NCBI GenBank assembly: GCA_024399965.1
Contig: JAKSNJ010000014.1
Coordinates: 1 to 40,855 of the forward strand
Direction: 5' to 3'
DNA: 40,855 nucleotides
Source: Paludibacteraceae bacterium
Lineage (GTDB): Bacteria > Bacteroidota > Bacteroidia > Bacteroidales > Paludibacteraceae
Below the pieces are notes generated by a model, which saw nothing but the letters and a program-made list of their open reading frames with translations, had not been told where the DNA came from and did no database searches. This document shows positions 1-40,855 of the stretch, piece after piece. The position numbers and the translations under genes are program-made. Numbering within the stretch: the stretch's first letter is position 1; every line of letters begins with the position of its first letter.

Positions 1-2
1 AC

Positions 3-296
3 GTTGCTTCGAGATATAATTATGTGCTATCTACTTTAGATGCCAACGGCACACCGTTACATGTCTATATAGGTGATTTTGCTACCCTTGGTTATCAAGG
101 CGAACTCAAAGGCGGTGGCGACGAGGTTATTCCAACGCCTCCTATTGTCCCTGTCAACCCTGAGGCACACATATCCACAAACATCGGAGAAACAAAAGAC
201 GGAAAATGCCCGAATGGCATATTCCTAAAGAATGGTCAAATCTTCATCCTCCACAATGGGAAACTCTATAATCCCCTCGGTAGTAAAATGAGATAG
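3..296 (+). CDS. C-terminal end of a secreted or surface protein (partial)
   Basis: The frame is open from the left edge and ends with TAG at 294-296, so this is the tail of a gene that starts outside the window. The internal GTG at 24 is not a convincing start. The last 30 or so residues (NGIFLKNGQIFILHNGKLYN) have the pattern of two short beta strands separated by N-G turns that ends many secreted Bacteroidales proteins, often treated as a type IX-like sorting tail. A Pro-rich linker (IPTPPIVPVNP) precedes it, as is usual between a functional domain and such a tail. The function of the missing main part cannot be judged. It is convergent with the nlpC/P60 gene, about 10 bases away. Confidence 0.6.
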   Translation, partial: VASRYNYVLSTLDANGTPLHVYIGDFATLGYQGELKGGGDEVIPTPPIVPVNPEAHISTNIGETKDGKCPNGIFLKNGQIFILHNGKLYNPLGSKMR

Positions 297-305
297 TTTT
301 GAAAT

Positions 306-1094
306 CTACAAATATCGCCGAATAGCCACTAAATGGTGCGTGTAGGTATTGCCACTCTCCACAGAGAAAATGCCCTTTTCATCGACTTTTTCCACCTTCA
401 CGCGACCGCTACAATGCACAATGCGCTCGTTATCCAACAGTAACCCCACGTGACTAATCTTGCCGTCTTCATGGTCAAAAAATGCCAAATCACCCATACG
501 GGCTGACGAAAGAGACTTAATCGCTCGACCCTGATGAATTTGCTCGCTTGCATTACGCAGCAGCGAATGGCCAAACAGCGACAGCACCACTTGTGTAAAA
601 CCGGAGCAATCCAAACCCATCGCATTCTTACCGCCCCACAAATACGGTATATTCAGGAAAAAACGCACCGTCTCTAACAAATTCGTTTCCGTCATTTCCA
701 TTGGCTCAGCAGCCACCATAGATGGGTCTATACGGAAAGGCACGCCCAATAACTCAAACTGACCTTCGTGATAATTCGGCAAACACGTGCCGGCAGTCAG
801 AGGAAGAGTTTGTCCGTTATTCACGCTCAACGCATACGCCATCGGCATCTTGACACGTGCCACATAATTGGCTTCACGCACCTGCTTCCACTCGGCATTA
901 CTCAGGCGCGTCAGCATCTTGCGATCCACCCAGCCACGTTGCCCGTCAGCGTCATTTTTCACCTCTATCCATCGGTCTAACTCGCTGAGAATAGTACATG
1001 TCTCTGCAAAGAGTAATTGCGTCTCTTGTGCAGCCGTTTCTTGCGGTTCACGTCGCACGGGCACGACACTATGCAGCACAATGGCTTTTACCAT
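306..1094 (-). CDS. NlpC/P60 family cysteine peptidase (C40) with SH3-like N-terminus
   Basis: Predicted cell-wall gamma-D-glutamyl-diamino acid endopeptidase, 262 aa. Residues 1-65 and about 80-125 look like two bacterial SH3-like segments (RWIEV, GWVDRKMLTRL), used in this family to bind peptidoglycan peptides. The catalytic domain runs from about 138 to the end: Cys163 in GLDCSGF, His215 in ISHVGL and His227 in RIVHCSG form the expected triad, and the YLWGG motif lies before the Cys. No signal peptide is visible, which is unusual for a periplasmic hydrolase; it may act on imported muropeptides or be exported by another route. The start ATG overlaps the stop of nadB (ATGGTAA), so the two genes are translationally coupled. 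Confidence 0.9.
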   Translation of the reverse strand: MVKAIVLHSVVPVRREPQETAAQETQLLFAETCTILSELDRWIEVKNDADGQRGWVDRKMLTRLSNAEWKQVREANYVARVKMPMAYALSVNNGQTLPLTAGTCLPNYHEGQFELLGVPFRIDPSMVAAEPMEMTETNLLETVRFFLNIPYLWGGKNAMGLDCSGFTQVVLSLFGHSLLRNASEQIHQGRAIKSLSSARMGDLAFFDHEDGKISHVGLLLDNERIVHCSGRVKVEKVDEKGIFSVESGNTYTHHLVAIRRYL

Positions 1095-2689
1095 ACTTCT
1101 TGGGTGTTATTATTGGGATTTTTCGGATAATCTATCGTATAGTGCAAGCCCCTACTTTCCTTGCGCTCCAAGGCCTGACGGGTAATCAGATACCCCACAT
1201 TAATCATATTGCGCAGTTCGCATATATCTTTGGTGGCTTTCACGCGCTTGAAGAGGTCTTCCGTCTCCTCATACAGCAGGTCCAACCGCTCCCAAGCACG
1301 GCGCAAACGCAGGTCACTACGGACAATACCCACATACGTGGACATAATCTGTCCCACCTCACGCATATCTTGGCTAATCAGCACTTTCTCCTCATTGGAC
1401 ATCGTGCCATCGTCGTTCCAGTCAGGTATATTGGGGTGGAAATCGTAGTTCTCTATCACACTCAAACTATGTTTAGCCGCAACGTCGGCATATACTACCG
1501 CCTCTATCAAACTATTACTTGCCAAGCGGTTACCGCCGTGCAAACCCGTGCAACTGCACTCTCCCACAGCATACAAGCGATGAATAGAACTTTCTCCGTC
1601 TAAATTGACCTTGATACCGCCACACATATAGTGGGCACACGGGGCTACAGGAATATATTGCTTGGTGATATCTATTCCGATGGATAGGCACTTTTGATAG
1701 ATATTGGGGAAGTGGTGTTTGGTTTGTTCGGGGTCCTTATGCGTCACATCTAAGCACACATGATCCAAGCCATGAATCTTCATCTCATTATCAATGGCAC
1801 GCGCTACAATATCACGAGGAGCCAAACTCAATCGTTCATCGTATTTTTGCATAAACTCCTCGCCGTTGGGCAGACGCAATATACCTCCGTATCCACGCAT
1901 CGCCTCTGTAATCAAATAGGCAGGATGGGTCTCACCCGGGTGGAAAAGAGCGGTGGGGTGGAACTGCACAAACTCCATACCTTGCACTTGTCCCTTGGCA
2001 CGATACACCATCGCTATACCGTCGCCCGTAGCAATATCAGGATTGGTCGTAGTGGCATAAATAGCACCCGTACCACCCGTAGCCATCAGCGTAACACGGC
2101 TCAAGTAGGTATCAATCTTTTTCGTATTCGGATTTAGTATATACGCACCATAGCACTCAATATCAGGGGTACGGCGTGTCACACGAACGCCTAAGTGGTG
2201 TTGCGTAATAATCTCCACCGCAAAGTGATTTTCCAGCACATCAATATACGGATTGTGACGAACGGCCTCCATCAAACCGCGTTGTATCTCGGCACCGGTA
2301 TCGTCAGCGTGGTGCAGAATACGGAACTCACTGTGTCCTCCCTCGCGATGCAGGTCAAAAGCGCCATCGTCTTTCTTGTCGAAATTGACGCCCCAATTTA
2401 CCAACTCCATGATTTGTTTGGGAGCATTCTTTACCACCTGTTCCACGGCAGCAGGGTCACTAATCCAATCGCCCGCCACCATCGTGTCGTGGATGTGTTT
2501 GTCAAAATCATCTACTAAAAGGTTAGTCACACTGGCTATACCACCTTGCGCTTTCGCCGTATTGGCTTCGTCCAACGTGGTCTTGCAACAAAGGGCAATC
2601 TTGTACTTTTGTGCTCGCGCTACTTTCAGTGCGAAACTCATACCGGCAACACCGCCGCCGATGATAAGGAAATCATACTTTTTAGTCAT
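1088..2689 (-). CDS. nadB: L-aspartate oxidase (quinolinate synthase B)
   Basis: Oxidises L-aspartate to iminoaspartate, the first step of de novo NAD synthesis; a cytoplasmic FAD flavoprotein. The start at 2689 (MTKKYDFLIIGGGVAG) gives 533 aa, the usual length, and puts the FAD Rossmann motif GGGVAG at residues 9-14. Upstream in-frame codons back to 2833 run through the promoter and are not coding. Further family signatures are TAKAQGGIA, HREGGHSEFRILH with the substrate-binding Arg, a GGTGAIY loop, CAHYMCGGI and GLHGGNRLASNSL. The C-terminal helical domain is present (RLRRAWERL). A promoter lies 29 bases upstream. The partner genes nadA and nadC are not in the window. Confidence 0.95.
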   Translation of the reverse strand: MTKKYDFLIIGGGVAGMSFALKVARAQKYKIALCCKTTLDEANTAKAQGGIASVTNLLVDDFDKHIHDTMVAGDWISDPAAVEQVVKNAPKQIMELVNWGVNFDKKDDGAFDLHREGGHSEFRILHHADDTGAEIQRGLMEAVRHNPYIDVLENHFAVEIITQHHLGVRVTRRTPDIECYGAYILNPNTKKIDTYLSRVTLMATGGTGAIYATTTNPDIATGDGIAMVYRAKGQVQGMEFVQFHPTALFHPGETHPAYLITEAMRGYGGILRLPNGEEFMQKYDERLSLAPRDIVARAIDNEMKIHGLDHVCLDVTHKDPEQTKHHFPNIYQKCLSIGIDITKQYIPVAPCAHYMCGGIKVNLDGESSIHRLYAVGECSCTGLHGGNRLASNSLIEAVVYADVAAKHSLSVIENYDFHPNIPDWNDDGTMSNEEKVLISQDMREVGQIMSTYVGIVRSDLRLRRAWERLDLLYEETEDLFKRVKATKDICELRNMINVGYLITRQALERKESRGLHYTIDYPKNPNNNTQEVW

Positions 2690-2717
2690 TGCTTCACTAT
2701 CTTTTAGAAAAAGCGTA

Positions 2718-2749
2718 CAAAAGTACAGCTTTTTTATTATATATGCAAA
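2718..2749 (-). promoter_or_regulatory. Bacteroidota-type promoter for nadB
   Basis: On the minus strand, TTTG (2749-2746) and TACTTTTG (2725-2718) are separated by exactly 20 bases. This fits the Bacteroidota consensus TTTG-N19..21-TAnnTTTG. The -7 box lies 29 bases before the nadB ATG. Confidence 0.75.
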
Positions 2750-2771
2750 TTTATCTGCAAAAAAGTAACTA

Positions 2772-3461
2772 TTATTTGGCTTTTGCCAACGCAAACACCA
2801 CGATATGGCAGCCATATACCTCCTGCAAGGCATCTATCGCAGCACCTATGGTGGACCCCGTGGTCACAATATCATCTACCAGCAGAATGGTTTTCTCATA
2901 CCACTCCTCCGGATGGTTGACACGAAACAACTGCTGCACCTGCTGCTGCCGTTCCGCCCGGGTAGATCGGGACTGATGTCTATTGTTCCTCTCTCGCGTC
3001 AAATGCTCCGTATCCATCGGGATTTTCAGCACCTCAGACAAACCCCTGCAAATATATTCTGCCTGATTAAACCCGCGTTGTCTGAGCCGTCTTAGATGCA
3101 ACGGTATGGGCACTATCACATCTATATCCTCAAAAAAGCCCGTTTCTTCCCACTCCATCGCTGCAACCCGACCCAACTGCTGCATAATCAGCGGATTGGC
3201 TATCGCACCGAACTTGGCGGCATGAATCAGTTGCTGAAAAGACGAGTCCTTACGGTAAAACGCCCAACATCCGCCCCACGCAAAGTGGCGCTTGGAGGAG
3301 AACAACTGTTCCGTCTCATTATCGCGATTCAACGCCTGTTCGGTACGGCTAATACGGCGAACACAATCCGCACAAACAGGGTCAGAATCAATGAGAACCT
3401 GCCCACAGGTCGGGCAGGTTCTCGGAAAGAATAAATCTAAGATGTACTTAAAGTGTAACAC
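2772..3461 (-). CDS. comF: ComF-family phosphoribosyltransferase-like protein
   Basis: 229-aa member of the ComF/GntX family, required for DNA uptake in naturally competent bacteria; its biochemical role in most species is unknown. An N-terminal zinc ribbon is formed by Cys16, Cys19, Cys30 and Cys33 (CPTCG, CADC). The C-terminal type I phosphoribosyltransferase domain carries the PRPP-binding loop ILLVDDIVTTGST. The motif RQRGFNQAEYI in the middle is typical of the family. The likely start is GTG at 3461, which overlaps the end of uxaA by 14 bases, so it is expressed as the last gene of the uxaB-uxaA operon. No link between hexuronate use and ComF is obvious; it may simply be co-transcribed. 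Confidence 0.9.
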   Translation of the reverse strand: MLHFKYILDLFFPRTCPTCGQVLIDSDPVCADCVRRISRTEQALNRDNETEQLFSSKRHFAWGGCWAFYRKDSSFQQLIHAAKFGAIANPLIMQQLGRVAAMEWEETGFFEDIDVIVPIPLHLRRLRQRGFNQAEYICRGLSEVLKIPMDTEHLTRERNNRHQSRSTRAERQQQVQQLFRVNHPEEWYEKTILLVDDIVTTGSTIGAAIDALQEVYGCHIVVFALAKAK

Positions 3462-4929
3462 CGGTCTTAAAGATAGCTATCTCGCGATATCCGTTTTTCT
3501 CGTTGTTGGTCTCCTGACCATTGGCAACGGCCAACACATACTCTGTAAAACGTTGGGCAACGTCGTCCATTTTTTCGCCTTCGGCGATTACGCCGGCATT
3601 AAAATCTATCCACTGCGGTTTGTTTTTGAACAAATTGCTGTTAGTGGACACTTTCATCGTGGGCACATACGTTCCGAACGGCGTACCGCGACCCGTTGTA
3701 AACAGCACTATGTGGCAACCACAAGAAGCCAACGCCGTGGCAGCAACCAAGTCATTACCCGGGGCACTCAGCAGATTGAGACCCTTTGTTTCCAAACGGT
3801 CGCCATATTCCATCACGCCACGTACCAACGACTTACCGCATTTCTGGGTACAACCCAAGGCCTTATCTTCCAACGTAGATATACCGCCTGCCTTATTGCC
3901 CGGACTGGGATTCTCACCCACCGGCTCGCCATGGCTCAAGAAATAATCCTTGAAGTTATTAATCAGCGAAACAGTTTGGTCAAATAGTTCCTTATTGGCA
4001 CAACGGTCCATCAAAATAGTCTCTGCACCAAACATCTCCGGCACCTCTGTCAGCACCGTCGTACCACCCTGTGCCACCAACCAATCGCTGAACACGCCCA
4101 ATAGCGGATTAGCCGTAATTCCGCTGAATCCATCGGAACCTCCGCACTTCAAGCCCACACGCAATTCGCTCATCGGACACGGCTCGCGTCTGTCTTTGGT
4201 CGTCTTGAGATACAGGTCACGCAGAATGGGCATACAATACTCCACCTCATCGCCCTCTATCTTTTGACTAACCACGAACTTGATACGGTCGTGGTCATAT
4301 TCACCGCAGAACTGCTCAAACACATCGGGTTGGTTATTCTCACAACCCAATCCCACTACCAATATGGCACCGGCATTGGGGTGGTGTACCATATCGCGCA
4401 GAATCTTTTTCGTGTTCTCATGGTCATCACCCAACTGAGAGCAACCGTAGTTATGCGGGAAGGCCACGATATTGGTAGCACCGGTCTCCTCGCGCAGACG
4501 CTCCGCCAATTTATTCACGATGCCGTTCACACAACCGACAGTTGGAATAATCCACACTTCGTTGCGGATACCTACTTGTCCGTCCTTGCGTCTATACCCC
4601 ATAAAAGTCCTCTTTTCATCGGGAATGGTCAGCACCACATCTTTGGGGTTATAACTATATTCCAGCAGTCCGGCCAAATTGGTTTTGATATTGTTCTCAT
4701 TCATCCAACTGCCGGCCGGTTTATCCTCCTTGGCATGACCGATGGGGAAGCCGTATTTAATTACATTTTCGTCTTTTTTGATATCACAGATGGCTATCTT
4801 ATGCCCTGCCGGTACATCTTCCAGCACGGTCACCGAGCGACCATCTACCTCAAAAACAGCACCTGCCGACTGGGGCTGAATGGCTACAACCACATTGTCG
4901 GCAGGATTAATCTTCAAAACTTGCGTCAT
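3448..4929 (-). CDS. uxaA: Altronate dehydratase
   Basis: Converts D-altronate to 2-keto-3-deoxygluconate in galacturonate breakdown; cytoplasmic. At 493 aa it is the usual length. The first 95 residues are the SAF-type domain (LEDVPAGHKIAICDI), followed by the large dehydratase domain with MGYRRKDGQVGIRN, FPHNYGCSQLG, GLGCENNQ, LKCGGSDGFSGITANP and CGCHIVLFTTGRGTPFG. Conserved Cys in these motifs fit an iron-dependent enzyme. The ATG overlaps the TAA stop of uxaB by one base (TAATG). It works directly after UxaB. UxaC and KDG kinase/aldolase are not in the window. Confidence 0.95.
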   Translation of the reverse strand: MTQVLKINPADNVVVAIQPQSAGAVFEVDGRSVTVLEDVPAGHKIAICDIKKDENVIKYGFPIGHAKEDKPAGSWMNENNIKTNLAGLLEYSYNPKDVVLTIPDEKRTFMGYRRKDGQVGIRNEVWIIPTVGCVNGIVNKLAERLREETGATNIVAFPHNYGCSQLGDDHENTKKILRDMVHHPNAGAILVVGLGCENNQPDVFEQFCGEYDHDRIKFVVSQKIEGDEVEYCMPILRDLYLKTTKDRREPCPMSELRVGLKCGGSDGFSGITANPLLGVFSDWLVAQGGTTVLTEVPEMFGAETILMDRCANKELFDQTVSLINNFKDYFLSHGEPVGENPSPGNKAGGISTLEDKALGCTQKCGKSLVRGVMEYGDRLETKGLNLLSAPGNDLVAATALASCGCHIVLFTTGRGTPFGTYVPTMKVSTNSNLFKNKPQWIDFNAGVIAEGEKMDDVAQRFTEYVLAVANGQETNNEKNGYREIAIFKTGVTL

Positions 4930-6413
4930 TAGAGAATCGATTTAACGGTTTCCAACATACCTTTTGTTTGAATATCATTCAAGAAACCTACTACCATATC
5001 GGTCAAGCCCGGGATAGTGTTGAGGTCTTGTTTACTCTCTTTCCAAATCACATCGGTAGCGCCTAACACACCTTCTGCCACTTTGCGAGTATCACCTGTT
5101 GCCCACAGTTGTTTGAGCAGGTCCATAATCTCTTGGGCATCGTTCGGCTCAATAGGGGCACCGTCGGCACGCACACCACCTTTGTAATAAGTGATGATAG
5201 CAGCCAAACCTAATACCAAGCCCTTCGGCAACTGACCCTTACGCTCCAAGTAAACCTTCAAGCCGGGCAGGTCGCGAGTTTCGAACTTCGGGAAGGAGTT
5301 CAGCATAATGCTCGTTACGGCGTGATCTACATACGGGTTGTTGAAACGCTCCAGCACGTCGGAAGCAAACTGTTTGAGTTCGTCCATCGGCAAATTCAGC
5401 GTCTCCATCAACTCCTCAAATTGTACTTTGTGGATATATTGACCGATTACCTCGTGGTTGCAAGCGTCGCGAACGATGTTCAGACCACTCAAGTAAGCCA
5501 CTGGGCTCAATACGGTGTGAGGACCGTTCAACAGCGTTACTTTGCGCTCGTGATAGGGCTTCTCGCTCTCGGCTATCAGCACGTGCAAACCGGCTTTGTC
5601 AGCAGGGAACTCGGCACGCAACTCCTCGATTGACATGTTCTCCGGTTTTTCAATAACCCAAAGGTGGAAAATCTCGGCTTGAACAACCAAATTGTCATTG
5701 TAACCTACTTTCTCTTGGATGGCTGCAATATCTTTGCGGGGGAAGCCCGGAACGATACGGTCAACCAGCGTTGCGCAAACATAGTTGTATTTGGTAAACC
5801 ACTCCTTGAATCCGGCATAGTCGGCACCGAGGTCATTCTTCCACAACTCGATATATTGGAAGATGCACTCTTTCAGGTGGTGTCCGTTCAGGAAAATCAA
5901 CTCACACGGCATCAGAATCAAGCCCTTCTTCGGATCGCCGTTGAAGGTCTTGTAGCGGCGGTACAGCAGTTGAACCAACTTACCCGGGTAACTGCTGGCA
6001 GGTGCGTCTGCAAACTTGCAATTAGGATCAAAGGTGATACCTGCCTCCGTGGTATTGGAAATCACGAAACGGATATCCGGCTGCTCTGCCAATGCCATAA
6101 AGGCAGCATTTTGGCTGTAAGGATTCAAAGCACGGGAAATAACATCAATGCGCTCCAACGAATTGACTGCCTCGCCATTCAAGCGACCTTGCAGATTAAC
6201 GTGGTACAGGCAATCTTGGCCGTTCAGCCAATCTACCATACCCTTCTCAATCGGTTGAACTACCACCACCGAACCGTTAAAATTGGTTTTGGCGTCCATA
6301 TTCCAGATAATCCAATCTACAAATGCACGCAGGAAATTACCTTCACCAAATTGAATGATGCGCTCCGGCATAACACTCTTCGGAGCCGTTTGTTTGTTTA
6401 ATGCCTTTTTCAT
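4929..6413 (-). CDS. uxaB: Tagaturonate reductase (altronate oxidoreductase)
   Basis: Reduces D-tagaturonate to D-altronate with NADH, the step before UxaA. It belongs to the polyol-specific long-chain (mannitol) dehydrogenase family. The 494 aa begin MKKALNKQTA; the dinucleotide-binding segment RIIQFGEGNFLRAFVDW is at about residues 18-34, and VISNTTEAGITFDP follows. The C-terminal domain holds the family's helical lysine region (KVTLLNGPHTVLSP). It is the first gene of the leftward uxaB-uxaA-comF operon, read from a clear promoter 41 bases upstream that overlaps the promoter of ychF. Confidence 0.95.
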   Translation of the reverse strand: MKKALNKQTAPKSVMPERIIQFGEGNFLRAFVDWIIWNMDAKTNFNGSVVVVQPIEKGMVDWLNGQDCLYHVNLQGRLNGEAVNSLERIDVISRALNPYSQNAAFMALAEQPDIRFVISNTTEAGITFDPNCKFADAPASSYPGKLVQLLYRRYKTFNGDPKKGLILMPCELIFLNGHHLKECIFQYIELWKNDLGADYAGFKEWFTKYNYVCATLVDRIVPGFPRKDIAAIQEKVGYNDNLVVQAEIFHLWVIEKPENMSIEELRAEFPADKAGLHVLIAESEKPYHERKVTLLNGPHTVLSPVAYLSGLNIVRDACNHEVIGQYIHKVQFEELMETLNLPMDELKQFASDVLERFNNPYVDHAVTSIMLNSFPKFETRDLPGLKVYLERKGQLPKGLVLGLAAIITYYKGGVRADGAPIEPNDAQEIMDLLKQLWATGDTRKVAEGVLGATDVIWKESKQDLNTIPGLTDMVVGFLNDIQTKGMLETVKSIL

Positions 6414-6453
6414 AATGCTATTTTTTGATGTTAATTTTTTGACTTATTTTGTG

Positions 6454-6485
6454 CAAAGTTACTACTTTTTTTGGAGATATACAAA
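6454..6485 (-). promoter_or_regulatory. Bacteroidota-type promoter for uxaB-uxaA-comF
   Basis: On the minus strand, TTTG (6485-6482) and TAACTTTG (6461-6454) are exactly 20 bases apart. The -7 box ends 41 bases before the uxaB ATG. It shares DNA with the rightward ychF promoter. Confidence 0.8.
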
Positions 6486-6501
6486 TTTTTTTGTACCTTT
6501 G
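6470..6501 (+). promoter_or_regulatory. Bacteroidota-type promoter for ychF
   Basis: TTTG (6470-6473), 20 bases, then TACCTTTG (6494-6501). The ychF ATG at 6531 follows after 29 bases. The -33 box and spacer overlap the spacer and -33 box of the opposed uxaB promoter. Confidence 0.8.
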
Positions 6502-6530
6502 CATAAAATTTGTCAAAAATTACACACTTT

Positions 6531-7637
6531 ATGGCTTTGCAATGTGGTATTGTGGGCTTGCCCAACGTGGGTAAATCGACCCTTTTTAATTGTTTGAGTT
6601 CCGCCAAAGCGCAGTCGGCTAACTTCCCGTTCTGCACCATCGAACCCAATGTAGGAGTAATCACTGTTCCCGATGAACGCTTGAATAAATTGGGAGAACT
6701 ATGTCACCCCGAGCGCGGTGTCATTCCCACCACCGTTGAGATTGTGGACATTGCCGGATTGGTCAAAGGGGCCAGTCAGGGAGAGGGCTTGGGCAACAAG
6801 TTCTTGGCCAACATACGCGACTGCGATGCCATCATTCATGTCCTGCGCTGCTTTGACGATGACAATATCGTACACGTGGACGGCACTATTGACCCTGTTC
6901 GCGACAAGGAAATCATTGAGGCAGAACTGCAACTCAAAGATTTAGAGACGATTGAGTCCCGTATTCAAAAAACGGAGAAGCAGGCAAAAGCCGGAGGCGA
7001 CAAACAAGCCAAATTGGCATTGGACGTTATGTTGCGTTACAAAGAGGCACTGTCCGAAGGCAAAAACGCGCGCACGGTCGTGTTGGATAATAAGGAAGAG
7101 GAAGCCGCAGCCAAAGAGATGTGCCTGCTCACCAACAAACCCGTTATGTACGTATGCAACGTGGACGAAGGGGCAGCCGTTACGGGCAATGAATATGTGG
7201 AACGCATACGCGAGGCCGTCAAGGACGAGAATGCACAAGTATTGGTTTTGGCTGCCAAGATAGAGTCCGAAATAGCCGAATTGGAAACGTACGAGGAACG
7301 GCAGATGTTCCTCGAAGAAATCGGACTGCAAGAATCCGGTGTCAATCGGTTAATCAAAGCAGCATACGCCCTACTCAACCTCCGCACCTTCCTAACCGCC
7401 GGTAGCGATGAAGTTCGGGCATGGACGTTCCGTGCCGGATGGAAAGCACCCCAATGCGCCGGCGTTATTCACACGGATTTCGAAAAGGGCTTTATTCGTG
7501 CCGAAGTCATTAAATACGAGGACTTTATCACCCTTGGCGGCGAGTCTGCATGCCGTGCAGCCGGCAAATTAGGAGTGGAAGGGAAGGAATACCTTGTGCA
7601 AGACGGTGACATCATGCACTTCCTTTTCAACGTGTAA
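6531..7637 (+). CDS. ychF: YchF/OLA1 family P-loop ATPase
   Basis: Ribosome-associated ATPase of the Obg-like family, 368 aa, near the usual 363-367. The start at ATG 6531 gives MALQCGIVGLPNVGKST, matching the family N-terminus; a TTG-initiated version from 6510 would begin only 9 bases past the -7 box and is unlikely. Visible parts are the P-loop GLPNVGKST, the switch region with DIAGLVKGASQGEGLGNKFL, a coiled-coil segment around residues 130-200, NVDE in place of the GTP-specific NKxD (typical of this ATP-preferring family), and a C-terminal TGS domain with AGWKAPQCAGVIHTDFEKGF. It has its own promoter. Confidence 0.95.
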   Translation: MALQCGIVGLPNVGKSTLFNCLSSAKAQSANFPFCTIEPNVGVITVPDERLNKLGELCHPERGVIPTTVEIVDIAGLVKGASQGEGLGNKFLANIRDCDAIIHVLRCFDDDNIVHVDGTIDPVRDKEIIEAELQLKDLETIESRIQKTEKQAKAGGDKQAKLALDVMLRYKEALSEGKNARTVVLDNKEEEAAAKEMCLLTNKPVMYVCNVDEGAAVTGNEYVERIREAVKDENAQVLVLAAKIESEIAELETYEERQMFLEEIGLQESGVNRLIKAAYALLNLRTFLTAGSDEVRAWTFRAGWKAPQCAGVIHTDFEKGFIRAEVIKYEDFITLGGESACRAAGKLGVEGKEYLVQDGDIMHFLFNV

Positions 7638-7650
7638 AAAACCTGTCTGC

Positions 7651-7692
7651 AACATAACATCAACATAACATGACAGACCTATGACAGACCTT
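7651..7692 (+). repeat. Two adjacent 11-bp duplications at the exchanger start codon
   Basis: AACATAACATC/AACATAACATG (7651-7672) is followed by ATGACAGACCT/ATGACAGACCT (7670-7691). The second copy supplies the ATG of the exchanger gene. The first copy creates a small upstream frame (MTDL, stop at 7682-7684) whose TGA overlaps the real ATG. Confidence 0.7.
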
Positions 7693-8700
7693 TTATCCTT
7701 TTTTGCAACCCCCATTGGAGCAAGTATTGCCATCATCATTGGCTTCGTATTACTCGTCTATGGCGCCGATTGGTTAGTGGACGGAGCGAGTGCCATTGCT
7801 AAGCAATTAGGAGTGAGTGATTTGGTCATCGGTCTTACCGTGGTGGCATTTGGTACGTCTATGCCGGAATTTATTGTCAGCACCATTGCAGCCACCCAAC
7901 ACAACACGGAAATTGCCATCACCAACATATTGGGCAGTAATGCGATAAATGTCTTTGTCATATTAGGTCTTACTGCCTTAATTTTCCCCATTTCATCGGA
8001 AAAATCCGCGCGTCAGTTTGATATTCCATGGTCTCTGTTGGCAGGTATGTTAGTACTTTTTTTTGCCACCTATACACGACCCGTTTGTTTGGGTTGGGGT
8101 AACTTTGGGGCATTCAGTTTTCAACGTGGATTTATCTCCGGAATAGGCGGAACCGTGCTATTGCTATGCTTCCTTGTTTTTATGTGGCATAGTCTGCATG
8201 TCGCCCGTAGAAATACCGATGAACAGACGAAAAATTCCAAATTAACGTCCATGCCAAAAGCCATTTTGCTCATAGTGGTTGGTTTGGCATGTTTGGTGCT
8301 TGGCGGAGAAGCCATTGTTCGTTCTGCCACCTCCATTGCCACCATGTTAGGCGTTAGCGATGCCATTATCGGACTTACCATCGTGGCATTAGGCACCTCT
8401 TTACCCGAATTGGCAACCTCGTGTATCGCTGCTTATAAACACAATAGCGACTTGGCACTTGGCAATGTTATCGGTTCTAATATCTTCAACGTCTTTTTCA
8501 TTTTGGGTACTAGTGCCGTCATTCACCCCCTATCCATCTATCCGGGATTGTGGTTAGATGCCGCTATGGTAACCATATCATCACTTTTAGTGATGGCTTT
8601 TGTTTATAGCACCAATAAGCACGAGATTAAACGTTGGCACGGTGCATTGCTCCTTTTAGTATATGCCGGATATTTGACATATCGTATAATAAATATTTAG
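7681..8700 (+). CDS. Calcium/sodium antiporter, CaCA family (YrbG-like)
   Basis: Inner-membrane exchanger, 339 aa, with about ten hydrophobic segments. The two alpha repeats that form the ion path are clear: GLTVVAFGTSMPEFIVS near residues 51-67 and GLTIVALGTSLPELATS near 231-247, each followed by an Asn-rich turn (NILGSNAINVF, NVIGSNIFNVF). The acidic residues in both PE motifs needed for transport are present. It follows ychF at 43 bases and may be co-transcribed. Which ion pair is used in the cell cannot be told from sequence. Confidence 0.92.
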   Translation: MTDLLSFFATPIGASIAIIIGFVLLVYGADWLVDGASAIAKQLGVSDLVIGLTVVAFGTSMPEFIVSTIAATQHNTEIAITNILGSNAINVFVILGLTALIFPISSEKSARQFDIPWSLLAGMLVLFFATYTRPVCLGWGNFGAFSFQRGFISGIGGTVLLLCFLVFMWHSLHVARRNTDEQTKNSKLTSMPKAILLIVVGLACLVLGGEAIVRSATSIATMLGVSDAIIGLTIVALGTSLPELATSCIAAYKHNSDLALGNVIGSNIFNVFFILGTSAVIHPLSIYPGLWLDAAMVTISSLLVMAFVYSTNKHEIKRWHGALLLLVYAGYLTYRIINI

Positions 8701-8841
8701 CACTATTCCATAATAAGGTCGCCTTCTTAAAACTTGTGTGCTGCTGATTCTATCAACAGCACATTATGTATCTGCTCCAAAGGAACATTATATCTTTTTT
8801 TTGACACTTTCTGTGCATTTTTATAAAATAAACGTATTTTA

Positions 8842-8873
8842 TTTGCACAATTCAAAAATTTTTCGTACCTTTG
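8842..8873 (+). promoter_or_regulatory. Bacteroidota-type promoter for the secreted-protein cluster
   Basis: TTTG (8842-8845), 20 bases, then TACCTTTG (8866-8873). The likely ATG is at 8903, 29 bases further. This argues against the longer in-frame reading that starts at 8738. Confidence 0.8.
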
Positions 8874-8902
8874 TGCACTTAAAATTTTTTACGGAAAAAC
8901 AT

Positions 8903-11644
8903 ATGCACTGCAAACACCTACATAGTATTTGCCTCTTGCTAACTTGTTTAGCTTCGTGGGGACGCGTATATGCGTACGATGCGGAAATTTTGGAATTTAC
9001 CCGCTCTTTTTCAGCCAATGCTGTAATAGCAACTGCCACGGCAGATGACGGATCAGTCATTTCCCTTAGTGCCGCAGCAGCATCAGGTCAAAACGAATCT
9101 GTATATTATGCACAATTGGCCGGCGCTGCAAAAAGTGCTGCTGACTATTATTTTGAAGTAACGTCCAACGGTTCTTTGATTGAATCGGTTGAACTCCTAT
9201 TGGCAACCAACAAAGACGCCGGCGCTACGGCCCAACCGGTTGTACTGACATGGGAAGAAAGTGTACAGAATAATAAAGCGGACGGATGCTATTTGTTAGA
9301 CGCAAAAACATTGTACAAAGGTTACGCTAATGCGGACTGGTGGGTGTACGATTTTTCGAACTCACCTTGTCAAACATTACGTATTTATAGGAGCGTAAAA
9401 GGTGTTGATGTAGCGGGACATACTGCATCAGAACAAATAGGAAATAATCAGACCGTTTATGTTTTTGGTGTGCGTGTTACACTGGCTTCATCTACTCCTA
9501 CTAATCGCCTAATTTGGTCGAATAATCTGAGCAACGGTGCCACAGTAAACAAGCAGCCCACAGACGCGGACTTTACTTATACGGCATCATCGTCCTTGAG
9601 TTTAACCTGTCCTATTACCTATTCGTCTTCCAACACCTCCGTGGCAACAATCAATTCGACTACCGGTGCAGTACATCTGACCGGCGCCGAAGGGAAAACC
9701 ACCATTACTGCTACACAAGGGGCATGTGGCGATTACGAAGCCGCCTCGACAACATACACATTGGTTGTTGCCGAAAAGCCCGCCCTTGATTGTACAGGCA
9801 AATCAATCAGTTGGAGTACCAAGAATTCAACGCTAAAACTGCCCGGTGGTTCGTATGAGTATAATGGCAAAACATATCGACAAGCCGGCGTCTATTTGGA
9901 CACTACGGAATATTACGCTGAAGGATGCCCAAAAAAGATTTATACAATCACGCTGAATGCCGATACAACTGCCACCATTTGCTATGGCGGTTCATTCACA
10001 TGGGACCAAAACGGAAAAACCTACACAACCAAAGGCGACCAAGAAACCATTACCCGATCGGTAACCTTAGCCGATGGAAAAACCTATAACTATACCGTTA
10101 GATTAAAAACTATCATTGGAGCAGAGCCGGAACAAACAGAAACATCAGCCACTATTTTCCAAGGAGAGGCCTATTCGTGGTTCGGCAAGACCTACACCAA
10201 AACAGGCATCTACACCGACACGATTTTCAACGAAACAGGTTGTCCTGCTACCATCGGTACGCTGACATTAGGTGTTTGTGGCAATGTGCCTGACACCGGC
10301 TATGTACGTGCCGTCATCAATCAAGGCGATACATATTATTGGAAATATCGCAATATCAGCTACATCGAATCTACTCACGATGAGTTCCAATTTATCAACA
10401 AATACGGTTGCGACAGCGTAGCCGTTCTTGACCTTACCGTTCAACCCGTTCCTTCAGGACACGAAGCTGCTACCATTTGCGAGGGAGATACATACGAATG
10501 GTACGGTATGACGCTCTCCAAGCCCGGCACATACACCCATGGCTCGCATACGTTGCACCTCGGTATGTTGCCTAACCCACAACTGGAGACTTGTCCTGAC
10601 CAAGTTATTCATTTGGGCGAGTCCACCCAATTAACCGTTACGGGAGCCGATTACTATTCATGGGAGCCGCTTGACTACCTCTCCAGCGAGTGGTCAGACC
10701 AACCCGTTGCCAATCCTCCTGTTACCACTATGTATCACGTTAAGAGTTACAATAGTGCTGCCGACAATGTCGTTGCCAACGGCGATTTTGAGCAAGGAAA
10801 TACCGGCTTTACTACAGAATGTACATACGAAACCACCGGTGGTGTATTCGGTAAGTACATCATCAGCAACGACAGCTACAATATGTGGAGCGGAGCAGGA
10901 AGTCATACCGACCACACCAGCGGTTCAGGAAATTATATGCTAATTGATGGTTTTGCTACAGATAACAAAGTTCTATGGGAACAAACAGTAACCGTCACCC
11001 CAAATACCGACTATATTTTCTCGGCATGGTTTATTTCTCTGCACACCAGTATCAAGTACGGCAGCTGGGCACAACTGCAATTCTTCGTCAATGATGAGCC
11101 ATTAGGTGATGTAGTCGAATCGCCTCACGATGGTAACTCATGGGGACGGTATTACGAGTTGTGGGATAGTAAAAACAACACTACGGCCAAATTAACCATC
11201 AAAAACCAAAATATCAACGGATCCGGTAATGACTTTGGTATAGACGACATTTCTTTCCAAGCCCTTGGACCGTGCTTTGCAGAAGACTCCATTAAAGTAA
11301 CCATTAACTTTGACATTGACCTCTATGACCATTGCAATCATACCATTCAAACACGCAACAAAGACGCTCAGACACATAAAGTAACCTATCACGTTGAAGG
11401 CGTTGATTGTACCGACCAAGTAGGATACTACAAACCCGAAGACCAACTTACCATTCGGGCACATGCTACGGACCCGTGCGTCAAATTCGTCCGCTGGTCA
11501 GATGGTAGCACCGAGAACCCACGAATCATGACTATGGGAAATTCAGACCTAACTATTACACCTGTTTTCGAACGAGCCAAATACACCATTCATGTAGAGT
11601 CCAACAACGGTGCCGTTGGCGAAGTAGATATTATGAAACCGTAA
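8903..11644 (+). CDS. Large secreted modular protein, set A (Big_2-like, carbohydrate-binding-like, half InlB-like repeat)
   Basis: 913 aa from ATG 8903, chosen because the promoter lies at 8842-8873 and a signal peptide follows (MHCKHLHSICLLLTCLASWGRVYA). Going along the protein: a beta-rich N-terminal domain; a Big_2-like Ig domain at about 203-290 (SSNTSVATINSTTGAVHLTG); three or four repeats of the type Y-W-F-G-K-x-Y...G-x-Y-x-D-T...GC at about 312-515; a jelly-roll, carbohydrate-binding-like domain at about 622-790 (VVANGDFEQGNTGF to FGIDDISFQAL); and InlB/Listeria-Bacteroides-type beta repeats with FVRWSDGSTENPRIMTM. The protein stops inside a further repeat (GAVGEVDIMKP). There is no T9SS-type C-terminal domain. 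It is probably at the cell surface or released; its ligand is unknown. The gene at 13469 is its paralogue. Confidence 0.8.
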   Translation: MHCKHLHSICLLLTCLASWGRVYAYDAEILEFTRSFSANAVIATATADDGSVISLSAAAASGQNESVYYAQLAGAAKSAADYYFEVTSNGSLIESVELLLATNKDAGATAQPVVLTWEESVQNNKADGCYLLDAKTLYKGYANADWWVYDFSNSPCQTLRIYRSVKGVDVAGHTASEQIGNNQTVYVFGVRVTLASSTPTNRLIWSNNLSNGATVNKQPTDADFTYTASSSLSLTCPITYSSSNTSVATINSTTGAVHLTGAEGKTTITATQGACGDYEAASTTYTLVVAEKPALDCTGKSISWSTKNSTLKLPGGSYEYNGKTYRQAGVYLDTTEYYAEGCPKKIYTITLNADTTATICYGGSFTWDQNGKTYTTKGDQETITRSVTLADGKTYNYTVRLKTIIGAEPEQTETSATIFQGEAYSWFGKTYTKTGIYTDTIFNETGCPATIGTLTLGVCGNVPDTGYVRAVINQGDTYYWKYRNISYIESTHDEFQFINKYGCDSVAVLDLTVQPVPSGHEAATICEGDTYEWYGMTLSKPGTYTHGSHTLHLGMLPNPQLETCPDQVIHLGESTQLTVTGADYYSWEPLDYLSSEWSDQPVANPPVTTMYHVKSYNSAADNVVANGDFEQGNTGFTTECTYETTGGVFGKYIISNDSYNMWSGAGSHTDHTSGSGNYMLIDGFATDNKVLWEQTVTVTPNTDYIFSAWFISLHTSIKYGSWAQLQFFVNDEPLGDVVESPHDGNSWGRYYELWDSKNNTTAKLTIKNQNINGSGNDFGIDDISFQALGPCFAEDSIKVTINFDIDLYDHCNHTIQTRNKDAQTHKVTYHVEGVDCTDQVGYYKPEDQLTIRAHATDPCVKFVRWSDGSTENPRIMTMGNSDLTITPVFERAKYTIHVESNNGAVGEVDIMKP

Positions 11645-11745
11645 AAAAATGAACAAAATAAACTCAAAAAATAATCAAAATCAACAAACAAAAACTAACT
11701 AATTCAAATTAACTTATTTATTAACTTTTTTAAAAACAAAACATT
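11645..11745 (+). other. Very AT-rich intergenic spacer
   Basis: 101 bases dominated by A runs, with few G or C. No promoter of the TTTG/TAnnTTTG type and no hairpin were found. Downstream translation probably depends on read-through from the 8842 promoter. Confidence 0.5.
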
Positions 11746-12564
11746 ATGAAAAAACTATTTTTGTCCATCGTGGCACTCTGCGCTGCCACAACCATGTTCG
11801 CTAACTTTGCTGCACAAAGAGATTCTATCGTCACTTGCGGTGACCAAGTCAAAATCGTAGCCCAACCCAAAGAAGGTCAACACTTTATGTATTGGAGCGA
11901 CTTGACAAAGGACCATGCCGACTACAGCAAGACAGAACGTTGGATTGAGGTTGTATCGGATACCACTATCCGCGCTATCTTCCAAATCAACCGGTATGAG
12001 ATTAAATGGTATCAATATGATGGTACGTTCATCGTTAAGGACAGTACCGATTACGGTGTAACACCTACCTTCCCGGAAGATAAGGAAATCGCCATCAAGC
12101 CGGCCAATCAACAATACACCTATTCTTTCAAGGGCTGGGGTGATGCAACCTATACTTATACCAATGGTATGCAACCTGCTAAGAACGATACTGCTTACTA
12201 TGCTGTAATGGATTCTGTGGTTAACCAATACACCCTTACCTATGCTGTTGATCCTACTTTTGCAGGTACTATCACGGGCTCCGTTGTTTATGGTGGAGAA
12301 ACAGTTGAATCTGTTTCCGGTACGAAATACTACTACGGATCTACAGTTACTCTCACCGCTGAAGCTGACGATGCTTGTTACCAATTCGTTGGCTGGTTCA
12401 AGTCAGACGACTTAGATGGTACAGCTGTCAGCACCGACCTCACATACGAGTTTGAACTCCAAGACAATGTATCGCTCGTAGCTAAGTTCGAGAAGAAGAC
12501 CTTCACAGTAACTGTTATTGCAGATCCTGATACCATGGGTGATGTAGATATTATGAAACCCTAA
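11746..12564 (+). CDS. Middle secreted repeat protein, set A (InlB-like beta repeats)
   Basis: 272 aa with a signal peptide (MKKLFLSIVALCAATTMFA). The mature protein begins directly in the second half of a beta repeat (VTCGDQVKIVAQPKEGQHF, then YWSD and WIEVVSDTTIRAIF). Two or three further repeats of the InlB/Flg_new kind follow (YSFKGWGD, YQFVGWFKSDD). It stops in the first half of the next repeat (TMGDVDIMKP). The last seven residues and 17 bases of DNA (GTAGATATTATGAAACC) are the same as at the end of the preceding gene. No catalytic motif was found; a structural or adhesive role is likely. The counterpart in the second set is at 15619. Confidence 0.75.
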   Translation: MKKLFLSIVALCAATTMFANFAAQRDSIVTCGDQVKIVAQPKEGQHFMYWSDLTKDHADYSKTERWIEVVSDTTIRAIFQINRYEIKWYQYDGTFIVKDSTDYGVTPTFPEDKEIAIKPANQQYTYSFKGWGDATYTYTNGMQPAKNDTAYYAVMDSVVNQYTLTYAVDPTFAGTITGSVVYGGETVESVSGTKYYYGSTVTLTAEADDACYQFVGWFKSDDLDGTAVSTDLTYEFELQDNVSLVAKFEKKTFTVTVIADPDTMGDVDIMKP

Positions 12565-12588
12565 TCGTTCGTTCATCGTTCGTTCATT

Positions 12589-12643
12589 GTATACTCATCC
12601 TATACTCATCGTATACTCATCGTATACTTATAGTATACTTACA
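12589..12643 (+). repeat. 11-bp tandem repeat (TATACTCATC[C/G])
   Basis: Four to five copies of TATACTCATCC/G in the spacer before the 12661 gene; the last copies are degenerate (TATACTTATAG). It is preceded by TCGTTCGTTCATCGTTCGTTCAT, itself a short imperfect tandem repeat. The 11-bp period is about one helical turn. The same unit recurs at 38271-38310. Confidence 0.8.
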
Positions 12644-12660
12644 GTTAATACAAAAAATCA

Positions 12661-13461
12661 ATGCGTCGATATAGTTTAATCATAGTGTTCCTGCTCACGA
12701 TTGCGGTAACCTCTGCCAAGGAGGTTACCCGCGTCGTCGAGTGCGGAGACAAAATCACACTCAACGCACAGCCCATCAACGGGTTCCACTTTGTGCGTTG
12801 GAATGATGAATCGGAAGATTCATTACGCACTATTGAGGTCTATCAGAACGCTATCTTTACCGCCTTCTTCGCACCAAACTGTGGAGACTATGCAGCCCTT
12901 CCTCTCGTCAATCGGTACGATTGGATTCTCATGCTCCACGTACGCAAAATAGTGGAAGAAATGCACTACACCTTATCCCCCGACCGAGTTCGTTGGTATC
13001 GTGTTGTAGGTGATCCGGATAGTGTGGACGATTTGGACTCTACGGACGACCCAAAAGACACTTATTTGGGAGAAGGTTATTCGTTCACATTGGACAAAAA
13101 CCTGCAACAAACAGGTGTTTACTACGCAGTTGTTGATCTTATGGAAGACGATGGATTGGAGTGTTATGGACTATCCCGAACCGAACTGATTTCTTTTGTC
13201 AGAACCGATACTCCACAACGTGAAATCCGACTACTGCCCAATACAATCCATCCGGGTGGCATATTGCACTTAGTCGGACTCAATCCCGACATATCCACCA
13301 CGATACGCATCTACTCCGTTACAGGACAATTACTGATGGACTATTGTACCATCGGTGCTGAAGAATACCTGCTCACTGCTTATCCTAACACCGGCATTTA
13401 TGAAGTGCAAGTGTTATCGGATGAGGATAATATAGTTCTAAGATACCTTGTACATCAATAA
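12661..13461 (+). CDS. Small secreted protein with T9SS-type C-terminal domain, set A
   Basis: 266 aa; signal peptide MRRYSLIIVFLLTIAVTSA. The mature N-terminus is again the second half of a beta repeat (VVECGDKITLNAQPINGFHF, VRWNDESEDSLRTIEV). A middle domain of unknown function follows (LPLVNRYDWILML, RVRWYRVVGDPD, YLGEGYSFTL). The last 75 residues fit a type A T9SS sorting domain: TTIRIYSVTGQLLMD, YPNTGIYEVQVLSD, LRYLV. It may therefore be exported by the T9SS (SprE is encoded at 21195) and attached to the surface. Very similar to the 16609 protein in the middle and C-terminal parts. Confidence 0.8.
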   Translation: MRRYSLIIVFLLTIAVTSAKEVTRVVECGDKITLNAQPINGFHFVRWNDESEDSLRTIEVYQNAIFTAFFAPNCGDYAALPLVNRYDWILMLHVRKIVEEMHYTLSPDRVRWYRVVGDPDSVDDLDSTDDPKDTYLGEGYSFTLDKNLQQTGVYYAVVDLMEDDGLECYGLSRTELISFVRTDTPQREIRLLPNTIHPGGILHLVGLNPDISTTIRIYSVTGQLLMDYCTIGAEEYLLTAYPNTGIYEVQVLSDEDNIVLRYLVHQ

Positions 13462-13468
13462 TTAAAAC

Positions 13469-15598
13469 ATGTTTGGCAAACATTATTTTCATATCTTTTT
13501 ATTTTGCTGGATATTCTCTCTAACCAGTGTTGCATACGCTCAAACACAATATATCAATGTGAACGAAAGCGCATGTTACGGCTCAGATTATCGTTACGAA
13601 TATCAGGGGGAACTCATCGTTGAAATAAACAACATCAAACAAGATGCCTATAAACCAGCCAGTAAAACCATTGGCGGACAAAAATATCAATTTTATATCA
13701 ACGTTAAATGTGTCCAACCCAACTACACCTACCAAAAAGCTCGAATTAGAGAAGGCGTAGGAGATGTCTATACCTGGCATGGCAAAGACTACACCGCACC
13801 GGGCATCTATTTTGATACTATCGGCTATTCTGCCGAGGGCTGTATATCAAAGATTGAAATACTCGTCTTGGAAGGAGAGGTAAAAGGCGCTATTTGCCAT
13901 GGTGAGCCGTTTAGTTTTATCAACTACAAGGGCAATAAAAAAACCTACTCGTGGCCTGCCAAAGAAGATGTGTACATCAAATATTACAATTACGGCAATA
14001 CATCTTTTGATTATTACGAGCATGTCGAAATCGTAAACGGTAAAGAAACTTTCTCCAAAACCGTTACTTCCATTGCGCCCGGACACAGTTATACATGGTT
14101 TGGGAAGGAATACACAGAGCAAGGTACCTACCACGACACTATACCCAATGACGTAGGTTGTGACTCCATTGGTACATTGATACTCGGCGTATGTAGCAAC
14201 ACACCGGATACGGGCAGAGTACATGCAGCCATATTCAAAGGGGATTATTTCTACTATCATGGTGTCAAATACACCACAGATACACATCAGATACTTGAAT
14301 TTACTTCCGAATACGGATGCGACAGCGTAGTTACATTGGATGTAGAAGTGCTGGAGAAGCAACCCGGATATGAGTCCTATACCTTGTGTGAAGGAGATTC
14401 GTATGATTGGCACGGACAGCACATTACGGAATCCGGCGCATATTCGGACGGAGACGAGATGCTATTGGTATCTATCTTGCCTAAACCGAATGTGGATGCC
14501 GGAAAAGATGTCGTCATCAATTACGGCGAAACCGCCACCTTACATGCCTCCGGTTCTGACTACTACGAATGGGTAGCCGACCCCACACTAACGGGAGCAA
14601 CCTCTGCCAATCCGGAAGTCAACCCTAAAGTAACCACAATGTACTATGTCAAGAGCCATGGCAGCATGGATGATGATTTGGTGGTAAATGGCGACTTTTC
14701 TCAAGGAAACACCGGTTTTACTACGGACGGAATAGAGACCATGAATTGCTCTAATCAAGCATGTTGTGGTACATTCATGATATTCCCCAGTACGGATGAA
14801 CGAGGATGGAGTGGCGACGAAGCATGGCAGCCCAAAAAACAATACGACCATACAGTCGGTGACGAAACGGGCGCATTTATGATTTGGGACGGTTTTAAAG
14901 ATAGTAATAAAAGGCTGTGGGAACAAACGGTATCTGTACACCCTAACACAACATATGTTTTCTCAGCATGGTTTATATCGCTGTTGTCAAGTTTTGAATA
15001 CGGTTATACCCAATTCCAATTCTTCGTAAACGGAGTACAATTGGGTGCTGTTACCGAATCGCCTCACAAAGAAGGATTATGGGGACAATTTTACGAGATT
15101 TGGAATAGTGGCAACAATACGACCGCCACACTAACCATCAAGAACCAAAATGCAAACTACGAGGGAAATGACTTTGGTCTGGACGATATATCCTTCCAAG
15201 CCGTTGGGCAGTGCGAAGGAGAGGATTCTGTAAAAGTAATTATCAACTTTGATGTACATCTTTATCCTAATTGCAATCATCAAATCAAACAACGGACATC
15301 TAATGTGACGGGCATGACCAATCGAACCGTTACGTTCCAAATGGACGATTGCAGTGATAAGACCGGCAAATATGTGGACGGAGACCAAATCACCGTCTAT
15401 GTGCATGACGAGGGATGTACCGCGTTTGAAAAATGGTCAGATGGCAATACCGACAATCCACGCATTCTCACCATCAATGGCGGCAATCTAACCGTGCATC
15501 CCATCTTTAGACCTGCAGAAGCCACCGTAACCCTGCGTGTCAATCAACACGGTACAGGACTTGTTGGAGGAGAAGTGATTGCAGCACCCCAAAAGTAA
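13469..15598 (+). CDS. Large secreted modular protein, set B
   Basis: 709 aa with a signal peptide ending in SLTSVAYA. Paralogue of the 8903 protein but without its N-terminal Ig-like part. It has three or four repeats with the signature Y-T-W-F/H-G-K-x-Y...G-x-Y-x-D-T...GCDS (about residues 95-300), then a jelly-roll carbohydrate-binding-like domain at about 404-582 (VVNGDFSQGNTGF to FGLDDISFQAV), and a beta repeat with FEKWSDGNTDNPRILTI. It ends in the first half of another repeat (GTGLVGGEVIAAPQK). No T9SS-type tail. The start follows the previous stop by 7 bases. Surface role inferred only from the modules. Confidence 0.8.
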   Translation: MFGKHYFHIFLFCWIFSLTSVAYAQTQYINVNESACYGSDYRYEYQGELIVEINNIKQDAYKPASKTIGGQKYQFYINVKCVQPNYTYQKARIREGVGDVYTWHGKDYTAPGIYFDTIGYSAEGCISKIEILVLEGEVKGAICHGEPFSFINYKGNKKTYSWPAKEDVYIKYYNYGNTSFDYYEHVEIVNGKETFSKTVTSIAPGHSYTWFGKEYTEQGTYHDTIPNDVGCDSIGTLILGVCSNTPDTGRVHAAIFKGDYFYYHGVKYTTDTHQILEFTSEYGCDSVVTLDVEVLEKQPGYESYTLCEGDSYDWHGQHITESGAYSDGDEMLLVSILPKPNVDAGKDVVINYGETATLHASGSDYYEWVADPTLTGATSANPEVNPKVTTMYYVKSHGSMDDDLVVNGDFSQGNTGFTTDGIETMNCSNQACCGTFMIFPSTDERGWSGDEAWQPKKQYDHTVGDETGAFMIWDGFKDSNKRLWEQTVSVHPNTTYVFSAWFISLLSSFEYGYTQFQFFVNGVQLGAVTESPHKEGLWGQFYEIWNSGNNTTATLTIKNQNANYEGNDFGLDDISFQAVGQCEGEDSVKVIINFDVHLYPNCNHQIKQRTSNVTGMTNRTVTFQMDDCSDKTGKYVDGDQITVYVHDEGCTAFEKWSDGNTDNPRILTINGGNLTVHPIFRPAEATVTLRVNQHGTGLVGGEVIAAPQK

Positions 15599-15618
15599 CA
15601 ATTAAAACTAACACATCT

Positions 15619-16599
15619 ATGAAAAAATATACTACCTTATTTCTTGCATTGAGTTGTCTGCTTCCCCTTTGGGGATATGACATGCAAGACGAAGTCACGC
15701 TCCACACGGCTTGCGGTCAGGGTATCACGTTCAGTGCACAAAGTTTAGAAGGCTATCACTTCGTCAAATGGAGCGATGGCAGTACCGAATCAACCCGAAC
15801 ATTCGTTCCTAACAAAGACTCTGTCATTACAGCTTTTTTTGAAATAGACACCACCGTCGTCATTTTCTATGATTGGGACGGTACCGTACTCAAACGAGAG
15901 ACTCTGGAATATGGTCAAGCTATCGTGCCTCCTGCCGACCCGTCACGGGCTGAAGATCAGCAGTATATATACGCATTTGACGGATGGTCGCCCAACGTAC
16001 AACCCACTGCACCGGCAGCCACTCCGACCTTGGAATATACGGCCGTCTACCTGAATAAAAGCAGAAGTTATGACGTTATCTTCAGTAATTGGGACGGAAC
16101 GGAATTAACTACGGTTCACCTCGATTATGGGGCTAAATTAGACACCTGCTCCTTGGTTCCCGGATTCGGTGGTAAAGATATTCCGCAACGTCCTGGCAAC
16201 GACACGTGCGAATACGTATTCCGCGGATGGGACAAGAGTTTAGGAGCGGTTCAAGGCGAAGAAACCTATACTGCTGTGTACGATACCATCTACTATTTAT
16301 TCTCTGTCAATCTGACGATAGACGAACGATTTGGTTCCGTTACCCAAACTCCCAGTCCGTATGAAGGTGGCAAATACCACTATGGCGATGTAGTCGAAAT
16401 ATCCGTAACAAATATCGACCAATGCTATAAATTTGTCCACTGGATAAACACGGGCACTTCGGATGAGTTTACCACGCAAAAGACCTATCAATTCGTGATT
16501 CACGAAGATATGGACCTTACCGCCACTTTGGAGCAACTTATCTTCACCGTTACTATTCGGTCAAATGATTCTGGCAAAGGTAAGGTGGGAGGAGAATAA
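15619..16599 (+). CDS. Middle secreted repeat protein, set B (InlB/Flg_new repeats)
   Basis: 326 aa; signal peptide MKKYTTLFLALSCLLPLWG. The mature protein begins with the second half of a beta repeat (CGQGITFSAQSLEGYHF, VKWSDGSTESTRTF). Three Listeria-Bacteroides (Flg_new) repeats follow, each with a D-W-D-G-T-x-L strand and a Y-x-F-x-G-W strand (YDWDGTVLKRETLEYG, NWDGTELTTVHLDYG). It stops in the first half of a repeat, at GKGKVGGE. Counterpart of the 11746 gene. Probably structural or adhesive; no enzyme motif seen. Confidence 0.75.
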   Translation: MKKYTTLFLALSCLLPLWGYDMQDEVTLHTACGQGITFSAQSLEGYHFVKWSDGSTESTRTFVPNKDSVITAFFEIDTTVVIFYDWDGTVLKRETLEYGQAIVPPADPSRAEDQQYIYAFDGWSPNVQPTAPAATPTLEYTAVYLNKSRSYDVIFSNWDGTELTTVHLDYGAKLDTCSLVPGFGGKDIPQRPGNDTCEYVFRGWDKSLGAVQGEETYTAVYDTIYYLFSVNLTIDERFGSVTQTPSPYEGGKYHYGDVVEISVTNIDQCYKFVHWINTGTSDEFTTQKTYQFVIHEDMDLTATLEQLIFTVTIRSNDSGKGKVGGE

Positions 16600-16608
16600 T
16601 CAACAACT

Positions 16609-17415
16609 ATGTCTATGAAACGAGTTACTTTATCAATAATTGCGCTACTAACTGCCTGGATAGTATGTCCTGCACAGGATTTTACCAAGCAGGTGGTATG
16701 TGGCACATGGGTCAACTTCTCAGCGCAGCCGTTTGATGACTTTATCTTTGCCCAATGGTCCGATGGTTCTACCGAGCTCTCCCGCTCCATTGAAGTCGTC
16801 AGTGATACCGTCATTACGGCTATTTTCCATGATAAGTGCGGAGATTTTGCCAATTTGCCTCTCGTCAATCGGTATGATTGGATTCTTATGTTAAATGTGA
16901 GAAAGATTACCACCGAGATGAATTATACCCTCGCTCCTGAGCGAGTGCATTGGTATCGGGTAGTAGGAGATCCTGACAATCTCGAATTTCCCATTGCTAA
17001 CGACCCCGAAGATACCTATTTGGGGGATGGGTATTCCTTCACATTGGAACAAAACTTGCAGAATGCAGGCACTTTTTATGCGTGGGTGGATTTGTTACAA
17101 CCCGAAGGCGTTAACTGTTCCGGTATGTGGAGAACCGAGGTTATTTCCTTCTATTCGCCATCCTCTCCGGCACGGGAAATAGGACTTTCCCCCAATGTAA
17201 CTACTATCAATGGTACGATTCATCTGACAGGACTCAACCCCAATATACTCACCCATCTTCGCATCTATTCCATCACGGGACAGATGCTGATGCAAACAAA
17301 TACCATCGGGGTGGAGGATTATTTGCTCCATACATATCCCGCTACCGGATTATTTGAAGTTCAAATACTGTCCGAAGAAGATAATGTCGTTTTACACTAT
17401 TTAATCAAACAATAA
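16609..17415 (+). CDS. Small secreted protein with T9SS-type C-terminal domain, set B
   Basis: 268 aa; MSMKRVTLSIIALLTAWIVC followed by PAQ gives a signal peptide. The mature N-terminus is half a beta repeat (VVCGTWVNFSAQPFDDF, AQWSDGSTELSRSIEV). The middle domain closely matches the 12661 protein (LPLVNRYDWILML, WYRVVGDPDN, DTYLGDGYSFTLEQNLQ). The C-terminal type A T9SS domain has HLRIYSITGQMLMQ and YPATGLFEVQILSEEDN. It lies 9 bases behind the 15619 gene, and its stop overlaps the next ATG, so sets A and B and the barrel protein are probably co-expressed. Confidence 0.8.
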   Translation: MSMKRVTLSIIALLTAWIVCPAQDFTKQVVCGTWVNFSAQPFDDFIFAQWSDGSTELSRSIEVVSDTVITAIFHDKCGDFANLPLVNRYDWILMLNVRKITTEMNYTLAPERVHWYRVVGDPDNLEFPIANDPEDTYLGDGYSFTLEQNLQNAGTFYAWVDLLQPEGVNCSGMWRTEVISFYSPSSPAREIGLSPNVTTINGTIHLTGLNPNILTHLRIYSITGQMLMQTNTIGVEDYLLHTYPATGLFEVQILSEEDNVVLHYLIKQ

Positions 17416-18311
17416 TGCGTTCACATCGTTTACATCTTATTTTATTAGTGGTATGCTGCTTGGCGTACTTCACCACTCTACGCGCGCAAACACACGATTT
17501 CACTTTTGGGGCACACGCTGGTATAGCCATGTACAAAACCGATGGGGATTTCTCCAATTTACCCGGATTTGCCACCGGTATTGACATTGCCTACACTATC
17601 CGAGGCGCGATTGCCAACCAAACGGCTCTCGGACTTAAAATAGGAGCCTCTCTTTCTTATGCCGGAGCCAATCATTCACTACCCAATTACAAGGAGCAGT
17701 ATATCAATATAGACTATTACCCCGAAGAAATGGACTATACCATCACCTCCGAGACCTATCGCGAACATCAGCACCAAATCCAATTGGAAGTACCGTTGTT
17801 CCTATCCTTTATCTCGCATGGGATTACCATCAACCTCGGTGGCAAGTTCCTCATGCCCTTCTTCCAAAAGCGGCATATAGACGTTACCGAAGCCCATATC
17901 ACGGCTTATTACCCCGACTTCTGGGTACCCGTTACCGACTACCTCGCCACCGGACGCTTGGAGGACTACCAGTATCACGGCAAAGAGAATGGCAATATGG
18001 CTAATCTCAACGCGGCACTGGCACTCGAAGTGGGCTACGAATGGCATGTCGGTTGGCAGGACCGAATGGGCGTGAATGCCTATTGCGACTACACCATCTG
18101 GAATAACTATTCCAACCGCCCTCCCCGTCAGCGACTCATTGACGTGGATCCTATCCTTAACACCGAGTACCCCGTACCCGACATTCGGGTCAACGCACTC
18201 ACCGACACCTATGCAACCAAAGCCAATTATCTCAGCGTTGGTGTCAAGATTTATTATGCTTTCCACACCGAAACACGCAAGACCTATCCGTGCCGTTGCG
18301 TGATGGACTAA
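17415..18311 (+). CDS. Outer-membrane beta-barrel protein of unknown function
   Basis: 298 aa with a signal peptide ending in TTLRAQ. The body alternates hydrophobic and polar residues as in an 8- to 10-strand barrel (FTFGAHAGIAMY, ALGLKIGASLSYAG, IQLEVPLFLSF, ITINLGGKFLMPF, LSVGVKIYYAF). It resembles the general OMP_b-brl/PorT-like group, but no specific family can be fixed. The last residues (YPCRCVMD) follow the final strand, so the tail is not a standard aromatic end. The ATG overlaps the TAA of the 16609 gene (TAATG). It may be a partner or receptor for the secreted proteins encoded just upstream. Confidence 0.7.
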   Translation: MRSHRLHLILLVVCCLAYFTTLRAQTHDFTFGAHAGIAMYKTDGDFSNLPGFATGIDIAYTIRGAIANQTALGLKIGASLSYAGANHSLPNYKEQYINIDYYPEEMDYTITSETYREHQHQIQLEVPLFLSFISHGITINLGGKFLMPFFQKRHIDVTEAHITAYYPDFWVPVTDYLATGRLEDYQYHGKENGNMANLNAALALEVGYEWHVGWQDRMGVNAYCDYTIWNNYSNRPPRQRLIDVDPILNTEYPVPDIRVNALTDTYATKANYLSVGVKIYYAFHTETRKTYPCRCVMD

Positions 18312-18338
18312 ACTGCAACCAATTAAAATTATCGTAAT

Positions 18339-19718
18339 ATGAAAAAACAAATCATTATCTTGGCAAGTTTGCCACTGTTGTTCACCGGATGTCTCACACG
18401 CATCGTTACTGTAGCACCTACTCCGGTTAAGACCACCGTTGTTTCTACACCCGTTGTTACTACTCCTGCTGTGGTAGTAACCAACCCTGTACCCGTTTAC
18501 ACCACCGTTACAACGCCTAAAGTACGCACCGTCACCACCACGACGACCGTAACACCCATTACCCAAGACATCTCCCTCTATCTCGACTTGCAAGCCGTGG
18601 GAGCTGCTTTCGCACAATCCAATTCCGTACAGGCATTTGAGCAACTGCTCAACAACTCTTCCTATATGTTGTCCAACTTGGACCTGAACGGTGACGGATA
18701 CATCGACTATCTCCGTGTATTGGAAACCGTCAACGGTTACAACCACGTTTTCCTGATCCAAGCCGTACTTGGCGCCAATATCTACCAAGACGTGGCTACT
18801 CTCGTGGCCGAGATTCCCTATATGCAGATGACCAAGGCCTGTGTACAAATCATCGGCGACCCCTTCATTTATGGACCTAAGTACATCGTTCAGCCGGTGT
18901 TCACCACCACGCCATATATCTACAACCGCCTTGTGGTAATCAACTACCGTCCTTATACCTCACCATGGTATTGGAACCACTATCCTTCTTGCTACCACCG
19001 TCCGGCACCTATCGTTCTCAACCACTATCAGGCATATATCACCACCTATATGACCAACCATCACTATTGCAACAAGGTGACCTATCCTACCCAGTGCCGT
19101 TATGAGAACTACGAACGTGATATCCGTACCATGAGCCGCAATGACTACAGCACGCAGCACCCTGAGATGACGTTCTCCCGTCGTACTGCCGGTTCCTCCA
19201 CCTCGACCTCCGGCCGTATCAATAACGCCAGCGATGTGCGCGCTCGTCAGGCCGCTACCGTAACCACCACAACTACGCCTACACGCAGTTCGGCTGCCAC
19301 TACAACCACATCCAAACCGGCTACAACAACGGCTTCTACACGTAGCGCAGCTACTACGACCACGTCCAAACCGGCTACTACGACGGCATCTACACGTAGC
19401 GCCGCAGCCACTACAACCACGTCCAAACCGGCTACTACGACATCGACAACACGTAGCACCGCTGCTACTACAACCACGTCCAAACCGGCTACTACGACAT
19501 CGACAACTCGTAGCACCGCTGCCACTCGGACCACGTCTTCTTCCCCCACTACGACGGTAACCAGCCGTGTTCGCACCAGTGGTGCTGCCACCACGCGCAC
19601 GACCACATCGCCTACGCCCTCACGCGCCACAACGTCTTCTCGCGCTACAACGTCATCCTCTTCATCCTCTTCATCCACCTCACGCAGTAGTGCTGCCTCT
19701 TCCTCTTCACGTAGATAA
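18339..19718 (+). CDS. Lipoprotein with Thr/Ser/Ala-rich tandem-repeat C-terminus
   Basis: 459 aa. A lipoprotein signal ends at Cys18 (LLFTGC). Residues about 20-75 form a Val/Thr/Pro-rich linker, residues 75-200 a folded domain of unknown family containing an EF-hand-like calcium-loop segment (NLDLNGDGYIDYLRVL), then a Tyr/His-rich stretch. From about 290 on it is low-complexity Thr/Ser/Arg/Ala sequence with four to five repeats of the type TRSxAATTTTSKPATTT. A positively charged, extended, possibly glycosylated surface stalk is one reading. The long open frame on the other strand here is only a by-product of the codon bias. Its stop overlaps the next ATG. Confidence 0.65.
   Translation: MKKQIIILASLPLLFTGCLTRIVTVAPTPVKTTVVSTPVVTTPAVVVTNPVPVYTTVTTPKVRTVTTTTTVTPITQDISLYLDLQAVGAAFAQSNSVQAFEQLLNNSSYMLSNLDLNGDGYIDYLRVLETVNGYNHVFLIQAVLGANIYQDVATLVAEIPYMQMTKACVQIIGDPFIYGPKYIVQPVFTTTPYIYNRLVVINYRPYTSPWYWNHYPSCYHRPAPIVLNHYQAYITTYMTNHHYCNKVTYPTQCRYENYERDIRTMSRNDYSTQHPEMTFSRRTAGSSTSTSGRINNASDVRARQAATVTTTTTPTRSSAATTTTSKPATTTASTRSAATTTTSKPATTTASTRSAAATTTTSKPATTTSTTRSTAATTTTSKPATTTSTTRSTAATRTTSSSPTTTVTSRVRTSGAATTRTTTSPTPSRATTSSRATTSSSSSSSSTSRSSAASSSSRR
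19281..19560 (+). repeat. 54/57-bp tandem repeats inside the lipoprotein gene
   Basis: Units begin at about 19281 (57 bp), 19338 (54), 19392 (57), 19449 (57) and 19506 (partial, degraded). Each encodes TRSxAATTTTSKPATTTxS. Units differ by whole codons, so the frame is kept. Adjacent copies 2-4 are the most alike, a sign of recent slippage or unequal exchange. Confidence 0.8.
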
Positions 19719-20497
19719 TGAAAGACATCAACGAAAAACTGCTTGTTACGCTTTGGGCAATGGTGGCACTGACGCTCATCATCGTGCTACCACAACATAC
19801 CTCATCGAAGCCGACCTGTCAGGACGCTACCGAACAAGCCGAGTCATCGGTTATGGAGGAAACGTCCGACCTATCAGATGGCTCTGACACACCCGTTGCT
19901 ACAGATATGGCACCGGCTCCGCAACGGCATTTAGTCTATTATCGGGGACGCTCGTTCAAGTATTCGCAGAAGTTCAGAGACCGCAACGACCTGCACCTCG
20001 CTGCTGCACAGAGCATAGGACTTCAACATGGTCCTGCCAATCGTGCTGCAGCCGAGAAGATGAAAGGGCAATTGCAGTACATCGCCACCAACCAAAACTA
20101 TGTGGTGGAGGACCTGACCTACTCGTTGCCGTATTTGGTACCTACCGCTGCTCGGCGTTTGGACTCGATTGGGGCAGAGTTTGCCGATATACTTGCACGC
20201 AACGACTTACCGCATTACCGTTTCCGCGTCACGTCGGTACTCCGTTCACAAGAGGACATCAAGCGGTTGCAACGGCATAATCCCAACTCCATCTCCAACT
20301 CGGCGCACAACTATGGCACGACTTTTGATTTGGGGTATTGGCACTATGACCAGCCCAACATGACCACCGACTCCATGACTGACGACAACCTCAAACTGGT
20401 GCTTGGGCAAGTGCTCCTCAACCAGCAACGAGCCGGACATATCTATGTCAAATACGAATATAAACAATGTTGTTTTCACGTAACCGTACGTAATTGA
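19718..20497 (+). CDS. DUF5715-family, M15-like peptidase-type membrane protein
   Basis: 259 aa. An N-terminal membrane anchor (residues 9-25, LVTLWAMVALTLIIVLP) precedes an acidic linker. The C-terminal domain has the zinc-ligand pattern of D,D-/L,D-carboxypeptidases of family M15: S195-x-H197-x-x-G200-x-x-x-D204 (SAHNYGTTFDLGY) and a late His254 (CCFHVTV). VTSVLRSQEDIKRL just before this is typical of DUF5715 proteins of Bacteroidota. A periplasmic peptidoglycan role is inferred from the fold; activity is unproven. The ATG overlaps the stop of the preceding lipoprotein gene (TAATG). Confidence 0.65.
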   Translation: MKDINEKLLVTLWAMVALTLIIVLPQHTSSKPTCQDATEQAESSVMEETSDLSDGSDTPVATDMAPAPQRHLVYYRGRSFKYSQKFRDRNDLHLAAAQSIGLQHGPANRAAAEKMKGQLQYIATNQNYVVEDLTYSLPYLVPTAARRLDSIGAEFADILARNDLPHYRFRVTSVLRSQEDIKRLQRHNPNSISNSAHNYGTTFDLGYWHYDQPNMTTDSMTDDNLKLVLGQVLLNQQRAGHIYVKYEYKQCCFHVTVRN

Positions 20498-20501
20498 ACA
20501 A

Positions 20502-21194
20502 ATGCACATACTAACTATCGAAACCAGTACGCAGGTTTGCTCCGCCGCTTGGTGTATAGACGGACAACCTGTCATTGAACGCATCCACATGCAGGGTGCC
20601 AATCATGCTGCCTTGTTGCCCACCTTCATTGACCAAATCATAGCCGAAGCCAACCGCAATCATTGGGTGGCAGATGCTGTGGCTGTCAGCGAAGGTCCCG
20701 GCAGTTATACAGGACTGCGTATTGGACTCAGCACCGCCAAAGGACTATGCTATGGTTGGCAGGTTCCCCTCATTCCTATTCCGACACTCGACATCTTATG
20801 CGCTGCAGCACAACCCCTATTGCCTGCTACGCCTTGCACCTTGGTGCCTATGCTGGACGCACGGCGAATGGAGGTCTATACTGCCCTTTATGACTATGAC
20901 GGCAGCGCACCCAAACGTCGGTCCGAAATCATGGCACAGGTGGTGGAGAATGACGCATGGCTGCCCTCGTCTCCCGTCTGCTACTTCGGCGACGGTGCTG
21001 CCAAGTGTCAAGCCGTCCTACCTGCAGAAAAATGCGTATTCATCGACAATATCGTACCTCGTGCAACCGTCATGGGAGCCCTTGCCGAACAGCCCAGCTA
21101 TGCCCGACTGAACGAAAAAGAAATGGCATACTTTACGCCCTTCTACCTCAAAGACTTCATTGCTGCTCCCAGCCACATCAAAGGCCTTCAATAA
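20502..21194 (+). CDS. tsaB: tRNA threonylcarbamoyladenosine biosynthesis protein TsaB
   Basis: Partner of TsaD and TsaE in making t6A37 of ANN-decoding tRNAs; cytoplasmic, ASKHA fold, regulatory rather than catalytic. 230 aa, the usual size. Signatures: ILTIETSTQVCSAAW at the N-terminus and VAVSEGPGSYTGLRIGLSTAKGL. Tightly placed: 4 bases after the DUF5715 gene and abutting sprE. Confidence 0.95.
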   Translation: MHILTIETSTQVCSAAWCIDGQPVIERIHMQGANHAALLPTFIDQIIAEANRNHWVADAVAVSEGPGSYTGLRIGLSTAKGLCYGWQVPLIPIPTLDILCAAAQPLLPATPCTLVPMLDARRMEVYTALYDYDGSAPKRRSEIMAQVVENDAWLPSSPVCYFGDGAAKCQAVLPAEKCVFIDNIVPRATVMGALAEQPSYARLNEKEMAYFTPFYLKDFIAAPSHIKGLQ

Positions 21195-23933
21195 ATGAAA
21201 CATCTTGCATACATACTACCTCTTTCGGTCTGCCTGTTGACCGCCTGTTCCACCCAGAAGAATACGGGGGCTTCCCGCACGTGGCATGAACTCAAGGTCA
21301 TTCACAATGTGCAGTTCAACGGCGAGCGCTCCTACCAAGAAGGTATGGAGGCCATCAACAATGCCCATTCCGACAACTTTGCCGACATACTGCCACTCTA
21401 TCCCGTCAGCGACCATACAGCCGCCGAAGCATCTGCATCGGCGATGGACCAAGCCATCGAGAAATGCCGCAAGTCCATCAAACTGCACGGCATCAAGGCA
21501 CGACCAAAAATAAACCCGAAGAAACGCGACAATGCCAAGTACCAGAACTGGCTCAAGAGCAAGGAGTTTAACAGCCAACTCTATCGTGCATGGTTCATGC
21601 TCGGTCAGAGTGAGTTCCACAAGGGTGATTTTCTCGGCTCTGTCGGCACCTTCCGTTACGTGGAAAAACTCTACGACAACGACCCCAACCTGATGGCTAT
21701 GTGCCAACTGTGGGTAGCACGGGCGTATGGCGAGATGGGTTGGATATATGAGGCAGAAGATGTACTCAGCAAGGTCAAGGTGGACGACCTCAAGCGCAAA
21801 AACGAGCCCTTCTACTCTGCCGTCTCGGCGGATATTCTCATTAAGGGGCAGCACTACAAAGAGGCCATTCCTTATGTCAAAGTCGCCAAGCAGGACGAGC
21901 GACGCAAGGAGTACAAACCGCGCTTTGAATATGTATTGGGACAACTCTATCAGGCCAATAAACAATCAGCGGAGGCACGCAGTGCCTACAAACGCACCTT
22001 CCAGCTCCACCCCAAAGATGTGCAGATGGAGTTCAATGCACGTATTCGCTATGCCGAATTGGCAGGAGATACCACACGCAATCTCAAACAACTGCGTCAG
22101 ATGGTCAAACTCTATAAATACCGTGACCACCTCGACCAACTATATGGCACCATGGGCAATATCTACCTCGCACACCGAGATACCGTCCAAGCCCTTAAAT
22201 ACTACGAATTAGGCATTGCCGAATCCACACAAAACGGGGACGACAAAGCGGCTATTCTCGTCAAGGCAGGAGACCTCTACTACAATCGTTACGACTATAC
22301 TCATGCCTCGCCTTGCTACAAGGAGGCCACTCAACTCCTCTCTGCCGAACATATCGACTATCCGCGTGTTTCACACCGCAGCGAGGTATTGGACGAAGTG
22401 GTTGTGGAGGTAGAGACCGTGCAACTGCAGGACTCCCTCCAGCACTTGGGCACGCTCTCACGCGACGAACAACTGGAAATCATCAACCGTCTCATTGCCG
22501 ACATCAAGGAGCAGGAACGGCAGGACTCTATCCGTCAGGCCGAACAGGCACGTGAGGACGAACTGAATGCCGAACGGGGCGGATTGCAATCGGTGGACCT
22601 CAGCCGTATGGTGGGCAACCGAACAGGCGAAGCAGCCAACTGGTATTTCTACAATCCCCAACTCATGCGCTCCGGCAAACAGGAGTTCATTCGTCAGTGG
22701 GGTAATCGACCGCTGGAAGATAACTGGCGGCGCCTTAGCAAAGCATCGGTGTCCAACGGGCTCATGATGGAGAACGACGATATGTCTTCCAACGAGGGCA
22801 TGATGCTTGACTCTCTCACAGCCGACTCTACGCTTCTCAACAACGACTCAACTTCACAGCAACAGTTGGACCACCTGCAACCCGAGTTCTACTTGCAGCA
22901 AATCCCACAAACGCCCGAAGACTATGCCGTCAGCAATGCCCTCATCGCTGATGCGCTCTATCACCTCATCTTCCTCTACCGCGACAAGGTGGGTGATGCC
23001 GAACTCAGTTACCGCACATGGCAGGACTTCTGCCAACGTTTCCCCGAAGATGAACGCATGGTGGAACTCTACTACGACCAATACCTGTACGCTCTGCGTA
23101 CCCAAAACGACTCTGCAGCTACCCTTTATCGCAACGACATACTCACACGTTACCCCGAGTCTGCACAGGCCAAGATAGTGGCTGACCCCAATTACTTTGA
23201 GTCGCTGCAACGTATGGCCAACGAGCAGGACTCGCTCTATGAAGCCACCTATCAGGCATACCGCAAGAATGCGTATGCTACCGTCAAGGTCAACAAGGTC
23301 TATGCCGATACCAACTACCCACTCTCTCCGCTTATGCCACGCTTGCTCTTCCTCAATGCCATCGCCACCGCCAAAACAGATGGGCAGCAGCCATTTGTCA
23401 CTTGCCTGCAAGACATGGTGACGCGCTATCCCGAGAACGAACTCTCCGCAATGGCAAAAGATATGCTGGCTATGATGGGACAGGGCATGGAAGCACAGAA
23501 AGGCGGTACCACATCTACGCTTACCGAGCAACGGCAAGCCGTTTCTACGGAAGACCAACCTACGGACACCATACCGGCTTTCTCCACCGAGTTACATGAA
23601 ACGAGTTTTGTCTATATCGTCATTCCTAACGATGAACAGCACCTCAACAACCTCGTTTACGAAGTGGCACTCTACAACTTCTCACAGTTCCTCATCAAAG
23701 ACTTTGACCTGAAAGCCGTGTCCATCTTCTCGGCAACCCAATCCGCCCTTGAGATTGCCGGATTTGAGTCCATTGAGGAGGCGCAGTGGTATATGTCGCT
23801 CCTGCAGGAGAACACCGAATTGGCCATCTTGCTCAAGCAACTCAATGCCATCATCTTCCCCATTACCGAGACCAACCTCAAACTGCTCAATCACCCCTTC
23901 ACCCTCGATGAATACCGGCAATTCATACGTTGA
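21195..23933 (+). CDS. sprE: Type IX secretion system lipoprotein SprE/PorW
   Basis: 912-aa lipoprotein (lipobox LLTAC, Cys18) with many TPR-like helical repeats from about residue 120 to 400. The family hallmark near residue 480 is clear: NWYFYNPQLMRSGKQEF followed by WGNRPLEDNWRR. PorW/SprE is needed for T9SS function, linking the outer-membrane complex to the motor. The C-terminal 200 residues contain a short SPOR-like stretch (YIVIPNDEQHLNNLVYEVALYN, AQWYMSLLQ). The gene abuts tsaB and overlaps priA by 26 bases. Its presence supports the T9SS-type tails seen at 12661 and 16609. Other por/spr genes are outside the window. Confidence 0.88.
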   Translation: MKHLAYILPLSVCLLTACSTQKNTGASRTWHELKVIHNVQFNGERSYQEGMEAINNAHSDNFADILPLYPVSDHTAAEASASAMDQAIEKCRKSIKLHGIKARPKINPKKRDNAKYQNWLKSKEFNSQLYRAWFMLGQSEFHKGDFLGSVGTFRYVEKLYDNDPNLMAMCQLWVARAYGEMGWIYEAEDVLSKVKVDDLKRKNEPFYSAVSADILIKGQHYKEAIPYVKVAKQDERRKEYKPRFEYVLGQLYQANKQSAEARSAYKRTFQLHPKDVQMEFNARIRYAELAGDTTRNLKQLRQMVKLYKYRDHLDQLYGTMGNIYLAHRDTVQALKYYELGIAESTQNGDDKAAILVKAGDLYYNRYDYTHASPCYKEATQLLSAEHIDYPRVSHRSEVLDEVVVEVETVQLQDSLQHLGTLSRDEQLEIINRLIADIKEQERQDSIRQAEQAREDELNAERGGLQSVDLSRMVGNRTGEAANWYFYNPQLMRSGKQEFIRQWGNRPLEDNWRRLSKASVSNGLMMENDDMSSNEGMMLDSLTADSTLLNNDSTSQQQLDHLQPEFYLQQIPQTPEDYAVSNALIADALYHLIFLYRDKVGDAELSYRTWQDFCQRFPEDERMVELYYDQYLYALRTQNDSAATLYRNDILTRYPESAQAKIVADPNYFESLQRMANEQDSLYEATYQAYRKNAYATVKVNKVYADTNYPLSPLMPRLLFLNAIATAKTDGQQPFVTCLQDMVTRYPENELSAMAKDMLAMMGQGMEAQKGGTTSTLTEQRQAVSTEDQPTDTIPAFSTELHETSFVYIVIPNDEQHLNNLVYEVALYNFSQFLIKDFDLKAVSIFSATQSALEIAGFESIEEAQWYMSLLQENTELAILLKQLNAIIFPITETNLKLLNHPFTLDEYRQFIR

Positions 23934-25929
23934 TATTATCCTTCCCCTCGCCATACAGGGTACCTACACCTACCGCGTGCCGGAGTCGATGCCGTGTCCG
24001 CAGGTCGGCACACGTGTACTCGTTCCGCTGGCACGCAAGCAAGCTGTCGGTATCGTCCTGTCTTCCCACAACGCCCCGATATACCCTTCTATCCGGCTGC
24101 GAGACATCATACAGGCACTGGACCCCTTCCCCATACTCACGGCCGAGCAGATCAAACTGTGGCAATGGATAGCCGATTACTACCTCTGTCCACTGGGTGA
24201 TGTCATGGCGGCAGCACTCCCTGCCAAAGCCCTTGACCATCATTACTCGATGGCGGACTCCACAAGAAGGCGTGTCAAATTGCCTGTTTTTACCGATGAA
24301 CAGGAGCCCATTCATCCGCTTACACAGGCGCAGCAGAAGGCATACGAAGACATCACACAGCAGTTCACTTGTCACGATACCGTACTCCTGCAAGGCGTCA
24401 CCTCCTCCGGCAAGACGGAGGTTTATATCCATCTCATAGCCGACCAACTCGCGCAGGGACATCAGGTACTCTACCTCGTTCCCGAGATAGCCCTCACAAC
24501 CCAACTCACCGACCGTCTGCAGCATGTCTTTGGTTCGCAACTGCGCGTTTATCACTCGCGTATCAGCGATGCACAACGTATGGAGATCTATCGGCAGCAA
24601 CGGCTGGACCCTCACCCACGCCTCATTGTCGGGGCACGCTCGGCTATCTTCCTGCCATTTGAAAATTTAGGACTCATTATCGTGGACGAAGAACACGAGA
24701 CATCGTATAAACAGCAGGAACCTGCCCCACGCTATCACGCACGTTCGGTTGCCATCGTGATGGCGCAGTACGCGCGCGCGCATATATTATTAGGTACAGC
24801 CACCCCCTCTGTTGAGTCGCGCTACAATGCCGAATGCGGCAAATACGGTTATGTCACGCTCACACAGCGATACCAAGGACTCCAACTGCCACACATCACC
24901 CTCATTGACCTCAAGCAGCAGTACCACCGCAAGGAGATGTACGGACATTTCTCCGACCCCCTCGTTGAGCGTATTCGTACCGAACTGCAACGCGGTAAGC
25001 AAATCATTCTCTTTCAGAACAGACGCGGTTATGCGCCCTATCTGCAGTGTACTCAATGTGGCACCATTGCCAAATGTCCTGACTGCGATGTGGCACTCAC
25101 CTTACATCGCACGCCCTACCAACTCACATGCCATTACTGTGGTGCCACTCTACCCGTTCCGGCTACCTGCCCCGAATGTGGAGGAGAGATGAAACAACAT
25201 GGGTTCGGCACCGAACGGCTGGAGGAGGAGATACAGCAACTCTTCCCCGAGGCACGGGTAGCACGTATGGATCTGGACACTACGCGCAAAAAAGATGATT
25301 ATCAAAACATTATCACCTCGTTTTCTCAACATCAGGTAGATATACTTATCGGTACACAGATGGTTACCAAGGGGCTCCATTTCGACGATGTTTCGCTTGT
25401 GGCGGTACTCAATGCCGACCACCTGCTGGCGCAGCCCGATTTCCGCAGTTACGAACGCGCATACCAGATGTTGGAGCAGGTCAGCGGACGTGCTGGACGA
25501 AAAGGCGAACAGGGGGAAGTCATCATTCAGACTTTCGACCCTACCAATCCCGTCTTTACCTTCGTTTGTCAACACGCTACCGACGAAATCTATCGCAATC
25601 AGATTACCGAACGACAAACCTTCCATTTTCCGCCTTTTCATCGGCAAATCTCGATTATCTTACGGCATACGGACCAACAGCGTTTACTGACAGCCGTTAC
25701 CCTCTTGCAGCAACGTTTGCAGCAAGCCTTTGGCACACGTATCACCGACATCATCACACCCTCTGTCGCACGAGTGCAACGGTTGCATATACGTCAGCTC
25801 AACCTCCGTATCGAGCAAAAAGCGTCTATTCATCGGGCAAAATCCATGCTTATACAGCATATTCAGTTCATCGAATCGCTCCCTGCCTGTCGGGGGGTAC
25901 AAATCCTCATTGACGTGGACCCACTATAA
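23908..25929 (+). CDS. priA: Primosomal protein N' (replication restart helicase)
   Basis: 3'-to-5' helicase that reloads the replisome at stalled forks. The start at ATG 23908 (MNTGNSYVDIILPLAI) gives 673 aa, somewhat short for the family; the frame upstream lies within sprE and is not coding. Order: N-terminal DNA-binding domain; Walker A GVTSSGKTEVY at about 163; DEEH box at about 260; GTATPSVES; two zinc sites in CTQCGTIAKCPDCD and CHYCGATL...CPECGG at about 380-430; IGTQMVTKGLHFDDV; and QVSGRAGRKGEQGEV. All helicase motifs are intact. Confidence 0.94.
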   Translation: MNTGNSYVDIILPLAIQGTYTYRVPESMPCPQVGTRVLVPLARKQAVGIVLSSHNAPIYPSIRLRDIIQALDPFPILTAEQIKLWQWIADYYLCPLGDVMAAALPAKALDHHYSMADSTRRRVKLPVFTDEQEPIHPLTQAQQKAYEDITQQFTCHDTVLLQGVTSSGKTEVYIHLIADQLAQGHQVLYLVPEIALTTQLTDRLQHVFGSQLRVYHSRISDAQRMEIYRQQRLDPHPRLIVGARSAIFLPFENLGLIIVDEEHETSYKQQEPAPRYHARSVAIVMAQYARAHILLGTATPSVESRYNAECGKYGYVTLTQRYQGLQLPHITLIDLKQQYHRKEMYGHFSDPLVERIRTELQRGKQIILFQNRRGYAPYLQCTQCGTIAKCPDCDVALTLHRTPYQLTCHYCGATLPVPATCPECGGEMKQHGFGTERLEEEIQQLFPEARVARMDLDTTRKKDDYQNIITSFSQHQVDILIGTQMVTKGLHFDDVSLVAVLNADHLLAQPDFRSYERAYQMLEQVSGRAGRKGEQGEVIIQTFDPTNPVFTFVCQHATDEIYRNQITERQTFHFPPFHRQISIILRHTDQQRLLTAVTLLQQRLQQAFGTRITDIITPSVARVQRLHIRQLNLRIEQKASIHRAKSMLIQHIQFIESLPACRGVQILIDVDPL

Positions 25930-25982
25930 TATCGTATCAACTGTAGCGTTCCAAAGAGCGCATTCTATAAACCAACAAAACA

Positions 25983-26516
25983 ATGAAACAATTTCTTCTA
26001 TTAGGTCTCTTGACCCTCACCCTTTCCTCGCAGGCGGCTACATCGTTCATGCGTTATTCCAAAACCCAACAGATTGACAGTGTTACCATCTACGAAAAGG
26101 CGGAGATGGAGCATGGGCTCGTCAAGTATATGCGCACCGAGGACGGGCAAGTCATGCAAGCCGATACGTTCCACTGCACCCAAGTAGTGTCCAAGGACAC
26201 GTTATTTGCCATTTTTGAGGCATATTGGGCATGTCGTAATATCTTTTCCTATACGGCGCAGATGAATACCGGTTACGAGGCCCTCAGTGCCAACCAAGCC
26301 AATCTGTCGTATGCCATTGGTCAATGTGATGTAGCGATTATGTTCTTTGAGCGGGGCAATTGTCCTGCACGGGTACAAGAGGTCACCGAACTCAAGAGTG
26401 CGCTGATGCGAGCACGAAACATCTCCCCTGCAGCCGATCAGATAGCAGCCATTGAGAAAGCCAAATCCACTTGCACTGACTTGCTTGAGGTCCAACCTTG
26501 CGGTTATTTATATTAA
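25983..26516 (+). CDS. Small secreted protein of unknown function
   Basis: 177 aa with a signal peptide (MKQFLLLGLLTLTLSSQA). I do not recognise the family. The mature part has five Cys residues (CTQ, WACRN, GQCDV, GNCPA, STCTD) plus one near the end (QPCGYLY), allowing up to three disulfides in the periplasm. The C-terminal half is probably helical. It lies between priA (54 bases) and the DUF2147 gene (6 bases), with which it is probably co-transcribed. Confidence 0.6.
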   Translation: MKQFLLLGLLTLTLSSQAATSFMRYSKTQQIDSVTIYEKAEMEHGLVKYMRTEDGQVMQADTFHCTQVVSKDTLFAIFEAYWACRNIFSYTAQMNTGYEALSANQANLSYAIGQCDVAIMFFERGNCPARVQEVTELKSALMRARNISPAADQIAAIEKAKSTCTDLLEVQPCGYLY

Positions 26517-26522
26517 AACGAT

Positions 26523-26954
26523 ATGATGAAAAAGAGTTTATTAGTGATTTTTGCCGTGGTGATGGCGATAGGAGCGATGGCTCAAGTGGAGCAAATCGTA
26601 GGCGACTGGGCGACGGTCGATGATAAAACAGGTAATCAATACGCCATTGTACACATCTACCAAGCCGGCAATGGGCTCTATTATGGCAAGATAGCCAAGA
26701 TGTTGGTAGGTCCCAAAAACCTGACTTGCACAACATGTGAGGGAGAAGACCGGAACCAACCTATGGAAGGACTGGTGATTATTCGCGGCATGAAGAATGT
26801 GAATGGCGAATTAAAAGAGGGTAAGGTTTTAGATCCCGAGAGTGGTAAGTTCTATTATGGTAAAATCTATTTAGACAAGGGCAAACTGGTCTTGCGCGGC
26901 AGTTTGGACAAACGTGGCATTCTCGGTCGCAACCAAACATGGGTAAAACCCTAA
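26523..26954 (+). CDS. DUF2147 family secreted protein
   Basis: 143 aa; signal peptide MMKKSLLVIFAVVMAIGAMA. The mature part fits DUF2147: VGDWATVDDKTGNQYAIVHIY, YYGKIAKML, a C-T-T-C-E-G motif, then VIIRGMK, GKVLDPESGKFYYGKIYL, LVLRGSLDKRG and LGRNQTWVK. The family forms a small periplasmic beta barrel of the lipocalin-like type and is common in Bacteroidota; its role is unknown. Confidence 0.88.
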   Translation: MMKKSLLVIFAVVMAIGAMAQVEQIVGDWATVDDKTGNQYAIVHIYQAGNGLYYGKIAKMLVGPKNLTCTTCEGEDRNQPMEGLVIIRGMKNVNGELKEGKVLDPESGKFYYGKIYLDKGKLVLRGSLDKRGILGRNQTWVKP

Positions 26955-27044
26955 TCTCACCACCTGACATAATCCTAAGAAACCGCAGGTAAAATTGTAG
27001 ATGTGAGTATGGGAGTGAAAGAGGGGCCAAACCATGCAAGTGCT

Positions 27045-27062
27045 GTTAACTAATTTGATAAC
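27045..27062 (+). repeat. 18-bp element, copy 1
   Basis: GTTAACTAATTTGATAAC, an imperfect palindrome (GTTA...TAAC), 20 bases before the ATG of the HigA-like gene, where an autoregulatory operator would sit. Confidence 0.7.
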
Positions 27063-27082
27063 ACACAAATCAAAAGATAGAT

Positions 27083-27490
27083 ATGAATTCATTTTACGAA
27101 GAACATTGGAAGCAAAAGAAGATATTACGCTGTGAGGACGAAACGCCTCTCACTCCTATTGATGAGTTGATGCGTCGTTTGGGTATATCGGAAAATATTG
27201 GGGAGATTTATCCCAATGTTATCAGTCCGGGGGTGCTCATTCAGGCGGTTTTGGATGATGCCCAAATCACGCAATCGGAGTTAGCGCATCAAATGGGTGT
27301 CACGCGTACAGCTGTACATTTGTGGATACACGGACAACGAACATTGACCATAGAGAATGCTCTTGCTTTGGAATTTAATTTAGGTATTCCGGCGCACATT
27401 CTTCTTCGTATGCAAGCGGATTTCCAATTATCTATTGCTCGTCATCCCGAATTAGCTTGGGACCAAGTCCCTCGCCATTCAACATTGTAA
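27083..27490 (+). CDS. HigA-like helix-turn-helix regulator (orphan antitoxin)
   Basis: 135 aa. Residues about 48-115 are an XRE/HigA-type DNA-binding domain: SPGVLIQAVLDDAQITQSEL, AHQMGVTRTAVHLWIHGQR, ALALEFNLGIPAHILLRMQ. HigA antitoxins are normally about 100 aa; this one has an extra 40-residue N-terminus with Lys-rich and Asp/Glu-rich parts and no clear domain. No HigB or RelE-like toxin gene lies on either side. The 18-bp elements around it are candidate binding sites. It may regulate genes nearby or be the remnant of a toxin-antitoxin pair. Confidence 0.75.
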   Translation: MNSFYEEHWKQKKILRCEDETPLTPIDELMRRLGISENIGEIYPNVISPGVLIQAVLDDAQITQSELAHQMGVTRTAVHLWIHGQRTLTIENALALEFNLGIPAHILLRMQADFQLSIARHPELAWDQVPRHSTL

Positions 27491-27492
27491 CT

Positions 27493-27510
27493 GTTAACTA
27501 ATTTGATAAT
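27493..27510 (+). repeat. 18-bp element, copy 2
   Basis: GTTAACTAATTTGATAAT, beginning 3 bases after the stop of the HigA-like gene; 17 of 18 bases are the same as copies 1 and 3. Confidence 0.7.
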
Positions 27511-27596
27511 AGAAATAGATTGAGGAAAAGGGGAGGGGTGATGTACGCAAAAATGTGAGCAAGGCATAGGGGGAGTGGAGAGGGAGTAGAGATTAG

Positions 27597-27638
27597 AGTT
27601 TAGAGGACGGCGACGGGGTCGCCTACAGGTTAGAGGGG
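27597..27638 (+). repeat. REP-like palindromic element, left of the island
   Basis: AGTTTAGAGGACGGCG followed by a small hairpin (GGCGA-CGGGG-TCGCC) and CTACAGGTTAGAGG. The first 16 bases recur exactly at 38354-38369. Confidence 0.6.
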
Positions 27639-27663
27639 AGTGAAGAGAAGCGCGGAGAGTTGT

Positions 27664-27681
27664 GTTAACTAATTTGATAAC
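27664..27681 (+). repeat. 18-bp element, copy 3
   Basis: GTTAACTAATTTGATAAC, the same 18 bases as copy 1 and 619 bases downstream of it, in non-coding DNA. Confidence 0.7.
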
Positions 27682-27741
27682 AGAATTTGGATGAGAGTAA
27701 GTGAGAGGGGTGAGGTTCATAGAGAAGGGAACAAGGCAGAG

Positions 27742-27773
27742 GTTGGTTACGAGGAAGAGTAACCAACTTTTTT
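27742..27773 (+). terminator. Rho-independent terminator
   Basis: A perfect 9-bp stem, GTTGGTTAC (27742-27750) and GTAACCAAC (27759-27767), with an 8-base loop, followed directly by six T. It insulates the defence operon from the genes upstream. Confidence 0.85.
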
Positions 27774-27824
27774 AGTAAAAAAATCAGGTCTAATAGATTA
27801 AGAATCTATTTTCTACTCAATTTA

Positions 27825-27856
27825 TTTGCGTATGCCAAATATTTTTAGTATCTTTG
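27825..27856 (+). promoter_or_regulatory. Bacteroidota-type promoter of the four-gene defence operon
   Basis: TTTG (27825-27828), 20 bases, TATCTTTG (27849-27856). The first ATG follows at 27919 after a 62-base leader. It matches the consensus in both boxes and spacing. Confidence 0.8.
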
Positions 27857-27918
27857 CGCGAGAATTTGTAATATAGAAGAGTTATAACGTTCAGTTTATG
27901 TAGAGATATTTATCAAAA

Positions 27919-29160
27919 ATGGCATCTAATAACGAAATATCAGTATTGCCAAAAACAAATTATACCGTTATAGATTTGTTTGCTGGTTGTGGTGGGTTGT
28001 CCTTGGGTCTATATCAAGCAGATTGGAAAGGTCTGTTTGCTGTAGAGAAGAATCCCAATGCATTTGAAACATTAGAATATAATTTGCAAAAGAATAAGTA
28101 CCATTTTGATTGGCCATCATGGCTTCCACAGGGGCCTATTGATATCCTTGATTTAAATAAGAATTACAAAGCGGAACTGAAAAAGTTACGCGGTTCCGTG
28201 GATTTGGTAGCAGGAGGTCCTCCTTGTCAAGGCTTTTCAATGGCTGGCAAGCGCATCAAGGATGATATTCGAAATCAATTGGTATTCGCCTATATTGAAT
28301 TCATTAAAATAGTGCGTCCGAAACTACTATTATTTGAAAATGTTAAGGGTTTTACATACGCCTTTGACAAAAAGAACAATCCTGATGCTGTTCCCTATTC
28401 CCAAATAGTCATTGAAAAATTGCGTGCATTAGACTATGATGTAAAAGATCAAGTAATCGATTTTTCAGAGTTTGGTGTTCCTCAAAGGCGTAAAAGATTT
28501 ATTTTAGTGGGGGTTTATAAGGGAAAAGGAGGTTCGGCACAACAATTTATGACCTTATTGCGCAATCAAAAAGCAGATTTTTTGGCACAGCGTCAGTTGC
28601 CTGAACATCCGACGATTCAAGATGCCATATCAGATTTATTGCGTAATAACGGAGAAACAGCAACGCCAGACCGAAAAGGTTTTATGTCCGGTTTGTATGG
28701 GCAAGCGGAAACAGATTATCAAGAATACATGCGGAAAGATATAAAAAAAGATACTGCTATTCCCAATAGTCATAGTTTTGCAAAGCACACAACAGATAAA
28801 GTGGAATGTTATAAGAGGTTATTGGCAAGTTATCCAATTCGTGGGAAACGTATTGATGGTAAGGAACGTGAAATATGGAATATTAAACAGCGTGGTATCA
28901 CGGTACTTGACTCGCAAGCAGTTTCTCCAACTATCACAGGACATCCGGATGACTATTTGCACTATGCAGAGCCGCGTATTATGACGGTGCGCGAGTGTGC
29001 TCGAATTCAGTCTTTCCCTGATTGGTATGAATTTAAGAGCAAATATACCACCGGAGGAGAAATGCGTAAAAAAGAAGTTCCTCGATATAGTCAAGTAGGT
29101 AACGCTATTCCGCCATTATTTGCGGAGCAGGCAGGATATGTATTAAAAGAAATGTTGTAA
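27919..29160 (+). CDS. DNA (cytosine-5) methyltransferase 1, first gene of the GHKL/CHAT operon
   Basis: 413 aa with all key C5-methyltransferase motifs in order: I, DLFAGCGGLSLG (19-30); IV, AGGPPCQGFS with the catalytic Cys103; VI, ENV (140-142); VIII, FGVPQRRKRFILVG; IX, ARIQSFPDW; X, GNAIPPLFAEQAG. It should therefore be active and methylate cytosine C5; the target-recognition region is about residues 215-355. It differs clearly from the other two methyltransferases of the island. The next gene starts one base after its stop, so its main partner appears to be the ATPase/protease module rather than a classical restriction enzyme. AT-rich compared with the genes to the left. Confidence 0.93.
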   Translation: MASNNEISVLPKTNYTVIDLFAGCGGLSLGLYQADWKGLFAVEKNPNAFETLEYNLQKNKYHFDWPSWLPQGPIDILDLNKNYKAELKKLRGSVDLVAGGPPCQGFSMAGKRIKDDIRNQLVFAYIEFIKIVRPKLLLFENVKGFTYAFDKKNNPDAVPYSQIVIEKLRALDYDVKDQVIDFSEFGVPQRRKRFILVGVYKGKGGSAQQFMTLLRNQKADFLAQRQLPEHPTIQDAISDLLRNNGETATPDRKGFMSGLYGQAETDYQEYMRKDIKKDTAIPNSHSFAKHTTDKVECYKRLLASYPIRGKRIDGKEREIWNIKQRGITVLDSQAVSPTITGHPDDYLHYAEPRIMTVRECARIQSFPDWYEFKSKYTTGGEMRKKEVPRYSQVGNAIPPLFAEQAGYVLKEML

Positions 29161-29161
29161 G

Positions 29162-31708
29162 ATGGAAGATGTTTTGCAATTTAAAATAAGTTCCGCCCTA
29201 AAGGATCTAGTTGGAAAAGATTTAATAACGAATGATAATGTTGCCATCTTTGAGTTAGTAAAGAATTCTTATGATGCGTATGCTAGTCATGTAGTTATAA
29301 CATTTTCGGAAGACAAAATTACTATTGCCGATGACGGCAAAGGTATGACTTATTCTGATTTAAAAGAGAAGTGGCTATTTCTTGGATTTTCCGGCAAAAA
29401 AGATGGTAGTGAGGACATTATAGACAAACAGGTGTCTTATAGAGATAAAATCAAACGATATTATGCAGGAGCGAAAGGAATTGGTCGTTTCTCCTGTGAT
29501 CGTTTGGGCCGTTTTCTAACCATATCTACTCGAGTTGAAGATTCGGACCATACGGAACAAATTTCTGTTGATTGGGCAAAATTTGAAGTGGATCAAAAAA
29601 TTGAATTTGCAAATGTTGATGTTACACATCGTTCTATAGACACGTATAGTAATTTCCCTAATAAATCTACACACGGAACTATTATTGAGATAACGGGACT
29701 GCATGACCAAGAGACCCCTTGGACAAGAAAACATATATTAGAACTTAAAAGGTCTCTTCAAAAATTAATTAATCCATATTCCGAATCTAATGATTTCACG
29801 ATAGAAATTGTTTGTGAAAGGGAAAAGGAAGAAGATCAGAAGAAAATTAGTGATGGTCAAGGTTATGATCGTGATATTGTTAATGGTTATCTAAAAAATA
29901 GTATTACCGAAATTTTAAAACTGAAAACGACTCAAATCGATGTCAAAGTTCAAAATGATTATATATATACGACATTAAGTGATCGAGGTGTAGATATTTA
30001 TAAAATCAAAGAACATAATATCCTTTTCCCTTTGATTAAAAATGGTACGGTATCATTATCGTTCCTTAACCGCGCAGCAAAGTATAATTTTTCTCGTATA
30101 ATGGGAGTTGATTCGATTAACTATGGATCGGTCTTTTTATTTAGAAACGGATTTCGAATCCTGCCATTTGGGAACACAGGAGATGATAGTTGGGGACTTG
30201 ACTTTAGAGCACAACAAGGGCGTGCTAGGTTTATAAGTAGCCGTGATTTGATGGGGCGTGTTGATATCTTTGTAGAAAACACGAATGAATTGAAAGAAGT
30301 ATCTAGTCGCGATAGCGGGTTGGTTGATTCTCCCATGTCTCGTCAGGTGAAGAAACTTTTTGAAGTAAGCGAGAGACGATTGGAACGATATGTTGCTGGT
30401 GTTCTTTGGGGAGAAGCTTTTTTAAAGAATGAGTACTACAAAGATAAGGAAGAAGGAGAGACCGCAAGAAAAAAACTTCAGGAAATGGATAGGGATGCCG
30501 ATAATCCTTCATTTGTGTTGGATTCAAGTCTGGGTAGTAAAATTGATTTTGTGCGTTTGATTAAAACATTGTCGTCGGATGGCAATGTGGAGGTTTTGTA
30601 TTACAATACGGAACTTGCAAATTTTGTATCTCCTAATTTCGCTCCAGAAGATATCAAGCCGCAATTCATTTCAGATTTGGAAACAATTGCAGAACGTACG
30701 GGTAATGTTGACCTTATTAACAAGATTGAGGATGCAAAACGGCAATTAGCGGAACTTACGCGTCTTAAGGAAGATGCGGAACGTAAGGCCGCAGAGGCAG
30801 TGCGGTTGCAACAAGAAGCAGAAGAAAAAGCTCGTAAAGCGGAGTTAGAAAGAATCGCAGCAGAAGCAAGAGCAAAAGCGGCAGAAGAGCGAAAACGCTT
30901 AGCAGAAATAGAAAAACTCCGTGCAGAAAATGCAAAAGTAAAGGCAGAAAATGAGCGATTGGTAGCAGAGAAAAAGGCAAAAGAGGAAGAAGAAAAGCGT
31001 AAAAAAGCAGAAAGAGAAAAGAAGATAGAGACTTTAAAGGTAGAGTTTTACAAAAAAGTCTCAAATCCCGATACTGACGCTTTAATTCATCATGTGAAGA
31101 ATAATAATGGTAAGATTGAGGATAAGGTTAATAACCTCTTAAAGTTTTTGAAAAACAACATATTTGATACGACGACCCAGTCATATTTGATTGAATCTCT
31201 ATCATCTATTAAAAACTTATCTAAGAGAGCATTGACTGCAACGGATTTGATTTTAAGGTGTGATTTGTCAGAATCGGATTCTCAAAAAATCAACTTGCCT
31301 TTATTTATTAGTGGCTATTTAAAGGGAGAATCCAATACAAAAATCAAGTGTCATTTCTCTTCTACAGTTGATTTGTTTGCCGTATTTGGCAGCAAATTAG
31401 ATTTGGCATTGTTATTAGATAATTTCATAAAGAATTCCGAGGATTGGCACGCTGAAAATATTTGGATGAATTGCTCTCGCGTACATGACTCAATGCAATT
31501 GGATGTCTACGACGATGGTGATGGCTTGTTAGACTCATTTAAGAGTAATCCTTCTCAAATTTTTGATTTTGCTAAATCTGGTAGATCTGAAGGAACAGGA
31601 TTGGGCATGTATTTAATCAAGGAGACATTGAATACACTAAACGCCTCAATAGCCATTGATACCCCTATCAATAATAAAGGAATGCATTTTAAAATAACTT
31701 TTAAGTGA
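29162..31708 (+). CDS. Double GHKL ATPase: Hsp90/MORC-like N-terminus, coiled coil, histidine-kinase-like C-terminus
   Basis: 848 aa. The N-terminal GHKL domain is intact: N-box E31-x-x-x-N35-x-x-D38 (ELVKNSYDA), G1 box D57-D-G-K-G61 and G2 box GAKGIGRF (103-110), all of the HATPase_c_3/MORC/Hsp90 type. Up to about 430 come the follow-on transducer-like parts (GTIIEITG, FRNGFRILPFG). Residues about 520-625 are a long Glu/Lys/Ala coiled coil. A dimerisation-helix-like segment follows with His643-His644 in LIHHVKNN. Residues about 748-848 form a second ATPase of the histidine-kinase type: N-box LLLDNFIKNSEDW, G1 DDGDG (784-788), G2 GTGLG (811-815). I infer a sensor that may autophosphorylate, with the next gene as receiver. 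No membrane segment, so cytoplasmic. Confidence 0.85.
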   Translation: MEDVLQFKISSALKDLVGKDLITNDNVAIFELVKNSYDAYASHVVITFSEDKITIADDGKGMTYSDLKEKWLFLGFSGKKDGSEDIIDKQVSYRDKIKRYYAGAKGIGRFSCDRLGRFLTISTRVEDSDHTEQISVDWAKFEVDQKIEFANVDVTHRSIDTYSNFPNKSTHGTIIEITGLHDQETPWTRKHILELKRSLQKLINPYSESNDFTIEIVCEREKEEDQKKISDGQGYDRDIVNGYLKNSITEILKLKTTQIDVKVQNDYIYTTLSDRGVDIYKIKEHNILFPLIKNGTVSLSFLNRAAKYNFSRIMGVDSINYGSVFLFRNGFRILPFGNTGDDSWGLDFRAQQGRARFISSRDLMGRVDIFVENTNELKEVSSRDSGLVDSPMSRQVKKLFEVSERRLERYVAGVLWGEAFLKNEYYKDKEEGETARKKLQEMDRDADNPSFVLDSSLGSKIDFVRLIKTLSSDGNVEVLYYNTELANFVSPNFAPEDIKPQFISDLETIAERTGNVDLINKIEDAKRQLAELTRLKEDAERKAAEAVRLQQEAEEKARKAELERIAAEARAKAAEERKRLAEIEKLRAENAKVKAENERLVAEKKAKEEEEKRKKAEREKKIETLKVEFYKKVSNPDTDALIHHVKNNNGKIEDKVNNLLKFLKNNIFDTTTQSYLIESLSSIKNLSKRALTATDLILRCDLSESDSQKINLPLFISGYLKGESNTKIKCHFSSTVDLFAVFGSKLDLALLLDNFIKNSEDWHAENIWMNCSRVHDSMQLDVYDDGDGLLDSFKSNPSQIFDFAKSGRSEGTGLGMYLIKETLNTLNASIAIDTPINNKGMHFKITFK

Positions 31709-32403
31709 TGGAACAACGACATTTGATTTTAGTAGATGAACAGTCTCAGGTTGATAGATTGAAACGTATACATGATAGCCTCAAAAGTGAGGGTATAGAA
31801 TTGGTATCTGCGGAAATCAATCCTAATGATTTTTTTACTAGAAAAGAGAATGGGGATATTGAATTTGATGCGGAGAAGATGAAAAATAAACTACGATCTA
31901 TTCCATTTATACGCCATTTAGATATTTTTGCGACAGATTACAATCTAGTCGCTGACGAATTGAAAGGTATAGATGTCATTGCTATATTATACGATTTGAT
32001 ACCTCATTATTGCAAGCAGATGGTTATTTATTCTGCTCAAATAGAGACGGTTATTGATGACATTATTAATAATAGAGCATCTGGACTGAACGAGAAAGAA
32101 AGAATGATTAAATTATTATCTAAGAATGACATCGCTTATCTTAGTAGTGTTGGTGAATTTGAGAACAAATTTAAACAACTAATTGTACAAGAAAAAAATA
32201 TTTCGATTGACGACAGACTGATTGACTTGTTATATGCATTGGATAATGAAAGATTTAGATGCTCTATTCCTGAATTCAAAGAGAATAAGATAAGTGAGAT
32301 TGGGGAGAAACTTTTAAACAATGATTCGGGAGCCATTGCATTAAGAAAAGAAATAGCAGAACAAATTTTGGCATATATAACATCTATACAAGGTTATGAG
32401 TAA
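31708..32403 (+). CDS. Receiver-like (response-regulator-like) protein
   Basis: 231 aa from ATG 31708, overlapping the TGA of the ATPase gene (TGATG); a GTG one codon earlier is also possible. The N-terminal 125 residues follow a receiver fold: strand HLILVDEQ with acidic DE, a later DIFATDYNLVADEL in which Asp77 (counting from the ATG) is the possible phosphoacceptor, then GIDVIAILYD and QMVIYSAQ, where the Ser takes the place of the usual Ser/Thr. The conserved late Lys is not obvious, so phosphorylation is uncertain. The C-terminal 100 residues are helical with no known output domain. Its place between a kinase-like and a protease-like gene suggests it passes the signal. Confidence 0.6.
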   Translation: MEQRHLILVDEQSQVDRLKRIHDSLKSEGIELVSAEINPNDFFTRKENGDIEFDAEKMKNKLRSIPFIRHLDIFATDYNLVADELKGIDVIAILYDLIPHYCKQMVIYSAQIETVIDDIINNRASGLNEKERMIKLLSKNDIAYLSSVGEFENKFKQLIVQEKNISIDDRLIDLLYALDNERFRCSIPEFKENKISEIGEKLLNNDSGAIALRKEIAEQILAYITSIQGYE

Positions 32404-33112
32404 GGTTTTTGCCATATATCCACTTGATAAAAGCAGTTCTAATTCCTTTCTAAATAGGATTCATACTTTTGAAACGAAAATGCTTAGAGATGATTGGCAT
32501 TGTTTCAAGATCCATTTCTCTGATGAGGAACATGAAAAAAGTATCAAATCTGCAAACGAAAGCCATTTTGTGCTCTTTATGGGTCATGGTGGCGATACTC
32601 AATTACATGGCGCGTGTGGAAAGTATGGAGAACTTACTTGTGATGCAATAGCAGGGAATGAGAATCCCCAATTTTATGATAAGGAAGTGTTTATTGACAC
32701 TTCTAATATTGGGAGATTTCACAATCAAATCTTTTTTTGTTTTTCATGCAATTCTAATAAATCCAGTACAAAAAGTTTATCAAGATTGGCTATTGCTAAT
32801 GGAGTACAAACTTTCGTCGGATTTGGTAATATTCCGACAGATTACGTAGAGGGTGTTAAATTCTCCAAACGATGTATAGCATTCTATAAAGGAATAATTG
32901 TTAAAATTATAAAATACTCTATTTTTTACGCAGTGGAAAATAATGAAACAGTTGATAACCTAGTACAAATAATCAAATTATTAACAACAAAGGAGATTCA
33001 ATCATTAGAAATGCAGAGACCATTTCATGATAAAGATGCTATTTTAAATCAATTGTATAAGTTTAAGAACGATATACGAATATATGGTGATCGATATGCT
33101 AAAATATATTAA
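32396..33112 (+). CDS. CHAT/caspase-like cysteine protease
   Basis: 238 aa, start overlapping the receiver-like gene by 8 bases. The layout matches clan CD proteases of the CHAT/caspase type: a strand plus His64 in FVLFMGHGGD, then the strand IFFCFSCNSN with Cys118 in the position of the CHAT motif S-A-C-x-S, followed by LSRLAIANGVQTFVGFG, which corresponds to the helix and strand after the catalytic Cys. There is no extra sensor or effector domain, so it would depend on the neighbouring genes for activation. In bacterial immunity such proteases often cut a toxin or host protein after infection is sensed. The substrate is unknown, and no gasdermin-like gene is seen in the window. Confidence 0.65.
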   Translation: MSKVFAIYPLDKSSSNSFLNRIHTFETKMLRDDWHCFKIHFSDEEHEKSIKSANESHFVLFMGHGGDTQLHGACGKYGELTCDAIAGNENPQFYDKEVFIDTSNIGRFHNQIFFCFSCNSNKSSTKSLSRLAIANGVQTFVGFGNIPTDYVEGVKFSKRCIAFYKGIIVKIIKYSIFYAVENNETVDNLVQIIKLLTTKEIQSLEMQRPFHDKDAILNQLYKFKNDIRIYGDRYAKIY

Positions 33113-33282
33113 TATAAATAAGGTGCGACTTTGACATTTCCGCACAATAAGCGGACAAAAGCTTATGATGCCCATTGAACACTTGCCCAATCGCGATTTT
33201 CTTGCTTGGCATAGAGAAAAAGTGTATTTGGGGTAAATATGGTTACAGAAAAGGGGAGATTATAAGGAAATCAATAATTACT
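33113..33282 (+). other. Spacer between the two defence operons
   Basis: 170 bases. Contains a stray 23-codon frame (33165-33236, beginning MMPIEHLPNRDF) that looks like the scar of a lost gene rather than a working one. A weak promoter-like TGTATTTG near 33222-33229 has an imperfect -7 box. No terminator seen after 33112, so transcription may run through. Confidence 0.4.
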
Positions 33283-34314
33283 ATGGCAAGATATAATGTA
33301 TTAGATTTATTTTGTGGTTGTGGCGGACTTTCTCATGGATTTGAGAATGCCGGTTTTGATGTGTTGCTTGGTATTGATTTGTGGAAGGATGCCTTGGTAA
33401 CGTATAAATACAATCATAAGAATAGTGAAACGCTTTGTGCTGATTTATCTCAACTAGAGGCTTCTATAGTTGCAGAAAAAATTGGAGGCAAGAAAGTGGA
33501 TGTTATTATTGGTGGTCCTCCTTGTCAAGGTTTCTCAATCGCAGGGAAACGTATTGTGAATGACGATCGAAATAAACTCTATAAGTCGTTTGTACGCATG
33601 GTGGAATATTTCAAACCACGTGCATTTGTACTAGAGAATGTGCCTAATATCCTTTCGATGGGTGACGGTGTAATAAAAGATGCCATCATTAAGGATTTTG
33701 AAGGACTTGGATACAAGGTGGTTACCAAAGTGCTTCTCGCTTCCGATTATGGAGTCCCGCAGAATCGCAGACGTGCTATTTTTGTGGGAATGTTAGAAAA
33801 AATGTTTGATTTTGAAATTCCCAAGGTAGAGCATAAAGTGACATGCTCAGAAGCTCTTTCCGACCTTCCTGATTATACGGTTGAGAATGGGAAAGGTTAT
33901 CCTATAGAATGCAAAAGTGATTATCAGCGATTGGTTCGTTCTCGCTCAAAGGCATTGTATAATCATGAGGTGACAGTTCATAATGAGCAGACTGCGCATA
34001 TCATATCATTGGTACCTGATGGAGGAAACTATAAAAATCTTCCGAAAGAGTATCAAGAGACGAGAAAGGTTCATATTGCATGGACGCGCCTTAATAGTCA
34101 AAAGCCAAGTATAACAATTGATACCGGACATCGCCATCATTTCCACTACAAATACAATCGTATTCCGACTGTTAGAGAAAGTGCACGAATTCAATCATTC
34201 CCCGATGATTTTGTTTTCTTGTGCAGTAGGACGAGCCAATATAAACAAGTGGGTAATGCTGTTCCACCGATAATGGCACAGGCGATTGCTCAACATCTTA
34301 TGAATCAGCTATGA
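33283..34314 (+). CDS. DNA (cytosine-5) methyltransferase 2
   Basis: 343 aa from ATG 33283 (MARYNVLDLFCGCGGLSHG); an earlier in-frame start at 33175 adds 36 residues with no family match. Motifs: I, DLFCGCGGLSHG; IV, IGGPPCQGFS with catalytic Cys81; VI, ENV (118-120); VIII, YGVPQNRRRAIFVGM; IX, ARIQSFPDD; X, QVGNAVPPIMAQA. Complete and compact, like M.HhaI in size. Its stop overlaps the start of the DUF3883 nuclease by 4 bases, so it belongs to the same restriction-modification unit. Confidence 0.93.
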   Translation: MARYNVLDLFCGCGGLSHGFENAGFDVLLGIDLWKDALVTYKYNHKNSETLCADLSQLEASIVAEKIGGKKVDVIIGGPPCQGFSIAGKRIVNDDRNKLYKSFVRMVEYFKPRAFVLENVPNILSMGDGVIKDAIIKDFEGLGYKVVTKVLLASDYGVPQNRRRAIFVGMLEKMFDFEIPKVEHKVTCSEALSDLPDYTVENGKGYPIECKSDYQRLVRSRSKALYNHEVTVHNEQTAHIISLVPDGGNYKNLPKEYQETRKVHIAWTRLNSQKPSITIDTGHRHHFHYKYNRIPTVRESARIQSFPDDFVFLCSRTSQYKQVGNAVPPIMAQAIAQHLMNQL

Positions 34315-35795
34315 AGAAAGAAACAGAATTCTACAGAGTTCCTAATGCTTTTTGGCATCGAATTCACTTTGTAAGACCGCGTTTTAAAAGCAACATAGAG
34401 AACGTTCTGCTCTATATGGCTAACGAATGTTGTCGCATCCCCGATTGTTCAAGCGAGGAATATACTAAACGCTATCTTAATGCCATTAGGATGTTCCCTG
34501 GCAATATAGATATGTCCTTAAAAACGCTGAATAATTGGCGAACAGAAATACCTGCGTTGTTTAGTTTCTACGAAGAGGATAAAGGTGTTGGTATGACACG
34601 AACGACGTCGATGGCTAAATTCTTGCATGAGCAGCAAGACTTAACTCAATTCTTGCGTCTCTTTTTGTTCTCGTTTCAATTTCCCGGTGGTCATTTGAAA
34701 CCACAGGATTTGAAGGATATAATTTATAACAAGATACGCTTTAAACCTGCTCAATTAATAATCCAAGTGTTAATGGCTGGGAATGAAATTCTTGGCAGCA
34801 TGGAAAGTCTAAAAGAAATGTCTATTTCTGCCGAGGAAGCGACCTATTGCATATTTAACGATATTCGTGTGACAAGTGGTGTGCGCACTCCCCGAGAGGT
34901 TGCGCAGATTATACTTGATAACCGAAAGAAAAAACTTAAGTATTACAATAAAATTGATCCTCAGTCCTTATCACTAACAGGAACGGCTCGTACCAAGGGA
35001 GATATGATTCGTTATGCTGGAGATATATTGGACTATATGGAATTGGCCAATTTGTTGGAAAACCATGACGGATATTTCTATATGAAGGGAAATGAACGTA
35101 CAACAATCAATGCTTTTGCTGAGGATAAAACGTTCTTCAAAGGATATGAATATTTGTATGGTGAGAAGTCTGTTGAAACCGCTATGATTGCTGCAGTAGA
35201 ACAAGATTGGTTTAGGTATGTCAATGACTCAATGAATCCAGATCTATTCAAGACCGACATAGAATCAATTATCAAACCTGACGATGAAATTACGGTTGTA
35301 TATGACAATCGTATTAAACAGGTGGTTGCTATGGACGATACGACGCTCAAAGATATCGGTAACTTGGGTGAATCAATTATTTGTGGTCATGAGAAGATGC
35401 GTTTAAAGATTTGTGGATATGAACAGTTTGTTCGCCTAGTACAAATTGTAGATAGTCCATCTTATCACCCCGGTTTTGATATTGATAGTTACGAAGGAGA
35501 TGGAACCGAAGATCATCGCTATATTGAAGTGAAGACCACAATTAGTAAAAGAAAGATTCAGATGTATGGATTCCATATGTCACCCAATGAGTGGCGTGTA
35601 GCAGGAACAATCAAGGAACACTATTGCGTTTATCGTTTAATGCTTAGTGAGCAAAGTAAAGTGCTTTTCATTCTCCGCAATCCGGTTCAACTCTATAAGA
35701 CTGATATGATAGAAGCAGAACCTCGCGATGGCATGGAAATAATGTTCCCCGTGGATCGATTTGAACAGACAGAATTGTTGACATGGAGAAATTAA
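34311..35795 (+). CDS. Restriction endonuclease-like protein with C-terminal DUF3883
   Basis: 494 aa. The N-terminal two thirds are helical and unrecognised, perhaps target recognition (WRTEIPALFSFYEE, VRTPREVAQIIL). The C-terminal 140 residues fit DUF3883, a PD-(D/E)XK nuclease domain: IGNLGESIICGHE, then GFDID with Asp390, a spacer, and YIEVKTT with Glu406 and Lys408; then FHMSPNEWRVA and HYCVYRLM. All catalytic residues are present. It overlaps methyltransferase 2 at its start and methyltransferase 3 at its end (13 bases), so it is very likely the cutting subunit of this type II system. Confidence 0.85.
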   Translation: MKKETEFYRVPNAFWHRIHFVRPRFKSNIENVLLYMANECCRIPDCSSEEYTKRYLNAIRMFPGNIDMSLKTLNNWRTEIPALFSFYEEDKGVGMTRTTSMAKFLHEQQDLTQFLRLFLFSFQFPGGHLKPQDLKDIIYNKIRFKPAQLIIQVLMAGNEILGSMESLKEMSISAEEATYCIFNDIRVTSGVRTPREVAQIILDNRKKKLKYYNKIDPQSLSLTGTARTKGDMIRYAGDILDYMELANLLENHDGYFYMKGNERTTINAFAEDKTFFKGYEYLYGEKSVETAMIAAVEQDWFRYVNDSMNPDLFKTDIESIIKPDDEITVVYDNRIKQVVAMDDTTLKDIGNLGESIICGHEKMRLKICGYEQFVRLVQIVDSPSYHPGFDIDSYEGDGTEDHRYIEVKTTISKRKIQMYGFHMSPNEWRVAGTIKEHYCVYRLMLSEQSKVLFILRNPVQLYKTDMIEAEPRDGMEIMFPVDRFEQTELLTWRN

Positions 35796-37237
35796 AAGTT
35801 GCATCGTTGTTTTGTGGTTGCGGTGGTATGGATTTAGGTGTCATCGGTGGCTTTTCGTATCTTGGTAAGGAGTACGGAGAAAATTCTTTCGAAATTGTGT
35901 ATTCTATTGATAACGACGAGTATTGCACTAAAATATACAACCAAAATTTTCAGCATAAATGTGAGATAAAGGATGTGCGCGAGATAGACGTAAAGTCTAT
36001 GCCAAATTTTGATATACTGATTGGTGGATTCCCCTGCCAGTCATTCTCTATCTCGGCACAAAACCCTCCTCGTTTGGGATATAAGGATGAAAGAGGTATG
36101 CTATTCTTTGAGATGGTCAAGATTCTCAAGGAAAAGAAGCCTCGTTTCTTCATAGCTGAGAATGTTAAAGGAATTATGTCTGCCAACAAGGGCAAAGCAT
36201 TCCCAGTGATTATTGAGGAATTCCGAAATGCAGGCTACATCGTGACACACAAACTTCTTTTAGCAAGCGACTATGGTGTTCCTCAAAAACGTGAGCGTGT
36301 CATTATAGTAGGTTTCCGTGATGCAGAAGATTTTGCAAAATTTAGATTTCCAACACGAGTTCCGATAAGAGAGCGTAAGGTTCTTGGTGATGTTATTCAG
36401 GAAGAAAATAACCATAATGAGTCTCTTTTTTTTAGTGAACGTGCTGTGGCTGGAATGATGGCTGTTCGTGAGAAAATGAATAAAGGTCGAGCGATGCGTC
36501 TGGATGAGCCATGCAATACGATAAGTGCGCATTTGGCTAAGGTTAGTTTAAATAGTACCGACCCTGTGTTTATGGTTGGGGAGCGTTTCCGTCGATTCTC
36601 AACTCGTGAGGCAGCTCGTATTCAGTCTTTCCCGGATTCGTTTGTACTAAATTCCGTTGCAGAGGTTCGCCAATACAAAGCAATTGGAAATGCTGTTCCT
36701 CCGGTGATGATGTGGCATGTGGTTAAATCGTTGCAAAACGTTATGTCTATTCATCAGTTGAATATGAAGGAAATGCTAAGTCTTTTTCCAGATTCAATTG
36801 TACGGAATAACTCATTAGACAATACATCAAAAGGAACTGGCACATCATGTAAATTAGATATTGATGATACCAAAAATGTATTGGTTAGCTTGGTAAAGGC
36901 GGATAACATGGAGCAATATCTTGATCAATCCGCCAAAATTTATTACACTGGTAAGAAATTCCCCTCTACAGTTCACCTTAATAAATTGTACTACTTCATG
37001 CCATACGTGAAAGGCAAAGGTATTAAGGATTTATATTTTATTAAGGTTGCTCGCGTTGGTACTCGAAAAGAAGGGAAACCTGACAATGACCCTAACGATT
37101 TGCGTTTAGTCTTTGAAATAGAATTTATAAAATCTCTCTTTGACGAATATAAAAAGATAAATTTGCCAATTTGGGACACATTCAATGATACAACTCTTGC
37201 TGGACTAATGAATGCATTACTATGCCCGACCGTATGA
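35783..37237 (+). CDS. DNA (cytosine-5) methyltransferase 3 with C-terminal extension
   Basis: 484 aa. Motif I, SLFCGCGGMDLG; IV, IGGFPCQSFSISAQ with catalytic Cys85; VI, ENV (126-128); VIII, YGVPQKRERVIIVG; IX, ARIQSFPDSF; X, AIGNAVPPVM. The methyltransferase ends near residue 330. The remaining 150 residues are an extra domain: a linker, then a beta-rich unit (YYTGKKFPSTVHLNKLYYF, DLYFIKVARVG, LRLVFEIEFIKSLF) that I do not recognise. It could be an accessory DNA-binding or regulatory domain. Overlaps vsr by 16 bases, the usual pairing of a C5 methyltransferase with a repair enzyme for T:G mismatches. Confidence 0.9.
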   Translation: MEKLKVASLFCGCGGMDLGVIGGFSYLGKEYGENSFEIVYSIDNDEYCTKIYNQNFQHKCEIKDVREIDVKSMPNFDILIGGFPCQSFSISAQNPPRLGYKDERGMLFFEMVKILKEKKPRFFIAENVKGIMSANKGKAFPVIIEEFRNAGYIVTHKLLLASDYGVPQKRERVIIVGFRDAEDFAKFRFPTRVPIRERKVLGDVIQEENNHNESLFFSERAVAGMMAVREKMNKGRAMRLDEPCNTISAHLAKVSLNSTDPVFMVGERFRRFSTREAARIQSFPDSFVLNSVAEVRQYKAIGNAVPPVMMWHVVKSLQNVMSIHQLNMKEMLSLFPDSIVRNNSLDNTSKGTGTSCKLDIDDTKNVLVSLVKADNMEQYLDQSAKIYYTGKKFPSTVHLNKLYYFMPYVKGKGIKDLYFIKVARVGTRKEGKPDNDPNDLRLVFEIEFIKSLFDEYKKINLPIWDTFNDTTLAGLMNALLCPTV

Positions 37238-37668
37238 CTTCCAAACAGCGCCACCGCTGCATGTCCCATATACACAGCAGCGGAACCAAGCCCGAAAAAG
37301 CGGTGCGGAGTTGGTTGTGGAGACACGGTTACCGCTATCGGCTGAACGTGAAAAGCGTACCGGGCAAGCCGGATATCGTGATGCGCAAATACCGCACTGC
37401 CATCTTTGTCAACGGCTGTTTCTGGCACGGACACGAGGGCTGCAAGGATTTCGTGATGCCCAAGTCCAATGTAGCATTCTGGCAGTCCAAAATAGACAGG
37501 AACAGGGAACGCGACATACGCAATTATCAATTATTAGCGGACAACGGCTGGCAGGTTATTGTCATTTGGGCTTGCAAACTGAAGGAGGATATGGAACGGA
37601 CCATGTCGGAAACCGTAATCGCCCTGAACCGCAATTATTTGCGTATCGTCCAAAACAAGAAACGGTGA
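37222..37668 (+). CDS. vsr: Very short patch repair (Vsr) endonuclease
   Basis: 148 aa. Nicks 5' of the T in T:G mismatches that arise from deaminated 5-methylcytosine. MTSKQRHRCMSHIHSSGTKPE is the family N-terminus; Asp51 in GKPDIVM and His69 in GCFWHGHEGC match the catalytic Asp51 and His69 of the E. coli enzyme; Cys66, His71, Cys74 and Cys118 fit the structural zinc site. Distinctly richer in G+C than the three methyltransferase genes, so it may have joined the unit from a different source. Starts inside the end of methyltransferase 3. Confidence 0.92.
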   Translation: MPDRMTSKQRHRCMSHIHSSGTKPEKAVRSWLWRHGYRYRLNVKSVPGKPDIVMRKYRTAIFVNGCFWHGHEGCKDFVMPKSNVAFWQSKIDRNRERDIRNYQLLADNGWQVIVIWACKLKEDMERTMSETVIALNRNYLRIVQNKKR

Positions 37669-37710
37669 TGGTAGAGCCGGGTAAGGGAACGATATAAAAA
37701 CACTGCCACA

Positions 37711-37725
37711 CGTTGTTGCACAACG
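37711..37725. repeat. Short perfect palindrome
   Basis: CGTTGT-TGC-ACAACG: a 6-bp stem with a 3-base loop, between vsr and the terminator. No T run, so not a terminator by itself. Confidence 0.4.
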
Positions 37726-37785
37726 CAATAATATTGAGTGTAGCTAAGAGGACGGGAAGAGAAAAATAATGTTCAAAACTTATAT

Positions 37786-37817
37786 AAACCACTCATTGTC
37801 AAATGGGTGGTTTTTTT
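37786..37817 (+). terminator. Rho-independent terminator of the restriction-modification operon
   Basis: 12-bp stem with one T-G pair: AAACCACTCATT (37786-37797) and AATGGGTGGTTT (37802-37813), 4-base loop GTCA, then a run of T to 37817. Confidence 0.85.
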
Positions 37818-37824
37818 GTTCCGT

Positions 37825-38028
37825 ACCGCTGCCGAAATCAGCGCCCGATTGTCCTTTTTGGGCAATATCAAACAGCCGATGGAATTAAGACAATTAGGGA
37901 GACTACTTTCATGCCACTCTTTCATGCCACTCAAAACAACAGGTGGTAAACGAGGGTATTTCGTGGTAGAACATGCTAATAATCAGCAAAATGCGAAAGA
38001 TATTATTAACGAATTAGAAATTCCATAG
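37825..38028 (+). pseudogene. C-terminal remnant of a mobile-element (VapE/DUF3874-like) protein
   Basis: A 68-codon open frame (TAAEISARLSFLGNIKQ...RGYFVVEH...) that looks like the winged-helix end of a larger replication protein of the VirE/DUF3874 type: a helix, then LRQLGRLLSCHSF, then a G-K-R-G-Y hairpin. The frame continues upstream into the terminator with no sensible start codon, so the rest of the gene is missing. It contains two directly adjacent 13-bp repeats (TTTCATGCCACTC, 37907-37932). Family assignment is from pattern memory only. Confidence 0.4.
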
Positions 38029-38121
38029 TGGCGTGAGTGGCATGAAATATATATAATGTATATAATCCTCGTGCGTAGAGATAAATATAAAAGTTATAGA
38101 AACTCACGCCACTCACGCCAC
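38028..38121. repeat. 13-bp perfect inverted repeat pair flanking AT-rich DNA
   Basis: GTGGCGTGAGTGG (38028-38040) and its exact reverse complement CCACTCACGCCAC (38109-38121) frame 68 AT-rich bases. The left arm runs into GAGTGGCATGAAA (38035-38047), the exact reverse complement of the 13-bp repeats at 37907 and 37920; the right arm is part of a tandem ACTCACGCC array (38102-38126). Possibly the end or origin of a lost mobile element. Confidence 0.6.
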
Positions 38122-38270
38122 TCACACATCCCAAAAACTAAACATTATGAAACAAATTTATATGGAACGAAATCGCCGTTTATTGGTTGCAGCACGATAG
38201 ATGTGGTTGTTTGCGACCAACAATTTTTCGGATTTTGTTGTATCTTTGCATCGTCAAACGAGAAAAAAAA

Positions 38271-38310
38271 CGTATTCATCCTATACTCATCCTATACTCA
38301 TCCTATACTT
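38271..38310 (+). repeat. 11-bp tandem repeat (CTATACTCATC), second locus
   Basis: Three to four units: a variant CGTATTCATC, then CTATACTCATC twice and a degenerate CTATACTTCGC. Same unit as at 12589-12643, about 25.7 kb away, both in non-coding DNA. Confidence 0.8.
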
Positions 38311-38330
38311 CGCGTTCGGCAACAAGGTCG

Positions 38331-38405
38331 CCTAATAGGACGCTGACGCTACAGTTTAGAGGACGGCGTAAGCGCCTACAGTTTAGAGGACGCTGCGCTA
38401 ATAGA
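38331..38405 (+). repeat. REP-like element, three tandem units
   Basis: Three related units of about 24-27 bp, each of the form (TTTAGA)GGACG-[C/G rich]-CGC(CT)-A-CAG. The middle unit has the hairpin GGCG-TAAG-CGCC. AGTTTAGAGGACGGCG (38354-38369) also lies at 27597-27612 on the other side of the island. Confidence 0.65.
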
Positions 38406-38505
38406 ACGGGCAAAGCCATAGAGGGTATGAATAAAAGAAAACAATATAAAAAGGCGATGCTATATGTTACTACACATCCGGACAATACGGGGGGCGGTGG
38501 TTTTA

Positions 38506-38537
38506 TTTGCATATATCAAAAAAAAGTCGTACCTTTG
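38506..38537 (+). promoter_or_regulatory. Bacteroidota-type promoter for the FISUMP lipoprotein pair
   Basis: TTTG (38506-38509), 20 bases, TACCTTTG (38530-38537); the ATG at 38602 follows after a 64-base leader. Confidence 0.8.
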
Positions 38538-38601
38538 CACTTGATTTCTAAAAAGTGAGGAAAACAACTAAAAACATTAACTCAAAAATGTTACATACAA
38601 T

Positions 38602-39552
38602 ATGCCAAAGTTCCTCTATATGTTTCTGTGCGCAATTCTTTTACTGGGATTCTTGTCCTGCAACAAGGATGATGATCTTACGAAATGTATTGCAAAGACT
38701 GGCAATGCCACAGATATTACGGCATTCACCGCTAAAATTTCCGGTTATTGCAATCAAAAGAATACCACAGGACTATCTGTAACATACGGAATAGAATACT
38801 CCAATACCGATCTTACAAGGAACGCTATCGTTCTAACTGCCTCTGGAATGGACGAAAAGGGTCTTTTTTCTGTTGATATTGAAAATCTAAATCCGGGAAC
38901 AGAATATTTCTACCGCACATTTGTCTTATACAACAGAGTTTATTCATTTGGAAATGTGAAGAGTTTTACAACATTAGCGCATCCCGAGCCGGAAAAGGTG
39001 GACTTGGGAGTAGGATTAATGTGGGGCTCATTCAATATCAGCACATCTGCTCCTACTAATTATGGGAAATATTACTCATGGGGAGAGATCAAAACCAAGT
39101 CATGCTATACATGGGAGTCATACCTGTGGAGTGACGATGATGTTGCTTCACGAGAATTGGGAGGTTTATGGCGTACGCCTACCGCTGAAGAGTTTGGTAA
39201 ACTTGTTTCTGGGTGCTATTGGCAATGGTTTGATAACTACAAAAATTCAGGTGTCAAAGGTTACGCGGTATATAAGGCAAAAAATAATGAAGATAGAGGA
39301 AAAAAGAACTCCGAACCTATTTCTGCATCTTATTCGCCGGACAATGACGTCCATATCTTCCTTCCGGCTTCCGGATATGCTTCAAAAGAGGAGTTATATG
39401 ATATTGGGAGCAACGGAAATTATTGGACCTCATCTCTTTCCCCATCAACTTCAAACAGTGCTTATTATATCTATTTTGATTCCGAAAACATAGAGGCAGG
39501 TAAGTGTGAGCAACGCTATTACGGACAATCTATCCGTCCTGTCTTTGATTGA
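38602..39552 (+). CDS. Lipoprotein with Fn3-like and FISUMP domains, copy 1
   Basis: 316 aa. Lipobox LGFLSC with Cys20. Residues about 25-125 form a beta-sandwich similar to fibronectin type III (GLSVTYGIEYS, NLNPGTEYFYRTFV). The C-terminal 180 residues fit the FISUMP family of Bacteroidales: KVDLGVGLMWGSFNIS, KYYSWGEIKTK, DDDVASRELGGLWRTPT, GVKGYAVYKAK, IFLPASGY, YWTSSL, RYYGQSIRPVFD. These are surface or periplasmic proteins of unknown ligand. The pair appears to be read from the promoter at 38506. Confidence 0.85.
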   Translation: MPKFLYMFLCAILLLGFLSCNKDDDLTKCIAKTGNATDITAFTAKISGYCNQKNTTGLSVTYGIEYSNTDLTRNAIVLTASGMDEKGLFSVDIENLNPGTEYFYRTFVLYNRVYSFGNVKSFTTLAHPEPEKVDLGVGLMWGSFNISTSAPTNYGKYYSWGEIKTKSCYTWESYLWSDDDVASRELGGLWRTPTAEEFGKLVSGCYWQWFDNYKNSGVKGYAVYKAKNNEDRGKKNSEPISASYSPDNDVHIFLPASGYASKEELYDIGSNGNYWTSSLSPSTSNSAYYIYFDSENIEAGKCEQRYYGQSIRPVFD

Positions 39553-39578
39553 TAAATTGAAAATAATCAATAACCAAT

Positions 39579-40670
39579 ATGAAAAAATTTACTTTATTGA
39601 TCTGTTTTGTTATCGCTTTGGTTTCGTGCGAAAAATCCAAATTGGAAAACCCTGACATTGCCCAAACCGGTGAAGTTATCGAGTTAGGCGCTTTTTCTGC
39701 CAAAATACAAGGTGTTTGCCGACAAAAACCGGAAAAGGCATTGTCTGTCATCTATGGTATAGAATATTCCCAAAATGACCTCAACACAAACGCGACAGAC
39801 GTTGAGGCCACACAAATAGATTTTAATGGCACATTTGATGTTTGCATCACTGGACTGACTGCCAATACATCATACTACTATCGCGCCTATGTGTTATTCA
39901 ACAAAGTCTATTACTTCGGTGATATCAAAACTTTTGTCACATCCTCACACCCACAGCCGGAAAAGGTGGACTTAGGTGTGGGAGTCAAATGGGCCTCATG
40001 CAACATAAGCGCCTCCTCACCGGAAGAAGTTGGAAAATATTATGCATGGGGTGAGACCGCGCCTAAATCGTTTTACAGTTGGGGTACGTATGCGTGGTGT
40101 AAAGATGGGCAAGAACTGCAACTGACGAAATATGTTCCTACTGATGCTCCGGAATACTGGTTCGGTAATGGTCCCATTGATGGCAAGACTATGCTTGACC
40201 TTGATGACGATGTGGCCTATAAGGAACTTGGCGGGCCGTGGCGTATGCCAACTATTCAAGAATTCGGCGACTTGGTATCGGGCTGTTTCTGGCAATGGTG
40301 TACTGACTACAAAGGTTCCGGCGTTCGGGGATATATTGTATTCAAGGCGAAAACTCCGGAGGATAGAGGCAAGAGACAATCTCCGGAATATTCAGAAGAT
40401 ATCGTGATAGGGGACTATTCCATAGATGATGTCCACATCTTTCTTCCCGCTGCAGGGTTCCGTTGGGACGATGTTACAATGGGAGACAAAGGAGATGTGG
40501 TTTTGGGATACTACAGATCTTCCTCTCTTCAAGCAGTTGGTATTCCCAATTATGCTGGTGGCACTCCCAATTATGCAGTTGATTTGTGTTTCAGTGTCTT
40601 CTATACAGATACTGCCGATTATTACGAGCGTTGTTTCGCAATGCCCATCCGCGCTGTAGCGGATTATTAA
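39579..40670 (+). CDS. Lipoprotein with Fn3-like and FISUMP domains, copy 2
   Basis: 363 aa, 26 bases after copy 1 and clearly its paralogue: lipobox ALVSC with Cys17, ALSVIYGIEYSQ, GLTANTSYYYRAYVLFN, KVDLGVGVKWASCNIS, KYYAWGETAPKS, DDDVAYKELGGPWRMPT, IFLPAAGF, and AMPIRAVADY at the end. It is longer owing to inserts (about residues 172-200 around YVPTDAPEYWFGNG and near the end). No enzyme residues recognised. Confidence 0.85.
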   Translation: MKKFTLLICFVIALVSCEKSKLENPDIAQTGEVIELGAFSAKIQGVCRQKPEKALSVIYGIEYSQNDLNTNATDVEATQIDFNGTFDVCITGLTANTSYYYRAYVLFNKVYYFGDIKTFVTSSHPQPEKVDLGVGVKWASCNISASSPEEVGKYYAWGETAPKSFYSWGTYAWCKDGQELQLTKYVPTDAPEYWFGNGPIDGKTMLDLDDDVAYKELGGPWRMPTIQEFGDLVSGCFWQWCTDYKGSGVRGYIVFKAKTPEDRGKRQSPEYSEDIVIGDYSIDDVHIFLPAAGFRWDDVTMGDKGDVVLGYYRSSSLQAVGIPNYAGGTPNYAVDLCFSVFYTDTADYYERCFAMPIRAVADY

Positions 40671-40691
40671 TCATTCCGCACAGTTCTAAAC

Positions 40692-40727
40692 AAGCGGTTG
40701 CGCGTATGTGCAGCCGCTTTTCTTTTG
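40692..40727 (+). terminator. Rho-independent terminator after the FISUMP pair
   Basis: Stem AAGCGGTTGC (40692-40701) and GCAGCCGCTT (40710-40719) with one T-G pair, 8-base loop, then TTTCTTTT. Confidence 0.8.
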
Positions 40728-40738
40728 TATTAGGGGGG

Positions 40739-40757
40739 CTGAAAGTGGCGGCTACCT
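40739..40757 (-). repeat. Stray copy of the 5S rRNA 3' end
   Basis: CTGAAAGTGGCGGCTACCT here repeats the bases at 40833-40851 at the right edge, which are the 3' end of 5S rRNA on the minus strand plus a few bases downstream. It is followed by unrelated sequence (GTCGCGTTCGG). Confidence 0.6.
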
Positions 40758-40798
40758 GTCGCGTTCGGCACTGCAATCGCAAAATAACAATGCCACAT

Positions 40799-40834
40799 AA
40801 AAACAAAGAAGCCCGAGATTGCTCTCGAGCTTCT
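40799..40834 (-). terminator. Terminator of the leftward rRNA operon
   Basis: AGAAGC-x-CGAGA (40807-40818) pairs with TCTCG-x-GCTTCT (40823-40834) with one mismatch and a 4-base loop. On the minus strand it is followed by TTTGTTTT. Confidence 0.75.
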
Positions 40835-40838
40835 GAAA

Positions 40839-40855
40839 GTGGCGGCTACCTACTC
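40839..40855 (-). rRNA. rrf: 5S rRNA, 3' end only
   Basis: The minus strand at the right edge reads GAGTAGGTAGCCGCCAC, the conserved 3' end of Bacteroidota 5S rRNA. A terminator lies just past it. The rest of the 5S gene and presumably an rRNA operon lie to the right of the window. Confidence 0.75.

What the first reader, a model, noticed from the sequence alone, without database searches (positions are those of the whole stretch)
27825..33112. Possible new defence system: C5 methyltransferase, double-GHKL sensor kinase, receiver-like protein and CHAT-like protease
Seen: one promoter after a strong terminator, then four genes with gaps or overlaps of +1, -1 and -8 bases. The products are a complete C5 methyltransferase, an 848-aa protein with two full GHKL ATPase domains, a receiver-like protein and a His64/Cys118 protease of CHAT/caspase type. 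Known: GHKL (MutL/MORC-like) ATPases occur beside methyltransferases in restriction-type operons; two-component-like immunity exists (Detocs); CHAT and caspase-like proteases act as immune effectors. Inferred: the ATPase senses unmethylated or otherwise foreign DNA, signals by phosphotransfer to the receiver-like protein, and this activates the protease to stop growth. I do not know of a described system with this exact set.
Basis: partly seen in the sequence, partly recalled or inferred. Interest (0 to 1): 0.88.

Follow-up and report, generated by a model that had tools for sequence, protein, structure and literature searches.

The report
Methylase-linked phosphorelay with swappable toxins
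The four genes look like a bacterial alarm system, probably against viruses, in which a DNA-watching protein passes a phosphate signal to a killer enzyme; related genomes suggest that the killer half is exchanged as a unit for a different one.

Summary
The window holds a four-gene operon: C5 methyltransferase, 848-aa double-GHKL protein, receiver protein, and a His64/Cys118 caspase-like protein. In 82 analysed loci the GHKL gene is always followed by a receiver gene, and 80 have a C5 methyltransferase nearby. Two main output types occur. In 17 loci, all from Bacteroidota, a short receiver (228-245 aa) precedes the protease gene. In 61 loci of many phyla a longer receiver (276-349 aa) carries a C-terminal domain with an invariant RNxxxH-type motif, read as a HEPN ribonuclease. 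Reverse searches found both outputs only in this operon (4 of 4, two of them already in the profile; 7 of 7 new). The GHKL gene is a mosaic: its first 500-600 residues go with the methyltransferase, its histidine-kinase end with receiver and effector. Two genomes with matching genes on both sides differ sharply in just this output cassette. This supports a phosphorelay from a DNA-sensing half to a toxin. The methyltransferase, GHKL-kinase and regulator core was described in 2021 for a sister branch (PMC8011034), without these outputs. Phage defence is inferred.

The parts
27738..27771 (+). Intrinsic-terminator-like stem ahead of the operon
   Evidence: fold -16.6 kcal/mol, z -5.7, 0 of 200 shuffles; T run in the sequence
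27825..27856 (+). Bacteroidota-type promoter match TTTG-N20-TATCTTTG
   Evidence: positions; consensus recalled
27919..29160 (+). C5 cytosine DNA methyltransferase with its conserved motifs
   Evidence: PF00145 E 3.5e-57; motifs at aa 21, 101, 140, 189, 392
29162..30661 (+). GHKL protein, sensor half (aa 1-500): MORC/MutL-like ATPase, related to the N-terminus of BbrUII/HgiDII restriction enzymes
   Evidence: HATPase_c_3 E 2.5e-19; NF050001 E 1.4e-21 over aa 13-216, below that model's cut-off; E31, N35, D57, G59, G61 in 82 of 82
30662..31051 (+). GHKL protein, charged linker (aa 501-630), proposed recombination joint
   Evidence: DNA similarity to HEPN-type L010 ends at 30827; to L012, L013 and L011 it ends at 30700, 30631 and 30327; 54% identity to L010 in aa 501-630 against 11% in 631-740
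31055..31708 (+). GHKL protein, histidine-kinase end (aa 632-848): phosphoacceptor His643 (31088-31090) plus HATPase_c
   Evidence: HATPase_c E 2e-14; H643 82 of 82, N758 82 of 82
31708..32403 (+). Receiver protein, phosphoacceptor Asp77 (31936-31938) and a C-terminal extension
   Evidence: D10, D77, G87, Y108 invariant in 17 of 17; hhalign to the receiver part of the REC-HEPN alignment, prob 97.9, E 4e-13
32396..33112 (+). Caspase-like cysteine protease candidate, His64 (32585-32587) and Cys118 (32747-32749)
   Evidence: H64, C118 in 21 of 21; C14 profile puts both on its catalytic His and Cys in close relative L008, i-E 3.7e-4 for 21 sequences

Best explanation
A modular, methylation-associated phosphorelay suicide system. 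The C5 methyltransferase marks the cell's own DNA. The MORC/MutL-like N-half of the GHKL protein acts as an ATP-driven sensor of DNA, most likely DNA lacking that mark. Its state switches on the histidine-kinase end of the same protein, which phosphorylates itself at His643 and passes the phosphate to Asp77 of the receiver. The phosphorylated receiver then unleashes the output: here a caspase-like protease made by the adjoining gene, in most relatives analysed a HEPN ribonuclease fused to the receiver. The result is growth arrest or death of the infected cell. Shown here: gene set, conserved catalytic residues, linkage, and sequence evidence that kinase end + receiver + effector are exchanged as one cassette under a methyltransferase + sensor half. 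Inferred: the trigger, phosphotransfer, the enzyme activities, and defence.
For: 82 of 82 analysed GHKL loci have the receiver directly downstream (gap -41 to +11 bases), and 17 of 17 protease genes follow the receiver at -17 to +1. A C5 methyltransferase lies within three ORFs in 80 of 82. Receiver length tracks the output: 228-245 aa in 17 of 17 protease loci and 276-349 aa in 61 of the 65 others; all 61 share R253 and H258. Reverse searches: the protease profile hits 4 of 395 genomes, all in the operon (two are members of the profile, two new); the HEPN-part profile hits 7 of 375, all in the operon and none a near-copy of a locus used. Trees: the protease label needs 13 changes on the methyltransferase tree and 11 on the sensor half, but 2 on the kinase end and 2 on the receiver. 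One protease clade is rejected for the sensor half, p-AU 5.3e-8. Same-site swap L037/L038. Cross-output DNA similarity ends before the His codon in 59 of 59 pairs, against 34 of 99 same-output pairs. Spearman: protease vs kinase end 0.68, receiver 0.38, methyltransferase 0.31, sensor half 0.11. Operon GC is 35.4% against 47.8% on the left, and a BpuJI-type R-M cluster follows.
Against: No phage or biochemical data. [quoted passage not shown] The residue after the phosphoacceptor His is acidic in only 9 of 82, unlike HisKA. Profile-profile comparison of the protease with CHAT and C14 families is not significant (prob 0.4 and 3.6). The trees of kinase end and receiver are short and carry warnings of long branches meeting; by plain identity the window's kinase end is hardly closer to distant protease-type loci (L006: 17% and 29%) than to HEPN-type L010 (11% and 30%). 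No match for the receiver protein in plasmid or phage records. The loci analysed are the best 80 of 204 relatives, so the linkage counts favour full-length relatives.
Confidence: 0.6

Rival explanations
1. Addiction module first, defence second: the same relay watches the methylation of the host's own DNA and kills cells that lose the operon, as selfish R-M systems do by post-segregational killing.
For: Methyltransferase and toxin-like outputs in one operon; in B. pyogenes (L005/L008) ORFs that by eye look like a tyrosine recombinase and a primase lie nearby; low operon GC; 15 of 31 viral-contig loci carry GHKL plus receiver.
Against: The window copy sits beside another R-M system. In plasmid records only two N-half matches were found at E 1e-20.
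Confidence: 0.17
2. A two-component regulator that controls neighbouring restriction-modification genes, as Bellieny-Rabelo et al. proposed for the sister family.
For: Published proposal (PMC8011034). In L061 and L079 a HpaII restriction endonuclease (E 5.3e-144 and 8.5e-141) sits in the operon and the receiver has no extra domain.
Against: Receivers carry a HEPN-like domain or sit next to a protease-like gene; the families that Pfam matched at E 0.01 in the 61 longer receivers include no DNA-binding output. The exchanged cassette includes the effector.
Confidence: 0.13
3. The sensor responds to something other than missing methylation, for example DNA ends, phage proteins or nucleotide pools, and the methyltransferase is a separate passenger or has another role.
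For: No methyltransferase was seen near L073, and it is on the other strand in 17 of 82. PMC8011034 suggests NTP sensing.
Against: A methyltransferase lies nearby in 80 of 82, and its pairwise identities follow the sensor half (rho 0.37) more than the kinase end (0.05). The sensor half is related to BbrUII/HgiDII restriction enzymes.
Confidence: 0.2
4. Chance neighbours: four unrelated genes in a variable island.
For: The window has other R-M genes next door.
Against: Forward and reverse linkage, overlapping genes, co-inherited cassette.
Confidence: 0.01

Closest known systems
TCS-like elements with C5 methyltransferase, HATPase_c_3+HEF_HK+HATPase_c kinase and Response_reg_2 regulator (Bellieny-Rabelo 2021, PMC8011034; text parts 1-4 of 7 and Discussion read)
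   Same: Methyltransferase often upstream of a double-GHKL kinase-like protein and a receiver; kinase without membrane segments (their result); association with R-M genes.
   Different: HEF_HK 0 of 32 and Response_reg_2 4 of 61 at E 0.01, so most likely a sister branch; that paper's main text does not contain the words HEPN, caspase, CHAT, protease or RNase.
Detocs (Rousset 2023; recalled, primary paper not read; its PNP effector listed in PMC10952713, passages)
   Same: Two-component-like signalling to a receiver-linked toxic effector (recalled).
   Different: Detocs has no methyltransferase or MORC-like sensor, a second decoy receiver and a PNP effector (recalled).
paraMORC and MORC GHKL ATPases in R-M operons (Iyer 2008, PMC2292703, passages); BbrUII/HgiDII restriction enzymes (NF050001)
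   Same: N-terminal GHKL ATPase; paraMORCs occur beside cytosine methyltransferases.
   Different: In the passages seen the ATPases are tied to nucleases, helicases or TIR domains; here to a histidine kinase. The word receiver has 0 occurrences there.
Ymh-family HEPN fused to paraMORC ATPases in R-M loci (Anantharaman 2013, PMC3710099, passages)
   Same: GHKL ATPase plus HEPN in an R-M context.
   Different: Direct fusion; the passage names no kinase or receiver between them.

Membership tests
C5 cytosine methyltransferase | PF00145 with catalytic PCQ and ENV motifs | tested here: met
   E 3.5e-57; PPCQGFS at 101, ENVKG at 140
HEF_HK / Response_reg_2 TCS-like family (PMC8011034) | N-terminal HATPase_c_3 and C-terminal HATPase_c in one protein | tested here: met
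   32 of 32 members scanned, out of 82
HEF_HK / Response_reg_2 TCS-like family (PMC8011034) | HEF_HK profile PF19191 | tested here: not met
   0 of 32 at E 0.01; none in own genome (where the control genomes did not ring either)
HEF_HK / Response_reg_2 TCS-like family (PMC8011034) | Response_reg_2 profile PF19192 in the regulator | tested here: not met
   none for the window (in one search the controls did not ring either); 4 of 61 relatives, best 0.0023; 0 of 20 genomes over the cut-off
HEF_HK / Response_reg_2 TCS-like family (PMC8011034) | Core His followed by an acidic residue | tested here: not met
   His 82 of 82; next residue acidic in 9 of 82, His in the window
HEF_HK / Response_reg_2 TCS-like family (PMC8011034) | Regulator linked to GHKL gene and C5 methyltransferase | tested here: met
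   82 of 82 and 80 of 82
Receiver domain | Acidic pair, phosphoacceptor Asp, Ser/Thr | tested here: met
   D10, D77 17 of 17, S109 nearly invariant; hhalign to REC part 97.9%. Pfam Response_reg missed the window protein and matched 45 of 61 longer ones
Caspase-like / CHAT protease (clan CD) | His-Gly and Cys dyad in order | tested here: met
   21 of 21
Caspase-like / CHAT protease (clan CD) | Significant profile match to a clan CD family | tested here: inconclusive
Caspase-like / CHAT protease (clan CD) | Caspase-haemoglobinase fold | not testable with these tools
   structure prediction switched off
HEPN RNase (relatives' output) | Rx4-6H motif (signature recalled) | tested here: met
   R253 and H258 61 of 61; Swt1-HEPN profile best E 2.1e-5; hhalign prob 33.6, E 4.4e-4
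HEPN RNase (relatives' output) | All-helical HEPN fold and RNase activity | not testable with these tools
   structure prediction switched off
Detocs | Second stand-alone decoy receiver and PNP-type effector (recalled) | tested here: not met
   one receiver ORF in the operon; no PNP match among the four proteins
Type II R-M system | Cognate restriction endonuclease gene | tested here: not met
   no endonuclease family among the four proteins; HpaII enzyme inside the operon seen in L061 and L079

The most novel reading that the evidence does not exclude
A modular immune receptor built like a plug-in device: a DNA-sensing front end (C5 methyltransferase + MORC-like GHKL half) is joined at a fixed linker to interchangeable phosphorelay output cassettes (kinase end + receiver + toxin). 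At least two outputs occur, a HEPN RNase and a caspase-like protease, with a HpaII-endonuclease arrangement as a possible third. Recombination inside the kinase gene swaps them repeatedly, so one alarm drives different forms of cell suicide.
Probability: 0.55. Interest if true: 0.86.

Novelty: new variant of a known kind. Interest (0 to 1): 0.76.

Why it matters
If true, it joins two worlds: restriction-modification self-marking and two-component signalling. It would also give the published but unexplained GHKL/HK-regulator pairs an output, cell-toxic enzymes. The natural cassette swaps make direct tests possible: the same kind of sensor with two toxins, and chimeras with predicted behaviour. 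A caspase-like protease under phosphorelay control would be a new way to trigger bacterial programmed death.

Tried and rejected
Structure prediction for the protease and the REC-HEPN protein was switched off; I used profile and motif comparison instead. Pfam CHAT membership was rejected. A PDB sequence search with the protease profile gave no clan CD protein among the 60 of 109 rows shown (mostly P450 BM3, best E 0.013). With the REC-HEPN profile the 60 of 140 rows shown match the receiver part only. The weak G073 hit of the receiver was dropped: two in-frame stops, and no operon among the ORFs listed there. No DNA relative of the GHKL gene in E. coli genomes; none by protein in phage records at E 1e-20; two Stenotrophomonas plasmid records match the N-half only. 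A link between the short receiver's C-terminal part and the HEPN domain was tested and not found (prob 0.4). PADLOC gave partial matches only: REase_II on the ATPase part (6.9e-7) and weakly on the receiver (0.0016) of the window, REase_II, PDC-M43B and MzaB on the ATPase parts of L073, nothing on the protease; not pursued.

I analysed these plus L006 and the window (82) and left out L001-L005 and L007 as duplicates, short pieces or the false hit. Four of the 82 fit neither main type: L032 (contig ends after the receiver), L051 (receiver gene interrupted by an IS), and L061 and L079 (receiver only, HpaII gene). Trees used the quick method. GHKL family scans used 32 of 82 proteins. The receiver-HEPN alignment used all 61 longer receivers; the HEPN-part profile used 26 of them. 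The HEPN_Swt1 comparison profile holds 22 rows, 3 of them below that family's cut-off.
Full report
What is there. The window carries four genes on the + strand, spaced +1, -1 and -8 bases, behind a strong terminator-like stem and a Bacteroidota-type promoter match. Gene 1 is a C5 cytosine methyltransferase with its motifs. Gene 2 is an 848-aa protein with an N-terminal HATPase_c_3 domain (MORC/MutL-like), a charged linker, a conserved His643 and a C-terminal HATPase_c domain. Gene 3 is a receiver-like protein with D10 and D77. Gene 4 is a small protein with a GHG and a CNS motif. The window lies in an 83%-complete genome of 1.66 Mb. Its relative G178 is in the same order and its locus is identical to a Bacteroides pyogenes contig, so the host is a member of the Bacteroidales. 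The operon has 35.4% GC against 47.8% for the left part of the window.

Relatives. A genome-contig scan with the GHKL alignment found 204 relatives and kept the best 80, from Bacteroidota, Pseudomonadota, Bacillota, Spirochaetota, Verrucomicrobiota, archaea and others. With L006 and the window, 82 loci were analysed. All 82 have a receiver gene directly after the GHKL gene; 80 have a C5 methyltransferase within three ORFs, 63 of them on the same strand within two. Of the two without, L051 has an IS in the receiver gene and its methyltransferase further off, and L073 has none seen. GHKL and receiver genes overlap or nearly touch in 82 of 82 (-41 to +11), and receiver and protease genes in 17 of 17 (-17 to +1). 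Because only the best matches were kept, these rates describe close full-length relatives, not all paraMORC proteins.

Two outputs. In 17 loci the receiver is 228-245 aa and the protease gene follows; the 15 of these with a record title, and the window and L006, are all Bacteroidota. In 61 others the receiver protein is 276-349 aa and no protease follows. Outside the receiver, the invariant residues of those 61 are an RG pair and R253 and H258 in an RNxLAH-like motif. This is the Rx4H signature of HEPN ribonucleases (signature recalled). A Swt1-type HEPN profile built here from 22 members finds this part, best E 2.1e-5. Profile-profile comparison gives prob 33.6 and E 4.4e-4 at the motif, while four unrelated controls have E 0.09 or worse. 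Pfam's own HEPN models match only 2 and 1 of 61. The four loci that fit neither type are explained in part: L032 ends after the receiver, L051 is interrupted, and L061 and L079 have a bare receiver of 137 and 124 aa and a HpaII restriction endonuclease gene between methyltransferase and GHKL gene.

Reverse tests. The protease profile hits 4 of 395 genomes of the phylum, and all four hits lie in the full operon. Two of the four are the window and G178, already in the profile; two are new, and in one of these, L093, the GHKL gene is split into two ORFs. The HEPN-part profile hits 7 of 375 genomes; all seven lie in a receiver gene beside GHKL and methyltransferase genes, and none is a near-copy of a locus used to build it. 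Genome G287 carries both types at different places. Among 31 viral-contig loci, 15 carry GHKL plus receiver, 14 of these with a methyltransferase and 2 with the protease.

The protease. H64, C118, G63, G65 and S120 are invariant in 21 of 21 sequences. A caspase-family C14 profile aligns through both residues of L008 (67% identical to the window protein), placing them on its own catalytic SGHG His and DAC Cys (i-E 3.7e-4 for 21 sequences). Pfam C25 and C50, also clan CD (recalled), appear as sub-threshold hits in 4 and 1 of 17. Against this, the window protein itself does not score with C14 (i-E 0.83), Pfam CHAT does not match, and profile-profile scores are not significant: 3.6 for C14, 10.5 for C25 in a C-terminal stretch, 0.4 for CHAT. 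The true relatives C14 and C25 give only 11.8 in the same test, so it has little power. I call it caspase-like, with moderate confidence; no fold could be computed.

The mosaic. The strongest new evidence concerns how the parts are inherited. On a tree of GHKL residues 1-500 the protease label needs 11 changes (at least 9 forced by supported branches), and on the methyltransferase tree 13 (at least 10). On the kinase end (632-848) it needs 2, with all 17 protease loci plus L032 on one branch, support 98.9; on the receiver it also needs 2. Holding the protease loci together is rejected for the sensor half (p-AU 5.3e-8). Caution: the kinase-end and receiver trees are short (219 and 126 columns), and the program warns of long branches that meet. 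The window and the HEPN-type locus L010 share 71% of methyltransferase residues and 65-81% of GHKL residues 1-500, but 11% and 30% in the two parts of the kinase end, and no significant receiver similarity (blastp E 0.40); with protease-type L006 the kinase end is also low, 17% and 29%, but the receivers match at E 1.6e-18. For 59 cross-output pairs with sensor halves at least 60% identical, DNA similarity ends before the His codon in 59 of 59; for 99 same-output pairs it does so in 34. Pairwise identities of kinase end and receiver correlate at 0.55; those of the protease with kinase end, receiver, methyltransferase and sensor half at 0.68, 0.38, 0.31 and 0.11. Pairs are not independent.

A natural experiment. 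Flavobacterium swingsii (L037, HEPN type) and a Bacteroidetes MAG (L038, protease type) carry the operon between matching genes: four upstream genes 67-90% identical, methyltransferase 93%, one downstream SDR-like gene 89%. In DNA, similarity breaks at L037 position 11779 (GHKL codon about 597, ahead of His623) and resumes at 13459. The stretch between, kinase end plus receiver-HEPN, is replaced in L038 by kinase end plus receiver plus protease. Other breaks exist: two short ones upstream, and no similarity beyond the downstream gene. Still, this is what exchange of the whole output cassette should look like. It was the one pair of the 59 in which I saw DNA similarity resume directly behind the cassette.

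Mechanism. The kinase end, the receiver and the effector appear to move together, as expected if the kinase must fit its receiver and the receiver its effector. The methyltransferase and the sensor half are the other side. The sensor half is related to BbrUII/HgiDII restriction enzymes and more loosely to MORC and MutL ATPases (PMC2292703, passages). The simplest model is a relay: unmarked DNA, sensor, His643, Asp77, toxin. Trigger, phosphotransfer, enzyme activity and defence are inferred. Addiction, R-M regulation and another trigger are rivals.

What is known. Bellieny-Rabelo et al. (PMC8011034; abstract, text parts 1-4 of 7 and Discussion read) described GHKL/HK-like and response-regulator-like gene pairs with a 91.6% linkage in 644 regions, next to C5 methyltransferases, and suggested signalling that controls R-M systems. 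Their two profiles do not match the window proteins and barely match the relatives, so I take this as a sister branch. The words HEPN, caspase, CHAT, protease and RNase do not occur in that paper's main text. DefensePredictor (PMC13092281, passages) lists HATPase and REC among the abbreviations of a legend on predicted systems with domains not yet validated. Ten full-text searches of the open-licence library showed, in the rows listed, no paper on this set with HEPN or protease outputs; several of these searches found more papers than were listed. Most subscription papers and preprints are outside that library, so a description elsewhere is possible.

Verdict. Real, conserved and unusual; a new variant of a computationally known TCS-like/R-M theme, with the outputs and the cassette exchange as the new parts. 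Defence remains to be tested.

Noticed in passing
33283-37697: A BpuJI-type R-M cluster directly downstream: C5 methyltransferase, BpuJI_N + NOV_C endonuclease (E 1.4e-117), second C5 methyltransferase, and a 161-aa ORF with no Pfam match.
   Followed up: partly
27045-27062, 27493-27510, 27664-27681: An 18-base element GTTAACTAATTTGATAAC occurs three times (one copy with a mismatch), before and behind the HTH gene 27083-27490; chance expectation 0.03.
   Followed up: partly
27083-27490: A Cro/C1-type HTH protein (HTH_3 E 2.3e-6) upstream of the operon; toxin partner not looked for.
   Followed up: no
L061:2792-3865 and L079:8922-10001: HpaII restriction endonuclease genes inside GHKL operons whose receiver has no output domain; possibly a third output type.
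   Followed up: partly
L197-L211 (viral contigs): A sister arrangement: a GHKL ORF of 701-794 aa in 14 of 15 loci, followed by a 439-465-aa protein, a methyltransferase in 13 of 15, and no receiver match.
   Followed up: no
L051:12295-14440: The receiver-HEPN gene of Gluconacetobacter diazotrophicus looks interrupted by an insertion sequence.
   Followed up: no
G287 (L092 and L251): One genome carries both the protease-type and the HEPN-type operon at different places.
   Followed up: partly
38602-39552 and 39579-40670: Two neighbouring proteins with weak Fn3-like (Pur_ac_phosph_N) and, in the first, Lcl_C matches, perhaps surface proteins.
   Followed up: no
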